In this document: one piece after another, positions 1 through 64,000 of the stretch
Layout: every line of letters begins with the position of its first letter
Numbering within the stretch: the stretch's first letter is position 1
Source of the DNA: Olivibacter sitiensis DSM 17696
Lineage (GTDB): Bacteria; Bacteroidota; Bacteroidia; Sphingobacteriales; Sphingobacteriaceae
DNA: 64,000 nucleotides
NCBI RefSeq assembly: GCF_000427965.1
Contig: NZ_ATZA01000026.1
Span: 1-64,000 of the forward strand
Direction of reading: 5' to 3'
Translations under genes and position numbers: made by a program
Notes under the pieces: generated by a model
Told to the model about the DNA's origin: nothing
Database searches by the model: none
The model's input: the letters and a program-made list of their open reading frames with translations, nothing else

Positions 1-194
1 CCCATAGAATCACATCGGCTGAATATTCCGAACAGCATCGTCATGAGTTGTGTCCATGAATCAAAGGTCTTGTAATAGCGGTCAGACCGGTGCTTGCTCA
101 CAAGCATCTCAAATTTGTTCCTTGGAATAAAACCTAATAATTGTTTGAAGATTGGCTGACCGACTAATTTCTTTTCTGTATTTTTATCACTCAT
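1..194 (-). mobile_element. IS4-type transposase, N-terminal part (cut by window edge)
   Basis: Reading the minus strand from an ATG at 194 gives an open frame of 64 codons running off the left edge. It starts MSDKNTEKKLVGQPIFKQLL and continues with a stretch ending in FDSWTQLMTMLFGIFSRCDS. This matches the DUF4372 N-terminal domain that precedes the DDE domain in IS4-family transposases of Bacteroidota; the DDE part lies outside the window. The neighbouring plus-strand genes are housekeeping, so this is an inserted IS copy. Its right terminal inverted repeat could not be placed with confidence. The family call rests on the N-terminal domain only. Confidence 0.8.
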
Positions 195-224
195 ATTTTT
201 AGTTTGTCGTAAAACCAAAATATG

Positions 225-257
225 AAAAAAGGAGCTTGCCAGATATGGCAGCTCCTT
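225..257 (-). terminator. Terminator-like hairpin in the transposase leader
   Basis: Arms AAGGAGCT (229-236) and AGCTCCTT (250-257) pair perfectly, and the inner GCC/GGC extends the stem past one bulged base. On the minus strand the hairpin is followed directly by six T (225-230). It lies about 35 nt upstream of the transposase start codon and on the same strand. It therefore looks like an intrinsic terminator that would stop outside transcription from entering the transposase gene. The structure is seen; the role is inferred. Confidence 0.6.
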
Positions 258-473
258 AAATTATTTTTTGTCGGTCAGTAGTGATATGTTTAATTAATTC
301 TATATAATTAATTTAGGAATAAGTAAATGCTCAAAGGGCTCGAACGGGATTTTGGTATAAGTTACGGCTTGCAAACCTATCATCATGGGCTATCGATCCA
401 GTAAAAGACGGTAAAGGGCCATAATAAATTGGTTTTCTGAATAGTCTTTAATTTTCATTTTACGCCTCTTTTC
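258..473. other. Intergenic stretch between IS leader and M28 peptidase
   Basis: AT-rich sequence without a credible gene. An open frame on the minus strand here overlaps the peptidase gene and has no family features. The outer end of the IS element probably lies in this stretch, but no target-site duplication can be recognised with only one end of the element present. Confidence 0.5.
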
Positions 474-504
474 TTTGCATTTTGCCAGTAATTTTATAGG
501 TTTG
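474..504 (+). promoter_or_regulatory. Bacteroidota-type promoter of the M28 peptidase gene
   Basis: TTTG at 474-477 and TAGGTTTG at 497-504 are separated by 19 nt. This is an exact match to the Bacteroidota -33/-7 consensus (TTTG, TAnnTTTG). The expected start point, about 509-511, falls at or beyond the ATG at 508, so the transcript may be leaderless or begin at the in-frame ATG at 514. Confidence 0.7.
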
Positions 505-507
505 GCT

Positions 508-1974
508 ATGAAAATGAAAAATACCTTTACCACATTGTTCCTTGGGCTTGCTTTCCACATTTCCCTTGGGCAAGGAAAGCCAGAATGGGCTGCCACATTT
601 GATCAAATAAACAAAGAAGTAACAAAAAACTCAAAAGCATACCAGACGTTAGGTGACGCAAGTAAAAAAATTGGGCATAGGCTTACTGGATCGGAAAATG
701 GGAAAAAGGCAGAGCAATATGCTTTCGACCTCTTAAAATCCTATGGATTCGATGATGTCCGTTTTCAACCTTTTACCGCCGAAAGCTGGAGTAGAGGGAC
801 GCTAGAGGTACTGATTGGCGAAGAAAACAACAATATGCTGCCTTTTAAAGCGGTTACTCTGGCGCATTCGCCAGTAAGTTCCCAAGTAGAAGCCGAGATT
901 GTAGATATGGGCAATGGTGTAGAGGCAGACTACCTGTCTAACCCAGGAAAAGCCAAAGATATGATTGTATTGGCGTTTTTAGGTGTATTGCCTGGCTCAC
1001 CTGAAGGGACCAAGTCATTGCATCGCTCAGAGAAGACCGCCCTAGCCATAAAGTATGGCGCAAAAGGGATTATATTGATCAATGCTGCTCCGGGAGGAAT
1101 TTTGTTGACGGGCACGGCTTCTGTCACTGGAAAATTGATCCCCATTCCCGCGGTTTGTATTGGCCGTGAAGATGGTTTGGAGCTAAAGCAGGCGCTGGAA
1201 GAGCATCCTGAGTTTGCATCCATCAAAATGACAAATACGTCTGGCATGATAACGGCAAGAAATGTCATCGCTTCAATCAAAGGAAGTAAATATCCAGAAG
1301 AAAAGGTAGTGGTTGGGGGACATTTGGATAGTTGGGATCTGGCAACAGGTGCTATAGATAACGGGATAGGTTCCTTTGCTGTAATAGATATAGCCCGTAC
1401 CATCAAAAAATTGAAATTGCAGCCTGAAAGAACCTTAGAGTTTGTGCTGTTCATGGGCGAGGAGGAAGGCCTGTTGGGCTCAAAGGCTTATGTAGAGCAA
1501 GCAATAGCCGATGGCAGTATTGACCAGGTGAAGTATATGCTCAACTATGATATGACTAATGATCCAAAGGGATTCAGTTCCAGTATGGAAGGAAGCAAGG
1601 CTCTCTTTTCCTATATAGGTTCTCAGGTGCAGAAGATTGATGCCTCCTTCAAGAATGGTTTTCGCTTTGGGGTGGGCCTTCATAGTGATCATCAGCCCTT
1701 TATGTTGCAAGGAATACCCACTGGAGGAGGTAGCGACGGCCATTTGGAGCAATCTGTGCTAAATTGCTACCATGCTGATTGCGACACTTTCGACCTAGTG
1801 GATAAGGCTGGAATGACCAATACTGTACGATATAGCTCGATGCTGGCCTTTGCGCTTGCCGACGCGCCGGAAATCCCTGTGAGGAGGCAAACGGATGCCG
1901 AAGTAAAGGAAATGCTGATACGCAACAACCTGGAGGAGCCGCTTAGAATATCCGGAGATTGGCGTTGGAAATAA
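508..1974 (+). CDS. M28-family zinc metallopeptidase, secreted
   Basis: This is a secreted aminopeptidase/carboxypeptidase of family M28 (glutamate carboxypeptidase-like). The N-terminus from ATG 508 (MKMKNTFTTLFLGLAF...) is a signal peptide ending near LGQG. A PA-type domain occupies the first half (AKDMIVLAFLG..., AKGIILINA). The di-zinc site is visible as GGHLDSWD, AIDNGIGSFA, MGEEEGLLGS and NYDMTND, with the last His in NCYHADCDTFD. A longer frame from 475 exists but adds residues unlike a signal peptide, and a consensus promoter lies inside it. ATG 514 is an equally good start. The gene stands alone between the IS element and trmB. The substrate cannot be deduced. Confidence 0.92.
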   Translation: MKMKNTFTTLFLGLAFHISLGQGKPEWAATFDQINKEVTKNSKAYQTLGDASKKIGHRLTGSENGKKAEQYAFDLLKSYGFDDVRFQPFTAESWSRGTLEVLIGEENNNMLPFKAVTLAHSPVSSQVEAEIVDMGNGVEADYLSNPGKAKDMIVLAFLGVLPGSPEGTKSLHRSEKTALAIKYGAKGIILINAAPGGILLTGTASVTGKLIPIPAVCIGREDGLELKQALEEHPEFASIKMTNTSGMITARNVIASIKGSKYPEEKVVVGGHLDSWDLATGAIDNGIGSFAVIDIARTIKKLKLQPERTLEFVLFMGEEEGLLGSKAYVEQAIADGSIDQVKYMLNYDMTNDPKGFSSSMEGSKALFSYIGSQVQKIDASFKNGFRFGVGLHSDHQPFMLQGIPTGGGSDGHLEQSVLNCYHADCDTFDLVDKAGMTNTVRYSSMLAFALADAPEIPVRRQTDAEVKEMLIRNNLEEPLRISGDWRWK

Positions 1975-2001
1975 TTGCCACTATGCTAATGTAAAAATCA
2001 A

Positions 2002-2033
2002 TTTCGGGAGTTGTGGGCAGAAGCGTATTTTTG
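2002..2033 (+). promoter_or_regulatory. Probable trmB promoter
   Basis: TAttTTTG at 2026-2033 matches the Bacteroidota -7 box exactly. TTTC at 2002-2005, 20 nt upstream, is one base off the -33 box. The predicted transcript starts about 10-15 nt before the trmB ATG at 2052. Confidence 0.55.
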
Positions 2034-2051
2034 TCGCCTTGATTAATTAGC

Positions 2052-2699
2052 ATGGGAAAAGATAAACTGAGAAAGTTTGCCGAGGTGGCAACCTTTGCCA
2101 ACGTATTGCAACTTGATGAAGGAAAAGTGATGAAAGGGCAGTGGGCCGCGGCTCACTTTGGCAAGGACAAACCCATTGTACTGGAATTGGCATGCGGCAA
2201 AGGAGAATATAGCGTGAATCTTGCTAAGTTATTTCCTGAAAAGAACTTTATTGGAATAGATTATAAGGGAAATAGGATATGGCGTGGTGCGAAGACAGCC
2301 TTGGAAGAAGGGATTCAAAATGTCGCTTTTCTACGGATTCAAATTGAAAACATATTGGACTATTTTTCCAGTGGAGAAGTAGATGAAATCTGGATTACTT
2401 TCCCCGACCCACAGCCGCAAATAAGCCGTGAAAAGAAAAGGTTGACAGCGCCCGCATTCTTAGAGAGATACAAGCAAATCCTGAAGCCCGGAGGTACCGT
2501 CAACTTGAAAACGGATAATGACGGGCTTCATGCCTACACGCTGGAAAAAATACTGGAACTCGATTTACATCTATTGAAAAAGACAGAAGATTTATATCGA
2601 TCGGAAATTGTAAACGAGGTGCTTTCTATCAAAACCTACTATGAGAGGAAGTACTTGGCTAACGAAAAGAATATCAATTATCTCCAGTTCAGTTACTAG
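2052..2699 (+). CDS. trmB: tRNA (guanine-N7-)-methyltransferase
   Basis: TrmB methylates G46 in the tRNA variable loop using S-adenosylmethionine. The 215-residue protein has the usual family length. The SAM-binding motif ELACGKGEYSV lies at about residues 45-55, followed by the acidic FIGIDYKGNR (67-75) and the signature ITFPDPQPQ (115-123), which holds the catalytic Asp. The C-terminal TDNDGLHAYTL is also typical. The gene is monocistronic. It converges on the next gene, and the two stop codons overlap in a shared CTAG at 2696-2699. Confidence 0.96.
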   Translation: MGKDKLRKFAEVATFANVLQLDEGKVMKGQWAAAHFGKDKPIVLELACGKGEYSVNLAKLFPEKNFIGIDYKGNRIWRGAKTALEEGIQNVAFLRIQIENILDYFSSGEVDEIWITFPDPQPQISREKKRLTAPAFLERYKQILKPGGTVNLKTDNDGLHAYTLEKILELDLHLLKKTEDLYRSEIVNEVLSIKTYYERKYLANEKNINYLQFSY

Positions 2700-3658
2700 T
2701 CATTTTTCTTCTTAAATCTGGGCGTGAAACCCACAGGCTTTGATTTGGGCGTGTCGTCTTTTGACGCTTGCTCCCCCTCGCTATTGTCTTCTTTGGACTT
2801 TTGTTCTTGTTCGCTGTCTGCAGCATCGGGTGACTGGCCTTTCCCTGCGCTCTTGAACCGAGGCTTGAAGCCGAGCGGTTTGGCAGGCGTTTCCTGTGTT
2901 TGCTTCGCCGTCGGTTTATCCTCTTCGGGCTTGTCGGTTCCTTGGTTTTCCTCTATATGCTTTTCGGTCTTTGTGACCCCTGCCTTAAAGCGAGGCTTGA
3001 AGCCGAGTGGCTTGGCTTCCTCTGGCTTGGAAGCGGCATTTTCCTCACTGGGCGGCTCCGTTTTCTTTGTTACTCCCGCTTTAAATCTCGGGGTGAATCC
3101 CGTTGGCTTCTTGCCCATTAAGGGCTTTTCTGGACTTTCCTCTGTTGAAGATTCTGCCTTGTCTTTATCGGCAAGCGCGTCTTCTGGTGGTGTTAATGGA
3201 TGTTGATCAGTAGCATCATCTTTTGTATCTGCTTTCTTTAATTTGGCAGCATTGAAACGGGGTTTAAAGCCCGAAGGTTTTGCGCTTGTTTCCCCTTTTT
3301 CAATAATGGGTTCCGTAGTATCGGGATCGGCTGGTTTTGGCAACGAGGTCCCTTTGAAGCGAGGTTTGAACCCAGCTGGTTTCGGAGCTTGTGGAGCGTC
3401 TTTGCTGACATCAGCCTTATCGTCGTTGAGGTTGGGAGTCGTTGTGTGGAGACCTTTCGGTTGGGAAGCGGCCACCGTATCTTCCCTAAGGACATACTGC
3501 TTGCGCAGTTTGTTGAACCAGAACTTCTTGCTGTGGTCAAAGCTCTTTTCGCCCATTAGGGTAAAATGACTCCTGAATTCTTTGTACAAAGAAGGATCAC
3601 TCCTCTCCAACGAGGAAAGGTCTATCTTTTTCTTGAGAAAAAATTCTTCAAAAGTCAT
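2696..3658 (-). CDS. Repeat protein with six KPxGFKPRFK motifs, function unknown
   Basis: A 320-residue, very hydrophilic protein without signal peptide or membrane segment. The first ~60 residues (MTFEEFFLKKKIDLSSLE..., SFDHSKKFWFNKLRKQY) look like a small folded conserved domain. The rest is low-complexity, rich in Lys, Pro, Glu and Asp, and carries six copies of a K-P-x-G-F-[KT]-P-R-F-[KN] motif spaced about 30-45 residues apart; the last forms the C-terminus. In plus coordinates the motifs lie near 3352-3381, 3250-3280, 3080-3108, 2982-3014, 2849-2880 and 2709-2740. The evenly spaced linear motifs suggest a disordered tail binding a repeated partner or nucleic acid; that is inference. It lies downstream of the yebC-like gene on the same strand, 63 nt away. 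Confidence 0.85.
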   Translation of the reverse strand: MTFEEFFLKKKIDLSSLERSDPSLYKEFRSHFTLMGEKSFDHSKKFWFNKLRKQYVLREDTVAASQPKGLHTTTPNLNDDKADVSKDAPQAPKPAGFKPRFKGTSLPKPADPDTTEPIIEKGETSAKPSGFKPRFNAAKLKKADTKDDATDQHPLTPPEDALADKDKAESSTEESPEKPLMGKKPTGFTPRFKAGVTKKTEPPSEENAASKPEEAKPLGFKPRFKAGVTKTEKHIEENQGTDKPEEDKPTAKQTQETPAKPLGFKPRFKSAGKGQSPDAADSEQEQKSKEDNSEGEQASKDDTPKSKPVGFTPRFKKKND

Positions 3659-3677
3659 TATCTAGTTGTGGGTTGCG

Positions 3678-3710
3678 AGCTGCGAGTTGCATAAGGGGCA
3701 ACTCATAGCT
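3678..3710. repeat. Nested palindrome between the repeat-protein gene and the yebC-like gene
   Basis: GAGTTGC (3684-3690) and GCAACTC (3698-3704) form a perfect 7-bp stem, and outside it AGCT (3678-3681) pairs with AGCT (3707-3710). The flanks hold further copies of GAGTT/GAGCT-like words. There is no T-tract, so it looks more like an intergenic palindromic repeat than a terminator. Confidence 0.5.
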
Positions 3711-3721
3711 CAAAACTCAAA

Positions 3722-4447
3722 TTATGCCATGTTGTGATATACAGCTTGCACATCATCGTCTTCCTCAATCTTGTCGATGAGCTTCAAAACATCGGCTGCT
3801 GCTTCCTCGGAAATTTCTGTTTGAGACAAGCTGATACGTTCCAGTTTGGCACTTTTTACTTCAATTCCCTTGTCTTCCAACAATTTTTGCATATTCCCGA
3901 AATCTTCGAAAGAGGTTTGAACTACCACTACGTCGTTGCCTTCTTCGTCCTCTTCTACATAGAGTTCTTCCAGCCCGCCATCTATAAGTTCAAGTTCCAG
4001 TTCTTCCAGATCCAAGTTGTCCGTAGCGGCAAAGCGAAAGATCGATTTGCGCTGGAAAATAAAATCTAGAGAACCCGTCTTTCCGAGCGATCCGCCAGCT
4101 TTACTGAAGTAGCTCCTTATATTGGCCACTGTGCGGTTGGTGTTGTCCGTTGCGGTTTCTATCAATACAGGCACACCGTGCGGGGCATAACCTTCATAAA
4201 CATGTTCTTCGTAGCCTGCGGCGTCTTTTTCCGAAGCGCGCTTAATGGCTGCTTCTATTCTGTCCTTGGGCATATTCACTGCCTTGGCGTTCTGTATGGC
4301 AGTGCGCAAGCGGGAATTTGATTCTGGATGTGGCCCGCCTTCCTTTACTGACATGGCAATTTCTTTGCCTAAGCGAGTGAACTGGACGGCCATCTTAGCC
4401 CAACGTTTAAACTTCCTTTCTTTTCTAAACTCAAATGCTCTTCCCAT
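3722..4447 (-). CDS. YebC/PmpR (TACO1) family protein
   Basis: A 241-residue member of the YebC/TACO1 family, known as DNA-binding regulators and more recently as factors that help ribosomes through difficult stretches. The N-terminal signature is intact in MGRAFEFRKERKFKRWAKMA and in the following FTRLGKEIAMSVKEGG. The middle GYAPHGVPVLIETATDNTNRT and the acidic C-terminal domain ending EDDDVQAVYHNM are also diagnostic. Length is normal. The ATG at 4447 begins exactly at the conserved MGRAFE. It precedes the repeat-protein gene on the minus strand and diverges from pnuC. Confidence 0.93.
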   Translation of the reverse strand: MGRAFEFRKERKFKRWAKMAVQFTRLGKEIAMSVKEGGPHPESNSRLRTAIQNAKAVNMPKDRIEAAIKRASEKDAAGYEEHVYEGYAPHGVPVLIETATDNTNRTVANIRSYFSKAGGSLGKTGSLDFIFQRKSIFRFAATDNLDLEELELELIDGGLEELYVEEDEEGNDVVVVQTSFEDFGNMQKLLEDKGIEVKSAKLERISLSQTEISEEAAADVLKLIDKIEEDDDVQAVYHNMA

Positions 4448-4584
4448 TGTAGTATAATAGCAATATTAATGTTGTTTGATGATTCTTAGCATGCTAATCT
4501 TTGATGCCAATCTTGACAGCATGTACCCGCCAAAATTAGCAAAAATCGTGTAAAGAACGTTTTTTCTATATATTTACCTACGAA

Positions 4585-5196
4585 ATGAATTTTTGCGAGT
4601 GGTGTGACGTGGTTTTTGAACAATTTATGGCCACGAGCTGGCTCGAGTGGCTTGCCGTTGTTTCCGCTTTTGCTTGTATTTATTTGGCTGCAAAGCAGCA
4701 TATTCTCAATTGGCCCATTAGCATAATCAGCGTACTGGCTTATGCCATCTTGTTCTATGAAGGGAGGTTGTATGGTGAAATGGCCCTTCAAGGCTATTAT
4801 CTTTTTACGGCAATTTATGGGTGGTATTATTGGCTGAAGAGAAAACAGGAGCACAAAGAACCTATCGTCAGTTTTTCAAGATCAAAAATAGGACTCATTT
4901 TGCTGATAACGGCCGTTGGCGCGTTCTTGTTAGGGTCTTTTTTGGCTCATTTTACCGATACTGATGTGGCTTATGTAGACGGAACGCTTGCAAGTATTAG
5001 TTTTGTGGCCCAGTTTCTGATGACAAGGAAGGTGTTGCAAAATTGGTTGATGTGGGTGGTAGTAGATATTCTGTATATACCCTTATTTGTGTACAAAGGA
5101 TATTATTTGACGGCACTTCTTTATGCCATGCTTAGCTATATTGCATGGCTGGGTTATAAGGATTGGAGAAAAACATGGAAAGAAAGCCATTCTTGA
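4585..5196 (+). CDS. pnuC: Nicotinamide riboside/mononucleotide transporter PnuC
   Basis: An inner-membrane facilitator of about seven helices that takes up a vitamin B3 riboside. At 203 residues it has normal length. Family hallmarks are LEWLAVVSAFACIYLAAKQHI, the helix with NWPISIISVLAYAILFYEGR, then ALQGYYLFTAIYGWYYWLKR and the C-terminal LYIPLFVYKGYYLTALLYA. It overlaps the next gene, a NadR-like ribosylnicotinamide kinase, by 22 nt. That pairing supports nicotinamide riboside as substrate, because uptake through PnuC is driven by phosphorylation in the cell. No TPP riboswitch was seen upstream, which argues against a thiamine (PnuT) role. Confidence 0.93.
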   Translation: MNFCEWCDVVFEQFMATSWLEWLAVVSAFACIYLAAKQHILNWPISIISVLAYAILFYEGRLYGEMALQGYYLFTAIYGWYYWLKRKQEHKEPIVSFSRSKIGLILLITAVGAFLLGSFLAHFTDTDVAYVDGTLASISFVAQFLMTRKVLQNWLMWVVVDILYIPLFVYKGYYLTALLYAMLSYIAWLGYKDWRKTWKESHS

Positions 5197-5720
5197 AAAT
5201 TGCTGTTGTAGGCCCCGAGTCTACGGGTAAATCGACGGTTTCGCAGGCAGTGGCACAGCATTTCAATACAGTAGCTGTACCAGAGTATGCCAGGGAGTAT
5301 TGTCGGAACCTGAATAGGAAATACACCTTGCAGGATGAAGTGAATATTTTTTATGGTCAGTTGGCATTGGAAAGAGCCCTTGTCCCGTTTGTGAACAAGG
5401 GCATAATGGTGTGTGACACCATGTTCTTAACGGTCAAGATATGGTGCGATCACTTGTTTGGTGATACCCCCAATGAAGTAAAGGCAGAACTCAATACACA
5501 TAAATATGATTTTTATCTGCTGATGGATATCGACCTGCCTTGGGAAGACGACCCTTTACGTGATTTCCCGGAAGAAAGACCTTATTTTCTGGAAATATGG
5601 AAGCGGGAGCTAGAGGAATTGGGCGCAGATTATGAACTAATATCCGGAATTGGCCCCAAACGAATAGAACATGCCCTTCAGTCAATTAACCTGTTTTTTA
5701 AGCGGACAGGCAGGCGTTAA
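5175..5720 (+). CDS. NadR-like ribosylnicotinamide kinase (AAA/P-loop)
   Basis: A 181-residue P-loop kinase corresponding to the C-terminal kinase domain of NadR; the NMN adenylyltransferase and helix-turn-helix parts are absent. The Walker A motif is VVGPESTGKST (residues 11-21). PEYAREYCRNL and the acidic FYLLMDIDLPWEDDPLRDF follow, as in the family. ATG 5175 is chosen over a TTG at 5163 because it starts close to the P-loop; both overlap pnuC and imply translational coupling. Expected reaction: ATP plus nicotinamide riboside to NMN, trapping the vitamin taken up by PnuC. Confidence 0.88.
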   Translation: MERKPFLKIAVVGPESTGKSTVSQAVAQHFNTVAVPEYAREYCRNLNRKYTLQDEVNIFYGQLALERALVPFVNKGIMVCDTMFLTVKIWCDHLFGDTPNEVKAELNTHKYDFYLLMDIDLPWEDDPLRDFPEERPYFLEIWKRELEELGADYELISGIGPKRIEHALQSINLFFKRTGRR

Positions 5721-5774
5721 GGTGGTGCTGTCAATTGCTTTCGCGCGCATTGCCTTAGATAGAAAGGTTTTTCT

Positions 5775-5782
5775 TATTTTTG
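5775..5782 (+). promoter_or_regulatory. Probable -7 element of dapF
   Basis: TAttTTTG matches the -7 consensus, 22 nt before the dapF start codon. An ATTG at 5749-5752 may serve as a weak -33 box (22-nt spacer, slightly long). Confidence 0.45.
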
Positions 5783-5804
5783 GCTTTTTATTTCATGACG
5801 CAGT

Positions 5805-6584
5805 ATGCCCATTAAGTTCTATAAATACCAAGGTGCAGGGAACGATTTTATCGTTATAGATAACCGTGACTTGCAATTTGAGCGAACCAATCACGAACGA
5901 ATAGCGCAGTGGTGCGATAGGCGTTTCGGTGTTGGGTCCGATGGCTTGATGTTGTTGGAAAACGCCGAAGGGTATGATTTTAAAATGGTCTATTACAATG
6001 CGGATGGTAGGGAGGGCAGTATGTGCGGTAATGGAGGCCGCTGCATCGTTGCTTTTGCCCATGATATGGGCATCATAGAAGACAATACGCGATTCATTGC
6101 CGTAGATGGCGAACATGAGGCATCGCTCAGTAAGGATGGAACATGGGTGCGCCTAAAGATGATAGATGTAAATAGCGTTGCTAGAGAAGGCGATGACTAT
6201 GTGCTTAATACCGGTTCGCCGCATTATGTGCGGCTCGTTGATGATCTTGATACTTACGATGTTGTTAAAGAAGGGCGGAAAGTGCGCTACAACGACGTAT
6301 ATAAGGCAGAAGGTATCAATGTCAACTTTGTGGAGCCTCAAGGAACGGGCTATGCCGTGCGTACATATGAACGTGGCGTAGAGGACGAGACCTTGGCTTG
6401 TGGTACGGGTGTGACGGCCGTCGCTATCGCTATGGCAGTGGATAGAGGGGAGACTGGATCACTAATGGTACCAGTAAAAGCAAGGGGAGGGAACTTGAAA
6501 GTGAGCTTTGAGAGAAGTGGTACTGTTTTTCATGATATATTTTTGGAAGGGCCAGCTCAATTCGTCTTCGCAGGAGAAATCTAA
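5805..6584 (+). CDS. dapF: Diaminopimelate epimerase
   Basis: DapF interconverts LL- and meso-diaminopimelate in the lysine and peptidoglycan pathway. The cofactor-free two-cysteine active site is intact: C74 in GSMCGNGGRC and C199 in LACGTGVTA. The N-terminal KYQGAGNDFIVIDNR and the substrate-binding ERGVEDET are also present. The length of 259 residues is typical for Bacteroidota. The start at 5805 gives the conserved MPIKFYKYQG. The gene is probably transcribed alone. Confidence 0.97.
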   Translation: MPIKFYKYQGAGNDFIVIDNRDLQFERTNHERIAQWCDRRFGVGSDGLMLLENAEGYDFKMVYYNADGREGSMCGNGGRCIVAFAHDMGIIEDNTRFIAVDGEHEASLSKDGTWVRLKMIDVNSVAREGDDYVLNTGSPHYVRLVDDLDTYDVVKEGRKVRYNDVYKAEGINVNFVEPQGTGYAVRTYERGVEDETLACGTGVTAVAIAMAVDRGETGSLMVPVKARGGNLKVSFERSGTVFHDIFLEGPAQFVFAGEI

Positions 6585-6806
6585 ATCGCAATAAATCGTT
6601 TTTATCTGCCTGTTTTGCTGTGTTTAACAATTATTAACAGGTAGAATTGTTTCAGAGTTATAGATTTGTCGTGTTCACTTTTTAGTGGTGTTCAAATGGA
6701 TTATGGCGGGAATCATTCCTTCATTTACTAATAATTGGATGATTTGGTGTTAATTAAATCAAAAAATAGCAAATTTGCCGTCGATTGTTAAAGAGTTGTT
6801 TATATA

Positions 6807-8036
6807 ATGCTGAATAAAAGAAAGATCATCAATGACCCGGTATATGGCTTTGTCACTGTGCCCACAGACTTGGTTTTCGACCTTATTCAGCATCGGTATT
6901 TTCAGCGTTTGCGTTATATAAAGCAAGTCAGCTTAACACATTTAGTCTATCCGGGTGCTTTGCACACACGCTTTCAGCATGCTTTGGGAGCCATGCATTT
7001 GATGTGCCTTGCATTGGATACATTGAAAAGTAAAGGGATTGATATCAGTAGCGAGGAGGAGGAATCTGCCGCTATTGCCATTCTTCTGCACGATATAGGT
7101 CACGGGCCGTTCTCGCATTCGCTGGAGAGCACATTGGTTACGGGTGTATCGCACGAGCATATTTCGTCGTTAATAATGGATGAGATGAATCGCGATATGG
7201 GCGGGAAATTAGATCTGGCGATAGCTATCTTCAAGGACAAATACCATAAGAAGTTTCTGCATCAGTTAGTCTCCAGCCAGCTCGATACAGATCGGATGGA
7301 CTACCTAAATCGGGACAGTTTTTTTACTGGGGTATCCGAAGGGGTCATTAGTTTCGATAGGATCATCCGTATGCTTACGGTGGCAAACAACGAGTTGGTG
7401 GTGGAGGAAAAGGGAATTTATTCCATTGAAAAGTTTTTGATTGCCAGGAGACTGATGTTTTGGCAGGTATATTTGCACAAAACGGTTCTTAGCGCCGAGC
7501 AAATGCTCATCAAAATATTGCAACGTGCAAGGGAAGTGCTTTTGGGCGGTGAATATTTGTTTGGCACCCCGGCATTGGCTCATTTCTTGGAACACCAAAT
7601 TAGTCAGGAGGAATTTTTGTCCAATGAGATACACCTACATTGGTTCACGCAATTGGATGATACCGACGTGTTGGCTTCCATAAAAGTGTGGGCTGGCCAT
7701 AACGATAAGGTACTTGCCATGCTCTGTCAGCGCTTTATGCAGCGGAAGCTGTATCACGTAGAGCTGAGTTCAGCTCCTGCCGATGAGGTGCGTATCGCAG
7801 ATTTGAGAGGCAGGGCAATGGCCTTGTTCGATGTTCCTGAACAGGTGATTAGCTATTTTGTGTTTACCCAATCTGTGGTGAATAGTGCCTATACTGTGGG
7901 GGGAGGCAATATCAATATATTGATGAAAGATGGGAGCATACGCGACATTACAAAAGCATCGGACTTATCTAACTTGGAGGCGCTCTCGAAAAAGGTTCAA
8001 AAATACATGATAGCTTATCCTAAGGAGTTGATTTAA
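6807..8036 (+). CDS. HD-domain phosphohydrolase (dNTPase-like)
   Basis: A 409-residue HD-superfamily protein related to SAMHD1/YdhJ deoxynucleotide triphosphohydrolases. Metal ligands are visible as H53/R55/H58 (ALHTRFQHALG), H95-D96 in LLHDIGHGPFSH, and D162 in SQLDTDRMDYLNRD. The opening MLNKRKIINDPVYGFVTVP is typical of the family, where H-R-Q around YFQRLRYIKQ recognises the nucleotide. The family is common and conserved, but its physiological substrate in Bacteroidota is not established. It precedes lpxD by 74 nt on the same strand and may be co-transcribed with it. Confidence 0.9.
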   Translation: MLNKRKIINDPVYGFVTVPTDLVFDLIQHRYFQRLRYIKQVSLTHLVYPGALHTRFQHALGAMHLMCLALDTLKSKGIDISSEEEESAAIAILLHDIGHGPFSHSLESTLVTGVSHEHISSLIMDEMNRDMGGKLDLAIAIFKDKYHKKFLHQLVSSQLDTDRMDYLNRDSFFTGVSEGVISFDRIIRMLTVANNELVVEEKGIYSIEKFLIARRLMFWQVYLHKTVLSAEQMLIKILQRAREVLLGGEYLFGTPALAHFLEHQISQEEFLSNEIHLHWFTQLDDTDVLASIKVWAGHNDKVLAMLCQRFMQRKLYHVELSSAPADEVRIADLRGRAMALFDVPEQVISYFVFTQSVVNSAYTVGGGNINILMKDGSIRDITKASDLSNLEALSKKVQKYMIAYPKELI

Positions 8037-8110
8037 ATGAGCAAAAGCGTGGCTTTCGCACTTTGGGAAAATTAGATTTTGTTTAACATAATTAAGAGAT
8101 AGATTTGCAA

Positions 8111-9142
8111 ATGCAATTTTCTGCAAAACAAATTGGCGAATTGTTGAATGGGCGTATCGAGGGCGATGCGTCCGCCACCATATCTCGCCTGGAGAAAATC
8201 GAAGAAGCATCGAAGGGTGGACTTTCTTTTTTGGCTAATCCCAAATACGAGCATTTTCTTTACAGTACAGGAGCATCCATCGTGATAGTCAACGAGGATC
8301 TGGAGTTAGCCAAACCCGTAGAAGCCACATTGGTAAGAGTGAAAAATGCCTATTCGGCATTTTCGGTATTGCTGGAGCAATACAATGCTTTGCGTTTGCA
8401 TCGGGTAGGAAGAGAAGACCCTCATTTCATACATCCAACTGCCACTATTGGCGAAAACGTCTATATCGGGGCCTTCGCTTATATCGGCAGGGATGCGGTG
8501 ATAGGGGATAATTCTCATATTTATCCACATGTGTACGTAGGTGACGCGGTGCGTATTGGTAATGACTGCGTGCTCTATCCCGGTGTGAAGGTTTATCACG
8601 ATTGTGTCTTCGGAGAAAAGGTGATAGTACATGCCGGCAGCGTCATTGGAAGTGATGGTTTCGGTTTCGCCCTGCAGGAGGATGGAGCTTATAAAAAAGT
8701 GAGCCAAATAGGCAATGTCGTGTTGGGCAATAAGGTAGAAGTGGGTGCCAATACCACCATAGACAGAGCTACAATGGGAAGTACTGTGATAGGCGATGGC
8801 GTTAAGCTGGATAATTTGATCCAATTGGCCCATAATGTGGAGATAGGAGACAATACGGTCATTGCGGCTCAAACGGGCATCAGCGGTAGCACGAAAGTTG
8901 GCCAGGGCGTGGTACTTGGAGGACAGGTGGGCATTGCTGGGCATATCAGTATTGCCGATGGATCTCAAGTACAGGCACAATCGGGAATAAATCGTTCCAT
9001 TGTCGATGAAAATAAGAAATGGGCAGGTACTCCCGCAGTGTCATTCCAAAAGAACATGCGCATGCAAGTCGTGGCATCTCATCTGCCCGAACTGGAAAAG
9101 CGGGTGGAAAACCTAGAGCGCAAGTCGGAGCGGAATAAATAA
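8111..9142 (+). CDS. lpxD: UDP-3-O-acylglucosamine N-acyltransferase
   Basis: LpxD adds the second acyl chain in lipid A synthesis. The 343-residue protein has an N-terminal uridine-binding domain ([19 protein letters not shown]) followed by a left-handed beta helix of hexapeptide repeats from about residue 108 to 290. The catalytic His is H241 in [10 protein letters not shown]. The C-terminus ends in a helix ([17 protein letters not shown]) seen in LpxD trimers. ATG 8111 is preferred to a TTG two codons upstream. It is first in the block lpxD - lpxC/fabZ - lpxA. Confidence 0.96.
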
Positions 9143-9193
9143 ATAGAAAAATAGGGCATCAGTTGCCCATGAAATATAGTTTAAGAGAATAAA

Positions 9194-10597
9194 ATGAATT
9201 CAAAACAAAGGACCTTAAAAACAGAGTTTACTTTGTCAGGCGTTGGCTTGCATACAGGAAAACCAGCTACACTTGTGTTCAAGCCTGCTCCCGAAAATCA
9301 CGGTTACAAATTTAAACGTGTAGACGTCAAGGGGCAGCCTGTGATAGAAGCGGATGTCGATAATGTGACCGATACTTCAAGAGGGACCACCATTAGCCAA
9401 AACGGAGCCAGCGTCTCTACTGTGGAGCATTTGCTTGCTTCATTGGTGGGAATGGAAATAGACAATGTGTTGATAGAGATAGACGGGCCAGAGGTACCTA
9501 TTATGGACGGCAGCGCCATTTTGTATACACAAGCTATTGAGAAGGCAGGTTATGAAGACCAGGCCGCTGATAGAGAGTACTATGAGATACCTCATAATAT
9601 ACATTATTCTGAAGCAGATCGGAGAGTGGAAATGGTGGCGATGCCACTTGACGGCTATAGGCTCACCTGTATGATTGATTACAACTCTCCCGTCTTGGGA
9701 AGCCAGCATGCAGCAATCTCAAATATCGGTGAATTCAAGAAAGAAATTGCCTCTTCGCGTACCTTTTGCTTCTTGCATGAATTGGAAATGCTCCTTAAAC
9801 ACGGACTGATACAAGGAGGTGACCTGAATAATGCAATTGTCGTAGTCGATAAGGAAGTAAAAAGTGAGGAGCTTAAGCATTTAGCCAAGTTGTTCAACAG
9901 GGAAGACATTTCCGTTGCCAAAGAGGGAATACTGGACAATATAGAGCTCAGGCATCAGAACGAGCCCGCAAGGCATAAGCTGCTCGATATGATAGGCGAT
10001 TTGGCTCTCGTTGGAAGGCCCTTGAAAGGCCATATTATGGCGGCGAGACCAGGACATGCGGCAAATGTCGCTTTTGCTAAAAAGATTAAAGCTCAAATGA
10101 AAAGGGAGAAAAGTAAAAAATATATCAAGGTGTATGATCCCAATATGACTCCCGTATATGACACTAAGCAGATCATGCAGATATTGCCGCACAGGCAGCC
10201 TTTGCTCTTAGTGGACAAGATTTTGGAATTGAGCAAAAATCACGTTGTAGGACTCAAAAATGTCACTATGAACGAGGATCTGTTTATGGGGCATTTCCCT
10301 GGTTCACCTGTTTTTCCGGGTGTGTACCAAATAGAAGCAATGGCGCAGACAGGAGGCATCTTGGTACTAAATACTGTTCCAGATCCGGAAAATTGGCTCA
10401 CGCTCTTTCTCAAGATAGAGAATGCGCGATTTAAAGCCCAGGTAACTCCTGGCGATACAATCATCTTTCAATGTAATTTGATGCAACCCATTAGGCGCGG
10501 TATCGCACAGATGAAAGGCGTAGGAATGGTAGGAGAAAAGGTGGTCGTGGAAGCAGAGCTTATGGCCCAAATAGTAAAAGTAAAGAATCTAGATTAA
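9194..10597 (+). CDS. lpxC/fabZ: LpxC-FabZ fusion: UDP-3-O-acyl-GlcNAc deacetylase / 3-hydroxyacyl-ACP dehydratase
   Basis: Two enzymes in one 467-residue chain. Residues 1-300 are LpxC, the committed zinc deacetylase of lipid A synthesis; the Zn ligands are H79 (STVEHLLAS) plus H261 and D265 (ARHKLLDMIGDL), and the general-acid His is H288 (PGHAANVAF). Residues about 325-467 are FabZ, the hotdog dehydratase of fatty-acid synthesis, with H367 in GHFPGSPVFPG and E381 in QIEAMAQ. The fusion is characteristic of Bacteroidota. It ties the supply of 3-hydroxyacyl-ACP, a shared precursor, to lipid A flux. It lies 51 nt after lpxD and 10 nt before lpxA. Confidence 0.97.
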   Translation: MNSKQRTLKTEFTLSGVGLHTGKPATLVFKPAPENHGYKFKRVDVKGQPVIEADVDNVTDTSRGTTISQNGASVSTVEHLLASLVGMEIDNVLIEIDGPEVPIMDGSAILYTQAIEKAGYEDQAADREYYEIPHNIHYSEADRRVEMVAMPLDGYRLTCMIDYNSPVLGSQHAAISNIGEFKKEIASSRTFCFLHELEMLLKHGLIQGGDLNNAIVVVDKEVKSEELKHLAKLFNREDISVAKEGILDNIELRHQNEPARHKLLDMIGDLALVGRPLKGHIMAARPGHAANVAFAKKIKAQMKREKSKKYIKVYDPNMTPVYDTKQIMQILPHRQPLLLVDKILELSKNHVVGLKNVTMNEDLFMGHFPGSPVFPGVYQIEAMAQTGGILVLNTVPDPENWLTLFLKIENARFKAQVTPGDTIIFQCNLMQPIRRGIAQMKGVGMVGEKVVVEAELMAQIVKVKNLD

Positions 10598-10607
10598 AGA
10601 TAGCAAT

Positions 10608-11402
10608 ATGATACAGCCATTGGCATATATACACCCACAGGCAAAAATAGCAGATAACGTGGTTATCGAGCCCTTTGTGACTATTCATAAAGATGTAGTG
10701 ATCGAGGAAGGGACGTGGATAGGCTCCAATGTCGTTATTATGGACGGGGCACGCATAGGGAAAAATTGTCGTATATTTCCGGGAGCTGTTATCAGTGGTG
10801 CCCCTCAAGATCTTAAATATGCTGGAGAGGAGACCACCGCAGAAATAGGTGACAATACGACAGTGCGGGAATGTGTCACAATAAACAGGGGTACAAAGGA
10901 CCGCTATAAAACGGTTGTGGGCAAGAATTGTCTCATACAAGCTTATAGTCATATAGCCCACGATTGCATCGTGGGCGACAACTGCATTTTTTCTAATAGT
11001 AGCACTTTGGCGGGACATATTACCGTTGGAGACTACGTTGTCCTCGCAGGTATGGTCGCTATACATCAATTCTGCCATATAGGCTCCCATGCCTTTGTGG
11101 CTGGCGGTTCGTTGGTACGAAAGGATGTACCTCCGTTTGTCAAAGCAGCGCGGGAACCTTTATCGTATGTAGGAATAAATTCCGTAGGTCTCAGGAGAAG
11201 AGGCTTCTCGTCTGAGCAAATATATGAGATACAGGATATCTATAGAACCATGTTCGTGAAAAACAACAACCTGACAAAGGCATTGGATATCATTGAAACA
11301 GAATGTCAGCCCACAGAAATCAGAGACGAAATTTTGGACTTTGTCCGTAATTCCAACAGAGGGGTGATGAAAGGATTCGGGCAGGGAAAAGTGGGGATGT
11401 AG
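10608..11402 (+). CDS. lpxA: UDP-N-acetylglucosamine acyltransferase
   Basis: LpxA carries out the first acylation of UDP-GlcNAc in lipid A synthesis. The 264 residues hold hexapeptide repeats over the first ~190, with the two functional His in the conserved YSHIAHDCIVGDN (H115 and H118, equivalent to E. coli H122/H125). SGAPQDLKYAGE and NRGTKDRYKT are also family hallmarks, as is the C-terminal helical domain beginning NSVGLRRRGFS. It closes the lpxD-lpxC/fabZ-lpxA block and is followed 19 nt later by an ABC ATPase. Confidence 0.97.
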   Translation: MIQPLAYIHPQAKIADNVVIEPFVTIHKDVVIEEGTWIGSNVVIMDGARIGKNCRIFPGAVISGAPQDLKYAGEETTAEIGDNTTVRECVTINRGTKDRYKTVVGKNCLIQAYSHIAHDCIVGDNCIFSNSSTLAGHITVGDYVVLAGMVAIHQFCHIGSHAFVAGGSLVRKDVPPFVKAAREPLSYVGINSVGLRRRGFSSEQIYEIQDIYRTMFVKNNNLTKALDIIETECQPTEIRDEILDFVRNSNRGVMKGFGQGKVGM

Positions 11403-11421
11403 CCAATTGATCGCGTAGCGC

Positions 11422-12045
11422 ATGAACTTGACGATTAAACTGGACAATGTCGGGAGAAGGTTTAACCGAGAATGGATATTTCGAGGACTCAACTTTGACT
11501 TTCTGCAAGGACATAGTTACGCAATATTGGGTAATAATGGTTCTGGTAAATCGACATTGCTCCAAGTACTGTTGTCGAGTCTAGAAGTATCTCAAGGCAA
11601 GGTGAGTTATTCAATGGCGGGAAAGGAGATTGAAGCCTCCCGCTTCTATCATTATGTTTCATTCGCCTCTCCCTATATGGAACTTATAGAGGAGTTTACA
11701 TTGCAAGAGCTGATACACTTTCATTTTAAGTTTAAGAAAATGGTGAGTGGATTAAATACAGATACTTTAATTGATTTGTTGGGTTTGACGAACTCTGCCA
11801 ATAAGGAGATTCGCTATTTCTCATCGGGCATGAAGCAGCGAACCAAACTGGCTCTTGCTTTTTGCTCTGACACGCCCGCCTTGTTTTTGGATGAGCCCAC
11901 TTCCAATTTGGATAAAAATGGATTTGACTGGTATAGGGAAATGATCGGCAAATTTACCGATAATCGCTTAGTAGTTGTGTGTTCCAATCAGTCACATGAG
12001 TACGATTTTTGTGCTAGTCTTTTGCATATTTCTGATTATAAATAA
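11422..12045 (+). CDS. ABC transporter ATP-binding protein
   Basis: A 207-residue stand-alone ABC ATPase. Walker A is ILGNNGSGKSTLL (about residues 34-46), the signature is the variant YFSSGMKQRTKLA, and Walker B is ALFLDEPTSNLDKNG. No permease gene is adjacent. The position straight after lpxA, 19 nt away, suggests co-transcription and perhaps an envelope role, but the substrate is unknown. It resembles CcmA-type and other small ATPases; ccm genes are absent nearby, so no symbol is given. Confidence 0.88.
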   Translation: MNLTIKLDNVGRRFNREWIFRGLNFDFLQGHSYAILGNNGSGKSTLLQVLLSSLEVSQGKVSYSMAGKEIEASRFYHYVSFASPYMELIEEFTLQELIHFHFKFKKMVSGLNTDTLIDLLGLTNSANKEIRYFSSGMKQRTKLALAFCSDTPALFLDEPTSNLDKNGFDWYREMIGKFTDNRLVVVCSNQSHEYDFCASLLHISDYK

Positions 12046-12182
12046 CTTGCTGTTTTCTTCTGGCTGTCTTGCTATCCTTGCGTTTGTGTTTAAGGCGGAC
12101 TTGCAAATGTTGGGGGAAATAACGAAATTTGCAGCCACAAAATGGCAGACTTGATGTTTGTGTTTTTTTGATTTAAAGAATT

Positions 12183-12746
12183 ATGGCAAAAGCTTCTGAA
12201 GTAAAATCCGGTAACATCCTTCGTTTTAATGGTGAGTTGGTTAGTGTAGACGAATACATACACCGTACTCCTGGCAATTTAAGAGCCTTTTACCAGGCCA
12301 AGATGCGAAACGTGAAAACAGGGAAATTGGTCGAATACCGTTTCCGTACAGACGAAGAGGTGGAAATTGCCCGTGTGGAAACGAATGATTATCAATACCT
12401 ATACGAAGAAGGTGACTTTTTTGTCGTAATGGATAATAACACCTTTGATCAGTATAATATCCCTAAAAGCCTGTTTGGCGATTCGGCACAGTTTTTGAAG
12501 GAAGGTATGAACGTTTTGGTGGCTTTTGAGAGCGACGAACCTCTTATGGCGCAGGCACCCACGACAGTGGAGCTGGAGATCACTTATACAGAGCCAGCTG
12601 TAAAGGGAGATACATCTACGAATGCACTTAAGAGCGCTACGGTAGAGACAGGAGTAGAAATTAGAGTGCCTTTGTTCATTAACATAGGCGATAAGGTAAA
12701 AGTAGACACACGTACCGGTGCGTATTTGGAACGTGTTAAACAATAG
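12183..12746 (+). CDS. efp: Elongation factor P, loop tip Asn
   Basis: EF-P relieves ribosomes stalled on polyproline. The 187-residue protein has the usual three-domain length, starts MAKASEVKSGNILRF and ends with the OB-fold signature (EIRVPLFINIGDKVKVDTRT). In the domain I loop that reaches the peptidyl-transferase centre the sequence is HRTPGNLRAFYQAK. The tip residue corresponding to E. coli K34 is N32, neither the Lys used by EpmA or YmfI nor the Arg used by EarP; R34 lies two residues on. Any known post-translational modification at the tip therefore appears impossible. No EpmA, EpmB or EarP gene is in the window. A strong terminator follows. Confidence 0.96.
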   Translation: MAKASEVKSGNILRFNGELVSVDEYIHRTPGNLRAFYQAKMRNVKTGKLVEYRFRTDEEVEIARVETNDYQYLYEEGDFFVVMDNNTFDQYNIPKSLFGDSAQFLKEGMNVLVAFESDEPLMAQAPTTVELEITYTEPAVKGDTSTNALKSATVETGVEIRVPLFINIGDKVKVDTRTGAYLERVKQ

Positions 12747-12783
12747 TTTTTTTGATTAAGTTTTTAGGTTTAGGTTGATTAGG

Positions 12784-12817
12784 CGGTCTTGGGGAGCTCT
12801 CTCCAAGGCCGTTTTTT
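12784..12817 (+). terminator. Intrinsic terminator of efp
   Basis: CGGTCTTGGGGAG (12784-12796) pairs with the complementary run at 12799-12811 (11-12 bp, with G:U wobbles), followed by six T at 12812-12817. It lies 38 nt after the efp stop codon. Confidence 0.85.
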
Positions 12818-12845
12818 GTTTATGAACATTTGTGTACCTTGCCCA

Positions 12846-13427
12846 ATGCCATTGGATAAATATACAGCTCGGAAACTTTACAAGCAGAAACGCATGAACT
12901 TGACTTCGGACGAGTACACGGCGTTGAACACGAAGCTCATACGGCAACTTCAGGTACTGCCTTATGGTCAATTGGCCTACCTGCACTTGTTTTTGCCCAT
13001 AGCTAAATTTATGGAGCCAGATTTGTTTCCCTTTATCTCTTGGCTACGAATAGAGCATCCCCACTTGCGTCTGGTGATCCCAAAGGTAATGGATGACTGT
13101 TCGTTGGAGCACCATTTGCTCCTTGATGGGACGTCATTGACGACAAATCATTGGGGGATACCAGAGTTAGCGACCGAACATCTGGGTGATGCCGTGCCGG
13201 TATCGCTTATAGATATGGTATTGGTGCCGCTGCTGGCCTTTGACAGTTTGGGGCATCGACTAGGATATGGTAAAGGTTTTTACGACCGTTTTTTGGCAAG
13301 TTGCAGAAAGGATACATTGAAGGTAGGTGTTTCATTATTCCCTGTGATGGACGAGCTATTGCTGGTAGGAGATCATGATGTACCAATGGATGCGGTGGTA
13401 TGCCCAGAGAAAATCTATCGTTTTTGA
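12846..13427 (+). CDS. 5-formyltetrahydrofolate cyclo-ligase
   Basis: This enzyme converts 5-formyl-THF to 5,10-methenyl-THF with ATP. From ATG 12846 it has 193 residues, a normal length. The family signature LGHRLGYGKGFYDRFLA lies near the C-terminus, and VPLLAFDSLG precedes it. The basic N-terminus YTARKLYKQKRMNL is typical. A further in-frame ATG at 12822 is possible, but it lies immediately after the efp terminator; anything earlier would lie inside the terminator itself. Confidence 0.93.
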   Translation: MPLDKYTARKLYKQKRMNLTSDEYTALNTKLIRQLQVLPYGQLAYLHLFLPIAKFMEPDLFPFISWLRIEHPHLRLVIPKVMDDCSLEHHLLLDGTSLTTNHWGIPELATEHLGDAVPVSLIDMVLVPLLAFDSLGHRLGYGKGFYDRFLASCRKDTLKVGVSLFPVMDELLLVGDHDVPMDAVVCPEKIYRF

Positions 13428-13458
13428 GGCTAGTATTGGAATTGAAACGCCTGTCCTA

Positions 13459-14253
13459 TTAGCTAAACAGCTTGTTTAGAAGTCCAGCTAACCTAATGCC
13501 GCCATTTAGCAAACTTTGGTTCAGTTCGTCCACATGCTCGAAATTGTATCTATAGCTCAATTTCTCTTCGGGTTGAACAGTTTGGTACAGCGTCTCCGAG
13601 ATTTGGTAGGACTCATAGAGCCATTGTTCTACGGGTGCTGCCTGCAGGTTTTTTATTTCTTGCTTGCTGCAGTGGTTTAAGTAAGTAGCGTATTCTGTGT
13701 AGCTGAGTTGCTGGTAATCGATTAGCTTCTCATCCCAAACTTGGTGAAGATTACTGCTTTGTCCAAACCAGAAGACTTTCACCTCATTTCCGCCTAAATC
13801 CTCTCGTCTGCCGGTATGCATTGGTTGATGGATGTCTCCTACGATGTGTACAAGGAGTCTCAAATACATCCTTTTGGTTTCTAAATCCAAGGAGTTGTTA
13901 TGTTGTAGTTCATCCGCCAAGAACAGTAGTTTATTGTGGGCATTGGGAAGGGTATCCGCTTGTATGGCGAGGTCGAAAGCTTCTTTGCTGAGGCCTTGTT
14001 GGAAGTTGATATAATGCCAGCTGGCCAGGTAATTGTACGTCGGGTCTGACTTAATAAAGTCTGCCCAATTGGCGCACATAGCTAGATCTTCACTACCTAG
14101 GATGGCTTTTATGGCTTTTTGTGCCTTTCGGTTCAAGTTCCTTTGGGCAATTTCGCCAACTATACGGTGGCCTGTCATGCCCCAGGCAAAGGCCGAATTG
14201 TAGGCAAATGAACTTAATAATAAGATAAAGATAGGGAGCTTTACGTGTTTCAT
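13459..14253 (-). CDS. S1/P1-type nuclease, secreted
   Basis: A 264-residue zinc-dependent nuclease with a signal peptide (MKHVKLPIFILLLSSF...AFA). Cleavage after AFA would leave W24 as the first residue. That is mechanistically meaningful: in the S1/P1 family the N-terminal Trp backbone binds a zinc ion. Other trinuclear-zinc ligands are visible in WGMTGHRIVGEIAQ, CANWADFIKSD, LVHIVGDIHQPMH and GGNEV...NLHQVWD. It probably degrades nucleic acids outside the cytoplasm for phosphate or nucleoside scavenging. It stands alone on the minus strand. Confidence 0.92.
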   Translation of the reverse strand: MKHVKLPIFILLLSSFAYNSAFAWGMTGHRIVGEIAQRNLNRKAQKAIKAILGSEDLAMCANWADFIKSDPTYNYLASWHYINFQQGLSKEAFDLAIQADTLPNAHNKLLFLADELQHNNSLDLETKRMYLRLLVHIVGDIHQPMHTGRREDLGGNEVKVFWFGQSSNLHQVWDEKLIDYQQLSYTEYATYLNHCSKQEIKNLQAAPVEQWLYESYQISETLYQTVQPEEKLSYRYNFEHVDELNQSLLNGGIRLAGLLNKLFS

Positions 14254-14380
14254 TTCGAGGGCTAATATATAGGTTTTTCAACATAAATTGTAATGATGTT
14301 TTCTTTTTACCTCATGCATAAGAGGCTGTTGTGTTCTCATGCAATTGGAATTTTAGCCTCATGGCGAACAATTAAATTCC

Positions 14381-14388
14381 TATCTTTG
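14381..14388 (+). promoter_or_regulatory. Probable -7 element of the deoxyhypusine-synthase-like gene
   Basis: TAtcTTTG matches the Bacteroidota -7 consensus and lies 28 nt before the ATG. No good -33 TTTG was found at the right distance. Confidence 0.45.
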
Positions 14389-14416
14389 CAACTGTTAAAT
14401 TTTTAACTTAATTGAA

Positions 14417-15397
14417 ATGAGTACAGAAAGAGGGCCGGTTTCCCAATTTATAGAAAAAAACTATTTACATTTCAATGCTGCAGCCCTGATGGATGCGGCT
14501 AAAGGCTATGAAGAGCATTTGGCAAATGGTGGTAAAATGATGGTGACCTTGGCCGGGGCCATGAGCACAGCCGAATTGGGCATATCATTGGCCGAAATGA
14601 TCAGACAGGACAAAATTGCCATTATTAGTTGCACTGGAGCTAACTTGGAAGAGGATATTATGAATTTGGTGGCACATTCGCATTATAAGCGAGTGCCTCA
14701 TTATAGAGATCTTAGTCCGCAAGAAGAATGGGATTTATTGGAAAATCATTATAATCGAGTGACTGATACCTGTATTCCGGAGGAGGAGGCTTTTCGTCGC
14801 TTACAACAGCATATTCATAAGATATGGGCCGATGCCGAAGCGGCAGGTGAACGCTATTTCCCGCATGAATACATGTACAAGATGCTCCTGAGTGGTGTTT
14901 TGGAACAATATTATGAAATAGATCCGAAGAATTCTTGGATGCTTGCAGCAGCCGAAAAAAACCTGCCTATTGTAGTTCCTGGATGGGAAGACAGTACCAT
15001 GGGCAATATTTTTGCCTCCTATGTGATCAAAAATGAGCTAAAGGCCTCCACCGTAAAAAGTGGTATAGAGTATATGGCTTATTTGGCAGATTGGTACGTA
15101 AAAGAAAGCGCTAAGCAGTCCATAGGCTTTTTTCAGATAGGTGGCGGTATTGCCGGAGATTTTCCCATTTGCGTGGTGCCCATGCTATACCAGGATATGG
15201 AGATGCAGAATATTCCTTTTTGGGGGTATTTCTGTCAGATTTCTGACTCCACCACATCTTATGGTTCCTATTCGGGTGCCGTACCAAATGAAAAGATTAC
15301 TTGGGGCAAATTGGATATAGACACACCCAAATTTATTGTCGAATCTGATGCCACAATCGTTGCCCCTCTTATTTTTGCGTGGTTGCTCAAGCAATAA
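14417..15397 (+). CDS. Deoxyhypusine-synthase-like protein
   Basis: A 326-residue NAD-dependent enzyme of the deoxyhypusine synthase fold. The NAD-binding SCTGANLEEDI (71-81), the C-terminal NEKITWGKL with the presumed catalytic K298, and the following SDATIVAPLIFAW match the eukaryotic/archaeal family. The motif that in genuine synthases reads GGGxxKHH is GGGIAGDFP here (242-250), so the spermidine-binding His is missing. Bacteria have no eIF5A, and the EF-P 1.7 kb upstream lacks the acceptor Lys. The likely role is a polyamine-type reaction rather than hypusination; the true substrate is unknown. It is monocistronic, with its own -7 box and terminator. Confidence 0.88.
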   Translation: MSTERGPVSQFIEKNYLHFNAAALMDAAKGYEEHLANGGKMMVTLAGAMSTAELGISLAEMIRQDKIAIISCTGANLEEDIMNLVAHSHYKRVPHYRDLSPQEEWDLLENHYNRVTDTCIPEEEAFRRLQQHIHKIWADAEAAGERYFPHEYMYKMLLSGVLEQYYEIDPKNSWMLAAAEKNLPIVVPGWEDSTMGNIFASYVIKNELKASTVKSGIEYMAYLADWYVKESAKQSIGFFQIGGGIAGDFPICVVPMLYQDMEMQNIPFWGYFCQISDSTTSYGSYSGAVPNEKITWGKLDIDTPKFIVESDATIVAPLIFAWLLKQ

Positions 15398-15421
15398 GGC
15401 GAGCCATTTTATATAGGAAAG

Positions 15422-15451
15422 CCCATTATCGAATAGACAATGGGTTTTTTT
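15422..15451 (+). terminator. Intrinsic terminator after the deoxyhypusine-synthase-like gene
   Basis: CCCATT (15422-15427) pairs with AATGGG (15439-15444), followed by seven T (15445-15451), 24 nt after the stop codon. Confidence 0.75.
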
Positions 15452-15833
15452 ATTGATAGCTAGTGCAAGGCGTGGAGACAGAAAAAATTTGTAAAGTAAT
15501 GATGCTCCTTGGCAGAGATGAAACACAATACTGCCGTGTTTAATAAATAGATTTTAGAGAAGCAAGTAGGCGGAAACTTATGAGGCAAATTTGCTTCCTG
15601 TTTATGATCACTAAACAAAATCCATTTGGAGAAAAAAACACGTTTTAATTTGCTACCAAGCCATTTTTCAGTTCAATTTAGAATGGTTATAAATTGATTT
15701 TTAAAGTCACAATATTGTCAGGGATAATGTAATAAATGATACTTTTGTGGACGGAAAAATACAGGTGTGTACCCTACATGTTTGTATTGCTCAAAAGGTT
15801 ACATTACAAATTAAATAGTATAAAGCTCTCAAT
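15452..15833 (+). promoter_or_regulatory. Long leader with promoter of the act-cox respiratory cluster
   Basis: No gene is seen in these 382 nt. TACTTTTG at 15740-15747 is an exact TAnnTTTG -7 box; ATTG at 15714-15717 could be a weak -33 box with a 22-nt spacer. Transcription from there would give a leader of about 80 nt before actA. The upstream 290 nt are AT-rich and could hold regulator sites, but none is recognisable. Confidence 0.5.
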
Positions 15834-17093
15834 ATGAGAAACATATCGTTACTTTTTAGAAGTGTTGTCAAGTCCTTAATGTTGATTATGGCCACTGGCC
15901 TGACAATAGGAACAGCCAGCGCTCAGGATGTTAAGGAAGGGGAATCGCTGTTTAAGCAAAAGTGTACATCGTGTCACGCCATTAATTCGGATATGGTAGG
16001 TCCAGCTCTTAAAGGCGTTAATGACCGTTATAGCGAGGAATGGTTGCTTAAATGGATTAAGAACTCGCAGGCCTTGGTGGCTTCTGGAGACGAGCAGGCT
16101 GTGGCTCTCTTTGAAGGACACAATCGAGTGGCTATGACGCCTTTCCCTGACTTGTCCGATGACCAAATCCGTAGTATACTGGCCTATATCGATGATGCTG
16201 GCCAGGCCCCTGCCGCATCGGCTACTGCCGAAGGTGGTGCTGCAAACAATAACGATGTGAGCGGCTTCATGTTGGTGGGCTTGGGAATCGTCATTGTAAT
16301 TGCCTTGCTTGTCATCTTTGCCTTGAACCGTGTGATTCGTACTTTGGAACGAATTATCGTAAATAAAGAGATCGAAATAGTTGATGAAGAGGAGGAGCCT
16401 AAAGGACCAACCCTCATGGACAAGGTGAAAGTGCTCTCAAAGAACAAAAGGTTAGTGTTTTTTGCTGTGCTCATGTTGGTCGTTTTCTTAGGTTCTGCTG
16501 GATGGAAGACGCTTTGGGATGTAGGTGTGCACCAAGGGTATCAACCTGTACAGCCCATCAAGTTCTCGCATCAGTTGCATGCAGGTATCAACCAAATTGA
16601 ATGTCAGTATTGTCACTCGGGAGCATTTAAGTCTAAGAATGCCTCTATCCCATCTGCCAACGTATGTATGAACTGCCATAAATATGTGACAGCTAGCGAT
16701 AAATACAATGGAGAAACTTCTCCAGAGATCCAAAAAATTTATGACGCCTTAGATTGGGATGGTCAAAACTATGGTCCAGATCAAAGGCCTATTCAATGGA
16801 TCAGAATTCATAATCTTCCAGATTTTGCTTATTTCAACCATTCGCAGCACGTATCAGTGGCTGGCTTGGAATGTCAGAATTGTCATGGACCTATCGAGAC
16901 AATGGACGAAGTATATCAATTTTCCCCATTGACGATGAAATGGTGCGTGAACTGCCACCGTGAAACAGAAGTGAACCATAAGGATAATGCTTACTATGAT
17001 AAGCTTGTTGCCGCACATGATAAACTGAAGGAAGGCGACAAGATTACTGCTGCATCATTAGGCGGACTGGAATGTGGTAAGTGCCACTATTAA
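15834..17093 (+). CDS. actA: Alternative complex III subunit ActA, six-haem cytochrome c
   Basis: ActA passes electrons from quinol oxidation toward the terminal oxidase. The 419 residues start with a signal or membrane segment (ending TASAQD). A class I cytochrome c-like domain with CTSCH at 44-48 follows, then a membrane helix (about 144-166), a second hydrophobic segment (208-222) and a multihaem domain with CQYCH 257, CMNCH 278, CQNCH 347, CVNCH 371 and CGKCH 414. That makes six CxxCH sites: the classic pentahaem ActA plus an N-terminal monohaem domain. It is the first gene of actABCDEF. Confidence 0.93.
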   Translation: MRNISLLFRSVVKSLMLIMATGLTIGTASAQDVKEGESLFKQKCTSCHAINSDMVGPALKGVNDRYSEEWLLKWIKNSQALVASGDEQAVALFEGHNRVAMTPFPDLSDDQIRSILAYIDDAGQAPAASATAEGGAANNNDVSGFMLVGLGIVIVIALLVIFALNRVIRTLERIIVNKEIEIVDEEEEPKGPTLMDKVKVLSKNKRLVFFAVLMLVVFLGSAGWKTLWDVGVHQGYQPVQPIKFSHQLHAGINQIECQYCHSGAFKSKNASIPSANVCMNCHKYVTASDKYNGETSPEIQKIYDALDWDGQNYGPDQRPIQWIRIHNLPDFAYFNHSQHVSVAGLECQNCHGPIETMDEVYQFSPLTMKWCVNCHRETEVNHKDNAYYDKLVAAHDKLKEGDKITAASLGGLECGKCHY

Positions 17094-17137
17094 TAGAACT
17101 TAGTAAAGAAAATACGCATCTTAGATATATAGCTTAA

Positions 17138-20100
17138 ATGGATAGCAACAAAAAATATTGGAAAGGTTTGGAGGAGTTGCAACAAACACCTGCTTTCGTT
17201 GAAAACAGCAAGAGTGAGTTTGCTGAACCCCTTCCTATAGAGAACGTATTAGAAGGACCAGGTCTTGAAAAGAAGACACCGCGTCGCGACTTTTTGAAAA
17301 AACTCGGTTTTGGAATTGGTGCAGTCAGTTTGGCTGCCTGTCAGAATACACCTGTTCATAAGTCGATTCCTTATTTGATTAAGCCAGAAGAAGTTACTCC
17401 TGGTATCCCTAATTACTATGCCTCCAGTTATAACGGTCAAAGCGTCTTGGTGAAAACAAGAGAAGGAAGACCAATCTTGATCGAGGCTAATCCAGCGGCA
17501 AAATTGCTCAACTGTGGTACCGATGCTGCAACACAGGCTTCTGTACTTGATTTATATGATACTAATAAGCTTAAAGATCCTAAAATAGGTGGCAGGGAAA
17601 CTGGTTGGGCTAAAGTTGACAAGGCAGTCATTGCCGCGTTGGACGAGGCCAATGCATCTGGTAAGCAAATTAGAATCGTTTCATCTACTCTTAATAGTCC
17701 AACTGCATTATCGCTCATTGCGCAGTTCACTGCCAAATACCCTACCACGAAATTGGTAGAAATAGATTCTGTGTCTTATGCGGGTATCATTAAGGCAAAT
17801 CAAAACTCTTTCGGTAAGGCGGTAATCCCACACTATCGTTTTGATAAGGCAGAGGTGATAGTCAGCGTGAGTGCCGATTTCATCGGTACTTGGCTCTCTG
17901 GAGAAGAATATACCCAGCAGTTCATCTCAAAAAGGGATTATAAATCCTTGGAAAACGGCAAGATGTCTCGTTTAATCCAATTTGAAAGTGGAATGAGCTT
18001 GACTGGTTCGAACGCGGACGCGAGAATTCCTATCAAAGTTTCAGAAGAAGTGCCTGTTTTGATTGCTTTATATAACGCGATAACTGGTAACAATGTAGCT
18101 GGAGCAATAGGATCTGATAATGCCAAAGCACAAAAAGTGGTCGCTTTGGCTTCAAAGGAGCTTTTGCAGGCAAAAGGAAAATCCGTCGTAGTTGCAGGTA
18201 GCAATAACGTAGCTGTTCAGTCACTCGTTAATGCGATCAACGTGGCGCTAGAGAATTACGGCAATACCATAGATCTCGATAATGCATCTTACCAATACAA
18301 AGGTAATGATACAGATTTTGAGTCGTTTTTGAATGAGGCCAAAGCTGGAAATGTTGGCGTAGCATTTTTCTTGAACACCAATCCTGCCTATGACTATTAC
18401 GACAGTAAGAAATTGGCCGATGCATTGGAAAAGATTAAGACCAAAATTTCATTCTCAGACAGAGAGGACGAAACATCGGTATACATGGACATTTTGGCAC
18501 CCAATCATAGCTATCTGGAGTCTTGGGGTGATGGTAATGCTTTGACAGGTTATTATACCATTGTTCAGCCAACTATCAATCCTGTTTACAATACCAGGCA
18601 ATATGAGCAAAGCTTGTTAATCTGGTCAGGATCCGAGCAGGATTATTACGATTATTTGAGGGCTTATTGGGAACAAAATATCCTTGCAGGAACGGGAAGA
18701 AGCTGGGATGATATGCTTCAGACGGGCTTTGAGTATAAAGGAGAGGTAGCTGCTCAAGCTTATTCTTTCAATGGGGATATAAACTCCATTGCTCAACAGG
18801 CTCTGAGCTTTAGTAAATCCTTTGCTAAGGACGTAGAAGTTCAGCTTTATCAAAGTATTGCCTTAAGAGATGGTAAGCAAGGCAACAACGCACTCTTGCA
18901 TGAATTGCCCGATCCTATTTCAAAGGTTACCTGGGATAATTATGTAGCCATATCTCCTGCCTATGCCAAGTCATTGGGTATCGTGGAAAATGACGTTCTT
19001 AAGGTAACAGGAGAGAATGGCTATACTGTAGAGTTGCCCGTGTTGCTTCAGCCAGGCCAAGCTCAAGGTACTGTATCCATAGCAGTAGGGTATGGCCGTT
19101 CCAAGGTAGGAAAAGCAGGCAATAACATCGGCAAAAATGCTTATCCTTTTGCCAAAATTGTAGATGGAGCGCAAGTATTGTATACAACGGCAAAGATTGA
19201 GAAAACTGGCGATAGCTATATTTTGGCGCAAACACAGACGCACCATACGATAGAAGGGCGTAATGTAGTCCGCGAAACTAGCTTTAAGGATTATTTGCAT
19301 GACCCTGCCCACGGAAGTGGCAATCATGGCACTAAACACAAGACATACGATTTGTGGAATAAATACGAGTCGCCAGGACATAAATGGGTATTGGCCATCG
19401 ATTTGAATGCGTGCACGGGTTGTGGTTCATGTATAGTGGCATGTAACTTGGAAAACAACATTCCTGTAGTGGGTAGAGATGAAGTGAGGCGTAGAAGGGA
19501 AATGCACTGGATGCGCGTGGATCGGTATTACAGCTTCAACGTAGAAGGAAATGAGGTTACGAAGGAGAAAGAATTAGCTTCCCTCTCTGGAGAGGATCTG
19601 GATGATGTGTCCGTGGTTCACCAACCTATGATGTGTCAGCATTGCGATCATGCCCCTTGTGAAACGGTTTGTCCCGTATTGGCTACTGTACACTCTAACG
19701 AAGGGCTTAACCATATGGCCTACAACAGGTGTTTTGGTACACGCTATTGCGCTAATAACTGTCCGTACAAAGTGCGTCGTTTCAACTGGTTCAATTACTG
19801 GAATGACTCCAGGTTTGACAACTATTTAAATAATGAGTTTACGCAATTGGTACTAAACCCAGATGTGACCTCACGTACTCGTGGTGTAATGGAGAAGTGC
19901 TCTATGTGTATTCAACGTATACAGGCGGGTAAGCTGAAAGCCAAGATGGAAAAGAGGCCACTAAAGGATGGCGATATTGTTATGGCCTGTGGGTCTGCCT
20001 GCTCAGCAAATGCCATCATCTTTGGAGATTTGAACGATCCGAATTCTGAAGTATCAAAAGCGTTGAAGAACGAACGTGTTTACTATGTGTTGGAAGAAAT

Positions 20101-20158
20101 CAATGTTCAGCCAAACGTAGGTTATATGACAAAAGTTAGAAATACATTGGAAGCCTAA
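17138..20158 (+). CDS. actB: Alternative complex III subunit ActB (molybdopterin-oxidoreductase-like + Fe-S)
   Basis: The large peripheral subunit, 1006 residues. A Tat-like TPRRDFLKKLGFG lies at 48-60 and is followed by a lipobox-like LAAC (C68), so export and lipid anchoring are likely. Residues about 70-730 resemble a molybdopterin oxidoreductase, but in this family the cofactor is lost. The C-terminal ferredoxin-like domain carries CTGCGSCIVAC (from C759), CQHCDHAPCETVC (from C833), CFGTRYCANNC and CSMCIQ plus ACGSAC, enough for four Fe-S clusters leading electrons to ActA. It starts 44 nt after actA. Confidence 0.95.
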   Translation: MDSNKKYWKGLEELQQTPAFVENSKSEFAEPLPIENVLEGPGLEKKTPRRDFLKKLGFGIGAVSLAACQNTPVHKSIPYLIKPEEVTPGIPNYYASSYNGQSVLVKTREGRPILIEANPAAKLLNCGTDAATQASVLDLYDTNKLKDPKIGGRETGWAKVDKAVIAALDEANASGKQIRIVSSTLNSPTALSLIAQFTAKYPTTKLVEIDSVSYAGIIKANQNSFGKAVIPHYRFDKAEVIVSVSADFIGTWLSGEEYTQQFISKRDYKSLENGKMSRLIQFESGMSLTGSNADARIPIKVSEEVPVLIALYNAITGNNVAGAIGSDNAKAQKVVALASKELLQAKGKSVVVAGSNNVAVQSLVNAINVALENYGNTIDLDNASYQYKGNDTDFESFLNEAKAGNVGVAFFLNTNPAYDYYDSKKLADALEKIKTKISFSDREDETSVYMDILAPNHSYLESWGDGNALTGYYTIVQPTINPVYNTRQYEQSLLIWSGSEQDYYDYLRAYWEQNILAGTGRSWDDMLQTGFEYKGEVAAQAYSFNGDINSIAQQALSFSKSFAKDVEVQLYQSIALRDGKQGNNALLHELPDPISKVTWDNYVAISPAYAKSLGIVENDVLKVTGENGYTVELPVLLQPGQAQGTVSIAVGYGRSKVGKAGNNIGKNAYPFAKIVDGAQVLYTTAKIEKTGDSYILAQTQTHHTIEGRNVVRETSFKDYLHDPAHGSGNHGTKHKTYDLWNKYESPGHKWVLAIDLNACTGCGSCIVACNLENNIPVVGRDEVRRRREMHWMRVDRYYSFNVEGNEVTKEKELASLSGEDLDDVSVVHQPMMCQHCDHAPCETVCPVLATVHSNEGLNHMAYNRCFGTRYCANNCPYKVRRFNWFNYWNDSRFDNYLNNEFTQLVLNPDVTSRTRGVMEKCSMCIQRIQAGKLKAKMEKRPLKDGDIVMACGSACSANAIIFGDLNDPNSEVSKALKNERVYYVLEEINVQPNVGYMTKVRNTLEA

Positions 20159-20182
20159 TTGATTAATTGAAATAATAGATAT

Positions 20183-21661
20183 ATGTCATCGCACAACGAA
20201 TCCATAATCAGAGAACCATTAGTGACCGGGCAGAATATTACCTATGCCAAGGTGACAAATGACATTCTCGTACCTGTAGAGAACAAGCCCAATAAAGCCT
20301 GGTGGATTGGCTTTACATTGGCTGTGTTGGGAGCATTACTGTGGTTATTCAGCGTAAGCTATACTTTTTGGTTCGGTATAGGGGCTTGGGGTTTGAATAA
20401 GACCGTGGGCTGGGCCTGGGATATTACCGACTTCGTTTGGTGGGTAGGTATAGGTCACGCGGGAACCTTGATTTCAGCCGTGCTCCTTCTTTTCCGTCAA
20501 AACTGGCGTAATTCCATCAACCGTTCGGCAGAGGCAATGACAATTTTTGCCGTAATTTGTGCGGCTACCTACGTGGTAGCTCACATGGGTCGACCTTGGT
20601 TGGCATACTGGATTTTCCCTTTGCCCAATCAATTTGGCTCTCTTTGGGTGAACTTCAATTCTCCCCTGGTATGGGACGCCTTCGCTATCTCGACCTATTT
20701 TACGGTTTCATTGGTGTTCTGGTATACAGGATTACTGCCAGATATCGCTACAGTGCGCGATAGAGCTACTGGACTTAGAAGAAGAATTTATTCGATATTT
20801 TCCTTTGGTTGGAATGGCTCTGTAAAGACTTGGCAACGATTTGAGATTGTATCTTTGATTTTGGCAGGTATTTCTACCCCTCTGGTACTCTCGGTGCACA
20901 CGATCGTATCCTTTGACTTTGCCACGTCGGTCATCCCTGGATGGCATACCACCATCTTTCCACCTTATTTTGTGGCTGGTGCTATCTTCTCCGGATTTGC
21001 GATGGTACAAACGCTTTTGCTCATCATGCGCAAAGTCTTGAATTTCGAGAACTATATTACCATGTTCCATATTGAATCCATGAATAAGATTATCATGACA
21101 ACGGGTTCTATTGTGGGAGTTGCATATTTGACCGAGCTATTTATCGCTTGGTATTCAGGTTCTGAATATGAAATGTATGCCTTTGAAAATCGTATTGCTG
21201 GTCCTTATTGGTGGGCCTATTGGGCGATGATGACCTGTAATGTGATATCTCCGCAGTTATTTTGGTTCAAGAAAATTCGTACCAGCATCCCTATTTCCTG
21301 GGTGTTGTCTATTGTAGTGAATATTGGTATGTGGTTCGAGCGTTTCGTGATTATTGTCACCTCGTTGCACCGTGATTACCTTCCCTCAAGTTGGGCGATG
21401 TTCTATCCTACATGGACTGATGTTGGCATATTCGTTGGATCTATTGGATTGTTTTTTACCTTGTTCTTGTTATTCCTTAGAGTATTGCCAGGCATAGCCA
21501 TTGCGGAAGTGAAGTTATTGCTCAACGGACCAAGCTATCAGCAAAAATTGAAATTGGCGAAGGAAGGACATCAAGATCCGGAACAAGTAGCATTTTTACA
21601 AAAGTCCCTAGAGAAATTCGATACGGTTTCTGAAGAGGAAATTAAGGAATTATCAAAATAA
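20183..21661 (+). CDS. actC: Alternative complex III subunit ActC (NrfD/PsrC family)
   Basis: An integral membrane subunit of 492 residues with about ten helices, of the NrfD/PsrC type that binds the quinol. Typical stretches are WWVGIGHAGTLISAVLLLFR, ATYVVAHMGRPWLAYW and HTIVSFDFATSVIPGWHTT. The aromatic- and His-rich WHTTIFPPYF is the usual family signature. It follows actB by 24 nt and pairs structurally with ActF. Confidence 0.95.
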   Translation: MSSHNESIIREPLVTGQNITYAKVTNDILVPVENKPNKAWWIGFTLAVLGALLWLFSVSYTFWFGIGAWGLNKTVGWAWDITDFVWWVGIGHAGTLISAVLLLFRQNWRNSINRSAEAMTIFAVICAATYVVAHMGRPWLAYWIFPLPNQFGSLWVNFNSPLVWDAFAISTYFTVSLVFWYTGLLPDIATVRDRATGLRRRIYSIFSFGWNGSVKTWQRFEIVSLILAGISTPLVLSVHTIVSFDFATSVIPGWHTTIFPPYFVAGAIFSGFAMVQTLLLIMRKVLNFENYITMFHIESMNKIIMTTGSIVGVAYLTELFIAWYSGSEYEMYAFENRIAGPYWWAYWAMMTCNVISPQLFWFKKIRTSIPISWVLSIVVNIGMWFERFVIIVTSLHRDYLPSSWAMFYPTWTDVGIFVGSIGLFFTLFLLFLRVLPGIAIAEVKLLLNGPSYQQKLKLAKEGHQDPEQVAFLQKSLEKFDTVSEEEIKELSK

Positions 21662-21666
21662 TAGCG

Positions 21667-22203
21667 ATGAGTAATACGAAATATATTTTGGGCAGTTTTG
21701 AACATCCAGATGATTTGATGGATGGCATTGATAAATTGCAAAAGGCGAATATTAGCATATATGATGTCTATACACCTATGCCTATCCACGGTATCGAGGC
21801 TAAGTTGGGTGTTCCGCCATCACGCTTGCCTATAGCTGCCTTCATATTTGGGCTTACTGGCACATTGTCAGGTATCAGCTTGCTCTATTATACGCAATAT
21901 AAGGATTGGCCCATGATCATAGGGGGTAAGCCTGCCGCGGCCTTGCCAGACTGGGTGCCTGTTACGTTTGAATTGACCATTCTGTTTTGTGCTTTGGGGA
22001 TGGTGGCTACTTATTATTTTAGAAACCATTTATTTCCAGGACGCGCTCCACGTGTAATGGACTTGAGAGCTACAGACGATCGCTTTGTAGTAGCCATCGA
22101 TGCGAAGGAAAATTCGAATCACGAAGAAATTGAAAGCTTATTAAAAGACGCAGGTGCGGTAGATGTATTGCATAATGAAAGGAAGTATGTTAGCTATGAA
22201 TAA
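21667..22203 (+). CDS. actD: Alternative complex III subunit ActD (DUF3341)
   Basis: A 178-residue subunit with two membrane helices (around LPIAAFIFGLTGTLSGISLLYYT and VPVTFELTILFCALGMVATYYF) and soluble ends. The opening KYILGSFEHPDDLMDGIDKL and the middle MPIHGIEAKLG are diagnostic of DUF3341/ActD. It starts 5 nt after actC and overlaps actE by 8 nt. Confidence 0.94.
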   Translation: MSNTKYILGSFEHPDDLMDGIDKLQKANISIYDVYTPMPIHGIEAKLGVPPSRLPIAAFIFGLTGTLSGISLLYYTQYKDWPMIIGGKPAAALPDWVPVTFELTILFCALGMVATYYFRNHLFPGRAPRVMDLRATDDRFVVAIDAKENSNHEEIESLLKDAGAVDVLHNERKYVSYE

Positions 22204-22783
22204 GACAAAATTGTTTGGGGCTGCATTCGCTGCTGTCGTATTTTCTGCCCTCGTTTCTTCTTGCGGTAATAAGACCACAAGGAGTACCGGTTGGGAATTT
22301 TCCAGGAACATGTACGACCCGATTGGCTATAACCCTGATCAACCCAACGATAATTTTTTGAACGGTGCCACGGCTCAGGTTCCGCCTGCCGGAACCACAC
22401 CTGTAGGATTTATAAGGTTTGATAATTATCCTAATACGCCGGAAGGCTACGAGGCTGCTGGTGCTGAAGTGAAGAATCCTTTGGAAAGGAACGAGGACAA
22501 TTTGAAGCATGGAGCGATGCTCTACAAATCCTTTTGTTCTCCCTGCCACGGGCCAGAAGGACATGGCGATGGAACTATCGTAAACATGGAGAAGTTTCCG
22601 CCACCTCCTTCATATGCTACCGGTACATCATCTCGTGGTGGAGCAATGAAGGACTTATCGGATGGTAAGATATACCATACCATATATTATGGATTAAATT
22701 TGATGGGCTCTCATGCTTCCCAGCTCTCTCCAGATGAGAGATGGAAGGTAGTGATGTATGTTCATGAATTGCAAAAGAAATAG
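22196..22783 (+). CDS. actE: Alternative complex III subunit ActE, monohaem cytochrome c lipoprotein
   Basis: A 195-residue lipoprotein cytochrome. ATG 22196 gives a good lipoprotein signal (MNKTKLFGAAFAAVVFSALVSSC); an in-frame ATG at 22163 would add eleven residues and obscure it. The single haem site is CSPCH, followed by GPEGHGDG, and a distal Met is available in NLMGSHASQLSPDERW. It overlaps the end of actD, which indicates translational coupling. It sits on the periplasmic side of the complex beside ActA. Confidence 0.93.
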   Translation: MNKTKLFGAAFAAVVFSALVSSCGNKTTRSTGWEFSRNMYDPIGYNPDQPNDNFLNGATAQVPPAGTTPVGFIRFDNYPNTPEGYEAAGAEVKNPLERNEDNLKHGAMLYKSFCSPCHGPEGHGDGTIVNMEKFPPPPSYATGTSSRGGAMKDLSDGKIYHTIYYGLNLMGSHASQLSPDERWKVVMYVHELQKK

Positions 22784-22807
22784 TAGTATCAAATATTTAT
22801 ATATCAA

Positions 22808-24031
22808 ATGGGAACTCACGGTCACACTACATATAATTTCGACGAGCGCTTTGAATTTACAGGCAAGGCCAAGACTTTTAGTCTAGTAGCTATTGTCGTA
22901 GGTATCATCGCTATCGCTTATGGCTTTATGGTAAATGGTGCCGAACGCACTTTTGCCAACTTGCTGTTGATGGGCTATTATTTCACGGGGGTTTGTGCTG
23001 CCAGTGCTTGTTTTATGGCCATCCAATATGTGGCCCAAGCGGGATGGTCTTCAGGACTTATTCGCATACCTCAAGCATTTGCAAGTACTTTGCCTATTGC
23101 GGCCATTATTTTGATTGTCATAATTGCCGCAGGTTTATTTACTCACAATCTATACCATCATTGGCATCACGAAGGATTGACGGATCCTGATAGTCCTCAT
23201 TATGATGCTCTCATTGCTGGAAAATCCGTTTTCTTGAATGCTCCCGCGTTTCTGGCAAGACAAGTGATTTTTCTAGGAACGTATAGTATTCTAGCTCTTA
23301 CGCTTGCGAAGTTTTCTTATCAAGAAGATTTGAACGGTGGCTTAAGCTCTTATAGGAAAAGTTTCAAGTATTCCGCCCTATTTTTGGTGATTTTTGGTTT
23401 CACAACTCCCATCTGGGCATTTGATACGATTATGTCTTTGGAAGCACATTGGTTTTCTACGATGTTCGGCTGGTATAATTTTGCTGCCATGTGGGTGAGT
23501 GCTTTGTGTGCAATTACCCTAACAATTATCTTGTTGAAGAGAGCCGGTTATATTTCATGGGTTAATGAGAATCACTTGCATGACTTGGGTAAGTTTATAT
23601 TCGGTTTTTCCATCTTTTGGACTTACGTATGGTTCGCTCAGTTTATACTCATTTGGTACGCCAATATGCCAGAAGAAACGGTGTATTTTTACAAGAGGTG
23701 GGAACCGGAATATAAACCTTGGTTTTGGCTGTCTTTAATTATTAACTTTGTATGTCCATTGCTAGTCCTGGTTGATAGAGACGCAAAGCGTAAGGAAAGT
23801 ATCATGTTATTTATGTGTATCCTGTTGTTGGCAGGTCACTGGTTAGATTATTATATCATGGTGATGCCTGGAACGGTAGAGGATCATCGCGGTTTCGGCA
23901 TAACGGAAATCGGGACGGCTATTGGATTTGTTGGTCTTTGTGCCTTCTTGATGTTGTCGAAATTGGCCAAGCATCCATTGGCACCGAAAAACCATCCTTT
24001 TATTGAGGAGAGTTTGCACCATCAGATTTAA
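22808..24031 (+). CDS. actF: Alternative complex III subunit ActF
   Basis: A second integral membrane subunit of the complex, 407 residues and about ten helices, distantly similar to ActC. It begins MGTHGHTTYNFDERFEFTGK and contains conserved membrane stretches (FMAIQYVAQAGWSSGLIRIP, HHWHHEGLTDPDSPHYDAL, TPIWAFDTIMSLEAHWFST) found in ActF proteins. It is the last act gene; coxB follows directly. Confidence 0.94.
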   Translation: MGTHGHTTYNFDERFEFTGKAKTFSLVAIVVGIIAIAYGFMVNGAERTFANLLLMGYYFTGVCAASACFMAIQYVAQAGWSSGLIRIPQAFASTLPIAAIILIVIIAAGLFTHNLYHHWHHEGLTDPDSPHYDALIAGKSVFLNAPAFLARQVIFLGTYSILALTLAKFSYQEDLNGGLSSYRKSFKYSALFLVIFGFTTPIWAFDTIMSLEAHWFSTMFGWYNFAAMWVSALCAITLTIILLKRAGYISWVNENHLHDLGKFIFGFSIFWTYVWFAQFILIWYANMPEETVYFYKRWEPEYKPWFWLSLIINFVCPLLVLVDRDAKRKESIMLFMCILLLAGHWLDYYIMVMPGTVEDHRGFGITEIGTAIGFVGLCAFLMLSKLAKHPLAPKNHPFIEESLHHQI

Positions 24032-24079
24032 TTGGTGGTTTTTTTAAGAATGAGAATGACGAATAACTGTATTATAAAA

Positions 24080-25420
24080 ATGAGATTAAACAGATATATT
24101 AATTGTAAGGTGCTGTTTTCAGCTCTTGTAGCAGTTAGCTTGCTTTGGCAAAACCCAGCATTGGCGCAAGATACTACAGCAGTGGATACGGCAGCAAGTG
24201 AGGGAATTATTTCAAGTTCTGAACTGCAAGAGCAAAATGATTCCACAGGCGCGGCCGCTACTACTACTGGAAACGCGGTGGCTTCTGAAGTCCCCGCAGG
24301 AACTACTGCTGCGGCTCAGTCGCAAGATGCTGCCAATGCGGAAGCAGAGGGCATTCCTGCTCAAGTATATAACAACTTTTTCTATTATGTACTTTTATTC
24401 GTACTTCTATGTGTTGCTGTAGGTGTTATAGGAAAGATTTTACGTGTGTACGATCTTTCTCGCAATATTCAGGGAAAGCGTGAAGGAATCAACTGGAATA
24501 AAGTCCATGCGGTGCTATTCCTTATTAGCTTAATCTTGGGGATGTACGGCGCTTATTGGTCGTATGTACACCACGGAGGTATCGCCTTTAAATGGGCAGC
24601 TTCAGAACACGGGGCACTATTGGACAATATGTTTGTGACCACCACTGTTATCACCACCATAGTTTTCGTGTTAACTCAGGCGCTTTTGATGATCTTTTCT
24701 TTTGTTTATCGCTATAACCCAAAAAGAAAGGCATTTTATTATCCACATAATAACTTTATCGAAAAATTGTGGACTATCACGCCAGCAGTTGTCTTAACTG
24801 TCCTGGTGCTATTCGGCTTCTTTACATGGAGAAGCATTACCAATGTACCTGAAGATGTAGTTGAAAGCTCTATTCAGATAGAAGTAACTGGCGAGCAGTT
24901 TGCCTGGACTGTAAGGTATGCTGGAGAGGACAATAAACTGGGTAATCATCATTTTAAATTGATCAATCCTAGTAATCTTTTGGGACTTGATTATTCAGAT
25001 AAAGCAAGTCACGATGACTTGTTGTCGTCAGACATTGTAATTCCTGTTAACAAGCCCGTTCATTTTACGATTAATTCCAAAGATATTTTGCATAGTTTCC
25101 TTATACCCGAGATGCGTGTACAGATAAATGCAGTACCTGGGATGGCCACTCATTTTCAAATGACACCAACGGTCACTACACGTGAGATGAGGAATAAACG
25201 CAATAATCCCGATTTTGATTATGTCATGCTTTGCAATAAGATTTGCGGTAGTGGGCATTATAACATGCAGAAGAAGGTCATTGTAGTCTCTCAACAGGAA
25301 TATGAGGATTATGTAGCAGGACTCAATCCTTTTTTCGATGAAACTGCACAAAAGGCGTTTCAGGCTGCACAGTCAAATTCGGATAGTAAGGATATTCAGC
25401 AAGTGGCGTTTAATAAATAA
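24080..25420 (+). CDS. coxB: Cytochrome c oxidase subunit II
   Basis: CoxB receives electrons at its CuA centre. From ATG 24080 the protein has 446 residues and a signal peptide (MRLNRYINCKVLFSALVAVS...PALAQ). An Ala/Thr-rich segment follows, then three hydrophobic segments and the cupredoxin domain. CuA ligands are visible as HSFLIPEMRV and CNKICGSGHYNM. The usual CxExC Glu is Lys here, which as I recall is common in Bacteroidota. Upstream in-frame starts at 24032 (TTG) and 24050 (ATG) would hide the signal peptide. The gene has no fused cytochrome c domain, consistent with direct docking to the Act complex. Confidence 0.94.
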   Translation: MRLNRYINCKVLFSALVAVSLLWQNPALAQDTTAVDTAASEGIISSSELQEQNDSTGAAATTTGNAVASEVPAGTTAAAQSQDAANAEAEGIPAQVYNNFFYYVLLFVLLCVAVGVIGKILRVYDLSRNIQGKREGINWNKVHAVLFLISLILGMYGAYWSYVHHGGIAFKWAASEHGALLDNMFVTTTVITTIVFVLTQALLMIFSFVYRYNPKRKAFYYPHNNFIEKLWTITPAVVLTVLVLFGFFTWRSITNVPEDVVESSIQIEVTGEQFAWTVRYAGEDNKLGNHHFKLINPSNLLGLDYSDKASHDDLLSSDIVIPVNKPVHFTINSKDILHSFLIPEMRVQINAVPGMATHFQMTPTVTTREMRNKRNNPDFDYVMLCNKICGSGHYNMQKKVIVVSQQEYEDYVAGLNPFFDETAQKAFQAAQSNSDSKDIQQVAFNK

Positions 25421-25440
25421 TAAAGAATTACAACGAGTTT

Positions 25441-27321
25441 ATGTCAACTATAACAATTCCACATTCGGCAGATCATCATGGTCATGAACACCATCATGAA
25501 ACATTTTTGACTAAATATATTTTTAGTCAAGATCACAAGATGATTGCAAAGCAATTTCTTATAACAGGGATTATCATGGCTTTTTTCGCCATGTTTCTAT
25601 CTATCCTTTTTCGTATACAATTGGCCTGGCCTGATACGGATTTCCCAATATTGGAAGCTTTTTTAGGTAAATGGGCCGAAGGAGGACGTATCAAACCCGA
25701 TTTCTTCCTTTCTTTGGTAACCATCCATGGGACTATAATGGTGTTCTTTGTGCTCACTGCGGGCCTTAGCGGAACTTTTAGTAACTTGCTTATTCCACTG
25801 CAATTGGGAGCTAGAGATATGGCATCTCCGTTTATGAATATGCTATCCTACTGGTTTTTCTTCACTGCTTGTATAGTGATGATATCTTCCTTTTTCGTCG
25901 AAAGTGGACCTGCCTCCGCTGGTTGGACCATCTACCCTCCGCTTTCGGCACTTCCCCAGGCTATTCCTGGATCAGGAACGGGTATGACTCTTTGGTTGGT
26001 TAGTATGACCCTGTTCATAGCCTCGCAGGTAGTTGGGGGGATTAACTATATCAGTACGGTTCTTAATATGCGTACCAAAGGTATGAGCCTTTGGAGAATG
26101 CCCCTTACTATTTGGGCTTTGTTTCTTACCGCCATTGTCGGTTTATTATCCTTCCCTGTTTTGGTCTCAGCGGTCGTTCTTCTAGTATTTGACCGTGGCA
26201 TGGGAACTAGTTTTTATTTGTCTGATATTTATATAGCTGGACAGGCATTGCCCAACGAGGGTGGTAGCCCTATCTTATTCCAGCATCTTTTCTGGTTCTT
26301 GGGACACCCAGAGGTATATATCGTGTTGATGCCAGCATTGGGACTTACCTCTGAGGTGATCGCCACTAATGCGCGTAAGCCGATCTTTGGTTATCATGCG
26401 ATGGTATATTCTTTGGTGGGAATTACGGTGCTCTCTTTCATTGTATGGGGTCACCATATGTTCGTCACGGGGATGAATCCTTTCTTGGGAGGTGTCTTTA
26501 TGATAACGACGTTAATCATTGCCGTGCCATCGGCAGTAAAAACATTTAACTATTTGGCTACACTTTGGAGAGGTAACCTGAGATTTACTCCCGCCATGCT
26601 TTTTGCGATCGGTTTGGTCTCTTTCTTCATCACTGGCGGATTGACTGGTATTTTCTTGGGTAACTCTGCGTTGGATATATCCTTGCACGATACGTATTTC
26701 GTTGTGGCTCACTTCCACCTTGTAATGGGATCTGCTTCGATTTGCGGTATGCTATGTGGTGTGTACCACTGGTTCCCCAAGATGTTTGGTCGTATGATGG
26801 ACGATAAATTAGGCTATTTGCATTTTTGGTTCACTTTCGTGGGAGCTTACTTAGTGTTCTTCCCAATGCACTTTATGGGTATAGATGGTGTACCTCGTAG
26901 GTATTATTCGTTTACTAGTTTCCCTTTCATGCAAGAATGGTTGTCAGTGAACGTGTTTGTAACTTGGGCAGCTATTATAGCAGGCTTAGGTCAGGTTGCG
27001 TTTTTGTTTAACTTTTTCTATTCGATATTTTTCGGAAAAAAAGCTACCCAAAACCCTTGGCAGGCCAATACATTGGAATGGACAACTCCTGTAGAACATC
27101 TGCATGGCAATTGGCCAGGTGAAATACCTACGGTTTACCGCTGGCCTTATGACTACAGTAAGCCAGGACATGACACAGACTTTATTCCGCAAACGGTACC
27201 TTTCTCGGCTACCATGTCCTCTAATCTGCCACATGATTTTGATGGTGATACGACCGCTGAAAAGATTCAGCGCGATTGGGATAAAGAGCATGGGATAGAG
27301 CGTAGTGAATATAGTCATTAG
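25441..27321 (+). CDS. coxA: Cytochrome c oxidase subunit I
   Basis: The catalytic subunit, 626 residues with twelve or more helices. Cu-B ligands and the cross-link site are in FLGHPEVYIVLMPALG, the two further His are in WGHHMFVTGM, and the haem ligands are in HDTYFVVAHFHLVMGS. The Glu of GHPEVY marks an A1-type aa3 oxidase. The N-terminus is His-rich (HSADHHGHEHHHETF). It lies 20 nt after coxB and is followed by an internal terminator. Confidence 0.97.
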   Translation: MSTITIPHSADHHGHEHHHETFLTKYIFSQDHKMIAKQFLITGIIMAFFAMFLSILFRIQLAWPDTDFPILEAFLGKWAEGGRIKPDFFLSLVTIHGTIMVFFVLTAGLSGTFSNLLIPLQLGARDMASPFMNMLSYWFFFTACIVMISSFFVESGPASAGWTIYPPLSALPQAIPGSGTGMTLWLVSMTLFIASQVVGGINYISTVLNMRTKGMSLWRMPLTIWALFLTAIVGLLSFPVLVSAVVLLVFDRGMGTSFYLSDIYIAGQALPNEGGSPILFQHLFWFLGHPEVYIVLMPALGLTSEVIATNARKPIFGYHAMVYSLVGITVLSFIVWGHHMFVTGMNPFLGGVFMITTLIIAVPSAVKTFNYLATLWRGNLRFTPAMLFAIGLVSFFITGGLTGIFLGNSALDISLHDTYFVVAHFHLVMGSASICGMLCGVYHWFPKMFGRMMDDKLGYLHFWFTFVGAYLVFFPMHFMGIDGVPRRYYSFTSFPFMQEWLSVNVFVTWAAIIAGLGQVAFLFNFFYSIFFGKKATQNPWQANTLEWTTPVEHLHGNWPGEIPTVYRWPYDYSKPGHDTDFIPQTVPFSATMSSNLPHDFDGDTTAEKIQRDWDKEHGIERSEYSH

Positions 27322-27335
27322 TGATTGTTAGATTC

Positions 27336-27374
27336 AAGGTAACTGTACGGCAAAGCCTTGCAGTTGCTTTTTTT
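27336..27374 (+). terminator. Intrinsic terminator between coxA and ctaA
   Basis: GTAACTG (27339-27345) pairs with CAGTTGC (27361-27367, one wobble), with a small inner GGC/GCC hairpin, and eight T end at 27374. It lies 18 nt after the coxA stop. It divides the respiratory cluster into an upstream act-cox unit and a downstream assembly unit, or acts as a partial attenuator. Confidence 0.7.
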
Positions 27375-27390
27375 TATATAGAATGTTGTT

Positions 27391-28452
27391 GTGAGTATCT
27401 ATTTGCCGGCAGAGAAGAGGTTTATATTGGTCAATCGTTTGGCGATTTTATCCCTCTTGTTGGTGATTGTGGCAGGTGGAGTGGTGAGAAGTACCGGCTC
27501 TGGTATGGGATGCCCAGACTGGCCAAAGTGTTTCAATCAATATATTCCACCAACAGATAAGTCTCAATTGCCGGAAGGCTATGAGCAAACGTACATTGAC
27601 AGTCGGGCAAAAAAGAACGAGCGTTTCTCGAAATTGCTAGAAGCAATTGGCTTCAAAGATTTGGCAGACAGAATTCGAAATGATAAGAGCATACTTATAC
27701 ATGAGGAGTTCAATGCCGCCAAGACCTGGACCGAGTATGTTAATCGTTTGATTGGAGTAATAACAGGTGTCTTCCTGCTACTTTGTGTGGTTTTTTCTTG
27801 GATTTACGTAAAGACCCATACAAGGATATTTGTGTGTAGTGTGATAAACCTTTTTGTTGTCTTCCTACAGGCGTGGTTGGGCGCGATTGTCGTATCTACC
27901 AATTTAATGCCTTGGGTGATAACGGTTCATATGTTGCTCGCTTTGCTTATTTTGTGCATAAGTATATATACGTACTTTCATGCAAGGGTGCACCGCGAGA
28001 GCAAGTTGCTGCTCAATTTGGATAGTAATTACGTAAGATGGATTTGTATGCTCGCGTTATCCCTTTCTGTTGTTCAAATTGTAATTGGCACAGATGTGAG
28101 AGAGCAAATAGACATGATAGCCATCAACGAACAGAACAGGTCGATTTGGACTACCATGCTCGACCATATGTTCAATTGGCATAGGTATTTGGCTGTCGCT
28201 GTAGTCCTCGTAAACATGGCGTTCTTTTTCATTGTGCGTTCGCGGTATGCACATGCGAGCGAGCAAAGTAGATGGGTAAACTTTGCAATGGCATTAGTGC
28301 TATTGCAGTTATTAAGTGGTTTTGTGTTGGTGTATTTCGGTTTTCCGGCTTATATGCAAACGGTGCATTTGGTTATTGCATGTGTTTTGTTTGCAGTTCA
28401 GTTCTATTTACTCCTACTGACGGGTAAAACGAGGCAGTACATAGGACAATAA
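27391..28452 (+). CDS. ctaA: Haem A synthase (CtaA/COX15)
   Basis: CtaA oxidises haem O to haem A for the aa3 oxidase. The 353-residue protein begins at GTG 27391, as no ATG is available before the first helix. The signature GGVVRSTGSGMGCPDWPKCF (about residues 30-49) includes the paired Cys near the haem site. Haem-binding His occur in HEEFNAAKTWTEYVNRL, ITVHMLLALL, DHMFNWHRYLA and QTVHLVIA. The gene starts just after the terminator and is followed 10 nt later by ctaB. Confidence 0.94.
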   Translation: MSIYLPAEKRFILVNRLAILSLLLVIVAGGVVRSTGSGMGCPDWPKCFNQYIPPTDKSQLPEGYEQTYIDSRAKKNERFSKLLEAIGFKDLADRIRNDKSILIHEEFNAAKTWTEYVNRLIGVITGVFLLLCVVFSWIYVKTHTRIFVCSVINLFVVFLQAWLGAIVVSTNLMPWVITVHMLLALLILCISIYTYFHARVHRESKLLLNLDSNYVRWICMLALSLSVVQIVIGTDVREQIDMIAINEQNRSIWTTMLDHMFNWHRYLAVAVVLVNMAFFFIVRSRYAHASEQSRWVNFAMALVLLQLLSGFVLVYFGFPAYMQTVHLVIACVLFAVQFYLLLLTGKTRQYIGQ

Positions 28453-28462
28453 TGGGTAAAAG

Positions 28463-29332
28463 GTGAAGGATTTTATAAATGATTTAAAACAGCTGGTCAA
28501 AATACGATTAACGTTGACAGTTGTTTTCTCAGCCTCTATTTCCTTCCTCATCGGAAGTAAATGGCAGGGGGATATCAATTGGATCAATTGGGCCATGTTG
28601 ACGATCGGGGGCTTTTTAGTGACAGGCTCTGCCAATGGCTTTAACGAGATAATTGAAAAAGACCTTGATAAGTTGATGGTTAGGACAGCAAGCAGGCCTC
28701 TTCCGTCTGGCAGAATGACTACTGGACAAGCTTTGGTATTGAGCTTGCTTATGGGGCTGTTTGGTACATTGCTTTTATTGAGGTTGAATTTCCTAACAGG
28801 AGTATTGTCTGTTTTTTCCATCTTGTTGTATGCTTTTGTGTATACACCGATGAAAAGGATATCGCCGATAGCGGTATTTATCGGTGCTTTTCCGGGCGCG
28901 CTTCCGCCGCTCATTGGATATTTTGCCGCGTTTGAGCAGCCTTTTATCAACGAAATACCTTTGGTGCTTTTTGCTGTTCAGTTCGTTTGGCAATTTCCAC
29001 ATTTTTGGAGTATCGCTTGGGTAGTAGATGAAGATTATAGAAGAGCCGGTTTTCGTTTATTGCCTACGACGAAGCGGGATACAGTAAGTGCCTGGTTTGT
29101 GTTGATCACAGCGCTTTTGCTAATTCCTACCGCACTTTTGCCTTATATATTGGGGTTTGCGGGTTTGGTGTATGCTGTATTTGTAGTAGTGCTTTGTGCT
29201 GTATTTGCGTGGTTTGCTTTCGTTTTGGTGTTAAAACAGGATATTCCTTCCGCAAGGAAAGTGATGTTCACTTCGTTTTTTATATTGCCTGTACTGCAAC
29301 TCGTGATGTTGTTTGATTTTGTAAGAATATGA
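28463..29332 (+). CDS. ctaB: Protohaem IX farnesyltransferase (haem O synthase)
   Basis: CtaB adds the farnesyl tail to protohaem, the step before CtaA. The 289-residue UbiA-type membrane protein uses a GTG start. The two Asp-rich motifs of prenyltransferases appear as NGFNEIIEKDLDKLMVRTASRPLPSG (split in the chain) and WVVDEDYRRAGF. It lies 10 nt after ctaA and overlaps the next gene by 4 nt (ATGA), so the assembly unit is translationally linked. Confidence 0.94.
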   Translation: MKDFINDLKQLVKIRLTLTVVFSASISFLIGSKWQGDINWINWAMLTIGGFLVTGSANGFNEIIEKDLDKLMVRTASRPLPSGRMTTGQALVLSLLMGLFGTLLLLRLNFLTGVLSVFSILLYAFVYTPMKRISPIAVFIGAFPGALPPLIGYFAAFEQPFINEIPLVLFAVQFVWQFPHFWSIAWVVDEDYRRAGFRLLPTTKRDTVSAWFVLITALLLIPTALLPYILGFAGLVYAVFVVVLCAVFAWFAFVLVLKQDIPSARKVMFTSFFILPVLQLVMLFDFVRI

Positions 29333-29922
29333 TAATGGTTCATCCAAATAGTGAAAGTGATAAAGAGTACATGTCTCGGTTGAAAGCTAAAAAGTTTTCC
29401 ATGTATGTGTTTCTTGTTGTGACTTTTATGATTTTTGCAGCTTGGTCAAGTGGTTTTATAGTTTACAGCGCTGGCAGTCCAGATAGAGGGTTGAAAACCT
29501 TGTTGCCTACAACTTTCATCTATAGCACCTTGGTCATTGTAATCAGTAGCCTCTTTATGCACTTGGCTTACAAGGCATCGTTGGCGGCCAACTTTATGAA
29601 GCAGCGTCTATATTTGATTGTGACAATCGCTTTGGGTTGTGCGTTTCTGGTTTTGCAATACCTTGCTTGGATGCACTTGGCCACTAGTGGCGTAGTATTT
29701 ATTAATAACAATGCGTCCCAATCATTTATCTATGTATTTGTTTGGGCACACCAGCTTCACATTCTAGCTGCAGTGATCGTGCTGCTGAATGCCTTGTTCA
29801 AAATTGACCCGAAGAAGGCTTTGATTAAGAATACCTTTAGAATGGAACTTGCCTCTATCTTTTGGCATTTTCTGGATATTCTATGGATATATATATATGT
29901 TTTCTTACTTTTGAATCAATAA
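29329..29922 (+). CDS. Cytochrome c oxidase subunit III, first copy
   Basis: A 197-residue, five-helix subunit III family protein. The last helices (FVWAHQLHILAAVIVLLNALF, ELASIFWHFLDILWIYIYVFL) carry the family signature. It overlaps ctaB by 4 nt; an ATG at 29335 is an alternative start. It sits beside a second subunit III gene of different sequence. Tandem subunit III genes are usual in this phylum, so this copy is probably a structural part of the same oxidase. Confidence 0.9.
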   Translation: MIMVHPNSESDKEYMSRLKAKKFSMYVFLVVTFMIFAAWSSGFIVYSAGSPDRGLKTLLPTTFIYSTLVIVISSLFMHLAYKASLAANFMKQRLYLIVTIALGCAFLVLQYLAWMHLATSGVVFINNNASQSFIYVFVWAHQLHILAAVIVLLNALFKIDPKKALIKNTFRMELASIFWHFLDILWIYIYVFLLLNQ

Positions 29923-29932
29923 AACTAATTAA

Positions 29933-30622
29933 ATGAGTACGACTGTATCCCAATTGGACAAAGTAAAGACAGGCGCTTGGAGTGGTGGTAAATCTCCTTT
30001 TGCCTTAGAGTACGGAAAGATCATGATGTGGTTCTTCCTGGTCTCAGATGCCTTTACCTTTTCGGCATTTTTGGTTTATTATGGCGCGCAGCGCTTTGCG
30101 CATGTGACGTGGCCGTTAGCCGATGAAGTATTTCAATCCATCCCTTTCATAACTGATGAGGGTGCGCCGCTTGTTTTCGTAGGTATCATGACCTTTATAC
30201 TTATCATGAGCTCGGTAACCATGGTGCTGGCAGTGGATGCAGGACACCGTAAAGCGAAGAATGAAGTAGTGGGATGGATGATAGCAACTATCATCGGTGG
30301 TCTGATGTTTTTGGGATGCCAGGCATTGGAGTGGTCTCACTTGCATCATGAAGGTTACTGGTTTGCCAGCATTCCCGATCACTATGAAGGAATAGAACGG
30401 GTAGGAGCCTTGCAGTTTGCCAATTTGTTTTTCACCATTACGGGGTTTCACGGTTTTCACGTGACCACCGGTGTGCTTATCAATATCATTATCCTTTGCA
30501 TGACCTTGGCCAACGTATTTGAAAGGCGGGGTACCTATTTGATGGTAGAAAAAGTTGGCCTATACTGGCACTTTGTGGATTTGGTATGGGTATTCGTATT
30601 TACTTTCTTTTATTTAGTTTAA
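29933..30622 (+). CDS. coxC: Cytochrome c oxidase subunit III, second copy
   Basis: A 229-residue subunit III with about five helices. Conserved blocks include KIMMWFFLVSDAFTFSAFLVYYG, FLGCQALEWSHLHHEGYWF, FFTITGFHGFHVTTGVLINI and the terminal YWHFVDLVWVFVFTFFYLV. It is closer to the classical subunit III than its neighbour. It lies 10 nt after the first copy and 23 nt before subunit IV. Confidence 0.93.
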   Translation: MSTTVSQLDKVKTGAWSGGKSPFALEYGKIMMWFFLVSDAFTFSAFLVYYGAQRFAHVTWPLADEVFQSIPFITDEGAPLVFVGIMTFILIMSSVTMVLAVDAGHRKAKNEVVGWMIATIIGGLMFLGCQALEWSHLHHEGYWFASIPDHYEGIERVGALQFANLFFTITGFHGFHVTTGVLINIIILCMTLANVFERRGTYLMVEKVGLYWHFVDLVWVFVFTFFYLV

Positions 30623-30645
30623 GCAATTTATAAAAATATACAGTT

Positions 30646-31002
30646 ATGAGTTCTGAAAATACACACCACGAAGAGCATGGAGAACATGAAACAATGAATA
30701 AGAAGACCATTTGGCGTGTTTTCTTCTATTTGTTAGCACTTACTTGCTTGGAGTTTTTTATCGCTTTGGTTCTTGTGGAAAAGGGCTTTTTGCAAAGAGG
30801 ACTTTTTGTAAATATCGTATATATAGGCCTTACCTTAGTCAAAGCCTATTACATCGTCTCCTATTTTATGCACCTTAAGTTTGAGAAGACTGCTTTCATC
30901 ATTACGACAACGGTGGGCTTTATCTTTATAGCCTATTTTATTGTCCTCTTATTGGTGGAAGGAAACTATTTGCAGCTTCATTTGAACCATCAGATCAATT
31001 AG
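30646..31002 (+). CDS. Cytochrome c oxidase subunit IV family protein
   Basis: A 118-residue protein with three helices, of the prokaryotic subunit IV (CyoD/CtaF) type. The His/Glu-rich N-terminus (ENTHHEEHGEHETMNKKTIWR) and the third helix after KAYYIVSYFMHLKFEKTAF are typical. It completes the oxidase subunits and is followed by assembly-type genes. Confidence 0.88.
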   Translation: MSSENTHHEEHGEHETMNKKTIWRVFFYLLALTCLEFFIALVLVEKGFLQRGLFVNIVYIGLTLVKAYYIVSYFMHLKFEKTAFIITTTVGFIFIAYFIVLLLVEGNYLQLHLNHQIN

Positions 31003-31042
31003 ACTGATTGGTTTTCGCTCATAGCCAAGAGGATTTAGTTTG

Positions 31043-31756
31043 ATGGAGAGACGGCAGAAGTTTTCTGTAAAAAAAATACTGATCCTGGTAATCATTTTGG
31101 CATTACCAGGATTTTGTTATTATTTGCTACAGGATAAGGGAAAGAACAGCTACAAGCCGTTGCCAAAATATGGAAAAAAGGAACTAGCGGGTACTTTTCA
31201 TACAAAAAGAGGCAAAGAAATACCCGACACGGTGTTTCACACTGTAGATAGTTTCCGTATGAATAGCTTGCCAGACGGGGCAAATTACCTGTTTTCGCTG
31301 GACTCAGGTGTTTGTGTAGTTGGGTTCTTCTCTTTGGAAAACAGAAGTCTGGCAGATAAGATGAACGGTGTCATCAAAATGCTTGCCTCCCGTTTCATCA
31401 AAAATGGGATGGTTAGCTTTGTTTCCATTGATATAGATTCTGAGCGTGACCGCCCAGAAAATCTGTTACGATATAGGTCGGGATTGGATTATCGGGGCGA
31501 GCATTGGGTATGGTTGTATGGCTGGAACTCGGAAGCGATCACCTCTCTAGCCCAAAATCAATTTTTGGTGGATGTATTGCCCAACGGAGAAGATGGATTT
31601 ATAGAAAGTCCCAATTTGGTATTACTCGACAGCCACCAGCGGATAAGGGGCTTCTATGACGTCACATCGACAAAGGAGGTCGATCGCCTATTTGATGAGA
31701 TTAAATTATTGCTTACGGAAGAAATTAGGAATATTAGCGTAAATAAAGATGAGTGA
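31043..31756 (+). CDS. SCO1/SenC-fold protein lacking copper ligands
   Basis: A 237-residue protein with one N-terminal membrane anchor (about 10-28) and a thioredoxin-like periplasmic domain. The SCO-specific stretch around SIDIDSERDRPENLLRYRSG and HWVWLYGWN (128-162), and the ending NLVLLDSHQRIRGFYD, place it in the SCO family that delivers copper to CuA. The CxxxC site expected after VVGFFS is replaced by LENRS (98-102). The conserved His before the last strand is also missing (IESPNLVLLD). The only Cys are C25, in the anchor, and C91. It cannot bind copper in the usual way. It is encoded inside the oxidase unit, 40 nt after subunit IV. Confidence 0.82.
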   Translation: MERRQKFSVKKILILVIILALPGFCYYLLQDKGKNSYKPLPKYGKKELAGTFHTKRGKEIPDTVFHTVDSFRMNSLPDGANYLFSLDSGVCVVGFFSLENRSLADKMNGVIKMLASRFIKNGMVSFVSIDIDSERDRPENLLRYRSGLDYRGEHWVWLYGWNSEAITSLAQNQFLVDVLPNGEDGFIESPNLVLLDSHQRIRGFYDVTSTKEVDRLFDEIKLLLTEEIRNISVNKDE

Positions 31757-32276
31757 CAAAACAGTATTCCGCTTGGTATGGGCGGTGTCGATATTTGTAT
31801 TTGCCGTAGTAGTGCTTCTGCAAAGTAAAATTGTAAGCTGGGATTTTCCCATATGGGTGACCAGCTTGCCCTTGGTAAATGCTTTTATAAACGGGACATG
31901 TAGCATTTTGCTTATGACCTCTTTTTATTTTATTAAATATAAACATGACGTAAAGGTCCACAAGATGCTGAACATTGTCACCTTCTTGTTGAGTTCCCTT
32001 TTTTTAGTATGTTATATTATCTTTCATTCCGCGGTACCACAGCAAGTTTATGGTGGAGTCGGATTTGTAAGGCCGGTTTATTTTTTTATATTAATTACCC
32101 ATATTGTTTTGGCAGCATTAGTGCTTCCGCTTATTTTATTCAGTTTTTACAGTGGGCTGAAAATGAATGTGGCAAAACATCGTAAATTAGTGAGATGGAG
32201 TTATCCGATTTGGCTCTATGTAACAGTTACGGGGGTAATCGTATATTTGATGATGGCACCTTATTATAATTTTTAA
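31749..32276 (+). CDS. DUF420 membrane protein
   Basis: A 175-residue protein with about five helices of the DUF420 (YozB/CtaM-like) family, members of which help mature haem-copper oxidases in Firmicutes. His residues sit at helix ends (YFIKYKHDVKVHKMLNI, ITHIVLAALVLPLIL, AKHRKLVRWSYPIWLYV), consistent with metal or haem handling. It overlaps the degenerate SCO gene by 8 nt, so the two are coupled. Confidence 0.86.
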   Translation: MSDKTVFRLVWAVSIFVFAVVVLLQSKIVSWDFPIWVTSLPLVNAFINGTCSILLMTSFYFIKYKHDVKVHKMLNIVTFLLSSLFLVCYIIFHSAVPQQVYGGVGFVRPVYFFILITHIVLAALVLPLILFSFYSGLKMNVAKHRKLVRWSYPIWLYVTVTGVIVYLMMAPYYNF

Positions 32277-32290
32277 AGGAAAGGGCTGTA

Positions 32291-32587
32291 ATGATAGTGA
32301 AGCATAGCGATAAGTTTAGGATTCTCGTGCGAGTATTTACTGTATTAGTGATAGTTTCAGTTTTAATAAGCATCGGAACAGAATACGCTGGGGCACAATG
32401 TTCTATGTGTACCTTGAATGCAGAGCAATCTGTACAAGGCGAGAATACGCAGGGAAAAGGACTTAATAATGGCATTTTGTTTTTATTGGCAATGCCTTAT
32501 ATTGCTGTAGCTGTTCTGGGATATCTGTGGTATAAAAAGTACCGGAAAGAAAAGACGGAAGAGGAAAATCCCATTAGACTGCATTAA
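32291..32587 (+). CDS. Small membrane protein with CSMC motif, function unknown
   Basis: A 98-residue protein with an N-terminal hydrophobic segment (about 11-30, possibly a signal), then AQCSMCTLNAEQSVQG with a CxxC pair at 37/40. GKGLNNGILFLLAMPYIAVAVLGYLWYKK, a second helix, follows. I recall similar small proteins in Bacteroidota next to DUF420 in oxidase clusters. The CxxC after an export signal would face the periplasm and could hold metal or act in thiol chemistry. That is inference; no function is established. Confidence 0.8.
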   Translation: MIVKHSDKFRILVRVFTVLVIVSVLISIGTEYAGAQCSMCTLNAEQSVQGENTQGKGLNNGILFLLAMPYIAVAVLGYLWYKKYRKEKTEEENPIRLH

Positions 32588-32626
32588 TACCCCGAGCTGC
32601 ATCTGTTCCATGAAGAAAAGCTCATT

Positions 32627-33031
32627 ATGCGAAGAGGTAAGTTTAGGGCCATGCTGGAATGCAGGTGCCCTCAATGTAGAATTGGAAGGGTATTCACTGG
32701 AAGCGCTTATAGCTTTCATAAGCAACGGACAAACGAAGTATGTGCTTATTGCGGACTGCAATTTGAAATAGAACCCGGCTATTTTTATGCTGCCATGTAC
32801 GTAAGCTATGCCATGAGCGTAGCAGAAGTAGTAGGTGGAGGTGCTTTAATATATTTTCTTACGCGGAGTGAATCACCGACTTTATATGCCATCGCCCTTT
32901 TTGTGATTATTATAGCAAGTTCCCCAATTAATTACCGCTATTCTAGATTGATTTTGCTGTATTACCTGACACCTAGGCTGAAATATGATTCAAAATATCA
33001 AGATTTGTATGAACAAAGGCACCAAGATTAA
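32627..33031 (+). CDS. DUF983 zinc-ribbon membrane protein
   Basis: A 134-residue protein: an N-terminal zinc-ribbon-like region (CRCPQCRIGRVF, then CAYCGLQFEIEPGYFYAAMYVSY) followed by two hydrophobic helices. This is the DUF983 family, often found near cytochrome oxidase genes, of unknown function. It is the last gene of the respiratory cluster. Its end overlaps the convergent DUF4286 gene by 4 nt. Confidence 0.86.
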   Translation: MRRGKFRAMLECRCPQCRIGRVFTGSAYSFHKQRTNEVCAYCGLQFEIEPGYFYAAMYVSYAMSVAEVVGGGALIYFLTRSESPTLYAIALFVIIIASSPINYRYSRLILLYYLTPRLKYDSKYQDLYEQRHQD

Positions 33032-33330
33032 GCGATGACTTCCATTAGGCTGTCAAAAAGAAATAGCTTGCCTAGATGTTCTACCTGCATTTTATGCTGC
33101 AATAGGGGTAATTGAATGTCTCTAAAGTGCGAAAAAGAAGACTCATTCTGGGCATGCAACTGGAGGGTGTATGTTTGGCCTTCATTGGGGGAGTCCAAAA
33201 TCTTGATTATTTTAACTGCATCAACATTGTTACCCTTTTTTATGGAAGGCATATAATCATTGATGAGCCAATTGAGGAATTCCTCTGATATGCTGTTGTC
33301 TACTAAACAAGTAATATTTAAGATGAACAT
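33028..33330 (-). CDS. DUF4286 protein
   Basis: A 100-residue cytoplasmic protein. The opening MFILNITCLVDNSISEEFLNWL and the middle YTLQLHAQNESSFSHFRDI match the small DUF4286 family of Bacteroidota, with an expected ferredoxin-like fold. Function is unknown. It converges on the DUF983 gene and diverges from the S9 peptidase gene. Confidence 0.82.
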   Translation of the reverse strand: MFILNITCLVDNSISEEFLNWLINDYMPSIKKGNNVDAVKIIKILDSPNEGQTYTLQLHAQNESSFSHFRDIQLPLLQHKMQVEHLGKLFLFDSLMEVIA

Positions 33331-33432
33331 AGGGCTAAAATAAGGAAAATATCCTAATTGTTACTATCGGGCTTTTGCCACATCAAGGATGTTTCATTAG
33401 TTTTATCCGAAAGATTGAAAACGGAAGATTGG

Positions 33433-35334
33433 ATGAATTTGAGGAAGAAAATAGGTTTTATGTGTGGCCTTATCATTATGGCGCTACAGACGGCCTGTTT
33501 GCGGCATAGCGAGGAGAAGGTGATTCCTTTAGAAGAGTTTTTCAAGCGACCGGAAAAAAGCAATTTTCAGGTGTCGCCCAACGGGACGTTCATTTCCTTT
33601 TTGCAAGACTACAAGGGCAAGCAGAATATTTATGTTATGGGGGCAGACGACCAAGAAGCTATCCGCATCACGGATATTTTGGACAAGGATGTTCAGAATT
33701 GCTTTTGGGCCAATGGAGAAGAACTTGTCTTTTACAAGCAACGCTTAGCAATGGATAGCCTGGAGGTATTTGTCGTCAACCGGATAACTAAGCAAGTGCG
33801 AACATTAATAGAGTCTTCGGATGTCCGGCTGCGTTGGCTTCCCACAAGTAAGCCTATTGAAGGCTATCTCTATCTCGCCATAAATAAAAGGGACAAATCC
33901 GTCTTCGATGCCTATCGATTGGATCTACGTAGTAGTAAGCTAGAGCTGATAGCAAAAAACCCTGGAAACGTGAGCAAATGGTTTTTGGATAACAAGGGGA
34001 ATGTGCGGCTAGCCATTGAAAGTGATGGCGTGAACGAAACCCTTCTTTATAGAAAGAGCAACGATAGTCAGTTTAAAAAGCTGTTTACCAATAGTTTCCA
34101 TACCACCATAAAACCGCTGTCTTTCGTAGGCTCAGAGCCTGACCATATCTATGCATTTTCCAATCTCAGTAGGGATAAGACCTCACTGGTGGAGATAGAT
34201 CTGACAAATGGCAAGGAGATTAACGAAATTTTCGGTCATCCCGATGTGGATATTTCGGAAGCAGGGTTCTCGAAAAAAAATGGAGAGCTATTATATGCAT
34301 CCTATGATCTGGAAAAACCGAAACGGAAGACTTTTTCTAGCAGAATGTCTTCCATATTGGAAGATATAGAGCGCAAGTTGGAAAACTCACCAATCAAGAT
34401 TGTCGATCAAGATACTGCCGATATGAAGTTTGTAGTTCGTTCGTTTTCGGATAGTGATCCCGGCAGCTATTACTTTTATGATGCTGGTAACAAGGCCTTG
34501 CGGAAACTAGCCGACGTAAACACCAGCCTTTCAAAGCAAAAGCTCAGCAAAATGGAGCCTTTTCGGTACAAAACTAGGGATGGCCTACAGATTGATGCCT
34601 ATTTAACCTTACCAAGAGGGAAGGGAAGACAGAACCTACCTGTGGTAGTCATACCACACAATGGACCAGCCGGGAGAAATGTATGGGGCTACAATAGCGA
34701 GGTTCAGTTTTTAGCCAGTAGGGGGTATGCCGTATTCCAGATGAATTACAGGGGCTCTACGGGATTTGGCAAAAAGTTCTGGTCGGCGGGATTCCTGGAA
34801 TGGGGTGGGAAAATACAAAATGATATTGAAGACGGAGTGCGCACATTGATCGAGCAGAAAATTGCAGATCCCAAACGTATCGCCATATATGGATTTAGTT
34901 TTGGAGGATACTCTGCATTATATGGTGCTTGTTTTCATGGCGACCTATATGCTGCGGCTGTCTCGTACTCGGGTATTACCAACCTGTTTACCTACCTCAA
35001 GGAAATACCGCCCTACTTTAAACATTTTTTACAGATGTATTATGAGATTATTGGCGATCCTGTGGAAGACGCTTCCTATTTTAAGGAGGCATCGCCTATA
35101 TTCCATGCCAGTCAAATCAATATACCGGTTTTCATTGCCCAAGGAGGAAAAGACGAAAGGAGCAATGTGAATGAAACAAACCAATTTGTACGGGAATTGA
35201 AAGCGAGAAATGCCCCCATTACCTATATGCTGCGAGAAGAAGAAGGACATTTTTTCAACAAAGAACAAAATAGGATAGCTTTCTATAGTAAGTTGGAAGA
35301 TTTCCTTTATAAGACGGTTTACACTAGAAAATAG
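33433..35334 (+). CDS. S9-family prolyl oligopeptidase-like lipoprotein
   Basis: A 633-residue serine peptidase. ATG 33433 gives a signal with a near-lipobox (MNLRKKIGFMCGLIIMALQTAC), suggesting a lipoprotein. Residues about 35-370 form a beta-propeller-like region with WD-type strands. The C-terminal alpha/beta hydrolase has the nucleophile in YGFSFGGYSALYG, Asp in QGGKDERSNV and His in EEEGHFFN. A longer frame from 33358 would bury the signal peptide. It lies 13 nt upstream of a histidine kinase gene, so they are probably co-transcribed. Confidence 0.91.
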   Translation: MNLRKKIGFMCGLIIMALQTACLRHSEEKVIPLEEFFKRPEKSNFQVSPNGTFISFLQDYKGKQNIYVMGADDQEAIRITDILDKDVQNCFWANGEELVFYKQRLAMDSLEVFVVNRITKQVRTLIESSDVRLRWLPTSKPIEGYLYLAINKRDKSVFDAYRLDLRSSKLELIAKNPGNVSKWFLDNKGNVRLAIESDGVNETLLYRKSNDSQFKKLFTNSFHTTIKPLSFVGSEPDHIYAFSNLSRDKTSLVEIDLTNGKEINEIFGHPDVDISEAGFSKKNGELLYASYDLEKPKRKTFSSRMSSILEDIERKLENSPIKIVDQDTADMKFVVRSFSDSDPGSYYFYDAGNKALRKLADVNTSLSKQKLSKMEPFRYKTRDGLQIDAYLTLPRGKGRQNLPVVVIPHNGPAGRNVWGYNSEVQFLASRGYAVFQMNYRGSTGFGKKFWSAGFLEWGGKIQNDIEDGVRTLIEQKIADPKRIAIYGFSFGGYSALYGACFHGDLYAAAVSYSGITNLFTYLKEIPPYFKHFLQMYYEIIGDPVEDASYFKEASPIFHASQINIPVFIAQGGKDERSNVNETNQFVRELKARNAPITYMLREEEGHFFNKEQNRIAFYSKLEDFLYKTVYTRK

Positions 35335-35347
35335 AGGTAATAAGGCG

Positions 35348-37024
35348 ATGTCTAAGTCTATCAATTATCATTACAAAAAGAACTTTTTGTTGCTTAGCAC
35401 CTTTATCGGTCTCGCCCTGATTACCATGGTGCTGGGATTGGTGGTTGCCTACAGATTTGTGCAAAATGCGGTAGAAAACGAATTTGTTAGTAAAAAAGCA
35501 GATGTGTTGGATCGTAATCTTCAGGAATACAATGATTTATTCTCTAACCGGATTCCGGAGATTTCGTTTTATCAGGGATATTTGGACTCTGCTGGTGCAA
35601 AAGCATATTGCGATAGTGTCTTAGCTAAATATCGTTTCGTGCGGCGTATTGTCTTTTATGATATTCAGATAGGATCCGTATCAAGAAAAGAACAATCGTT
35701 GAGCGGCCCCCGTTTGGATATGAGGCTTAAGGCTGTTTACCAATTTGGAGAAAACGTATCGGCCAGGGGTAGGGTTTTATACAAGCAAGGACAGCATAAT
35801 AAGTTGGATCTCGAGACCGCCGACGTGCTCAACAATATGTCCGCAAGGTTTTCGGCTTTCACAAGGAGAGCGGATACTTCTCGCAGCATCAACAACGATG
35901 AAATTAATGAAGTGTTCTACAGTATAGTGCCTGGCAGGATCACATTCCTGAACATTCCCAGACGTGAGGAGGTTATCGTTTATAAAAATATGATATCTGG
36001 AGATGCCGATTTGGTATCGTCTTATTATGAACAGGATCTGTTTTCGTACTACATAGACCCCAAACGCCTGCCCTTGGTTAATAATCACCACGAACTGTAT
36101 GAAAAGATTGAGATAAAGCCGCTTTTTTACGAGTCATTGGATACAGATCCTTCTTTGCTTACCACAGAGAGTGCCTTGCCAGGGGCTTTGGCCGCATACA
36201 AATTGTATTATTCTGCCAACAAGGAATACCTCTCTGGCGAAATCAATAGGAGGTTTGGCCCAATAGCCTTGTCCATATGCCTCTTGTTTGTTATTTTGGG
36301 TTCACTGGCAGTGTTAATTTACCGCAATCTCAATTTCAACCACAGGCTTTTTCAGCTTCAATATGATTTTGTAAATAATTTGAGCCATGAGTTTAAGACC
36401 CCGGTAAGTGTGATCAAAATAGCGGGTAACAACATTGCTAGCTCCAAAGAGCTCACGGAAAGAGCAAGACAGCACTATGGACGTATATTGGGGGAAGAAG
36501 CAGACAAGCTGAACAATTTGTTGAATACTCTTTTGTCATTTACCCAAATTGAGAATAAGTCTATAAAATTAAAGCTGGAAAGAATAGATCTGGAGGAATT
36601 CTGTTATGCATTGGTAGATTCGTACAAGATAAAGTACCCCGATTTTCAGATTTCTTACAGTATTGAAGACGTGAAATACTTTGTGTCTGATAGGGTATTG
36701 CTGGGGAGTGTATTTCAAAACCTTATAGACAATGCCTATAAATATTCCAGACCTGATAACAAAAAACTTGATATCGTGATTTTTAGAAATAAAAGACAAT
36801 TATTTTTTAAGTTTGTGGATGAAGGCATTGGTATACCTTCCGATGAACTCAACAATATCTTTGAAAAGTTTTATAGGGTAAAGAGCCAGTACAACCAGCA
36901 AGGCAGCGTGGGAATTGGTTTGGCATTTTGTAGAGAGCTAATACAGTTTATGAATGGGAACATAACGGTCAAAAGCCGCCTTGGAGAAGGATCCGTTTTT
37001 ATGGTGGAACTACCCTATTCTTAG
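35348..37024 (+). CDS. Membrane sensor histidine kinase
   Basis: A 558-residue kinase. One helix lies at about 14-38 and a second at about 305-325, enclosing a ~265-residue extracytoplasmic sensor domain of no recognised family. The H-box is FVNNLSHEFKTPVSVIKI with H347, the N-box NLIDNAYKYSRPDN, and the G-boxes FVDEGIGIPSD and GSVGIGLAF. The partner response regulator follows 17 nt later. The signal is unknown; the S9 peptidase upstream in the same unit hints at an envelope or peptide signal. Confidence 0.94.
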   Translation: MSKSINYHYKKNFLLLSTFIGLALITMVLGLVVAYRFVQNAVENEFVSKKADVLDRNLQEYNDLFSNRIPEISFYQGYLDSAGAKAYCDSVLAKYRFVRRIVFYDIQIGSVSRKEQSLSGPRLDMRLKAVYQFGENVSARGRVLYKQGQHNKLDLETADVLNNMSARFSAFTRRADTSRSINNDEINEVFYSIVPGRITFLNIPRREEVIVYKNMISGDADLVSSYYEQDLFSYYIDPKRLPLVNNHHELYEKIEIKPLFYESLDTDPSLLTTESALPGALAAYKLYYSANKEYLSGEINRRFGPIALSICLLFVILGSLAVLIYRNLNFNHRLFQLQYDFVNNLSHEFKTPVSVIKIAGNNIASSKELTERARQHYGRILGEEADKLNNLLNTLLSFTQIENKSIKLKLERIDLEEFCYALVDSYKIKYPDFQISYSIEDVKYFVSDRVLLGSVFQNLIDNAYKYSRPDNKKLDIVIFRNKRQLFFKFVDEGIGIPSDELNNIFEKFYRVKSQYNQQGSVGIGLAFCRELIQFMNGNITVKSRLGEGSVFMVELPYS

Positions 37025-37041
37025 AAAAAAATAATGAAAAG

Positions 37042-37743
37042 ATGCAAAAGCAAGTAAAAATACTGATTGTAGAAGATGATGAGAACCTGCGATTCCTGAT
37101 AGGAGATAGGCTGCAATCTGAAGGTTATGAGGTGATAGAGACAGGCAACGGCGATGAGGCGGAAAAGATTATCTTGGAGCAGAAGCCATACATCGTGCTT
37201 TTGGACTGGATGCTGCCTGGAACACAAGGAAGCGAGGTTTGTGCATCTGTAAGAAAGGCTGGGTTCAGCAACCTCATCATTATGATGACCGCCAAGTCTC
37301 AAGACATAGATAAAATCGAAGCCTATTCCTTCGGTGTTTCCGATTATATTACCAAGCCTTTCAATATGGACGTATTGATTGCGCTGTTGGAAAGCAAGGT
37401 GAAATATTACAATTCCAATGGCAATGACACATTGGTTTTCGGTGATATACAACATCATCCAAATATTCATACCTTGACAAAAGGAGACAAGAAAATAGAA
37501 CTTACCATATTGGAAAATAGGATATTGTTGTACTTTCTACAGCACGTCGGGAAGGTTATCGGAAGAGATGAATTGATGCAGGTGGTATGGGGCTATAGCA
37601 GTAACGTGAATACGCGCACGCTAGATATGCATATCGTTCGTTTGAGGAAAAAAATAGAAAATAATCCAGATAAGCCCTTATTCCTTCAAACTGTGAGGGG
37701 ACTTGGGTATAAGTTTGTGGATGAACGGAATAGCCAAGATTAG
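37042..37743 (+). CDS. OmpR/PhoB-type response regulator
   Basis: A 233-residue regulator. The receiver domain has acidic D12-D13, phospho-acceptor D55 (IVLLDWMLPG) and the conserved Lys in DYITKPFN. The C-terminal winged helix carries LTILENRILLYFLQHVGKVI and the recognition segment VNTRTLDMHIVRLRKKIE, ending TVRGLGYKFVDE. It is the partner of the kinase just upstream; a strong terminator follows. Confidence 0.95.
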   Translation: MQKQVKILIVEDDENLRFLIGDRLQSEGYEVIETGNGDEAEKIILEQKPYIVLLDWMLPGTQGSEVCASVRKAGFSNLIIMMTAKSQDIDKIEAYSFGVSDYITKPFNMDVLIALLESKVKYYNSNGNDTLVFGDIQHHPNIHTLTKGDKKIELTILENRILLYFLQHVGKVIGRDELMQVVWGYSSNVNTRTLDMHIVRLRKKIENNPDKPLFLQTVRGLGYKFVDERNSQD

Positions 37744-37792
37744 TTTTTGAAATTTTTTATTTTCAAAAAAAGGACGTAACTTCGTCGTATAT

Positions 37793-37840
37793 GACAAGAC
37801 CATATCTGCGGATAGCAGATATGGTCTTGTCTATTTTTTT
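37793..37840 (+). terminator. Strong intrinsic terminator after the response regulator
   Basis: GACAAGACCATATCTGC (37793-37809) and its exact complement (37815-37831) make a perfect 17-bp stem with loop GGATA, followed by a T-rich tract ending at 37840. Confidence 0.9.
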
Positions 37841-37874
37841 AACTTAGAAATTAATTAAAAAAGGATAATTTATT

Positions 37875-38348
37875 ATGGCAGAAGTAACGTATTATACTCA
37901 AGAAGGACTTGATAAACTGAAAGAGGAGCTTCAATACCTGAAAACAGAAGGTAGGGCAGGCATAGCGAGGGCTATTGCTGAAGCGAGAGACAAGGGTGAC
38001 TTATCTGAAAATGCAGAGTATGATGCAGCAAAGGAAGCTCAAGGCTTACATGAAGCAAAAATTGCCAAATTGGAATCTGTTCTTGCCTCTGCTCGATTGA
38101 TAGACGAATCGAAGCTCGACACTTCGAAAGTGTTGGCTCTTTCCATCGTTAAGCTAAAAAATGTAAAAAATGGAGCTATTATGTCTTATCAATTGGTCTC
38201 GGAGACGGAGGCGGACCTGAAGGCGGGGAAAATCTCCGTGAAATCGCCCATTGCTCAGGGGCTGCTCGGGAAATCTGTGGGAGAAAAGGCAACGATAGAT
38301 GTCCCCGCGGGGAAAATAGAGCTAGAAATATTGGAGATTTCTAGGTAG
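37875..38348 (+). CDS. greA: Transcription elongation factor GreA
   Basis: GreA rescues backtracked RNA polymerase by stimulating transcript cleavage. The 157-residue protein has the N-terminal coiled-coil (YYTQEGLDKLKEELQYLK) with the acidic tip in DKGDLSENAEYDAAKEAQ, and the C-terminal domain with SPIAQGLLGKSVGEKATIDVPAG. Length is normal. Terminators on both sides show a single-gene unit. Confidence 0.97.
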   Translation: MAEVTYYTQEGLDKLKEELQYLKTEGRAGIARAIAEARDKGDLSENAEYDAAKEAQGLHEAKIAKLESVLASARLIDESKLDTSKVLALSIVKLKNVKNGAIMSYQLVSETEADLKAGKISVKSPIAQGLLGKSVGEKATIDVPAGKIELEILEISR

Positions 38349-38351
38349 ATA

Positions 38352-38389
38352 TATGAACGGCTATGGACGGTTTGCCATAGCCGTTCATA
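38352..38389 (+). terminator. Long perfect hairpin after greA
   Basis: A 15-bp perfect stem (38352-38366 with 38375-38389, arms TATGAACGGCTATGG and complement) with an 8-nt loop, starting 4 nt after the greA stop. Only a weak T-tract follows (TTTAG), so it may also act as an mRNA 3'-end stabiliser. Confidence 0.7.
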
Positions 38390-38546
38390 GTTTAGTAGAA
38401 GTGCGGCTTGCCTATTACATCCGCTTTTTTATGTAAGATATTGAAATATTATTCTAATTTTACCCTAATAGTTCCGTCTTTTGGCTCAGAAGTAGAGAAA
38501 GGGAATGCAATAGCTTTTCGTAAACATATCAATTAACAAAAGAACT

Positions 38547-38957
38547 ATGTCCACTATTTTTTCGAAGATTGTTTCAGGTGATATTCCTGCCCACAAAGTG
38601 GCAGAGTCCAATGATTTTTTAGCCTTTTTAGATATAAGCCCACTTACCGAAGGACACGTGCTGGTGATCCCTAAGAAGGAAGTCGACTATATATTCGATA
38701 TGGACGACGTGAGTTATATGGGCTTATGGACCTTTGCCAAAATTGTTGCCCTAGGTCTAAAAAAGGCATTCCCCTGCAAAAAGGTAGGAGTGGCCGTAGT
38801 AGGGCTGGAAGTTCCGCACGTACATATCCATTTGGTACCCCTCAACGAAATAGGAGACATGAATTTTTCCAAGGAAAAATTGAAGTTGAGTCATGAGAAA
38901 CTGAGTATCCATGCCGAAAAAATTAGGAAAGCTTTGGAAGAAGTGACTAGCCATTGA
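38547..38957 (+). CDS. HIT-family nucleotide hydrolase
   Basis: A 136-residue histidine-triad protein of the HINT/Fhit group, which cleaves nucleoside phosphoramidates or dinucleotides. The start TIFSKIVSGDIPAHKV and the triad VPHVHIHLVPLNE (about 89-101) are complete. The gene ends 7 nt before the convergent ruvC. Substrate not deducible. Confidence 0.94.
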   Translation: MSTIFSKIVSGDIPAHKVAESNDFLAFLDISPLTEGHVLVIPKKEVDYIFDMDDVSYMGLWTFAKIVALGLKKAFPCKKVGVAVVGLEVPHVHIHLVPLNEIGDMNFSKEKLKLSHEKLSIHAEKIRKALEEVTSH

Positions 38958-38964
38958 TCCAATG

Positions 38965-39552
38965 CTAAGCAATACGGTTCACGTTGTCTTTGACAAATGC
39001 CGACCAGTCTGAGTAGCCTTTTTTTGCTTTTTTTTGCTTGCCACTTGTGGTGATGGCAATTTGTCCAAATTGAAAAGCATGGCATACCGCTACGGCCAGC
39101 CCGTCCGTGGCATCCAAAAACTGGGGGGATTCTTCAAATCGCAGCAGTTGTTTCAACATGGCCGCCACTTTTTCCTTGGTGGCATTGCCATTGCCCGTAA
39201 CCGATTGCTTGATTTTTCTGGGAGCATATTCGGCGATGGGGATGTTTTTTGCTAGAGCTGCTGCCATAGCGACTCCTTGTGCCCTTCCCAACTTTAATAT
39301 TACCTGTACATTCTTGCCGTAAAAAGGATCTTCCAATGCCATGCAATCTGGATGATACTGCTCAATGAGCGCACTTGTTTTTTCAAAGATACGTTGTAAC
39401 TTCAATGCATGATCGCTCAAATGGGCCAGTCGTATTACGCCCATACTAAGTAGCGAAAGGTTCTTTCCGCGCTCCTTTATAATGCCATAACCCAATATTT
39501 GGGTGCCTGGGTCAATTCCTAAAATGATGCGTTCCTGCTCTGGAGTTGCCAT
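38965..39552 (-). CDS. ruvC: Holliday junction endodeoxyribonuclease RuvC
   Basis: RuvC resolves Holliday junctions. From ATG 39552 the protein has 195 residues; upstream in-frame residues to 39624 are unlike any RuvC N-terminus. The acidic active site is visible: D14 in ILGIDPGTQ, Glu in MALEDPFYGKN, and the pair in FLDATDGLAVAVCHA. ARKIKQSVTGNGNATKEKV, split in the motif PRKIKQSVTGNG, is also diagnostic. ruvA and ruvB are not in the window. Confidence 0.95.
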   Translation of the reverse strand: MATPEQERIILGIDPGTQILGYGIIKERGKNLSLLSMGVIRLAHLSDHALKLQRIFEKTSALIEQYHPDCMALEDPFYGKNVQVILKLGRAQGVAMAAALAKNIPIAEYAPRKIKQSVTGNGNATKEKVAAMLKQLLRFEESPQFLDATDGLAVAVCHAFQFGQIAITTSGKQKKAKKGYSDWSAFVKDNVNRIA

Positions 39553-39633
39553 ATTACAATAGTACACTTTTATTCCTGTCCACCCAATTATTTTATTTTT
39601 TGTAACATTGCCAGAAAATAGCACAAGGGAACA

Positions 39634-40608
39634 TTGAACATACGTGTCAAGAATACATTGAATATCTTAGCCAAGATAGCTATTGTGGTACTTGTGCTAT
39701 ATTTTGTCTACAAGAAGCTGCACAACAACAGCTCATTGAAGCCATTCAAAGACTTAATAAACGATCTGAATGGGTGGAATAGGGTGCTTATTTTGTCGGG
39801 CATGCTGATTTTGATGCTGGTGAACTGGCTGCTCGAATGTGCCAAATGGCAATATTTATGTCAAAAAGTAGAACATCTTTCTTTTTGGAAGTCGATACAA
39901 TCGGTGTTTTGCGGGTTGAGTATGGCGATCTTTACACCCAATAGGCTCGGGGAATACGGCGGGAGAGTTATGTTCCTATCTCCCCGCAAACGAATTTTCG
40001 GCGTAGTAGCCATGGGAGTGGGAGCACTAGCTCAGTTTGTCGTGACAAATTTCTTAGGTGCCATAGCTTGCGCTTGGTTTCTCATTGCTAATTTGGGTGC
40101 AAAGGGATGGATAGCCTTATTGGTGGCACTTGCCAGTTCCTTGGCGGCTGCTTTCTTTCCATTGCTCTATTTCCACGTGCGATTGATTGAAAAATATTTG
40201 CAGAGATTCCCTTTTATGAAAAAAATCAATAGATTTTTGACTTTATTGGAGCGTTACAGTAAAAGGGAATTAGCTACTGTGCTCTTGTATTCGGTTTGTC
40301 GGTATGTAGTTTTTTCCTCGCAGTATTTCATTCTTTTCATGGTACTTATACCGGACATCAACAAGCTATACGTACTGACGACTATTTTTTTATTGTTTTT
40401 TATACAATCTGCCTTGCCATCCTTAGATTTGCTCGATGTGGGAGTGAGGAGCCTCACCGCTAGCTATATTTTTGGTTTTATCACGGATCAAGAAGTGACC
40501 GTGATGGCCATAGTAGCCTTTATTTGGTTCGTTAACTTGATTTTGCCCGCTATTTTGGGAGCAGGCTTTGTCTTTAAAATAAATTTCTTTGCTAGTACTA
40601 ATAGGTAG
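39634..40608 (+). CDS. Lysylphosphatidylglycerol synthetase-type membrane protein (UPF0104)
   Basis: A 324-residue protein with about eight helices related to the flippase half of MprF/AglD. Marker stretches are LMLVNWLLECAKWQYLCQK, IFTPNRLGEYGGRVMFL and QSALPSLDLLDVGVRSLTA. No ATG is available near the N-terminus; a TTG at 39634 or GTG at 39643 serves as start. It overlaps the next gene, a glycosyltransferase, by 20 nt, suggesting a joint role in a glycolipid or lipid-linked pathway. Confidence 0.82.
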   Translation: MNIRVKNTLNILAKIAIVVLVLYFVYKKLHNNSSLKPFKDLINDLNGWNRVLILSGMLILMLVNWLLECAKWQYLCQKVEHLSFWKSIQSVFCGLSMAIFTPNRLGEYGGRVMFLSPRKRIFGVVAMGVGALAQFVVTNFLGAIACAWFLIANLGAKGWIALLVALASSLAAAFFPLLYFHVRLIEKYLQRFPFMKKINRFLTLLERYSKRELATVLLYSVCRYVVFSSQYFILFMVLIPDINKLYVLTTIFLLFFIQSALPSLDLLDVGVRSLTASYIFGFITDQEVTVMAIVAFIWFVNLILPAILGAGFVFKINFFASTNR

Positions 40609-41722
40609 TTTTGCGCTTTTTCTGTCTTTCTGTTATCTTATTACATTGGTGTGTTTCCACAAGGGATGGAAGGGCATTGACACAGTAAAAGAAGGTGGAG
40701 GGAAAGCGTGCTCAACTCTTGTGAGCGTGCTCATAGCCGCTAGAAATGAAGAAGGGCATATTGGAGAGACCATAGCGTGCTTATTGAACCAAGACTATCC
40801 AAGGGAACTGTTGGAGATTATCATTATTGATGACCACTCGACAGATAATACGGCAGAAATTATCGAACGCTTCAAAAATCAGGGAATTAAACTAATTCGG
40901 CTTAATGAAAAGGAACCCCTAAATTCCTATAAAAAGAAGGCTATTTCCGTTGGCATTGGGCAGGCAAGGGGGCAGTTGATTGTGGCGACAGATGCAGATT
41001 GCCATATGGGGCCAAGGTGGATATCCACCATCGTGGAAATGTACGAGTGCAAAAAATTTAAATTGATATCCGCTCCCGTTGTTTGTTTTCGGGAGAAAAG
41101 CTTGTTCGAAAGGCTACAAACATTGGAATTCCTTTACCTAATCGGACTTGGTGCATCGACGATAGGGTTGAAACGGCCGTCAACATGTAATGGAGCCAAC
41201 ATGGCCTATGAACGATCGGTTTTCTATGAGCTGGGGGGATTTAATGGAATAGACGATTTGGCCAGTGGAGATGACGAGCTTTTCCTACATAAAGTAGCCG
41301 AGAAATATCCCGATGGCATTGGGTTCTGTAAATCGAGGGATGCCGTAGTATATACGGAGGCGAAGGAGAACCTCGCTAGCTTTATTAGCCAACGTCGAAG
41401 ATGGGCTTCCAAAAGTACCCGATACAAGAATAAATGGGTAGTATTGCTTGGCGTGGGAATTTGGACCTACAACTTACTTTTGTTCGTGCTGATGGCATGG
41501 TCCCTATTCCGATCAAGCGCTTTGTTGTGGTTGCTCGGCTTGCTGACTATGAAGTGCCTAGCCGAATACTATTTCATTGCTCCTTTGGCAAGTTTTGCAA
41601 AAAGGAAATCTCTAATGTCCTTACTGCCTCTTTTGACCATCCTGCATGTTGTTTACATGGTCTATATTGGAATAATGGGGAATATCGGTAAATATAGTTG
41701 GAAAGGCAGGCGTGTCAAATAA
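40589..41722 (+). CDS. Family 2 glycosyltransferase, membrane-bound
   Basis: A 377-residue GT2 enzyme: N-terminal helix, GT-A domain with VSVLIAARNEEGHIGETI, IIIIDDHSTDNTAEI and the DxD-type VATDADCHMGP, an acceptor-site Asp in ASGDDELFL and the QRRRWASKS motif, then three C-terminal helices. The start is a TTG inside the preceding gene, because no ATG precedes the conserved region. The architecture resembles processive or lipid-anchored GT2 enzymes. It is coupled to the UPF0104 protein; the sugar is unknown. Confidence 0.88.
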   Translation: MLVLIGSFALFLSFCYLITLVCFHKGWKGIDTVKEGGGKACSTLVSVLIAARNEEGHIGETIACLLNQDYPRELLEIIIIDDHSTDNTAEIIERFKNQGIKLIRLNEKEPLNSYKKKAISVGIGQARGQLIVATDADCHMGPRWISTIVEMYECKKFKLISAPVVCFREKSLFERLQTLEFLYLIGLGASTIGLKRPSTCNGANMAYERSVFYELGGFNGIDDLASGDDELFLHKVAEKYPDGIGFCKSRDAVVYTEAKENLASFISQRRRWASKSTRYKNKWVVLLGVGIWTYNLLLFVLMAWSLFRSSALLWLLGLLTMKCLAEYYFIAPLASFAKRKSLMSLLPLLTILHVVYMVYIGIMGNIGKYSWKGRRVK

Positions 41723-42475
41723 TTACCCCTTTTTATTTCCCATTACCTTCAGACAGTCCTTGATACGCTCTTCCGCAAGTAGGACCACTTCTTCTGCTGC
41801 CTGTCCAGCAGGCTCTATAGGTTGTAATACCTTCCAGCTCATGTGGATGAAGGTGTTCAAGGGATAATTGCCGTATCGGACCATTTTCCAGGAATTGTTT
41901 ATCGCAACTGGGACTACCAGGGCATTGGGAACCTTCTTCAGGATAGTGGCTATGCCCCCAACGGCAAAGGGTTTGATGAGGCCAGTCTTGGAACGTGTCC
42001 CTTCGGGGAAAATGATTGCCGACCAGCTTTTTTCTTTCATGTTTTTTGCCAATTTCAGGATTTCAGAAATGGATTGTTTAGGGTCTTTTCTGTCTATATT
42101 GGCTGCACCTCCATGCTTTAGGTTAAAAGAAATGCTGGGAATCCCTTTCGCTAGTTCGATCTTGGAGATGAATTTTGCGTGGTATTTCCGTAAAAAATAA
42201 ATCAGAGGAGGAATGTCGTACATGCTCTGATGGTTTGCAATAAAAATAATAGATCGGTCTGTAGGTAGGTTTTGGTCATTGCTGAAGGAAACCGTATTGC
42301 CCAGCACATAATAGGTGCTGGTCAAAAACCAATTGAGTATATCTACTGACCTTTTGTGAGCGCTGTATCCTCCCAGTTTGAGCGATAGCCACTGTATGGG
42401 ATGGAACACTAACAGGCATATTACGAAGTATATATAATGTATTGGGGTGAGAATGTACCCTGAAAATTTTCTCAT
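41723..42475 (-). CDS. 1-acyl-sn-glycerol-3-phosphate acyltransferase (PlsC family)
   Basis: A 250-residue membrane acyltransferase that makes phosphatidic acid. The HX4D catalytic motif is NHQSMYD (H82, D87) and the substrate-binding motif is FPEGTRSKTG (156-165). An N-terminal helix anchors it. ATG 42475 gives MRKFSGYILTP; ten further codons to a TTG at 42505 are possible but unneeded. It follows metK on the minus strand, 114 nt away, and converges on the glycosyltransferase gene. Confidence 0.9.
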   Translation of the reverse strand: MRKFSGYILTPIHYIYFVICLLVFHPIQWLSLKLGGYSAHKRSVDILNWFLTSTYYVLGNTVSFSNDQNLPTDRSIIFIANHQSMYDIPPLIYFLRKYHAKFISKIELAKGIPSISFNLKHGGAANIDRKDPKQSISEILKLAKNMKEKSWSAIIFPEGTRSKTGLIKPFAVGGIATILKKVPNALVVPVAINNSWKMVRYGNYPLNTFIHMSWKVLQPIEPAGQAAEEVVLLAEERIKDCLKVMGNKKG

Positions 42476-42547
42476 AGCCTGCAAAGCTATAGAAAAAGGG
42501 AACAATAAGCAATGGGCATTATGTGTGTGGGTGAGAAGTAGAATCGA

Positions 42548-42576
42548 GGGCGCAAAGAGTTGAACTTGTTGCGCCC
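42548..42576 (-). terminator. Hairpin downstream of metK
   Basis: GGGCGCAA (42548-42555) and TTGCGCCC (42569-42576) form a perfect 8-bp GC-rich stem 13 nt after the metK stop. There is no clear T-tract on the minus strand, so termination may be partial. Confidence 0.5.
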
Positions 42577-42589
42577 CTGACCTAATTAT

Positions 42590-43852
42590 TTATTTCGGTT
42601 CAATGTGGAATGCTTCCCTGATCTGGTCTACATAATCCAGTTTTTCCCAGGTGAACAACTCTACCTGTATTGTCTTGGTTTCTCCAGTGGTATTTTCGAA
42701 AACCTTTGTTTTGAGTTCAGGTTTTCTTCCCATGTGTCCATAAGCCGCAGTCTCATAGTATATGGGCTGCCTCAATTTTAACCTTTTTTCTATGCCATAG
42801 GGGGTCATATCGAAAATATCCTTCAGTTTTTCCGCAATCTCTCCGTCTGATAGGTCCACCTTGCTTTTACCATAGGTGTTGACATATATTCCCATCGGAT
42901 CCTTTACACCAATGGCGTATGAGATCTGTACGAGTATCTCATCGCTCACCCCTGCAGCTACTAGGTTTTTGGCAATGTGGCGAGTAGCATAGGCCGCCGA
43001 GCGATCCACTTTTGAAGGATCCTTTCCGGAAAAGGCTCCGCCCCCGTGGCCCCCTTTGCCTCCATAAGTGTCCACGATGATCTTTCTTCCTGTGAGGCCC
43101 GTATCTCCGTGCGGTCCTCCGATGACGAATTTGCCCGTGGGGTTTATATGGTAAGTGATATCATCTCCAAATAGTGCTTGGACTTCGGGACTCAATTTCG
43201 CCTTCACCCTGGGAACCAAAATGTCGATGATGTCCCTGTTGATCTTTTGCAGCATCGTTTCTTCCTCGTCAAAATCATCGTGCTGTGTGGAAATAACGAT
43301 GGTGTCTATTTTTTGAGGTGTATGGTCGTCATTGTATTTTAGCGTTACTTGTGCTTTGGCATCGGGTCTAAGGTAGATGATATCCTTACATTCCCGTCGC
43401 AGTGCAGCAAGCTCCTGCAACAACTTGTGGGATAGGCTAAGTGCCAATGGCATGTACTCTGGGGTTTCGTTGCTGGCATAGCCAAACATGATGCCTTGGT
43501 CGCCCGCTCCCTGTTCCTGCTTTTCCTTGCGGTCTACCCCTTGATTGATGTCGGCAGACTGTTCGTGGATGGCCGACAGTATACCGCAGGAATTGGCTTC
43601 GAACATATAAGCTGATTTGGTATAGCCAATTCGTTCGATGACAGAGCGTGTTATCTTTTGTACGTCCAGGTATATATTGGATTTAACCTCCCCGGCAAGA
43701 ACTACTTGGCCAGTAGTGACCAACGTTTCTACGGCTACTTTGGCATCTTCATCCCAAGCGAGAAAATTGTCTATCAAGGCGTCTGATATCTGATCGGCAA
43801 TTTTATCCGGATGCCCTTCAGAGACCGATTCTGATGTGAATAAGTACGGCAT
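42590..43852 (-). CDS. metK: S-adenosylmethionine synthetase
   Basis: MetK makes S-adenosylmethionine from Met and ATP. The 420 residues include the N-terminal FTSESVSEGHPDKIADQISDA (split here as TSESVSEGHPDK), the GAGDQGIMFGYA hexapeptide region and the P-loop-like GGGAFSGKDPSKVDRSAAYA. The C-terminus shows the Bacteroidota-type LFTWEKLDYVDQIREAF. Its leader holds no SAM riboswitch that I could recognise. Confidence 0.97.
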   Translation of the reverse strand: MPYLFTSESVSEGHPDKIADQISDALIDNFLAWDEDAKVAVETLVTTGQVVLAGEVKSNIYLDVQKITRSVIERIGYTKSAYMFEANSCGILSAIHEQSADINQGVDRKEKQEQGAGDQGIMFGYASNETPEYMPLALSLSHKLLQELAALRRECKDIIYLRPDAKAQVTLKYNDDHTPQKIDTIVISTQHDDFDEEETMLQKINRDIIDILVPRVKAKLSPEVQALFGDDITYHINPTGKFVIGGPHGDTGLTGRKIIVDTYGGKGGHGGGAFSGKDPSKVDRSAAYATRHIAKNLVAAGVSDEILVQISYAIGVKDPMGIYVNTYGKSKVDLSDGEIAEKLKDIFDMTPYGIEKRLKLRQPIYYETAAYGHMGRKPELKTKVFENTTGETKTIQVELFTWEKLDYVDQIREAFHIEPK

Positions 43853-44198
43853 ATAAAGCGTTTGTGTTGTTAAAAATACGTTGTGGATACACCGTTAATA
43901 TCTTGCGAAAGTACCCAGCAGCTAATGTATAAGTTATATAATTCATGAAGCAAATTAACGGAGCAGATACTTCATTAAATGAATGGAAGGCCAACCAGAT
44001 TAGTGGAAAAAAATATCTATTTTTAGCACTTTTTTACTGTGGTTGCAATCTTGCCTGCCTATTGATGAAGCAGCGGCTCGCAAATCATTCCACAAAACTG
44101 CACAAAAGTACGATACATTTTCTAATAAAAGAATTTTGGAAAGCTTTAATTTTGTATTTTGCAATGGAGGGATTTCATAACACTACAATCTATATATT
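43853..44198. other. Divergent intergenic region between metK and the diacylglycerol kinase gene
   Basis: 346 nt. CGAAAGTA at 43906-43913 reads TACTTTCG on the minus strand, one base off the -7 box for metK. On the plus strand TATTTTG near 44155 precedes the kinase gene. A 94-codon frame across it lacks family features and overlaps the next gene. No riboswitch fold was recognised. Confidence 0.4.
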
Positions 44199-45074
44199 AT
44201 GCCGAAGCGTCGTATCCAATTTATCATAAATCCGATTGCTGGGGGCAAGGATAAAACCGATTTTCAACTACTGGTGGAGCAGTATCTTGATCCAAGAGAT
44301 TTTGAATCGTATTTCTCCTTCACCGAGTACGTATCGCACGGTATTGAACTGGCAAAGGCGGCCGTAGAGAATAAGGTAGATATGGTGGTGGCCGTTGGGG
44401 GCGATGGCACTATAAACGAAGTTGCCAGTGGCGTTTTAAATAGCGACATCCCTCTGGGGATTGTTCCTTTAGGCTCTGGAAACGGTTTGGCACGGTTTCT
44501 TAAAATTCCGATAGATCCCATAAAGGCTATCCAACGAATAGCAAGTGGCAAGGTAGGAAGTATAGATAGCGGGCAGGTGAACGGCAGGGCTTTTTTTAAT
44601 ATGGCGGGAGTAGGATTCGATGCATTGATCAGCAATAGATTTGCGGAGAAGAAGAACCGAGGTGCATTGGAATACATGAAGGTCGTACTATCCGAAATCA
44701 ACAAATATAAGCCCAAGCAGTACACGATTGAGACCGATGGTGCCGTCATATCGAGAGAGGCGTTTATGATTAGTATTGCCAATTCTCCCCAATACGGTAA
44801 TAATGCCTATGTGAGTCCCAAGGCCTCCCTGCGGGATGGTTTGCTGGATGTCTGCATCATTAAGCAATTTCCATTGTATCAATTTCCGATATTGATATTT
44901 CACCTTTTCAGTAGGACGGCCGATCAATCGGAATATGTAGAGATAATAAAAGCCAAGCGTATTCTGATACGTAGAACAAATAATGAGCCTGTGCATTTGG
45001 ATGGAGAGCCATATGAATATGGAGAGGAATTGTTGATCGAAGTTTTACCCCATTCATTAAAAGTTGTCTGTTGA
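44199..45074 (+). CDS. Diacylglycerol kinase-type lipid kinase (YegS/BmrU family)
   Basis: A 291-residue kinase of the DagK catalytic superfamily. The nucleotide-binding VVAVGGDGTINEVASG lies at about 58-73, preceded by FIINPIAGGKDK, and GIVPLGSGNGLARFL and FFNMAGVGFDALIS follow. The C-terminal VHLDGEPYEYGEELLIEVLP is usual. It phosphorylates a lipid such as diacylglycerol at the membrane; the precise lipid is open. It precedes a SUI1 factor by 37 nt. Confidence 0.92.
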   Translation: MPKRRIQFIINPIAGGKDKTDFQLLVEQYLDPRDFESYFSFTEYVSHGIELAKAAVENKVDMVVAVGGDGTINEVASGVLNSDIPLGIVPLGSGNGLARFLKIPIDPIKAIQRIASGKVGSIDSGQVNGRAFFNMAGVGFDALISNRFAEKKNRGALEYMKVVLSEINKYKPKQYTIETDGAVISREAFMISIANSPQYGNNAYVSPKASLRDGLLDVCIIKQFPLYQFPILIFHLFSRTADQSEYVEIIKAKRILIRRTNNEPVHLDGEPYEYGEELLIEVLPHSLKVVC

Positions 45075-45111
45075 TGGCAATAAATGTGTGTTTAAATAGT
45101 TATATATCAAT

Positions 45112-45462
45112 ATGTCAAAGCAGAAGAAGCAACGTTTTAGTGGAGTTGTGTATTCAACCAATGAAAATTTTAATTATGAGGACGAAAATAACGAGGAAGT
45201 GCAGGAATCACTACCGCCAGAAAAGCAGCAGTTAAAAATCATGCTGGATAAGAAGCAGCGCGGAGGAAAAAAAGTTACCTTGATAACAGGCTTTATTGGA
45301 ACAGATTTCGATATTGCTCAATTGGCGAAAAAGCTCAAGCAGCATTGCGGTGTTGGGGGAAGTGTTAAAGAAGGTGATATTCTGATCCAAGGTGATTTTC
45401 GGAACAAAATCAAGGATATTTTGCAGGCAGATGGATATAAAGTGAAGCTGGCGGGAGGCTAA
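45112..45462 (+). CDS. SUI1/eIF1-like translation factor (YciH family)
   Basis: A 116-residue protein whose C-terminal two-thirds is the SUI1 fold: RGGKKVTLITGFIGTDFDIAQLAKKLK, then CGVGGSVKEGDILIQGDFRNKI. The first 40 residues are charged and variable. Bacterial members (YciH) are thought to influence start-site fidelity. It is the last gene before a long leader region. Confidence 0.92.
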   Translation: MSKQKKQRFSGVVYSTNENFNYEDENNEEVQESLPPEKQQLKIMLDKKQRGGKKVTLITGFIGTDFDIAQLAKKLKQHCGVGGSVKEGDILIQGDFRNKIKDILQADGYKVKLAGG

Positions 45463-45957
45463 AGCAACATGTTTTTTGCCGAAACTGATAAAAATCGGCC
45501 TATTTGCAATGTCAAGTCTGGTAACAATTCAGGTAGATAGAGAAAAATAATAATTTCTTTACATAAGAAGCTTGGTGTTTATCTTACACTAAGATAAAAT
45601 GTTCATAAATAAAAACTTGTGAGGCCTATTTATATTGATTTTTTATATGTTGGCGTATTTTTATTGTAGGTTTAAGCTCGCATTTTCGGAATAGGTATTT
45701 GCAATTAAAAGAAAAAATGGTTTTTATTGTAAAATATTCACATAAGAGACGAATAAAAGAGTAAGGCCATTAGTAGGAGCTGCTGTAGATAAGCTATGGT
45801 ATATATTAAAAGTGTTGTAATAAAAATTGAACAACTGTTTGTTTTAAATTCAAAAATCCTAAATTTGCTCTCGTGATTGTTGCTAATAATAGTGCGACAC
45901 AGTTAAATTTGTACAATTAATAAAATCATAAAAACTAAAAATCAAATTCAAAAAAAA
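45463..45957 (+). promoter_or_regulatory. 495-nt leader of the exbB operon with a consensus promoter
   Basis: AT-rich and without a gene. TTTG at 45838-45841 and TAAATTTG at 45860-45867, 18 nt apart, form a near-perfect Bacteroidota promoter about 90 nt before exbB. Upstream of it lie about 370 nt of AT-rich sequence with homopolymer runs and no recognisable operator or riboswitch. Confidence 0.6.
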
Positions 45958-46791
45958 ATGGCAAACGCACCAAAACCAACACCAGCTAAAAAAGAAAGTA
46001 GCTCTAGCGGATCTAACATTTTTGCAGGTTTAGCAGTAATCATTTGTTTCATTGTCGGGGCATTAGTCTTCAAGTTCGTTATGGGAAATCCAGCGAATTT
46101 TGAAGGTGGAGATCCAGAAAATGGCCATCCACTTTCAGGCAATTACTTCGGCATGGTATACAAGGCAGGGGTCGTCGTTCCTGTGTTGTTAGGGCTGTTG
46201 TTGATGGTTATCGTTTTCTCTATTGAAAGAGCATTTGTAATCAGCAGGGCGGCAGGCAAAGGCAATGTGGACAAGTTCGTTAAGAAGATTCAAGGATTGC
46301 TCAGCACAGGGAATATCGATTCTGCTATTGCCGAATGCGACAAGCAAGAAGGATCTGTAGCGAATGTAATCAAGGCTGGCCTTAGAAAATACAAAGAGGC
46401 CTCTGTAGACGAAACTTTGGACAAAGAGCACTCTGTATTAGCTATCCAAAAGGAAATTGAAGAAGCAACTGCACTGGAAATGCCTATGTTGGAAAAAAAC
46501 CTGACGATTATCGCTACCTTGGTATCTATCGGTACGTTGACAGGTCTATTGGGAACAGTAACAGGTATGATCAAGGCCTTCTCGGCATTGGCTACTGGCG
46601 GGGCTCCCGATCAAGCCCAATTGGCAAATGGTATCTCTGAAGCATTGATCAATACAGCTACGGGTATCTTTACCTCTACCTTGGCTATTGTTTCCTACAA
46701 CTTCTTTACGTCTAAGATTGATAAACTGACCTATTCAATTGATGAGGCTGGTTTCTCCATCGTTCAGACCTATGCAGCTACACATAAGTAG
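45958..46791 (+). CDS. exbB: MotA/TolQ/ExbB proton channel protein
   Basis: The proton-channel scaffold of the Ton motor. The 277 residues have an N-terminal helix (AGLAVIICFIVGALVFKFV), a second (VVVPVLLGLLLMVIVFSIERAF), a cytoplasmic region, and two C-terminal helices with LTIIATLVSIGTLTGLLGTVTGMIKAF and INTATGIFTSTLAIVSYNFF, the signature of the family. The Ala/Lys/Pro N-terminus is usual in Bacteroidota. It is first in exbB-exbD-exbD-tonB. Confidence 0.94.
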   Translation: MANAPKPTPAKKESSSSGSNIFAGLAVIICFIVGALVFKFVMGNPANFEGGDPENGHPLSGNYFGMVYKAGVVVPVLLGLLLMVIVFSIERAFVISRAAGKGNVDKFVKKIQGLLSTGNIDSAIAECDKQEGSVANVIKAGLRKYKEASVDETLDKEHSVLAIQKEIEEATALEMPMLEKNLTIIATLVSIGTLTGLLGTVTGMIKAFSALATGGAPDQAQLANGISEALINTATGIFTSTLAIVSYNFFTSKIDKLTYSIDEAGFSIVQTYAATHK

Positions 46792-46890
46792 TAGAAATAG
46801 AAAAAATATATGAGCAGTTTATGGAATCGCTCATATATTTTCATCTAATAGATAAGAAATAGAAATTTTAACAAATAGAAGGTAAAGAAA

Positions 46891-47517
46891 ATGCCAAAGA
46901 TAAAAGTAAAAAGAGCGGCGCCCAGTATAGATATGACGGCCATGTGCGATGTGTCATTCATCCTTCTTTCGTTTTTTATCTCTACCGCGACGGCACGTCA
47001 GCCGGAAGCTTTACCAGTAGATACCCCGGCCTCCACGGTACAGATAAAAGTACCCGATACCAATTTGGGTACCATCACTGTTGGCGATGGCGGCAAGGCT
47101 TTCTTTGGGATAAGCGATCCGAATGTAAGGGAACGTTTTCTGGAGCGGATCTCTGAGAAATTTGGCGTCGGTTTTACGGCCGAAGAGAAGAAGAGATTTT
47201 CCTTGATGGACAACTTCGGTGTTCCTGTGGCTAACTTGAAGCAGATCATAGATATGAATTCGGCAGAAAGAACTAGACCAGGACTCCAAAAGGGCATTCC
47301 TACGGACTCTGTTGGGAATAACCCTTCTGAGCTGTCCGTCCTTATAAAAGAGGCTAGGTATGCCTACAAGGAAAGCAAGGATGAGGAGATGCGTGTAGCC
47401 ATAAAAGGGGATGCAAACGAACAGTATCCAGCTATCAAAAAGATAATAGATATCCTACAGGATCAGAAGCTGAACAAGTTTAGTTTGATTACGAACCTTA
47501 GAGGTGAGAATTATTAA
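46891..47517 (+). CDS. exbD: ExbD/TolR family protein, first copy (long form)
   Basis: A 208-residue ExbD-type protein. The single helix with the functional Asp is in IDMTAMCDVSFILLSFFIST. The periplasmic part is longer than in standard ExbD (~140 residues), with an insertion around FFGISDPNVRERFLERISEK. The C-terminal KDEEMRVAIKGDANEQYPAIKKIID is the usual ExbD end. A second, shorter ExbD follows 21 nt later; the pair probably joins one ExbB. Confidence 0.92.
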   Translation: MPKIKVKRAAPSIDMTAMCDVSFILLSFFISTATARQPEALPVDTPASTVQIKVPDTNLGTITVGDGGKAFFGISDPNVRERFLERISEKFGVGFTAEEKKRFSLMDNFGVPVANLKQIIDMNSAERTRPGLQKGIPTDSVGNNPSELSVLIKEARYAYKESKDEEMRVAIKGDANEQYPAIKKIIDILQDQKLNKFSLITNLRGENY

Positions 47518-47538
47518 TCTCTTAGAAAAACATAAGAA

Positions 47539-48045
47539 ATGGCAGAATTAAATACAGGCGGTAAAGCGCAACCAAAAGTCGATTTGACAGCAATGGTTGA
47601 CCTTGCGTTTCTCCTCATCACGTTCTTTATGTTGACCACTTCATTGTCCAAGCCCCATGCTATGGATGTGAATATGCCAGATAAAGACAAGGAGAACAAA
47701 GATGATAACCTTGATGTTGCCGACAATAGGACATTAACCTTGGTATTGGGAAAAAACAACAAGTTAGCCTGGTATCACGGCTTATTGGATAATCCGATAG
47801 ATGGGCCTACTGTTACGGGTTATGGCAAAGAGGGCATCAGACCGGTGCTTTTGGAAAAGTTGAAACAAGTGCAGCAGTCCACCGGTAAAGGTTTGATCGT
47901 TGTAATTCGACCTAGCGAAGTGTCTACCTATCGCAATTTGGTGGATATTTTGGATGAAATGAAAATCGTAAACGCTACGCAATATATGATTGGTGATATA
48001 GGAAGTGCCGATACTGAATTGCTAAAGCGTGACGGAATTTACTAG
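47539..48045 (+). CDS. exbD: ExbD/TolR family protein, second copy
   Basis: A 168-residue ExbD. The helix with its functional Asp is VDLTAMVDLAFLLITFFMLT; the periplasmic region runs from TTSLSKPHAMDVNMPD to GLIVVIRPSEVSTYRNLVDILDEM. It differs clearly from the first copy, so this is not a recent duplication. It lies 19 nt before tonB. Confidence 0.93.
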   Translation: MAELNTGGKAQPKVDLTAMVDLAFLLITFFMLTTSLSKPHAMDVNMPDKDKENKDDNLDVADNRTLTLVLGKNNKLAWYHGLLDNPIDGPTVTGYGKEGIRPVLLEKLKQVQQSTGKGLIVVIRPSEVSTYRNLVDILDEMKIVNATQYMIGDIGSADTELLKRDGIY

Positions 48046-48064
48046 GTAATTAAAAAAGGAAATA

Positions 48065-48913
48065 ATGTTAGGTTCTAAATTAGATATTTTCAACAAAGAG
48101 TGGCTTGACGTTGTCTTTGAAGGAAGAAATAAAGCTTATGGTGCATATGACTTGCGCAATGTTTCTTCCAAACTGACAACAAGGGCACTTTTTTTGGGCG
48201 TTGGGATTTTCGTCCTACTTATGGTGAGTCCCATCATAGCCAAGTACCTTAAAGGTAAGGACGATGCGCCGCCACCTCCGCAGGAGTTGATAGAAACAGA
48301 AGTGGTGCTTTCTGAGCCACCTCCAGTAGATGAAAGTACTCCTCCCCCTCCTCCTCCCGTGGAGCCACCTCCACCACGAGTTGACCAAGTACGTATGCCT
48401 CCACCAAAAGTGGTGCCTGCGGAAAAAGTAAGGGACGAAGAGCCTCCTACGCAAGAGGAACTGAAAGTAGCGACCCCTGGTCCAAAGACCGTAAAAGGTG
48501 ACCCTACTGCCAATATTGCTATCGATGTGCCTGTGGGTGAAGGTCCAAAGGATGCACAGATTACGGAAGCAGGAAGTGGCAATACACTGGTGGATTTTCA
48601 ATCAGTAGAAATTCAGCCAGTTCCTCCGGGTGGAAGTTTGGAAGCATTCTATAAGTGGATAGGTGCAAACTATAACTATCCCCAAGCTGCTAAGGAAAAT
48701 GGCGTAAACGGGCAAGTTATCGTACAGTTTGTTGTTGAACGTGACGGAAGCCTTACGGACATCAAAGTATTAAGGGATTTGAAGTATGGAACGGGAGATG
48801 AAGCTGTGCGCATGTTGAAGAAATCCGGAAAATGGAAGCCAGGTGTTCAAAATGGCCGCCCTGTTCGCGTTTCCTATTCATTGCCTATAAGGCTTAACCT
48901 TCAGGGACAATAA
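48065..48913 (+). CDS. tonB: Energy transducer TonB
   Basis: TonB links the ExbB/ExbD motor to outer-membrane receptors. The 282 residues begin with a Bacteroidota-type cytoplasmic head (EWLDVVFEGRNKAYGAYDLR), then a helix (about 40-57), a long Pro-rich spacer (PPPPPPVEPPPPRVDQVRMP and around), and the C-terminal domain with SLEAFYKWIGANYNYPQAAKENGVNG and KKSGKWKPGVQNGRPVRVSYSLP. The last residues are a normal TonB end. Confidence 0.95.
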   Translation: MLGSKLDIFNKEWLDVVFEGRNKAYGAYDLRNVSSKLTTRALFLGVGIFVLLMVSPIIAKYLKGKDDAPPPPQELIETEVVLSEPPPVDESTPPPPPPVEPPPPRVDQVRMPPPKVVPAEKVRDEEPPTQEELKVATPGPKTVKGDPTANIAIDVPVGEGPKDAQITEAGSGNTLVDFQSVEIQPVPPGGSLEAFYKWIGANYNYPQAAKENGVNGQVIVQFVVERDGSLTDIKVLRDLKYGTGDEAVRMLKKSGKWKPGVQNGRPVRVSYSLPIRLNLQGQ

Positions 48914-48929
48914 ATCTGATATTCTGTTG

Positions 48930-49154
48930 ATGTCAAAGAGATTCCAAGTTGGTAATAGAAGACAGAAATCGCCTCAAAAGCGATTTCTGTCCATTTTAGG
49001 GCTATTCATGTTTATCTTTTACCTGATCTTTGGCCTCCTGTTGTTGTTTTGGCGATCCATACCATTGAATATTGATCCCCTTTGGCGCACTGTATTTGGT
49101 ATTCTGCTGATTGTCTATGCCTTTATCCGATTCTTGCGTCTTTCAAAATCATAG
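48930..49154 (+). CDS. Small two-helix membrane protein, function unknown
   Basis: A 74-residue protein starting at ATG 48930 (MSKRFQVGNRRQKSPQK): a basic N-terminus followed by two helices (FLSILGLFMFIFYLIFGLLLLFW and TVFGILLIVYAFIRFLRL, each given in part here). It lies 16 nt after tonB and 79 nt before the next lipoprotein gene, in the same direction. No family recognised. The position argues for a real gene, possibly an accessory of the Ton motor. Confidence 0.7.
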   Translation: MSKRFQVGNRRQKSPQKRFLSILGLFMFIFYLIFGLLLLFWRSIPLNIDPLWRTVFGILLIVYAFIRFLRLSKS

Positions 49155-49233
49155 GCGATGGAAAGATTTTGTAGCTTGTTTTTCTGTTTTTGCTTTGATT
49201 TATTGTTTTTTTTGTAATTTTAGCCATTATAAA

Positions 49234-50148
49234 ATGAAGCGAGCGCCATTCCTACTCGTCGTACTGGCTGGCATGTTTGGTTTACATGCTTGCAGCAATC
49301 AATCTTCGAACGAAGGTTCGCAAGGAAATGCACAGGGTATTTTATCAGGAAGTGCGGAGTTGCTTTGCGACGAGACGGTTTTTCCGATAATAGAGGACGA
49401 AGCGAACGTGTTTAAGGGCGTTTATCGCAATACAGGACTTGATATCGTTTCAATGCCGGAAATGGAAGTGATTAATGGGCTTAGGAGGGGTGATGCGCAG
49501 CTGGCAGTGATAACGAGGGAATTGACAACGACGGAAGACTCTATGTTTAGGGCTAGGAAGATTACGCCAAGAGTGTCTTCTTTCGCAACGGATGCCTTAG
49601 CCATAGTGACAAGTAAGGCCAATCCCGATTCCATGTTGACAGATACAGATGTGATAGACATGGTAAAAGGTAAGAGACAAGGTAAAATACTAGTTTTTGA
49701 TCATAAGAATTCGAGCGCATTAAGGTATTTTATGGAGTTGGCAGGGATCGATTCAATAAACAACCGAGAGGGGGTTTACGCTGTAAATGGCACTTTGGAA
49801 TTGCTAAAGTATGTGGAGGGACACAAAAATGCTTATGGCGTGATGGGGCTTAATTGGTTGTATCAGCCGTCTGATGAGATGAGGACTGTAATGGAGAATG
49901 TGCAAGTAGTGGGATTGAAACAGGCGAGCAAAGATAGTACCGTATATTATAAGCCGTCGCAATCAAATTTGGCTTTGAATTTGTATCCTTTTAAAAGGAA
50001 ACTGTACTTGGTTAATGTACAAGGGAAAAATGCCGTAGGTATGGGCTTCGCAGCCTTCCTATATGACGAGCGTGGGCAGAAGGTAGTGCTCAAGTCTGGC
50101 TTGCTGCCAGATAGTATCCCTTCAAGGGAATTGATAATTAGAAATTAA
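49234..50148 (+). CDS. Phosphate-binding-like (PstS-type) lipoprotein
   Basis: A 304-residue substrate-binding protein with lipobox LHAC in MKRAPFLLVVLAGMFGLHAC. The two-lobed domain begins GSAELLCDETVFPIIEDEAN and shows FATDALAIVTSKANPDSML and VFDHKNSSALRYFMELAG, typical of the PBP-like PstS family. No pst permease or ATPase is near. The frame can be extended to 49111, but that would overlap the upstream gene and bury the signal peptide. It sits between tonB and a TPR protein, so a role in Ton-linked function rather than ABC import is likely; unproven. Confidence 0.88.
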   Translation: MKRAPFLLVVLAGMFGLHACSNQSSNEGSQGNAQGILSGSAELLCDETVFPIIEDEANVFKGVYRNTGLDIVSMPEMEVINGLRRGDAQLAVITRELTTTEDSMFRARKITPRVSSFATDALAIVTSKANPDSMLTDTDVIDMVKGKRQGKILVFDHKNSSALRYFMELAGIDSINNREGVYAVNGTLELLKYVEGHKNAYGVMGLNWLYQPSDEMRTVMENVQVVGLKQASKDSTVYYKPSQSNLALNLYPFKRKLYLVNVQGKNAVGMGFAAFLYDERGQKVVLKSGLLPDSIPSRELIIRN

Positions 50149-50177
50149 TATTTAGACTTTAAATAAAACAGAAACAA

Positions 50178-51908
50178 ATGAAAGTGATAAACAGAGCAAC
50201 TGGATTAGGTTTTGCTATTGCTTTGCTGGCTTCTGGCGCGATGGCCCAGAGTCTAAAGGATGCCCAAGAGGCGATCAATGAAGAGCAATATGCAAAGGCA
50301 AAGGGGATCTTGAGTACCTTGGTGAAAAACCAAGCGAACAAGGGTGAGAATTATTTCTATTTAGGGAAAGCTTATTTGTTGTCTGAAAACCCAGACTCTG
50401 CTCAGGTGATATTTGAACAAGGTATTGCGGCAGACCCCAAGATCAATTTGAATACGGTTGGCTTGGGTGCTGCACTATTGGCCAAAGGCGATAGTACGGG
50501 TGCGGCGTCTAAGTTTAACGAGGTAGAATCAAAGATTAAGAAAAAAGATTACCTGGAGCTGCTATATATAGGCAGGGCCTATCTCGATGAAGGAAAATAT
50601 GACAAGGCTTTGGGCTACCTGACCAAGGCTAAAGAGTCAAACCCGAAAAAGGTGGATCCATATGTTTATTTGGCTTTGGGTGACGCTTATTTGGGTTTGA
50701 GCGACCTCAACAATGCTTATATGAATTATCAGGAAGCATATAGCTTAGATGAGGGACTTTTGATAGCACGTGTCAAAATGGCTACCATTAGTAGAAGGTC
50801 TCAGGCATATGATGTGGTGATTCCAGATTTGACTACCATCACCCAAGAGCATCCTGATTTTGCACCTGCATATCGTGAGCTGGCAGAAACATATTATCAA
50901 AATGCTATTTACAATGACAGGAACCGTATTAAGGAGCCATCTTACCAGGAACTTATGAAGAAGGGGGTAGAGGCCTATAAAGGCTATATGGATCGTACGG
51001 ATTACTCTCTTGATTCCCGTATGCGCTACGCGGATTTCCTTATCCTGTCCAAGGATTATACTGCTGTAGAAGAGCAAGCAGCAGAAATGGCCAAGATAGA
51101 TAAGGTGAATCCAAGGATCTTGCGTTATTTGGGCTATGCCAATTACGAGCAAGGGCACTATACGGAAGGTATTGGGAATTTGAACAGCTTTATCAGCAAG
51201 GTAGATACCAGCCGTATTATTGCACAAGATTATTATATTCTTGGCCTTTCAAAAATTAAGGCAGATACGGTCAATGTAGATACAACTGCATTCGCTGATC
51301 TAAAACTAGCTTTGGCAAAGGAACCTACGCTAGCCTACGATCTGGAAGAAATAGCTAAAGGATACTATGGAAGGAAGTATTATAAACTAAGTGCTCCTTT
51401 ATATTATGTGGCAGGTCAGACCAAGGATTTCCGAGATGAAGTTTTAGCTGATTTTTATGCAGGCCTATCTTACATGTTCTATTACCAAACACTCCCTGAT
51501 GGCGATCCGGAAAAGGAAGTTGAGCTTTTGCATAAAGCAGACAAGGCTTTTGACGTGGTAAACAAGGAGTCGGAAGAAGGCAGTAATGTAATAGCGTATT
51601 TTTTCCGTGCTCGTGTAAATGGCCTGATCGATATGGCAAAGAACGGCGATGATACGGAAAATCAAGAAGGATTAAGTGTCCCCCATTATGAGAAGTTTGC
51701 CGAGCTGACGGAAAAGCAGAATGAAGGTAAGGAGCTGGATGCTGCTACCAAGGCACAATTGGTAGAAGCCTATGGCTATATTGGCTATAAGTACTTGAAT
51801 ACAGATCAGGAAAAGGCAAAGAAAATCTTTACCAGGTTGCTTGAACTCGACCCAGAAGATGAATTTGCCAACTATGCTATCAAGGCTTTGGCAAATAAAG
51901 ACAATTAA
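50178..51908 (+). CDS. TPR-repeat protein, secreted
   Basis: A 576-residue protein with a signal peptide ending GAMAQS. The whole mature chain is tetratricopeptide repeats: for example EQYAKAKGILSTLVKNQANK, YFYLGKAYLLSENPDSAQVI, YDKALGYLTKAKESNPKKVD and DQEKAKKIFTRLLELDPEDE. A periplasmic scaffold is likely. It is 29 nt after the PstS-like gene and ends with a strong terminator, so it closes the exb-tonB unit. Confidence 0.9.
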   Translation: MKVINRATGLGFAIALLASGAMAQSLKDAQEAINEEQYAKAKGILSTLVKNQANKGENYFYLGKAYLLSENPDSAQVIFEQGIAADPKINLNTVGLGAALLAKGDSTGAASKFNEVESKIKKKDYLELLYIGRAYLDEGKYDKALGYLTKAKESNPKKVDPYVYLALGDAYLGLSDLNNAYMNYQEAYSLDEGLLIARVKMATISRRSQAYDVVIPDLTTITQEHPDFAPAYRELAETYYQNAIYNDRNRIKEPSYQELMKKGVEAYKGYMDRTDYSLDSRMRYADFLILSKDYTAVEEQAAEMAKIDKVNPRILRYLGYANYEQGHYTEGIGNLNSFISKVDTSRIIAQDYYILGLSKIKADTVNVDTTAFADLKLALAKEPTLAYDLEEIAKGYYGRKYYKLSAPLYYVAGQTKDFRDEVLADFYAGLSYMFYYQTLPDGDPEKEVELLHKADKAFDVVNKESEEGSNVIAYFFRARVNGLIDMAKNGDDTENQEGLSVPHYEKFAELTEKQNEGKELDAATKAQLVEAYGYIGYKYLNTDQEKAKKIFTRLLELDPEDEFANYAIKALANKDN

Positions 51909-51947
51909 AGTTTACTGATTCAGTATTTCTTAAAGGGTTATAACAAG

Positions 51948-51987
51948 GCGGGAAGGATGCTGAGAACGCATCTTTCCCGCTTTATTT
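51948..51987 (+). terminator. Intrinsic terminator of the exb-tonB-TPR unit
   Basis: GCGGGAAGGATGC (51948-51960) pairs with GCATCTTTCCCGC (51968-51980), 13 bp with one wobble, loop of 7 nt, then TTTATTT. It lies 40 nt after the TPR gene stop. Confidence 0.9.
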
Positions 51988-52109
51988 CTATCCTTGTCTC
52001 AACCTATTTTTTCAAAACAGAATATGGATGTTAAATATTACCTATATTAGTCCTTCCAAAAGAATTAATCCGGGGCTTTGCTTGGAAGCATTGTCTCCCA
52101 TCATACTAT

Positions 52110-52751
52110 ATGCACGAGCTATTAGCTAATATATTCGAATACCTAGATGCAGAAAACCTAATCCGTTCTGGAGGGTTTTACCTAGTTTTATTCATTGTCT
52201 TTGCAGAAACAGGTCTTTTCTTCGGTTTCTTTCTACCGGGCGACTACCTGCTTTTCTTGGCGGGGCTTTTTGTTGCTAGCGGCATGATGGACGTGAGTAT
52301 TTATACGCTTTGCGGTGGATTAATAATAGCGGGTACCGCAGGCAATTTTGTAGGTTATTATTTTGGAATGAAAGCTGGACCCATGCTGTTCAAACGAGAC
52401 GATAGCTGGTTTTTCAAACGCAAGTACATCGTGATGGCAGAAGAGTTCTATAACAAATATGGTGGCACTGCATTGATTTTGGGCAGATTTATGCCAATAA
52501 TACGTACATTTGCACCGATATTTGCTGGCATAGTCCGCTTAGATTTTAAGCGTTTCGTGCTTTACAACATTCTTGGGTGTATACTATGGGTGTCTTTACT
52601 CACGCTTCTAGGCTATTTTTTGGGGCGCGAGTTTCCACAGATTGTTGAATATATTGAATATATTGTTATTGGCTTTATTGTCATAGCTACAGCTCCCATA
52701 GCGATTGCTGTTATCAAGAAATTCTTTAAGAAAAAGGACAGCGAGAAATAA
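52110..52751 (+). CDS. DedA-family membrane protein
   Basis: A 213-residue DedA/SNARE-associated family protein, thought to flip or transport lipids across the inner membrane. Marker stretches are FAETGLFFGFFLPGDYLLFL (about 30-49) and YNKYGGTALILGRFMPIIRT with the conserved Gly-Arg-Phe and Pro, then FAGIVRLDFKRFVLYN. Length is normal. It is followed 45 nt later by ppa. Confidence 0.93.
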   Translation: MHELLANIFEYLDAENLIRSGGFYLVLFIVFAETGLFFGFFLPGDYLLFLAGLFVASGMMDVSIYTLCGGLIIAGTAGNFVGYYFGMKAGPMLFKRDDSWFFKRKYIVMAEEFYNKYGGTALILGRFMPIIRTFAPIFAGIVRLDFKRFVLYNILGCILWVSLLTLLGYFLGREFPQIVEYIEYIVIGFIVIATAPIAIAVIKKFFKKKDSEK

Positions 52752-52796
52752 AAAAAATTATAGAGAAGAAAAAAATAAATAAATTAGATTATACCA

Positions 52797-53336
52797 ATGA
52801 CCAAAAGTAACCCTTGGCACAGTGTGTCGCCCGGCGACGATATTCCATCAACCGTAAATGCCATCATTGAGATTCCAAAAGGATCAAAAGCAAAGTATGA
52901 GTTAGACAAAGATAGCGGCTTGATCAAACTGGATAGAGTGCTTTTCTCTTCCGTGATGTATCCTGCCAACTATGGATTCATTCCTAGGACCTATTGTGAT
53001 GATAATGACCCTCTGGATATTCTCGTTATCTGTTCTGTGGATGTAGTTCCCATGACTTTAATAGAGGCCAAGGTGATTGGCGTGATGCAGATGATTGACG
53101 GAGGCGAGCAGGACGATAAAATAATTGCGGTAGCAAAGAATGATATGTCTGTAAACTATATCAATGACCTATCTGAACTTCCTCCCCATACGATGAAAGA
53201 GATTGTACGCTTTTTCCAAGATTATAAGGCTTTGGAAGGAAAGAACGTCACAGTGGATAGGTTGATGGGAAAAGAGACCGCTTTCAGTGCCGTCAAAGAC
53301 AGTATCAGTCTTTATAATGAAACTTTTGAAAAGTAG
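52797..53336 (+). CDS. ppa: Inorganic pyrophosphatase
   Basis: A family I pyrophosphatase of 179 residues that removes pyrophosphate from biosynthesis. The start [20 protein letters not shown] and the metal-binding [13 protein letters not shown] (about 63-75) are conserved, as are [17 protein letters not shown] and [18 protein letters not shown]. It is separated from the CNNM gene by 13 nt and likely shares a transcript. Confidence 0.96.
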
Positions 53337-53349
53337 ATAATCCCCAAAA

Positions 53350-54669
53350 ATGGCATTCCAGGTTTTTGTAACTATATTTTTGGTATTGCTGAATGGGTTC
53401 TTTGTAGCTGCCGAATTTGCTATTGTGAAGGTGAGAGCCTCGCAAATAGAATTGAAGGCAAAAACGGGGAGCGCGGTAGCAAACATTGCTAAACATATAA
53501 TACAGCATATGGATGCCTATCTTGCCGCTACCCAACTGGGCATTACCTTGGCTTCCCTGGGACTGGGATGGGTCGGCGAGTCGGTCATGACCGAGATTAT
53601 CGAAAAGCTATTTGGGCTTTTTGGGGTAGTGTTGGAAGGCAAGCTGGCAACCAATTTGGGGCATGTGCTTGCTTTCGTGATCATTACCATCATGCATATC
53701 GTATTTGGCGAGTTGGCCCCCAAATCCATCGCCATTCAAAGGCCGGTAAATACGACCATGATCATCGCTATGCCCCTGCGGTTCATCTACCTATTGTTTC
53801 GCCCCTTTATATGGGTGCTCAATGGCTTTGCCAATGTCATTATCAAGATGCTGGGATTTTCCACTCATCCTACCGAGACCACCCATACATCCGAGGAACT
53901 GCAATATTTGTTGGACCAAGGAAAGGAAAGTGGAGTGCTAAATATCGCAGAGCATGAGCTTATCAAGAACGTGTTCGATTTCAACGAGCGCGTAGTGAAG
54001 AACATCATGGTGCCCCGTACCAAGATGGTGGGAGTGGAGATAAACAGTACCAAGGAAGAATTGCTGGATACCATTATCAGCGAGGGGTATAGCCGTATCC
54101 CGGTATATGATGAGACGATAGACAAGATTGTGGGCATTATTCATGCCAAGGATATCTTGCCGCTTATGGTGAAGAATAAGGATTTCAACATGAAGACCAT
54201 CATTAGAAAGCCCTATTTCATTGCGGAGAACAAGAAAATCAACGATCTGATGGGCGAGTTTCAGCTCAAAAGGATTCAGATTGCCATTGTGCTGGACGAA
54301 TTTGGCGGCACCGCTGGTATGGTCACGCTAGAGGATATCGTGGAAGAACTCGTAGGCGAAATTCAGGATGAATACGATGAGGAAAAGCCTATTGTAGAAA
54401 AGGCTTCCGACCATGAATATATAGTGGACGCCTCGGCAAGTGTGCACGATGTAAATGAGTATTTGCCAGAGGAACTGCCATTAAGCCCAGAGTACGATAG
54501 TGTTTCGGGTTTGGTGATCAATGTCTTTGACAAGATTCCAGATGTGGGAGAGCATAAGGAATTGAATAACTATATTTTTACTATCCTTAAGAAAACTCAG
54601 CAAAATATTGAATATGTGCGGCTAGAGTGGAACCCAAAAGAAGATAAGGATAAGGAAGATAATGATTGA
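53350..54669 (+). CDS. CNNM/CorC-HlyC family membrane transporter
   Basis: A 439-residue protein: DUF21 membrane domain with three or four helices (NGFFVAAEFAIVKVRASQIEL at the start), a tandem CBS domain pair (IMVPRTKMVGVEINSTKEEL through KRIQIAIVLDEFGGTAGMVT) and the C-terminal CorC_HlyC domain (ASVHDVNEYLPEELPL...). The family exports Mg2+ or Co2+ and binds ATP at the CBS pair. Its stop overlaps the region where rsmE begins. Confidence 0.92.
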   Translation: MAFQVFVTIFLVLLNGFFVAAEFAIVKVRASQIELKAKTGSAVANIAKHIIQHMDAYLAATQLGITLASLGLGWVGESVMTEIIEKLFGLFGVVLEGKLATNLGHVLAFVIITIMHIVFGELAPKSIAIQRPVNTTMIIAMPLRFIYLLFRPFIWVLNGFANVIIKMLGFSTHPTETTHTSEELQYLLDQGKESGVLNIAEHELIKNVFDFNERVVKNIMVPRTKMVGVEINSTKEELLDTIISEGYSRIPVYDETIDKIVGIIHAKDILPLMVKNKDFNMKTIIRKPYFIAENKKINDLMGEFQLKRIQIAIVLDEFGGTAGMVTLEDIVEELVGEIQDEYDEEKPIVEKASDHEYIVDASASVHDVNEYLPEELPLSPEYDSVSGLVINVFDKIPDVGEHKELNNYIFTILKKTQQNIEYVRLEWNPKEDKDKEDND

Positions 54670-54680
54670 CAAGGGTAAAA

Positions 54681-55391
54681 GTGCATCTGTTTTATACTCC
54701 ACAAATAGACCTAGATAGCAAAAGATATGTGCTGAATGAAGAAGAGAGCCGGCATGCTACCCGGGTACTTCGTTTGTCAGCAGGAGATGAAATACATCTT
54801 ATAGACGGTAAAGGAAATCTGATCAGGTCGCGCATTGCTCTTGTGCATAACAAGCATACCGAAGTAGAACTCTTACAGGTGACGCCAGCCTACGGCAAGC
54901 GAAACCATCGCCTTCATATTGCTATTGCCCCCACGAAAAATATAGATCGCCTGGAATGGTTTCTGGAAAAGGCTACCGAAATAGGGATTGATGAGATTAC
55001 CCCGATCCTATGCGATCACTCCGAACGGAAAGAAGTGAAACTAGAGCGGCTGGACAAGGTCATCACGGCGGCCATGAAGCAATCCATGACAGCCTACCAT
55101 CCCTTGCTCAACGAAACCGTTAAAATAAAGGATTTTCTGGCCCAGCATGAAGGCAGTGAGCTGTTCATCGCACATTGCGCAGAAGGGAGCAAATCCACCT
55201 TGTCCAAGCTATTGGTTCCCGGGCAGGCCGCTACCATACTCATCGGTCCAGAAGGAGATTTCAGCGCAGCTGAAATAGATTTGGCCTTGAAGTCTGGGGC
55301 TCAGGCCATCCATTTGGGACCTACGAGATTGAGGACAGAGACCGCTGCCCTCTATGCTTGCATGGAGGTAAACCTGCTGAACAGGGGCTAA
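54681..55391 (+). CDS. rsmE: 16S rRNA (uracil1498-N3)-methyltransferase
   Basis: RsmE methylates U1498 of 16S rRNA. From GTG 54681 the 236-residue protein begins MHLFYTPQIDLDSKRYVLNE, which I take to be the usual Bacteroidota start; a TTG at 54666 adds five codons and overlaps the upstream stop. The SPOUT knot is seen in ATILIGPEGDFSAAEIDLAL and IHLGPTRLRTETAALYA. Confidence 0.93.
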   Translation: MHLFYTPQIDLDSKRYVLNEEESRHATRVLRLSAGDEIHLIDGKGNLIRSRIALVHNKHTEVELLQVTPAYGKRNHRLHIAIAPTKNIDRLEWFLEKATEIGIDEITPILCDHSERKEVKLERLDKVITAAMKQSMTAYHPLLNETVKIKDFLAQHEGSELFIAHCAEGSKSTLSKLLVPGQAATILIGPEGDFSAAEIDLALKSGAQAIHLGPTRLRTETAALYACMEVNLLNRG

Positions 55392-55397
55392 GGGCGT

Positions 55398-56237
55398 TTA
55401 TTTCAATATACGCCTTATCTTGTTGGATTTTTTTATCAGCTTATTCATCGTGCTGGTATCGCCTCCCTCTATGGCATCATGGAAATGCTGTAGTTGTTTG
55501 ATGTGTTCTTCCAATACTTCTAGTATATTTTCCTTGTTCTGCCGAAAGATCGGCACCCACATATCCGCAGAGCTTTTGGCCAACCTTACGGTAGATTCAA
55601 AGCCGGAACTCGCTAGTTCAAAAATTCTTCCCTGCGATTTCTCCTTCTCCAACACCGTCAATGCAAGCGCAAATGAGGTGATGTGGGAGATATGCGACAC
55701 ATAGGCAGTATGGGTATCGTGTTCCTTGGCGTTCATGAAGATGGTGCGTGCCTCCAACTGTTCGACGATGCTTTCGGCCACCTCAAAGGCATCCTCATCA
55801 CTGTCTGTCGCGTCGCAATAGATCATTACCTTGCCCTTAAAGAGATTGGGAATGGCTGCATCAGGTCCCGAATATTCCGTACCGGCCATAGGGTGCATGG
55901 CTACCAGCCTCCCACGTTTCGGGTGGTCTTTGACATGTTCCAAGATATGCTCCTTGGTAGATCCCATTTCCATTACCACCTGTGTGTCTACTTGGTCTAG
56001 TATCTGAGGGAGTAGGCTTTGGATGACATCTACGGGAACGGTGAGTATAATGACCCGAGCATTGGCAATGGCCTCCTTCAGGGGCATTCCCTGGTCTATA
56101 AAACCTTTCTCCAGGGCCTTTTTCAGGTGCTGTTCACTCTTGTCTACGCCAATTATTTTGGCGGGGAAACCTTTTTCCTTTAAGCTGATGGCTAGGGATC
56201 CGCCAATGAGTCCGGTTCCTATTATGGCGATGTTCAT
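55398..56237 (-). CDS. tyrA: Prephenate dehydrogenase (TyrA family)
   Basis: A 279-residue NAD(P)-dependent enzyme of tyrosine synthesis. The Rossmann motif is IIGTGLIGGSLAISLKEKG (5-23), followed by DKSEQHLKKALEKGFID. The catalytic His is in the VAMHPMAGTEYSGP motif, and THTAYVSHISHITSFALA follows as in other TyrA proteins. It starts directly after the aminotransferase stop, so the two form a unit. There is no fused chorismate mutase or ACT domain. Confidence 0.93.
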   Translation of the reverse strand: MNIAIIGTGLIGGSLAISLKEKGFPAKIIGVDKSEQHLKKALEKGFIDQGMPLKEAIANARVIILTVPVDVIQSLLPQILDQVDTQVVMEMGSTKEHILEHVKDHPKRGRLVAMHPMAGTEYSGPDAAIPNLFKGKVMIYCDATDSDEDAFEVAESIVEQLEARTIFMNAKEHDTHTAYVSHISHITSFALALTVLEKEKSQGRIFELASSGFESTVRLAKSSADMWVPIFRQNKENILEVLEEHIKQLQHFHDAIEGGDTSTMNKLIKKSNKIRRILK

Positions 56238-57398
56238 TTACTGTATGTCCTTTATTCTGTTGATAGCTTGTTCAAAAATGGGTTCTTTGGCGCAAAGGCT
56301 TATCCTGATATATTTATCTCCTTCCGAGCCAAAAATTCCGCCGGGAGTAATGAATACCTTTGCCTGTTGCAGTATATGATCGCTGAGCTCGTAGGCATTC
56401 GCATAATCATCCGGAATATGCGCCCATAGAAACAAGCCCACCTGTTTGGTGCTGTAGGTGCAGTGCAGTACATTCAGAAGCTCTTCTGCTTTTTGTCTCC
56501 TCAGGAGGTAGATTTCGTGCAGAGAGCTATACCAGTCGGGACCTAGTTCCAGTGCCGTGGCAGCAGCCATTTGCAAAGGCAAGAACATGCCTGAGTCCAT
56601 GTTGCTTTTGAAACGTAGGATTTCATTTATCCGATCTGCGTGTGCAGATAACATGCCAATGCGCCAGCCGGCCATATTGCTCGATTTGCTCAAAGAGTTG
56701 AGCTCAATGACGCACTCCTTGGCAAAGGGCCTGGAAAGGAGGCTTCTTGGACGTTCTGTCAAAATAAAGCTATACGGGTTGTCATGGCAAATCAAGATGT
56801 TGTACTTCAAGCCAAAGGCGATCAGTTGATCAAAAAAATCGTCATTTGCTTCCGCTCCCGTGGGCATGTGCGGGTAGTTGATCCACATCAACTTTACTTT
56901 AGACAGATCTCTTTTTTCCAGTTCAGCCAAATTGGGCAGCCAATCGTTCTCGGCATTTAGCGAATAGCTTATTGGTGTGGCCCCACTCAGCTGTACAGCG
57001 GAGCGATAGGTGGGATAACCGGGATTGGGAATGAGTGCCTCGTCTCCTTCTTGCAGGTAGGTCATGCAGATATGCATGATGCCCTCTTTAGATCCCATGA
57101 GTGGCAATATTTCGGTCTCGGGATCCAAAGATACCTTGTAGTACCTGCCGTACCATTCGGCGATGGCAGTCCTCAATGCCGGAATGCCCTTGTAGTTTTG
57201 GTAGCCATGACTATTGTCTAGGGAAGCATAGTGGCTCAAGGTTTCAATAACCCTTGGATGGGGAGGTAGGTCGGGGCTGCCAATACCCAGGTTGATTACC
57301 TGATGCCCAGCCTTGTTGAGCGCGTCAATTTCCCGCAGTTTCTTGGAAAAAAAATATTCTTGGGTGTGCTGTAGACGAGCAGCGACATTAATCTGCAT
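56238..57398 (-). CDS. Class I/II PLP aminotransferase, probably aromatic
   Basis: A 386-residue fold-type I aminotransferase. The PLP Lys is K238 in LNSLSKSSNMAGWRIGM; INLGIGSPDLPPHPRV and GYPTYRSAVQLSGA are further hallmarks, and PYSFILTERPRSLL follows. It resembles LL-DAP/Asp-type aminotransferases. Its direct link to tyrA suggests the final transamination in tyrosine and phenylalanine synthesis. The substrate is inferred from context only. Confidence 0.9.
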   Translation of the reverse strand: MQINVAARLQHTQEYFFSKKLREIDALNKAGHQVINLGIGSPDLPPHPRVIETLSHYASLDNSHGYQNYKGIPALRTAIAEWYGRYYKVSLDPETEILPLMGSKEGIMHICMTYLQEGDEALIPNPGYPTYRSAVQLSGATPISYSLNAENDWLPNLAELEKRDLSKVKLMWINYPHMPTGAEANDDFFDQLIAFGLKYNILICHDNPYSFILTERPRSLLSRPFAKECVIELNSLSKSSNMAGWRIGMLSAHADRINEILRFKSNMDSGMFLPLQMAAATALELGPDWYSSLHEIYLLRRQKAEELLNVLHCTYSTKQVGLFLWAHIPDDYANAYELSDHILQQAKVFITPGGIFGSEGDKYIRISLCAKEPIFEQAINRIKDIQ

Positions 57399-57510
57399 GA
57401 TAAGCTCTTTTTTTTGCGACTAAGTTAGGAAGGAAAATAGATATTTATGCAGTAGGAGGCAAATAAATCACGGCAATGCCATCATTACGTTTATATAATG
57501 GATTCTTTAC

Positions 57511-57540
57511 TTTCAGCTATAGCACTTTTTCTTACCTTTG
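57511..57540 (+). promoter_or_regulatory. Probable promoter of the ABC exporter
   Basis: TACCTTTG at 57533-57540 is an exact -7 box; TTTC at 57511-57514, 18 nt before it, approximates the -33 box. The ATG follows 23 nt later. Confidence 0.5.
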
Positions 57541-57562
57541 ACCTTTTGTATTAGTGCCTTGA

Positions 57563-59386
57563 ATGAAGACATATTTTAGATTACTTGCTTTTGCCAAGCC
57601 CATTGAGAAGTACGCTATCCCATATATTCTGTGTACCATCATTACCGTTTTCTTTGGTACTTTGAACCTCACGCTGCTCATTCCGCTGATGAGCACTCTT
57701 TTTCAAAGGGAAGACGCGGGCATTTCGTCCAGGCCCGACTCCTGGTTTGACTTGACGGATACCTTCAAGTATTTTACGTACGAGATGCAAACGAAGTTTG
57801 GAGAATATGGAGCCCTGCAACGCGTCCTGTTAGTGGTGGTGATTTCGGTTTTTATTAGCAATCTATTCCGTTATCTTTCGCAACGGGTGATGGAGAACCT
57901 CCGTATACATACCCTTTTAAACTTACGCAAGGCTGTTTTCGACAATGTAATGAACTTGCATGTGGGCTTTTTCAGCAGCCAAAGGAAAGGGGATATCATT
58001 TCCAAGATCGCTTCTGACGTTCAGGTCGTGCAGTATTCTGTGACGGCTACGCTTCAGGTGGTTTTTAAAGAGCCACTTACTTTGCTATTTTATCTGGTAA
58101 CCTTATTTGCCATAAGCGTTAAGCTTACGTTGTTTTCCATTCTGGTGGTTCCAGTTTCGGCGTTTGTCATTTCGTTGATAGTTAGAAGGTTAAAGCAGCA
58201 GGCGGTGTTGGGACAACAGGTGTATGGCAGGATGATCAGTTACCTGGACGAGGCGCTTTCGGGCATTAAGGTCATCAAGGCCTTCAATGCCACGGAATAT
58301 ATCAAAAATCGGTTTCACAATGAAAATGTCTATTATAGCAAAATAGGTAGGCGCATGGCACGGAGGCAACAGATGGCTTCGCCGGTTTCCGAGTTGCTGG
58401 GTATCCTCATGGTGGCGATGATTGTCCTTTATGCCGGTAAATTGGTGCTGGCAGGTGAAGGTGAGCTGGACGCCGCTTCGTTCGTGGGCTATATTGCAAT
58501 CTTTTCACAGTTGATGCGTCCCGCAAAGGCCATTACCGATTCTTTCAGCAACATTCACTCTGGCTTGGCGGCAGGAGAGCGGGTGCTAGAACTGATAGAC
58601 GAAAAGCCGGAGATAACCGATGCACCCCATGCAAAGGAAATTGACGGTTTTAACAAGGGCATTAAGTTGGTAAATGTATCGTTCTCCTATTCCGATAGAC
58701 AAGTGCTGACGGATATCAACTTTGAGGTGCCCAAAGGGCAGACAGTAGCATTGGTAGGGCCTTCTGGAGGTGGGAAATCGACGTTAATGGACCTCATACC
58801 TCGCTTCATTGAAGTAGAAAAGGGTGAGATTCTGATCGATGATACCAATATCAAGGAGATAAGTACCTACTCCCTGCGCAACCAGATGGGGATGGTGAGC
58901 CAAGAGTCCATATTGTTCAATGATACCATATTTAACAACATCGCTTTCGGGGCGGAAGGCATTAGTGAAGCGGACGTGATTAATGCCGCCAAAATAGCCA
59001 ATGCACACCATTTTATCTTGGAAACGGCACATGGCTATCAGACCAATATCGGTGATAGGGGGATAAAGCTTTCTGGCGGCCAGCGGCAGCGTATTTGCAT
59101 TGCCAGGGCCGTATTGCGCAATCCGCCTATATTGTTGCTGGATGAGGCAACATCTGCCTTAGATACCGAATCGGAAAAGTTGGTGCAAGAGTCGCTCAAT
59201 AGCCTGATGAAAAATAGAACTACCTTGGTTATTGCCCATCGTTTAAGTACCATTCGCAGCGCGGATAATATTATTGTCCTTGAATCCGGCCGTGTCGTTG
59301 AACAGGGCAATCACGAGCAGCTGATGCAAAAGGAGACTGGACTTTACAAAAAGCTGGTAAATATGCAGCAATTTGAAACGGATTAG
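57563..59386 (+). CDS. ABC exporter, MsbA-like (fused permease and ATPase)
   Basis: A 607-residue half-transporter that dimerises. The N-terminal domain (about 1-330) has six helices; the C-terminal ATPase shows Walker A LVGPSGGGKSTLMDLIPRF, signature KLSGGQRQRICIARA, Walker B ILLLDEATSALDTES and the H-loop IAHRLSTIR. The closest use is lipid A or lipid export (MsbA), and that fits an organism with lpx genes, but the substrate is not proved. A tRNA gene follows. Confidence 0.92.
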   Translation: MKTYFRLLAFAKPIEKYAIPYILCTIITVFFGTLNLTLLIPLMSTLFQREDAGISSRPDSWFDLTDTFKYFTYEMQTKFGEYGALQRVLLVVVISVFISNLFRYLSQRVMENLRIHTLLNLRKAVFDNVMNLHVGFFSSQRKGDIISKIASDVQVVQYSVTATLQVVFKEPLTLLFYLVTLFAISVKLTLFSILVVPVSAFVISLIVRRLKQQAVLGQQVYGRMISYLDEALSGIKVIKAFNATEYIKNRFHNENVYYSKIGRRMARRQQMASPVSELLGILMVAMIVLYAGKLVLAGEGELDAASFVGYIAIFSQLMRPAKAITDSFSNIHSGLAAGERVLELIDEKPEITDAPHAKEIDGFNKGIKLVNVSFSYSDRQVLTDINFEVPKGQTVALVGPSGGGKSTLMDLIPRFIEVEKGEILIDDTNIKEISTYSLRNQMGMVSQESILFNDTIFNNIAFGAEGISEADVINAAKIANAHHFILETAHGYQTNIGDRGIKLSGGQRQRICIARAVLRNPPILLLDEATSALDTESEKLVQESLNSLMKNRTTLVIAHRLSTIRSADNIIVLESGRVVEQGNHEQLMQKETGLYKKLVNMQQFETD

Positions 59387-59505
59387 AAGATCGAAGCGTA
59401 GGGCCATTTCCGGCGTTGAGATAACTCGCCGAGTCGATTCCATTTTTGAAAATTGATGTTGTGAATATTGGTTTTTATGGCTATGTTTGCCCCACCAAAT
59501 CAAAC

Positions 59506-59579
59506 GGGGGATTAGCTCAGCTGGCTAGAGCGCTTCCATGGCATGGAAGAGGTCATCGGTTCGACTCCGATATTCTCCA
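59506..59579 (+). tRNA. tRNA-Ala (anticodon GGC)
   Basis: A 74-nt cloverleaf. The acceptor stem GGGGGAT pairs with ATTCTCC (two G:U), the D arm is GCTC/GAGC, and the anticodon arm CTTCC/GGAAG encloses ATGGCAT, whose middle GGC reads Ala codons GCC/GCU. The T arm is ATCGG/CCGAT around TTCGACT. The discriminator is A and no CCA is encoded. Confidence 0.97.
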
Positions 59580-59587
59580 CATTAAAT

Positions 59588-59622
59588 AGGTCTTCTGCTT
59601 ACACGGAAGGCCTGTTTTTTTT
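59588..59622 (+). terminator. Intrinsic terminator after the tRNA gene
   Basis: AGGTCTTC (59588-59595) pairs with GAAGGCCT (59606-59613) with one wobble, followed by eight T, 8 nt after the tRNA end. Confidence 0.8.
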
Positions 59623-59810
59623 CATTGCCTACAAGGTATATCATATCCATAAAGCCATTTTACATTTAATTTCTAGTTTTTTGTGCAAAATACCTATTTT
59701 GTGACATTGAAAATGGGATGAGCTAGCACTTAAGGAGGAGATGAACGGGTAGGCTTATGCAAGCTTCATTGCCATTAAGGGACAATTTATTCAAATGAAA
59801 ATTCTTACCT

Positions 59811-60710
59811 ATGAATGTGATTTATAGTTTACGTTCTTTTTTTGTTTTTGTAGTTATAGTGTCCTTGCCCCAATGGATGCTAGCGCAATCGTCCGTTGAC
59901 CTCAAATTACGAATTAAGCCCCAAGACAAGTTCTCCGTGGAGCAGAAGCTGGTGCAAGAGATCAAGCAGGTGGCAATGGGACAGGAGGTCAATATTATCC
60001 AAAACAGCAAGATAAGCTATGATTATGACGTACTAGCAGCCAATGCGGAGGAGATAGTGATCAGGTCTACGTTCAGGTCCATACAACTGGATATGACCAC
60101 TCCGCAAGGCAATCTATCAATTGACTCGGAGCAGGATATCGACTCTGTAAATCCCTTGAAGCCCGTGGGAGAGATGGTTGGGAAGTCCTTTTCGATATAT
60201 CTCAGCCCGAAAGGGGAAGTGAACAAGGTGGAAGGCTTCACCAGCATGTTTGAACAGATGGACAACGAAGCTACCAAGAATATGATAGAACAGATGTTCA
60301 ATGACGAACTGATGGCCAAATCCTTTGAAGCTATCTTCAAAATTTATCCATCAGGCTCCGTTAAAAAGGGAGATAGTTGGAACAGCACCATTTCGGCTAC
60401 TACCGGAGGCATGTTTATCACCACCAGCGAAAATACTTATACGCTTTATGATCTGGCAAATGACCACGCTACGATAAATGTACAGTCGGACGTGCGAATC
60501 GCACCGGCCGGTAACGGTAAGATGATGGGCATGGATATGGAGTATGACTTGAAAGGTATACAAACAGGAAAAATAGTGGTAGATGTCAATACGGGGATGG
60601 CGAGTGATTTTACAATAGAACAGCTTATTTCCGGCGCCATCAAGGCGCAGGGAATGACTATACCCGTAACAATCAAGACCAATAATGACGTGCAGGCCAA
60701 GAAACTTTAA
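59811..60710 (+). CDS. DUF6263 family secreted protein
   Basis: A 299-residue exported protein with a signal peptide (FVFVVIVSLPQWMLAQSS). The mature part is rich in beta strands and lacks Cys: KLRIKPQDKFSVEQKLVQEI, then SIDSEQDIDSVNPLKPVGEM and MFINTTSEN-type repeats. This corresponds to the DUF6263 family of Bacteroidota, of unknown function. It lies between a tRNA and mqo, without operon partners. Confidence 0.82.
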   Translation: MNVIYSLRSFFVFVVIVSLPQWMLAQSSVDLKLRIKPQDKFSVEQKLVQEIKQVAMGQEVNIIQNSKISYDYDVLAANAEEIVIRSTFRSIQLDMTTPQGNLSIDSEQDIDSVNPLKPVGEMVGKSFSIYLSPKGEVNKVEGFTSMFEQMDNEATKNMIEQMFNDELMAKSFEAIFKIYPSGSVKKGDSWNSTISATTGGMFITTSENTYTLYDLANDHATINVQSDVRIAPAGNGKMMGMDMEYDLKGIQTGKIVVDVNTGMASDFTIEQLISGAIKAQGMTIPVTIKTNNDVQAKKL

Positions 60711-60820
60711 TGCAGAGAGGCAAGAAAAAATTATTTATTGGCCAGTTAGGATATATTGATCGGTAAAATGAATAAATCCTAAATTATTTTTACCATAAGA
60801 TGGAAATATCGTAGCCAAAT

Positions 60821-60853
60821 ATTGCCAATAATCCGTCACGAGGCTTATTTTTG
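60821..60853 (+). promoter_or_regulatory. Probable mqo promoter
   Basis: TTATTTTTG contains TATTTTTG (60846-60853), an exact -7 box; ATTG at 60821-60824, 21 nt before it, is one base from the -33 box. The predicted leader is about 105 nt. Confidence 0.5.
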
Positions 60854-60883
60854 TGAACATGTTTCCTATTGGGACAAAGGAAT

Positions 60884-60922
60884 GCCTAAAGGTGATCGAT
60901 TGATCTTATTCTTCCTTTAGGC
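60884..60922 (+). promoter_or_regulatory. Hairpin in the mqo leader
   Basis: GCCTAAAGG (60884-60892) and CCTTTAGGC (60914-60922) form a perfect 9-bp stem, with a nested GATC-GATT-GATC (60895-60906) inside the 21-nt loop. There is no T-tract. It ends 40 nt before the mqo ATG, within the predicted leader. Confidence 0.5.
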
Positions 60923-60962
60923 TTGAAACGAACATTTATAGAACTATTCTATCAGATTCATC

Positions 60963-62477
60963 ATGAGTAATATATCAAATACACAAGAAACGGATGTCCT
61001 ATTGATTGGTGCCGGTATCATGAGTGCCACGCTGGGGGTCATGTTAAAAAAGATCATGCCCGATGCCCAGGTGCAGGTGTACGAACGCCTAAACGAGATT
61101 GCCGCAGAAAGTTCGGATGCGTGGAACAATGCAGGTACGGGACATTCGGCATTATGTGAGCTCAACTATACGCCCGAACTGCCCGACGGATCGGTGGAAA
61201 TTAAGAAAGCGATTCATATTGCCGAACAGTTTGAGGTATCCAAGGAGTTTTGGTCTTACCTGGTGGAGGATGGCGTCATTACCGACCCGAAGGATTTTAT
61301 TCGGATGGTGCCTCACATGAGCTTTGTGTGGGGAGAAAAAAATGTGGAATACCTTCGTAAGCGTTATGAAAAAATGGCAGGGCACCATTTTTTCAAAGGC
61401 ATGGAGTATTCGGAAGACCACGGGCAATTGCGCAAGTGGATACCCTTGATCATGGAAGGAAGGGATGCATCAGAACACTTGGCCGCTACCAAGATTGATA
61501 TCGGCACCGATGTGAACTTTGGGGCACTTACGCGCATGCTCTTTTCTTACCTTCAGCAGCAGCCGAACGTAAACATTGCCATGCGCAAGGAAGTGCGCAG
61601 GTTGCATAAGTTGCCTGATGGGCGTTGGTCTGTGACCATTAAGGACATGGAAACCAAGGAAAGAACGCATATTATCACACGCTTTATTTTCATAGGTGCC
61701 GGAGGTGGCGCCTTGCGCTTGCTGGAAAAATCGGGCATTCCCGAGGGCAGGGGCTTTGGGGGTTTTCCCGTAGGAGGCCAGTGGTTGCGTTGTACCAATG
61801 AAGAAATTATCGCGGAACATGCTGCCAAGGTATACGGAAAAGCCAGCGTGGGCGCGCCGCCCATGTCAGTTCCGCATTTGGATACCCGGGTGATAGATGG
61901 CAAGAAAGCCCTGTTGTTTGGGCCTTTCGCTGGTTTCTCCACCAAGTTCCTCAAGCAGGGCTCGTGGTTAGATCTTCCTTTTTCCATTAAGATGAACAAT
62001 ATTAAGCCCATGGTGATGGCCGGCTTGGCCAATCTGAGCCTCACCAAATACCTTATTGAGCAGGTGCGCCTATCACAAGCAGACAGGGTACAGTCGCTTC
62101 GCGATTTTGTGCCCACTGCCAAAGATGAAGACTGGGAATTGGAAGTGGCTGGACAGCGGGTGCAGGTTATCAAAAAAGATCCCGAAAAAGGGGGCATACT
62201 GCAGTTTGGTACCGAAGTGGTAACAAGTGCCGATGGCAGCATATCCGCCTTGTTGGGTGCTTCGCCAGGCGCGTCTACCTCTGTTTCCATCATGCTCACG
62301 CTCATACAGCGCTGTTTCAAGGATAAGGTGCAGAGCAAGCAATGGCAAGATGCCTTTAAGAAAATGATCCCTTCTTATGGAGAATCTTTGGCGGCAAATG
62401 CGGCCTTGGCCAAGGAAACCAGGGATAAAAGCAGCAAGTCCTTGCAGCTAGAGGTGAAGGAAGAGGTGGAAGGGTAG
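60963..62477 (+). CDS. mqo: Malate:quinone oxidoreductase
   Basis: Mqo oxidises malate to oxaloacetate and passes electrons to the quinone pool, so it feeds the ActA-F complex encoded upstream in this window. The 504 residues start with the FAD-binding [20 protein letters not shown] (10-29). [22 protein letters not shown] follows, then the substrate-region [13 protein letters not shown] and [12 protein letters not shown], and near the end [15 protein letters not shown]. All are family hallmarks and the length is normal. Confidence 0.96.
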
Positions 62478-62509
62478 TTAGTAGCAAGCCTTTGCCGTAA
62501 TATACGTTG

Positions 62510-62550
62510 AAAGGGAGGTCTCCTTGCCAGGAAACCTCCCTTCCTGTTTT
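62510..62550 (+). terminator. Intrinsic terminator after mqo
   Basis: GAAAGGGAGGTCTCC (62510-62524) pairs with GGAAACCTCCCTTCC (62530-62544) with few mismatches and a short loop, followed by TGTTTT. Confidence 0.75.
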
Positions 62551-62624
62551 AACTATGTGTGTCGTAGAGAAAGCTGCCATTCGATTTTTCGTTTGCCAGT
62601 GAAAGGCTTTTTACTAAAAAGGCC

Positions 62625-62632
62625 TATTTTTG
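62625..62632 (+). promoter_or_regulatory. Possible -7 element of the flippase gene
   Basis: TATTTTTG matches TAnnTTTG and lies 17 nt before the GTG start. No -33 box at normal spacing was found, so confidence is moderate. Confidence 0.4.
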
Positions 62633-62649
62633 TACGTAAATTCTAATAG

Positions 62650-64000
62650 GTGGCGAGTATAAAGAGAAATGCACTGTTCAATATATCGTTAGCGGTAAGT
62701 CAGGTTTTGTTTCCACTGGTTACTTTTCCTTATATCTCTAGGGTGTTGGGCCCAGAAGGAGTTGGTACCGTAAGCTTTATTGATAATTATACCCAGTATT
62801 TCGTGCTTTTGGCTGCATTGGGCATCCCGACATATGGGGTACGCGAGATTTCGAGGGCAGGAAAAGATCGAGCATCTCGCTCCCGTGTTTTTTCCGAACT
62901 GTTGCTGCTGCACTTTTTGGCCATGCTTTTCCTCCTGTTGCTTTACATGAGTTGCTTTTACTTCGTGCCTAGACTAGCTGAATACCGATCCTTAATGCTT
63001 GCAGGTAGTACGCTCTTGGTTTCCAGCACGTTTTTGATTGAATGGCTGTACCAAGGCATGGAGCAATTTCCCTTTATTGCCATTCGTACGATCATTATTA
63101 GGATCGTAGCCATTATTGCGATTTTTCTTTTTGTGCATGAACGTGAGGATTATGTGCTTTATTATGCCATCAATTGCGGTGCCGTCGCTGTTAGCGCCAT
63201 TGTCAATCTGGCTTATGCTAGACCTATGTTGACGGGCGTATCCATTGGCGTTCTGTCATTAAGAAGGCATCTAAAACCTTTGCTGTACATTTTTAGCACG
63301 GCCATAGTGAGTAGTGTCTACACTTTGCTTGATACCGTTTTGCTTGGCTTTTTGACTGATAACGTCCAAGTGGGGTATTACAGTACTTCAGTCAAGCTGA
63401 GTAAAATAGCAGTCATGACGTTGGCTGCGCTATCGGCGGTGCTCGTTCCGCCACTTTCTTCCGCTTTCAAAGAGGAAAGGCAGGGAGATGCTTTGCAGCT
63501 GTTGAACAAATCGTTCGATTCCTCTTGCTTATTGGGAGTTCCCTTGTCCATCGGCATGTTCTGCGTTGCAGACTCCTTGATTCTGGTTTTTTCTGGGAGT
63601 GCATTCGCGCCTTCCATCGCCTCTTTGCAGATCTTGTCGCCAACGATCCTTATCGTTGGGTTTAGCTATATTTACGGTATGCAAATACTGAATCCGGCGG
63701 GCTATGAGCGGTATTTCTTCCGTGCTACAGCGGTGGGCATGCTGTTAAGCCTGTGCAGCAATCTGCTGCTCATTCCCTCTCTACAATATATTGGTGCTGC
63801 ATTGAGCAATCTGATCGTAGAATCGGTGGTATTGTTGTTTCTGGTATCCTATTCGAGACATGTTGTTGCCTTTCATCCCCATTGGCAGCAACTTTTCAAG
63901 GCCGTGATCGCTTGTTTGCCATTTTTTTTCATTGTAGATTGGATAAAACATTTGTCATTTGTTTCGCTCCACACACAATTGGCTGTCATGATCATAACTT
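62650..64000 (+). CDS. Polysaccharide flippase (Wzx/RfbX type), 5' part
   Basis: An open frame from GTG 62650 continues through the right edge (450 codons, no stop). It starts MASIKRNALFNISLAVSQVL and has PLVTFPYISRVLGPEGVGTV, the signature of the MOP/MATE oligosaccharide flippase family, then many hydrophobic helices. It probably moves undecaprenyl-linked glycan units for surface polysaccharide, and a polysaccharide locus likely continues beyond the window. About 20-60 residues should be missing if the length is normal. A non-consensus start and absence of an ATG near the conserved region support GTG. Confidence 0.9.
   Translation, partial: MASIKRNALFNISLAVSQVLFPLVTFPYISRVLGPEGVGTVSFIDNYTQYFVLLAALGIPTYGVREISRAGKDRASRSRVFSELLLLHFLAMLFLLLLYMSCFYFVPRLAEYRSLMLAGSTLLVSSTFLIEWLYQGMEQFPFIAIRTIIIRIVAIIAIFLFVHEREDYVLYYAINCGAVAVSAIVNLAYARPMLTGVSIGVLSLRRHLKPLLYIFSTAIVSSVYTLLDTVLLGFLTDNVQVGYYSTSVKLSKIAVMTLAALSAVLVPPLSSAFKEERQGDALQLLNKSFDSSCLLGVPLSIGMFCVADSLILVFSGSAFAPSIASLQILSPTILIVGFSYIYGMQILNPAGYERYFFRATAVGMLLSLCSNLLLIPSLQYIGAALSNLIVESVVLLFLVSYSRHVVAFHPHWQQLFKAVIACLPFFFIVDWIKHLSFVSLHTQLAVMIIT

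Follow-up and report, generated by a model that had tools for sequence, protein, structure and literature searches.

Locus and gene product

In the window, that is, the whole stretch of 64,000 nucleotides that was analysed, an open reading frame with exact coordinates 2696-3658 on the minus strand encodes a product of 320 amino acids. The gene, its upstream neighbour and the folded part of the product are located as follows.

3722..4447, minus strand: yebC (TACO1/YebC family), directly upstream of the motif-protein gene; Pfam PF01709 and PF20772
2696..3658, minus strand: open reading frame of the 320-aa multi-motif protein (head domain and multi-motif tail); orthologues in about 148 of 250 genomes of the order
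3485..3658, minus strand: all-helical N-terminal domain, residues 1-58, with an invariant core around MGEKSFDHSKKFWFNKLR; AlphaFold pLDDT 89

Residues 1-58 form a compact domain, and from residue 61 on the protein is a low-complexity chain of K, E, P, A, T, S and D. The sequence-only reading had described a small N-terminal domain and a charged tail with six K-P-x-G-F-[KT]-P-R-F motifs, and both could be seen in this frame. It had recognised no known family role, which was borne out by searches of Pfam, NCBIfam and, by sequence, solved structures. The 320-aa protein had no Pfam or NCBIfam profile match above the curated cut-off and no TACO1/YebC Pfam domain (TACO1_YebC_N, Transcrip_reg), and GFKPRFK was present in no paper found by full-text search of the literature. 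The multi-motif proteins represent a real family that is under selection and undescribed, and the window protein is probably located in the cytoplasm.

The gene is convergent with trmB (plus strand, ending at 2699), and since the motif-protein gene ends at 2696 the two overlap in the palindrome CTAG, where the stop codons share bases. The gap between yebC and the motif-protein gene contains a 7-bp tandem repeat, AACTCAA, in about 3 copies (3700-3721).

The motif array

Six copies of the motif are found in the tail, all on the minus strand.

3353..3382, minus strand: motif 1, KPAGFKPRFK, residues 93-102
3251..3280, minus strand: motif 2, KPSGFKPRFN, residues 127-136
3080..3109, minus strand: motif 3, KPTGFTPRFK, residues 184-193
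2984..3013, minus strand: motif 4, KPLGFKPRFK, residues 216-225
2852..2881, minus strand: motif 5, KPLGFKPRFK, residues 260-269
2711..2740, minus strand: motif 6, KPVGFTPRFK, residues 307-316

The six are near-identical, as had been claimed, with the corrections that motif 2 ends in N and not in K and that x stands for A, S, T, L, L and V in turn. The last motif had been placed at the very C-terminus; it is near-terminal and stops four residues short of the end. The motif glycines lie at residues 96, 130, 187, 219, 263 and 310, giving spacings of 34, 57, 32, 44 and 47 aa. In 100,000 shuffles of the tail composition GFxPRF occurred at a rate of 0.00012 per shuffle, with a maximum of 1, against the 6 observed. 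A degenerate DNA pattern for GF[K/T/N/Q]PRF matched six times in the 5.05 Mb of the bacterium's own genome, all within the motif-protein gene, while the reversed pattern used as control gave 1 match.

All aromatic residues (12/12 F, Y and W) and all arginines (6/6) of residues 61-320 fall within the motifs. A single motif contains two Phe, one Arg and two or three Lys and is stiffened by Pro, and the linkers are acidic, the net charge of the tail being near zero (+2 in the window protein, median -1). In the full-length AlphaFold model the tail forms no secondary structure and its pLDDT is low, with slightly higher confidence at the motifs. The tail has the sequence features of a multivalent short-linear-motif array, a short motif recurring along a disordered chain and being conserved above its linkers.

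Distribution and motif number

A single-sequence search gave strong matches to the N-terminal domain (E below 1e-15) in about 148 of the 250 genomes sampled from the order. Named relatives include Sphingobacterium, Rhinopithecimicrobium, Desertivirga, Arcticibacter and Solitalea, together with metagenome-assembled genomes labelled Daejeonella, Pedobacter and Mucilaginibacter. The number of motifs per protein ranged from 2 to 10 in 72 of 75 orthologues and reached 14 in one; the two Solitalea proteins have just one degenerate copy, GYKPLF, close to their C-terminus. On the Pedobacter/Daejeonella side KPAYKPRF takes the place of KPxGFKPRF. In Sphingobacterium rhinopitheci (L033, 4357-5931) an in-frame tandem unit of 129 bp is present in 12.3 copies that are 97% matching. 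This is a recent expansion of the tail, and part of the variation in motif number comes from recent tandem duplication.

One genus, g3, accounts for most of the listed genomes in which no strong match was obtained. In none of the seven g3 genomes examined (L130-L134, L136, L137) and none of the three g5 genomes examined (L135, L138, L139) does the gene follow yebC, which is itself intact; mostly unrelated genes stand downstream of it at these loci. Weak single-sequence matches in g3 (E 0.01-0.9) were considered as divergent copies and rejected, since the seven yebC loci lack the gene and a broader profile found none in the g3 genomes sampled by that search. The gene is therefore taken as absent from g3.

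Selection on motifs and linkers

Between the six window copies synonymous sites are saturated (pS 0.97), and the codons of the fixed K, P, G, F, P, R and F show a pN of 0.025. Tandem Repeats Finder detected no motif-sized array in the window gene; this, together with the saturated synonymous sites, indicates that the motif copies are old. In 41 orthologue pairs of equal motif number pN/pS was 0.11 for the motifs, 0.20 for the domain and 0.63 for the linkers, where the location of motifs by pattern favours conserved copies and the high pS at those codons reflects the time elapsed. The profile of 398 copies from 75 orthologues gave the consensus K-P-[AT]-G-F-K-P-R-F-K-A-G-x-T, with the core positions G, F, K, P, R, F and K fixed at 84-99%. 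F follows PR in 98% of copies; at the aromatic position of the motif 91% of copies have F and 9% have Y. In the linkers of the same orthologues F makes up 0.1% and R 0.3% of residues, Y and W are at 0.0%, and D+E together reach 19%. The contrast between conserved motifs and variable linkers, asserted from the single sequence, was supported by these measures.

The sequence-only reading had held that a motif count and sequence not conserved in orthologues would point to drift of a low-complexity region. The count does vary (2-10, up to 14); the sequence is conserved across the named Sphingobacteriaceae, and low-complexity drift is therefore excluded. That the motifs are functionless by-products of recent tandem duplication and such drift is scarcely credible: clearly recent tandem copies do exist, in Sphingobacterium rhinopitheci with its 97% matching units and in some other relatives, and one genus has no gene at all, but the window copies are frozen in protein despite saturated synonymous sites, form no detectable motif-sized array, and the motifs of orthologues change more slowly than the folded domain.

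The same data bear on a quite improbable role as a condensate scaffold, in which the motifs would act as stickers and the linkers as spacers, and the tail would mainly self-associate or co-condense. The confinement of aromatic residues and Arg to spaced motifs between acidic linkers is in agreement with this, and condensation of Rho in Bacteroides thetaiotaomicron is governed by a disordered region that contains short conserved stretches (PMC13269538). Sticker composition would, however, call for a motif sequence far less fixed than the one observed (pN 0.025 at the fixed codons), and some relatives have one or two copies alone.

The N-terminal domain

The domain is modelled as five short helices (AlphaFold), is basic (net charge +5) and is conserved within the order and in other Bacteroidia families. 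No significant match in the PDB was found by sequence or by fold; the best Foldseek hit had an E of 3.9, and the best VIA-align hit had a Z of 2.4 (rmsd 3.3, 52 residues aligned). When 395 genomes of the class were searched with profiles, the 58-residue domain was found in several further families, with K10, I12, F46, N49 and R52 invariant in the relatives. Among 198 genomes across the phylum, the search beyond the class gave one weak match (E 0.005); the first-look filter of these searches may miss distant members, so that absence from other groups is unproven. Seven divergent relatives had no match in Pfam and 25 domain sequences none in NCBIfam.

Relatives outside the order share with the window protein this same domain, for which no family name was found, but most of them are 60-90 aa long with no repetitive tail, in contrast to the long motif tail of the window protein. 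In one family, f2 (L092-L095, L116, L117, L120, L149), the same head is combined with another repeated basic/proline motif, e.g. PPPSVKKLPLKAKPVI and KAPPLKRPIMKPK. The motif has been replaced in f2 on a conserved scaffold, and the design of a head with a repeated basic/proline motif between linkers recurs with different letters. As relatives outside the order are either tail-less or carry another motif, GFKPRF can be regarded as a lineage-specific solution.

A basic head followed by motifs rich in K and R could also point to binding of DNA or the nucleoid by a protein whose multi-motif tail is basic. This is improbable, as the acidic linkers bring the net charge of the tail to about zero, no known fold was matched, and chromosome biology is not indicated by the gene neighbours.

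Gene neighbourhood

Of the 88 loci read within the order, 81 have yebC as the immediate upstream neighbour on the same strand; some of the remaining seven lie at short contig ends or have little flanking sequence. The gap between the two genes has a median of 120 nt and is below 30 nt in 23 of the 81 loci, with a 1-nt overlap in some. It is probable that yebC is the partner gene and belongs to the same transcription unit. A search for yebC in ten genomes of the window protein's family gave one match each. Two differing yebC paralogues, of the MGRAFEFRK and the MAGHSKWANI type, were seen in one genome (G250; L140, L141).

The linkage was observed only in this family of bacteria. The gene usually found upstream of yebC is SDR epimerase/dehydrogenase-like; at the Solitalea loci and at two more distant ones the motif-protein gene adjoins this gene directly, with no yebC. 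Other neighbours elsewhere include a dephospho-CoA-kinase-like gene. The neighbours in f2 look like obgE on the upstream side and an M16 peptidase gene on the downstream side, and at one further locus (L103) EF-Ts-like and pyrH-like genes follow, all these names being read from sequence. A general link to translation was considered from the yebC, obgE and EF-Ts neighbourhoods and is weakened by the SDR epimerase and other neighbours. The translation flavour of the neighbourhood is suggestive, not strong.

The neighbourhood also bears on the main rival reading, itself rather unlikely, in which the motifs would be short linear motifs docking into a pocket of one hub, such as a chaperone, a polymerase or an enzyme, and the tail would cluster hubs around the head. 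Peptides that dock into a protein pocket usually show such a pattern, ten residues kept almost invariant while linkers and copy number vary, and the fixed Gly, the Pro and the paired Phe suggest a defined bound shape. However, the genomic context indicates no partner besides YebC, and no second protein encoded by the bacterium's own genome carries the motif, so that such a hub would have one motif-bearing client.

Proposed function

The tail is probably a multi-point "grabber", because its motifs were kept by selection while the linkers drifted. Tentatively, we favour a cytoplasmic tether over the other readings. The small helical N-terminal domain would dock on one partner, while the disordered tail, an array of near-identical basic-aromatic motifs in acidic linkers free of aromatic residues and Arg, would bind an abundant or repeated surface by avidity. 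This surface would most likely be RNA or the ribosome, and the protein may work beside YebC in translation. We infer the binding itself, its avidity, the target and the joint work with YebC. As targets, RNA or the ribosome would be likeliest, ahead of a protein hub, self-condensation and DNA.

A tether is favoured by motif residues that are frozen while linkers drift and synonymous sites are saturated, and by a motif number that varies and can grow by tandem duplication, as expected of additive copies. The position of yebC immediately upstream on the same strand (81/88 loci), the f2 head following an obgE-like gene and the L103 copy near an EF-Ts-like gene point in the same direction. Against RNA or the ribosome stand the near-zero charge of the tail, which is atypical of an RNA clamp, and the fact that no RNA-binding domain was recognised. 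The argument from neighbourhood is weak, because the yebC linkage was observed in one lineage alone and other neighbours are found elsewhere. YebC does not need the motif protein, since one genus keeps yebC with no such gene. In f2 other basic/proline motifs take the place of GFKPRF, which makes an rRNA site of high specificity and universal conservation unlikely.

Comparison with known systems

Disordered tails that bear arrays of conserved short motifs are common among eukaryotic proteins, and few have been described in bacteria. The present array offers a clean signal: its motifs are frozen, its linkers drift and its copy number changes. The orphan family to which it belongs extends over several Bacteroidia families; the same head carries another motif in another lineage and is tightly linked to a translation-factor gene in its own. 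The question can easily be tested, as one synthetic decapeptide may suffice to retrieve the partner.

The TACO1/YebC translation factors (PMC12234827, PMC11990639) are encoded by the adjacent same-strand gene in nearly all relatives of this bacterial family. They are not homologous to the 320-aa protein, which has no TACO1/YebC domain, and are possible functional partners of it.

The disordered region of Rho (PMC13269538) is likewise from the Bacteroidota and charged, and it keeps its composition while its sequence drifts except in short motif-like stretches. Rho differs in being a transcription termination factor with few motifs, whereas here a small orphan domain carries a near-identical array; the two are likened by description.

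In proline-rich antimicrobial peptides the ribosome-binding core is YLPRP, present in Onc112 as KPPYLPRP, and an analogue with YKPRP in its place still competed for ribosome binding (PMC8950706). KPAYKPRF, the form of the Pedobacter/Daejeonella side, superficially resembles KPPYLPRP of Onc112. Peptides of the Onc112 type are, however, secreted animal defence molecules, and the motif protein has Phe in place of the last Pro (98% of copies), mostly Phe as the aromatic residue and Gly before it. The motif was accordingly rejected as a peptide core of this kind (Y-L-P-R-P or Y-x-P-R-P), whose defining last Pro it does not have, and is kept as a lead only. By analogy, each GFKPRF or YKPRF might be a home-made ribosome-binding peptide, with the tail tuning stalled or idle ribosomes together with YebC. 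This idea is very improbable; if it were true, many motif copies would be offered near the peptidyl-transferase centre or the exit tunnel.
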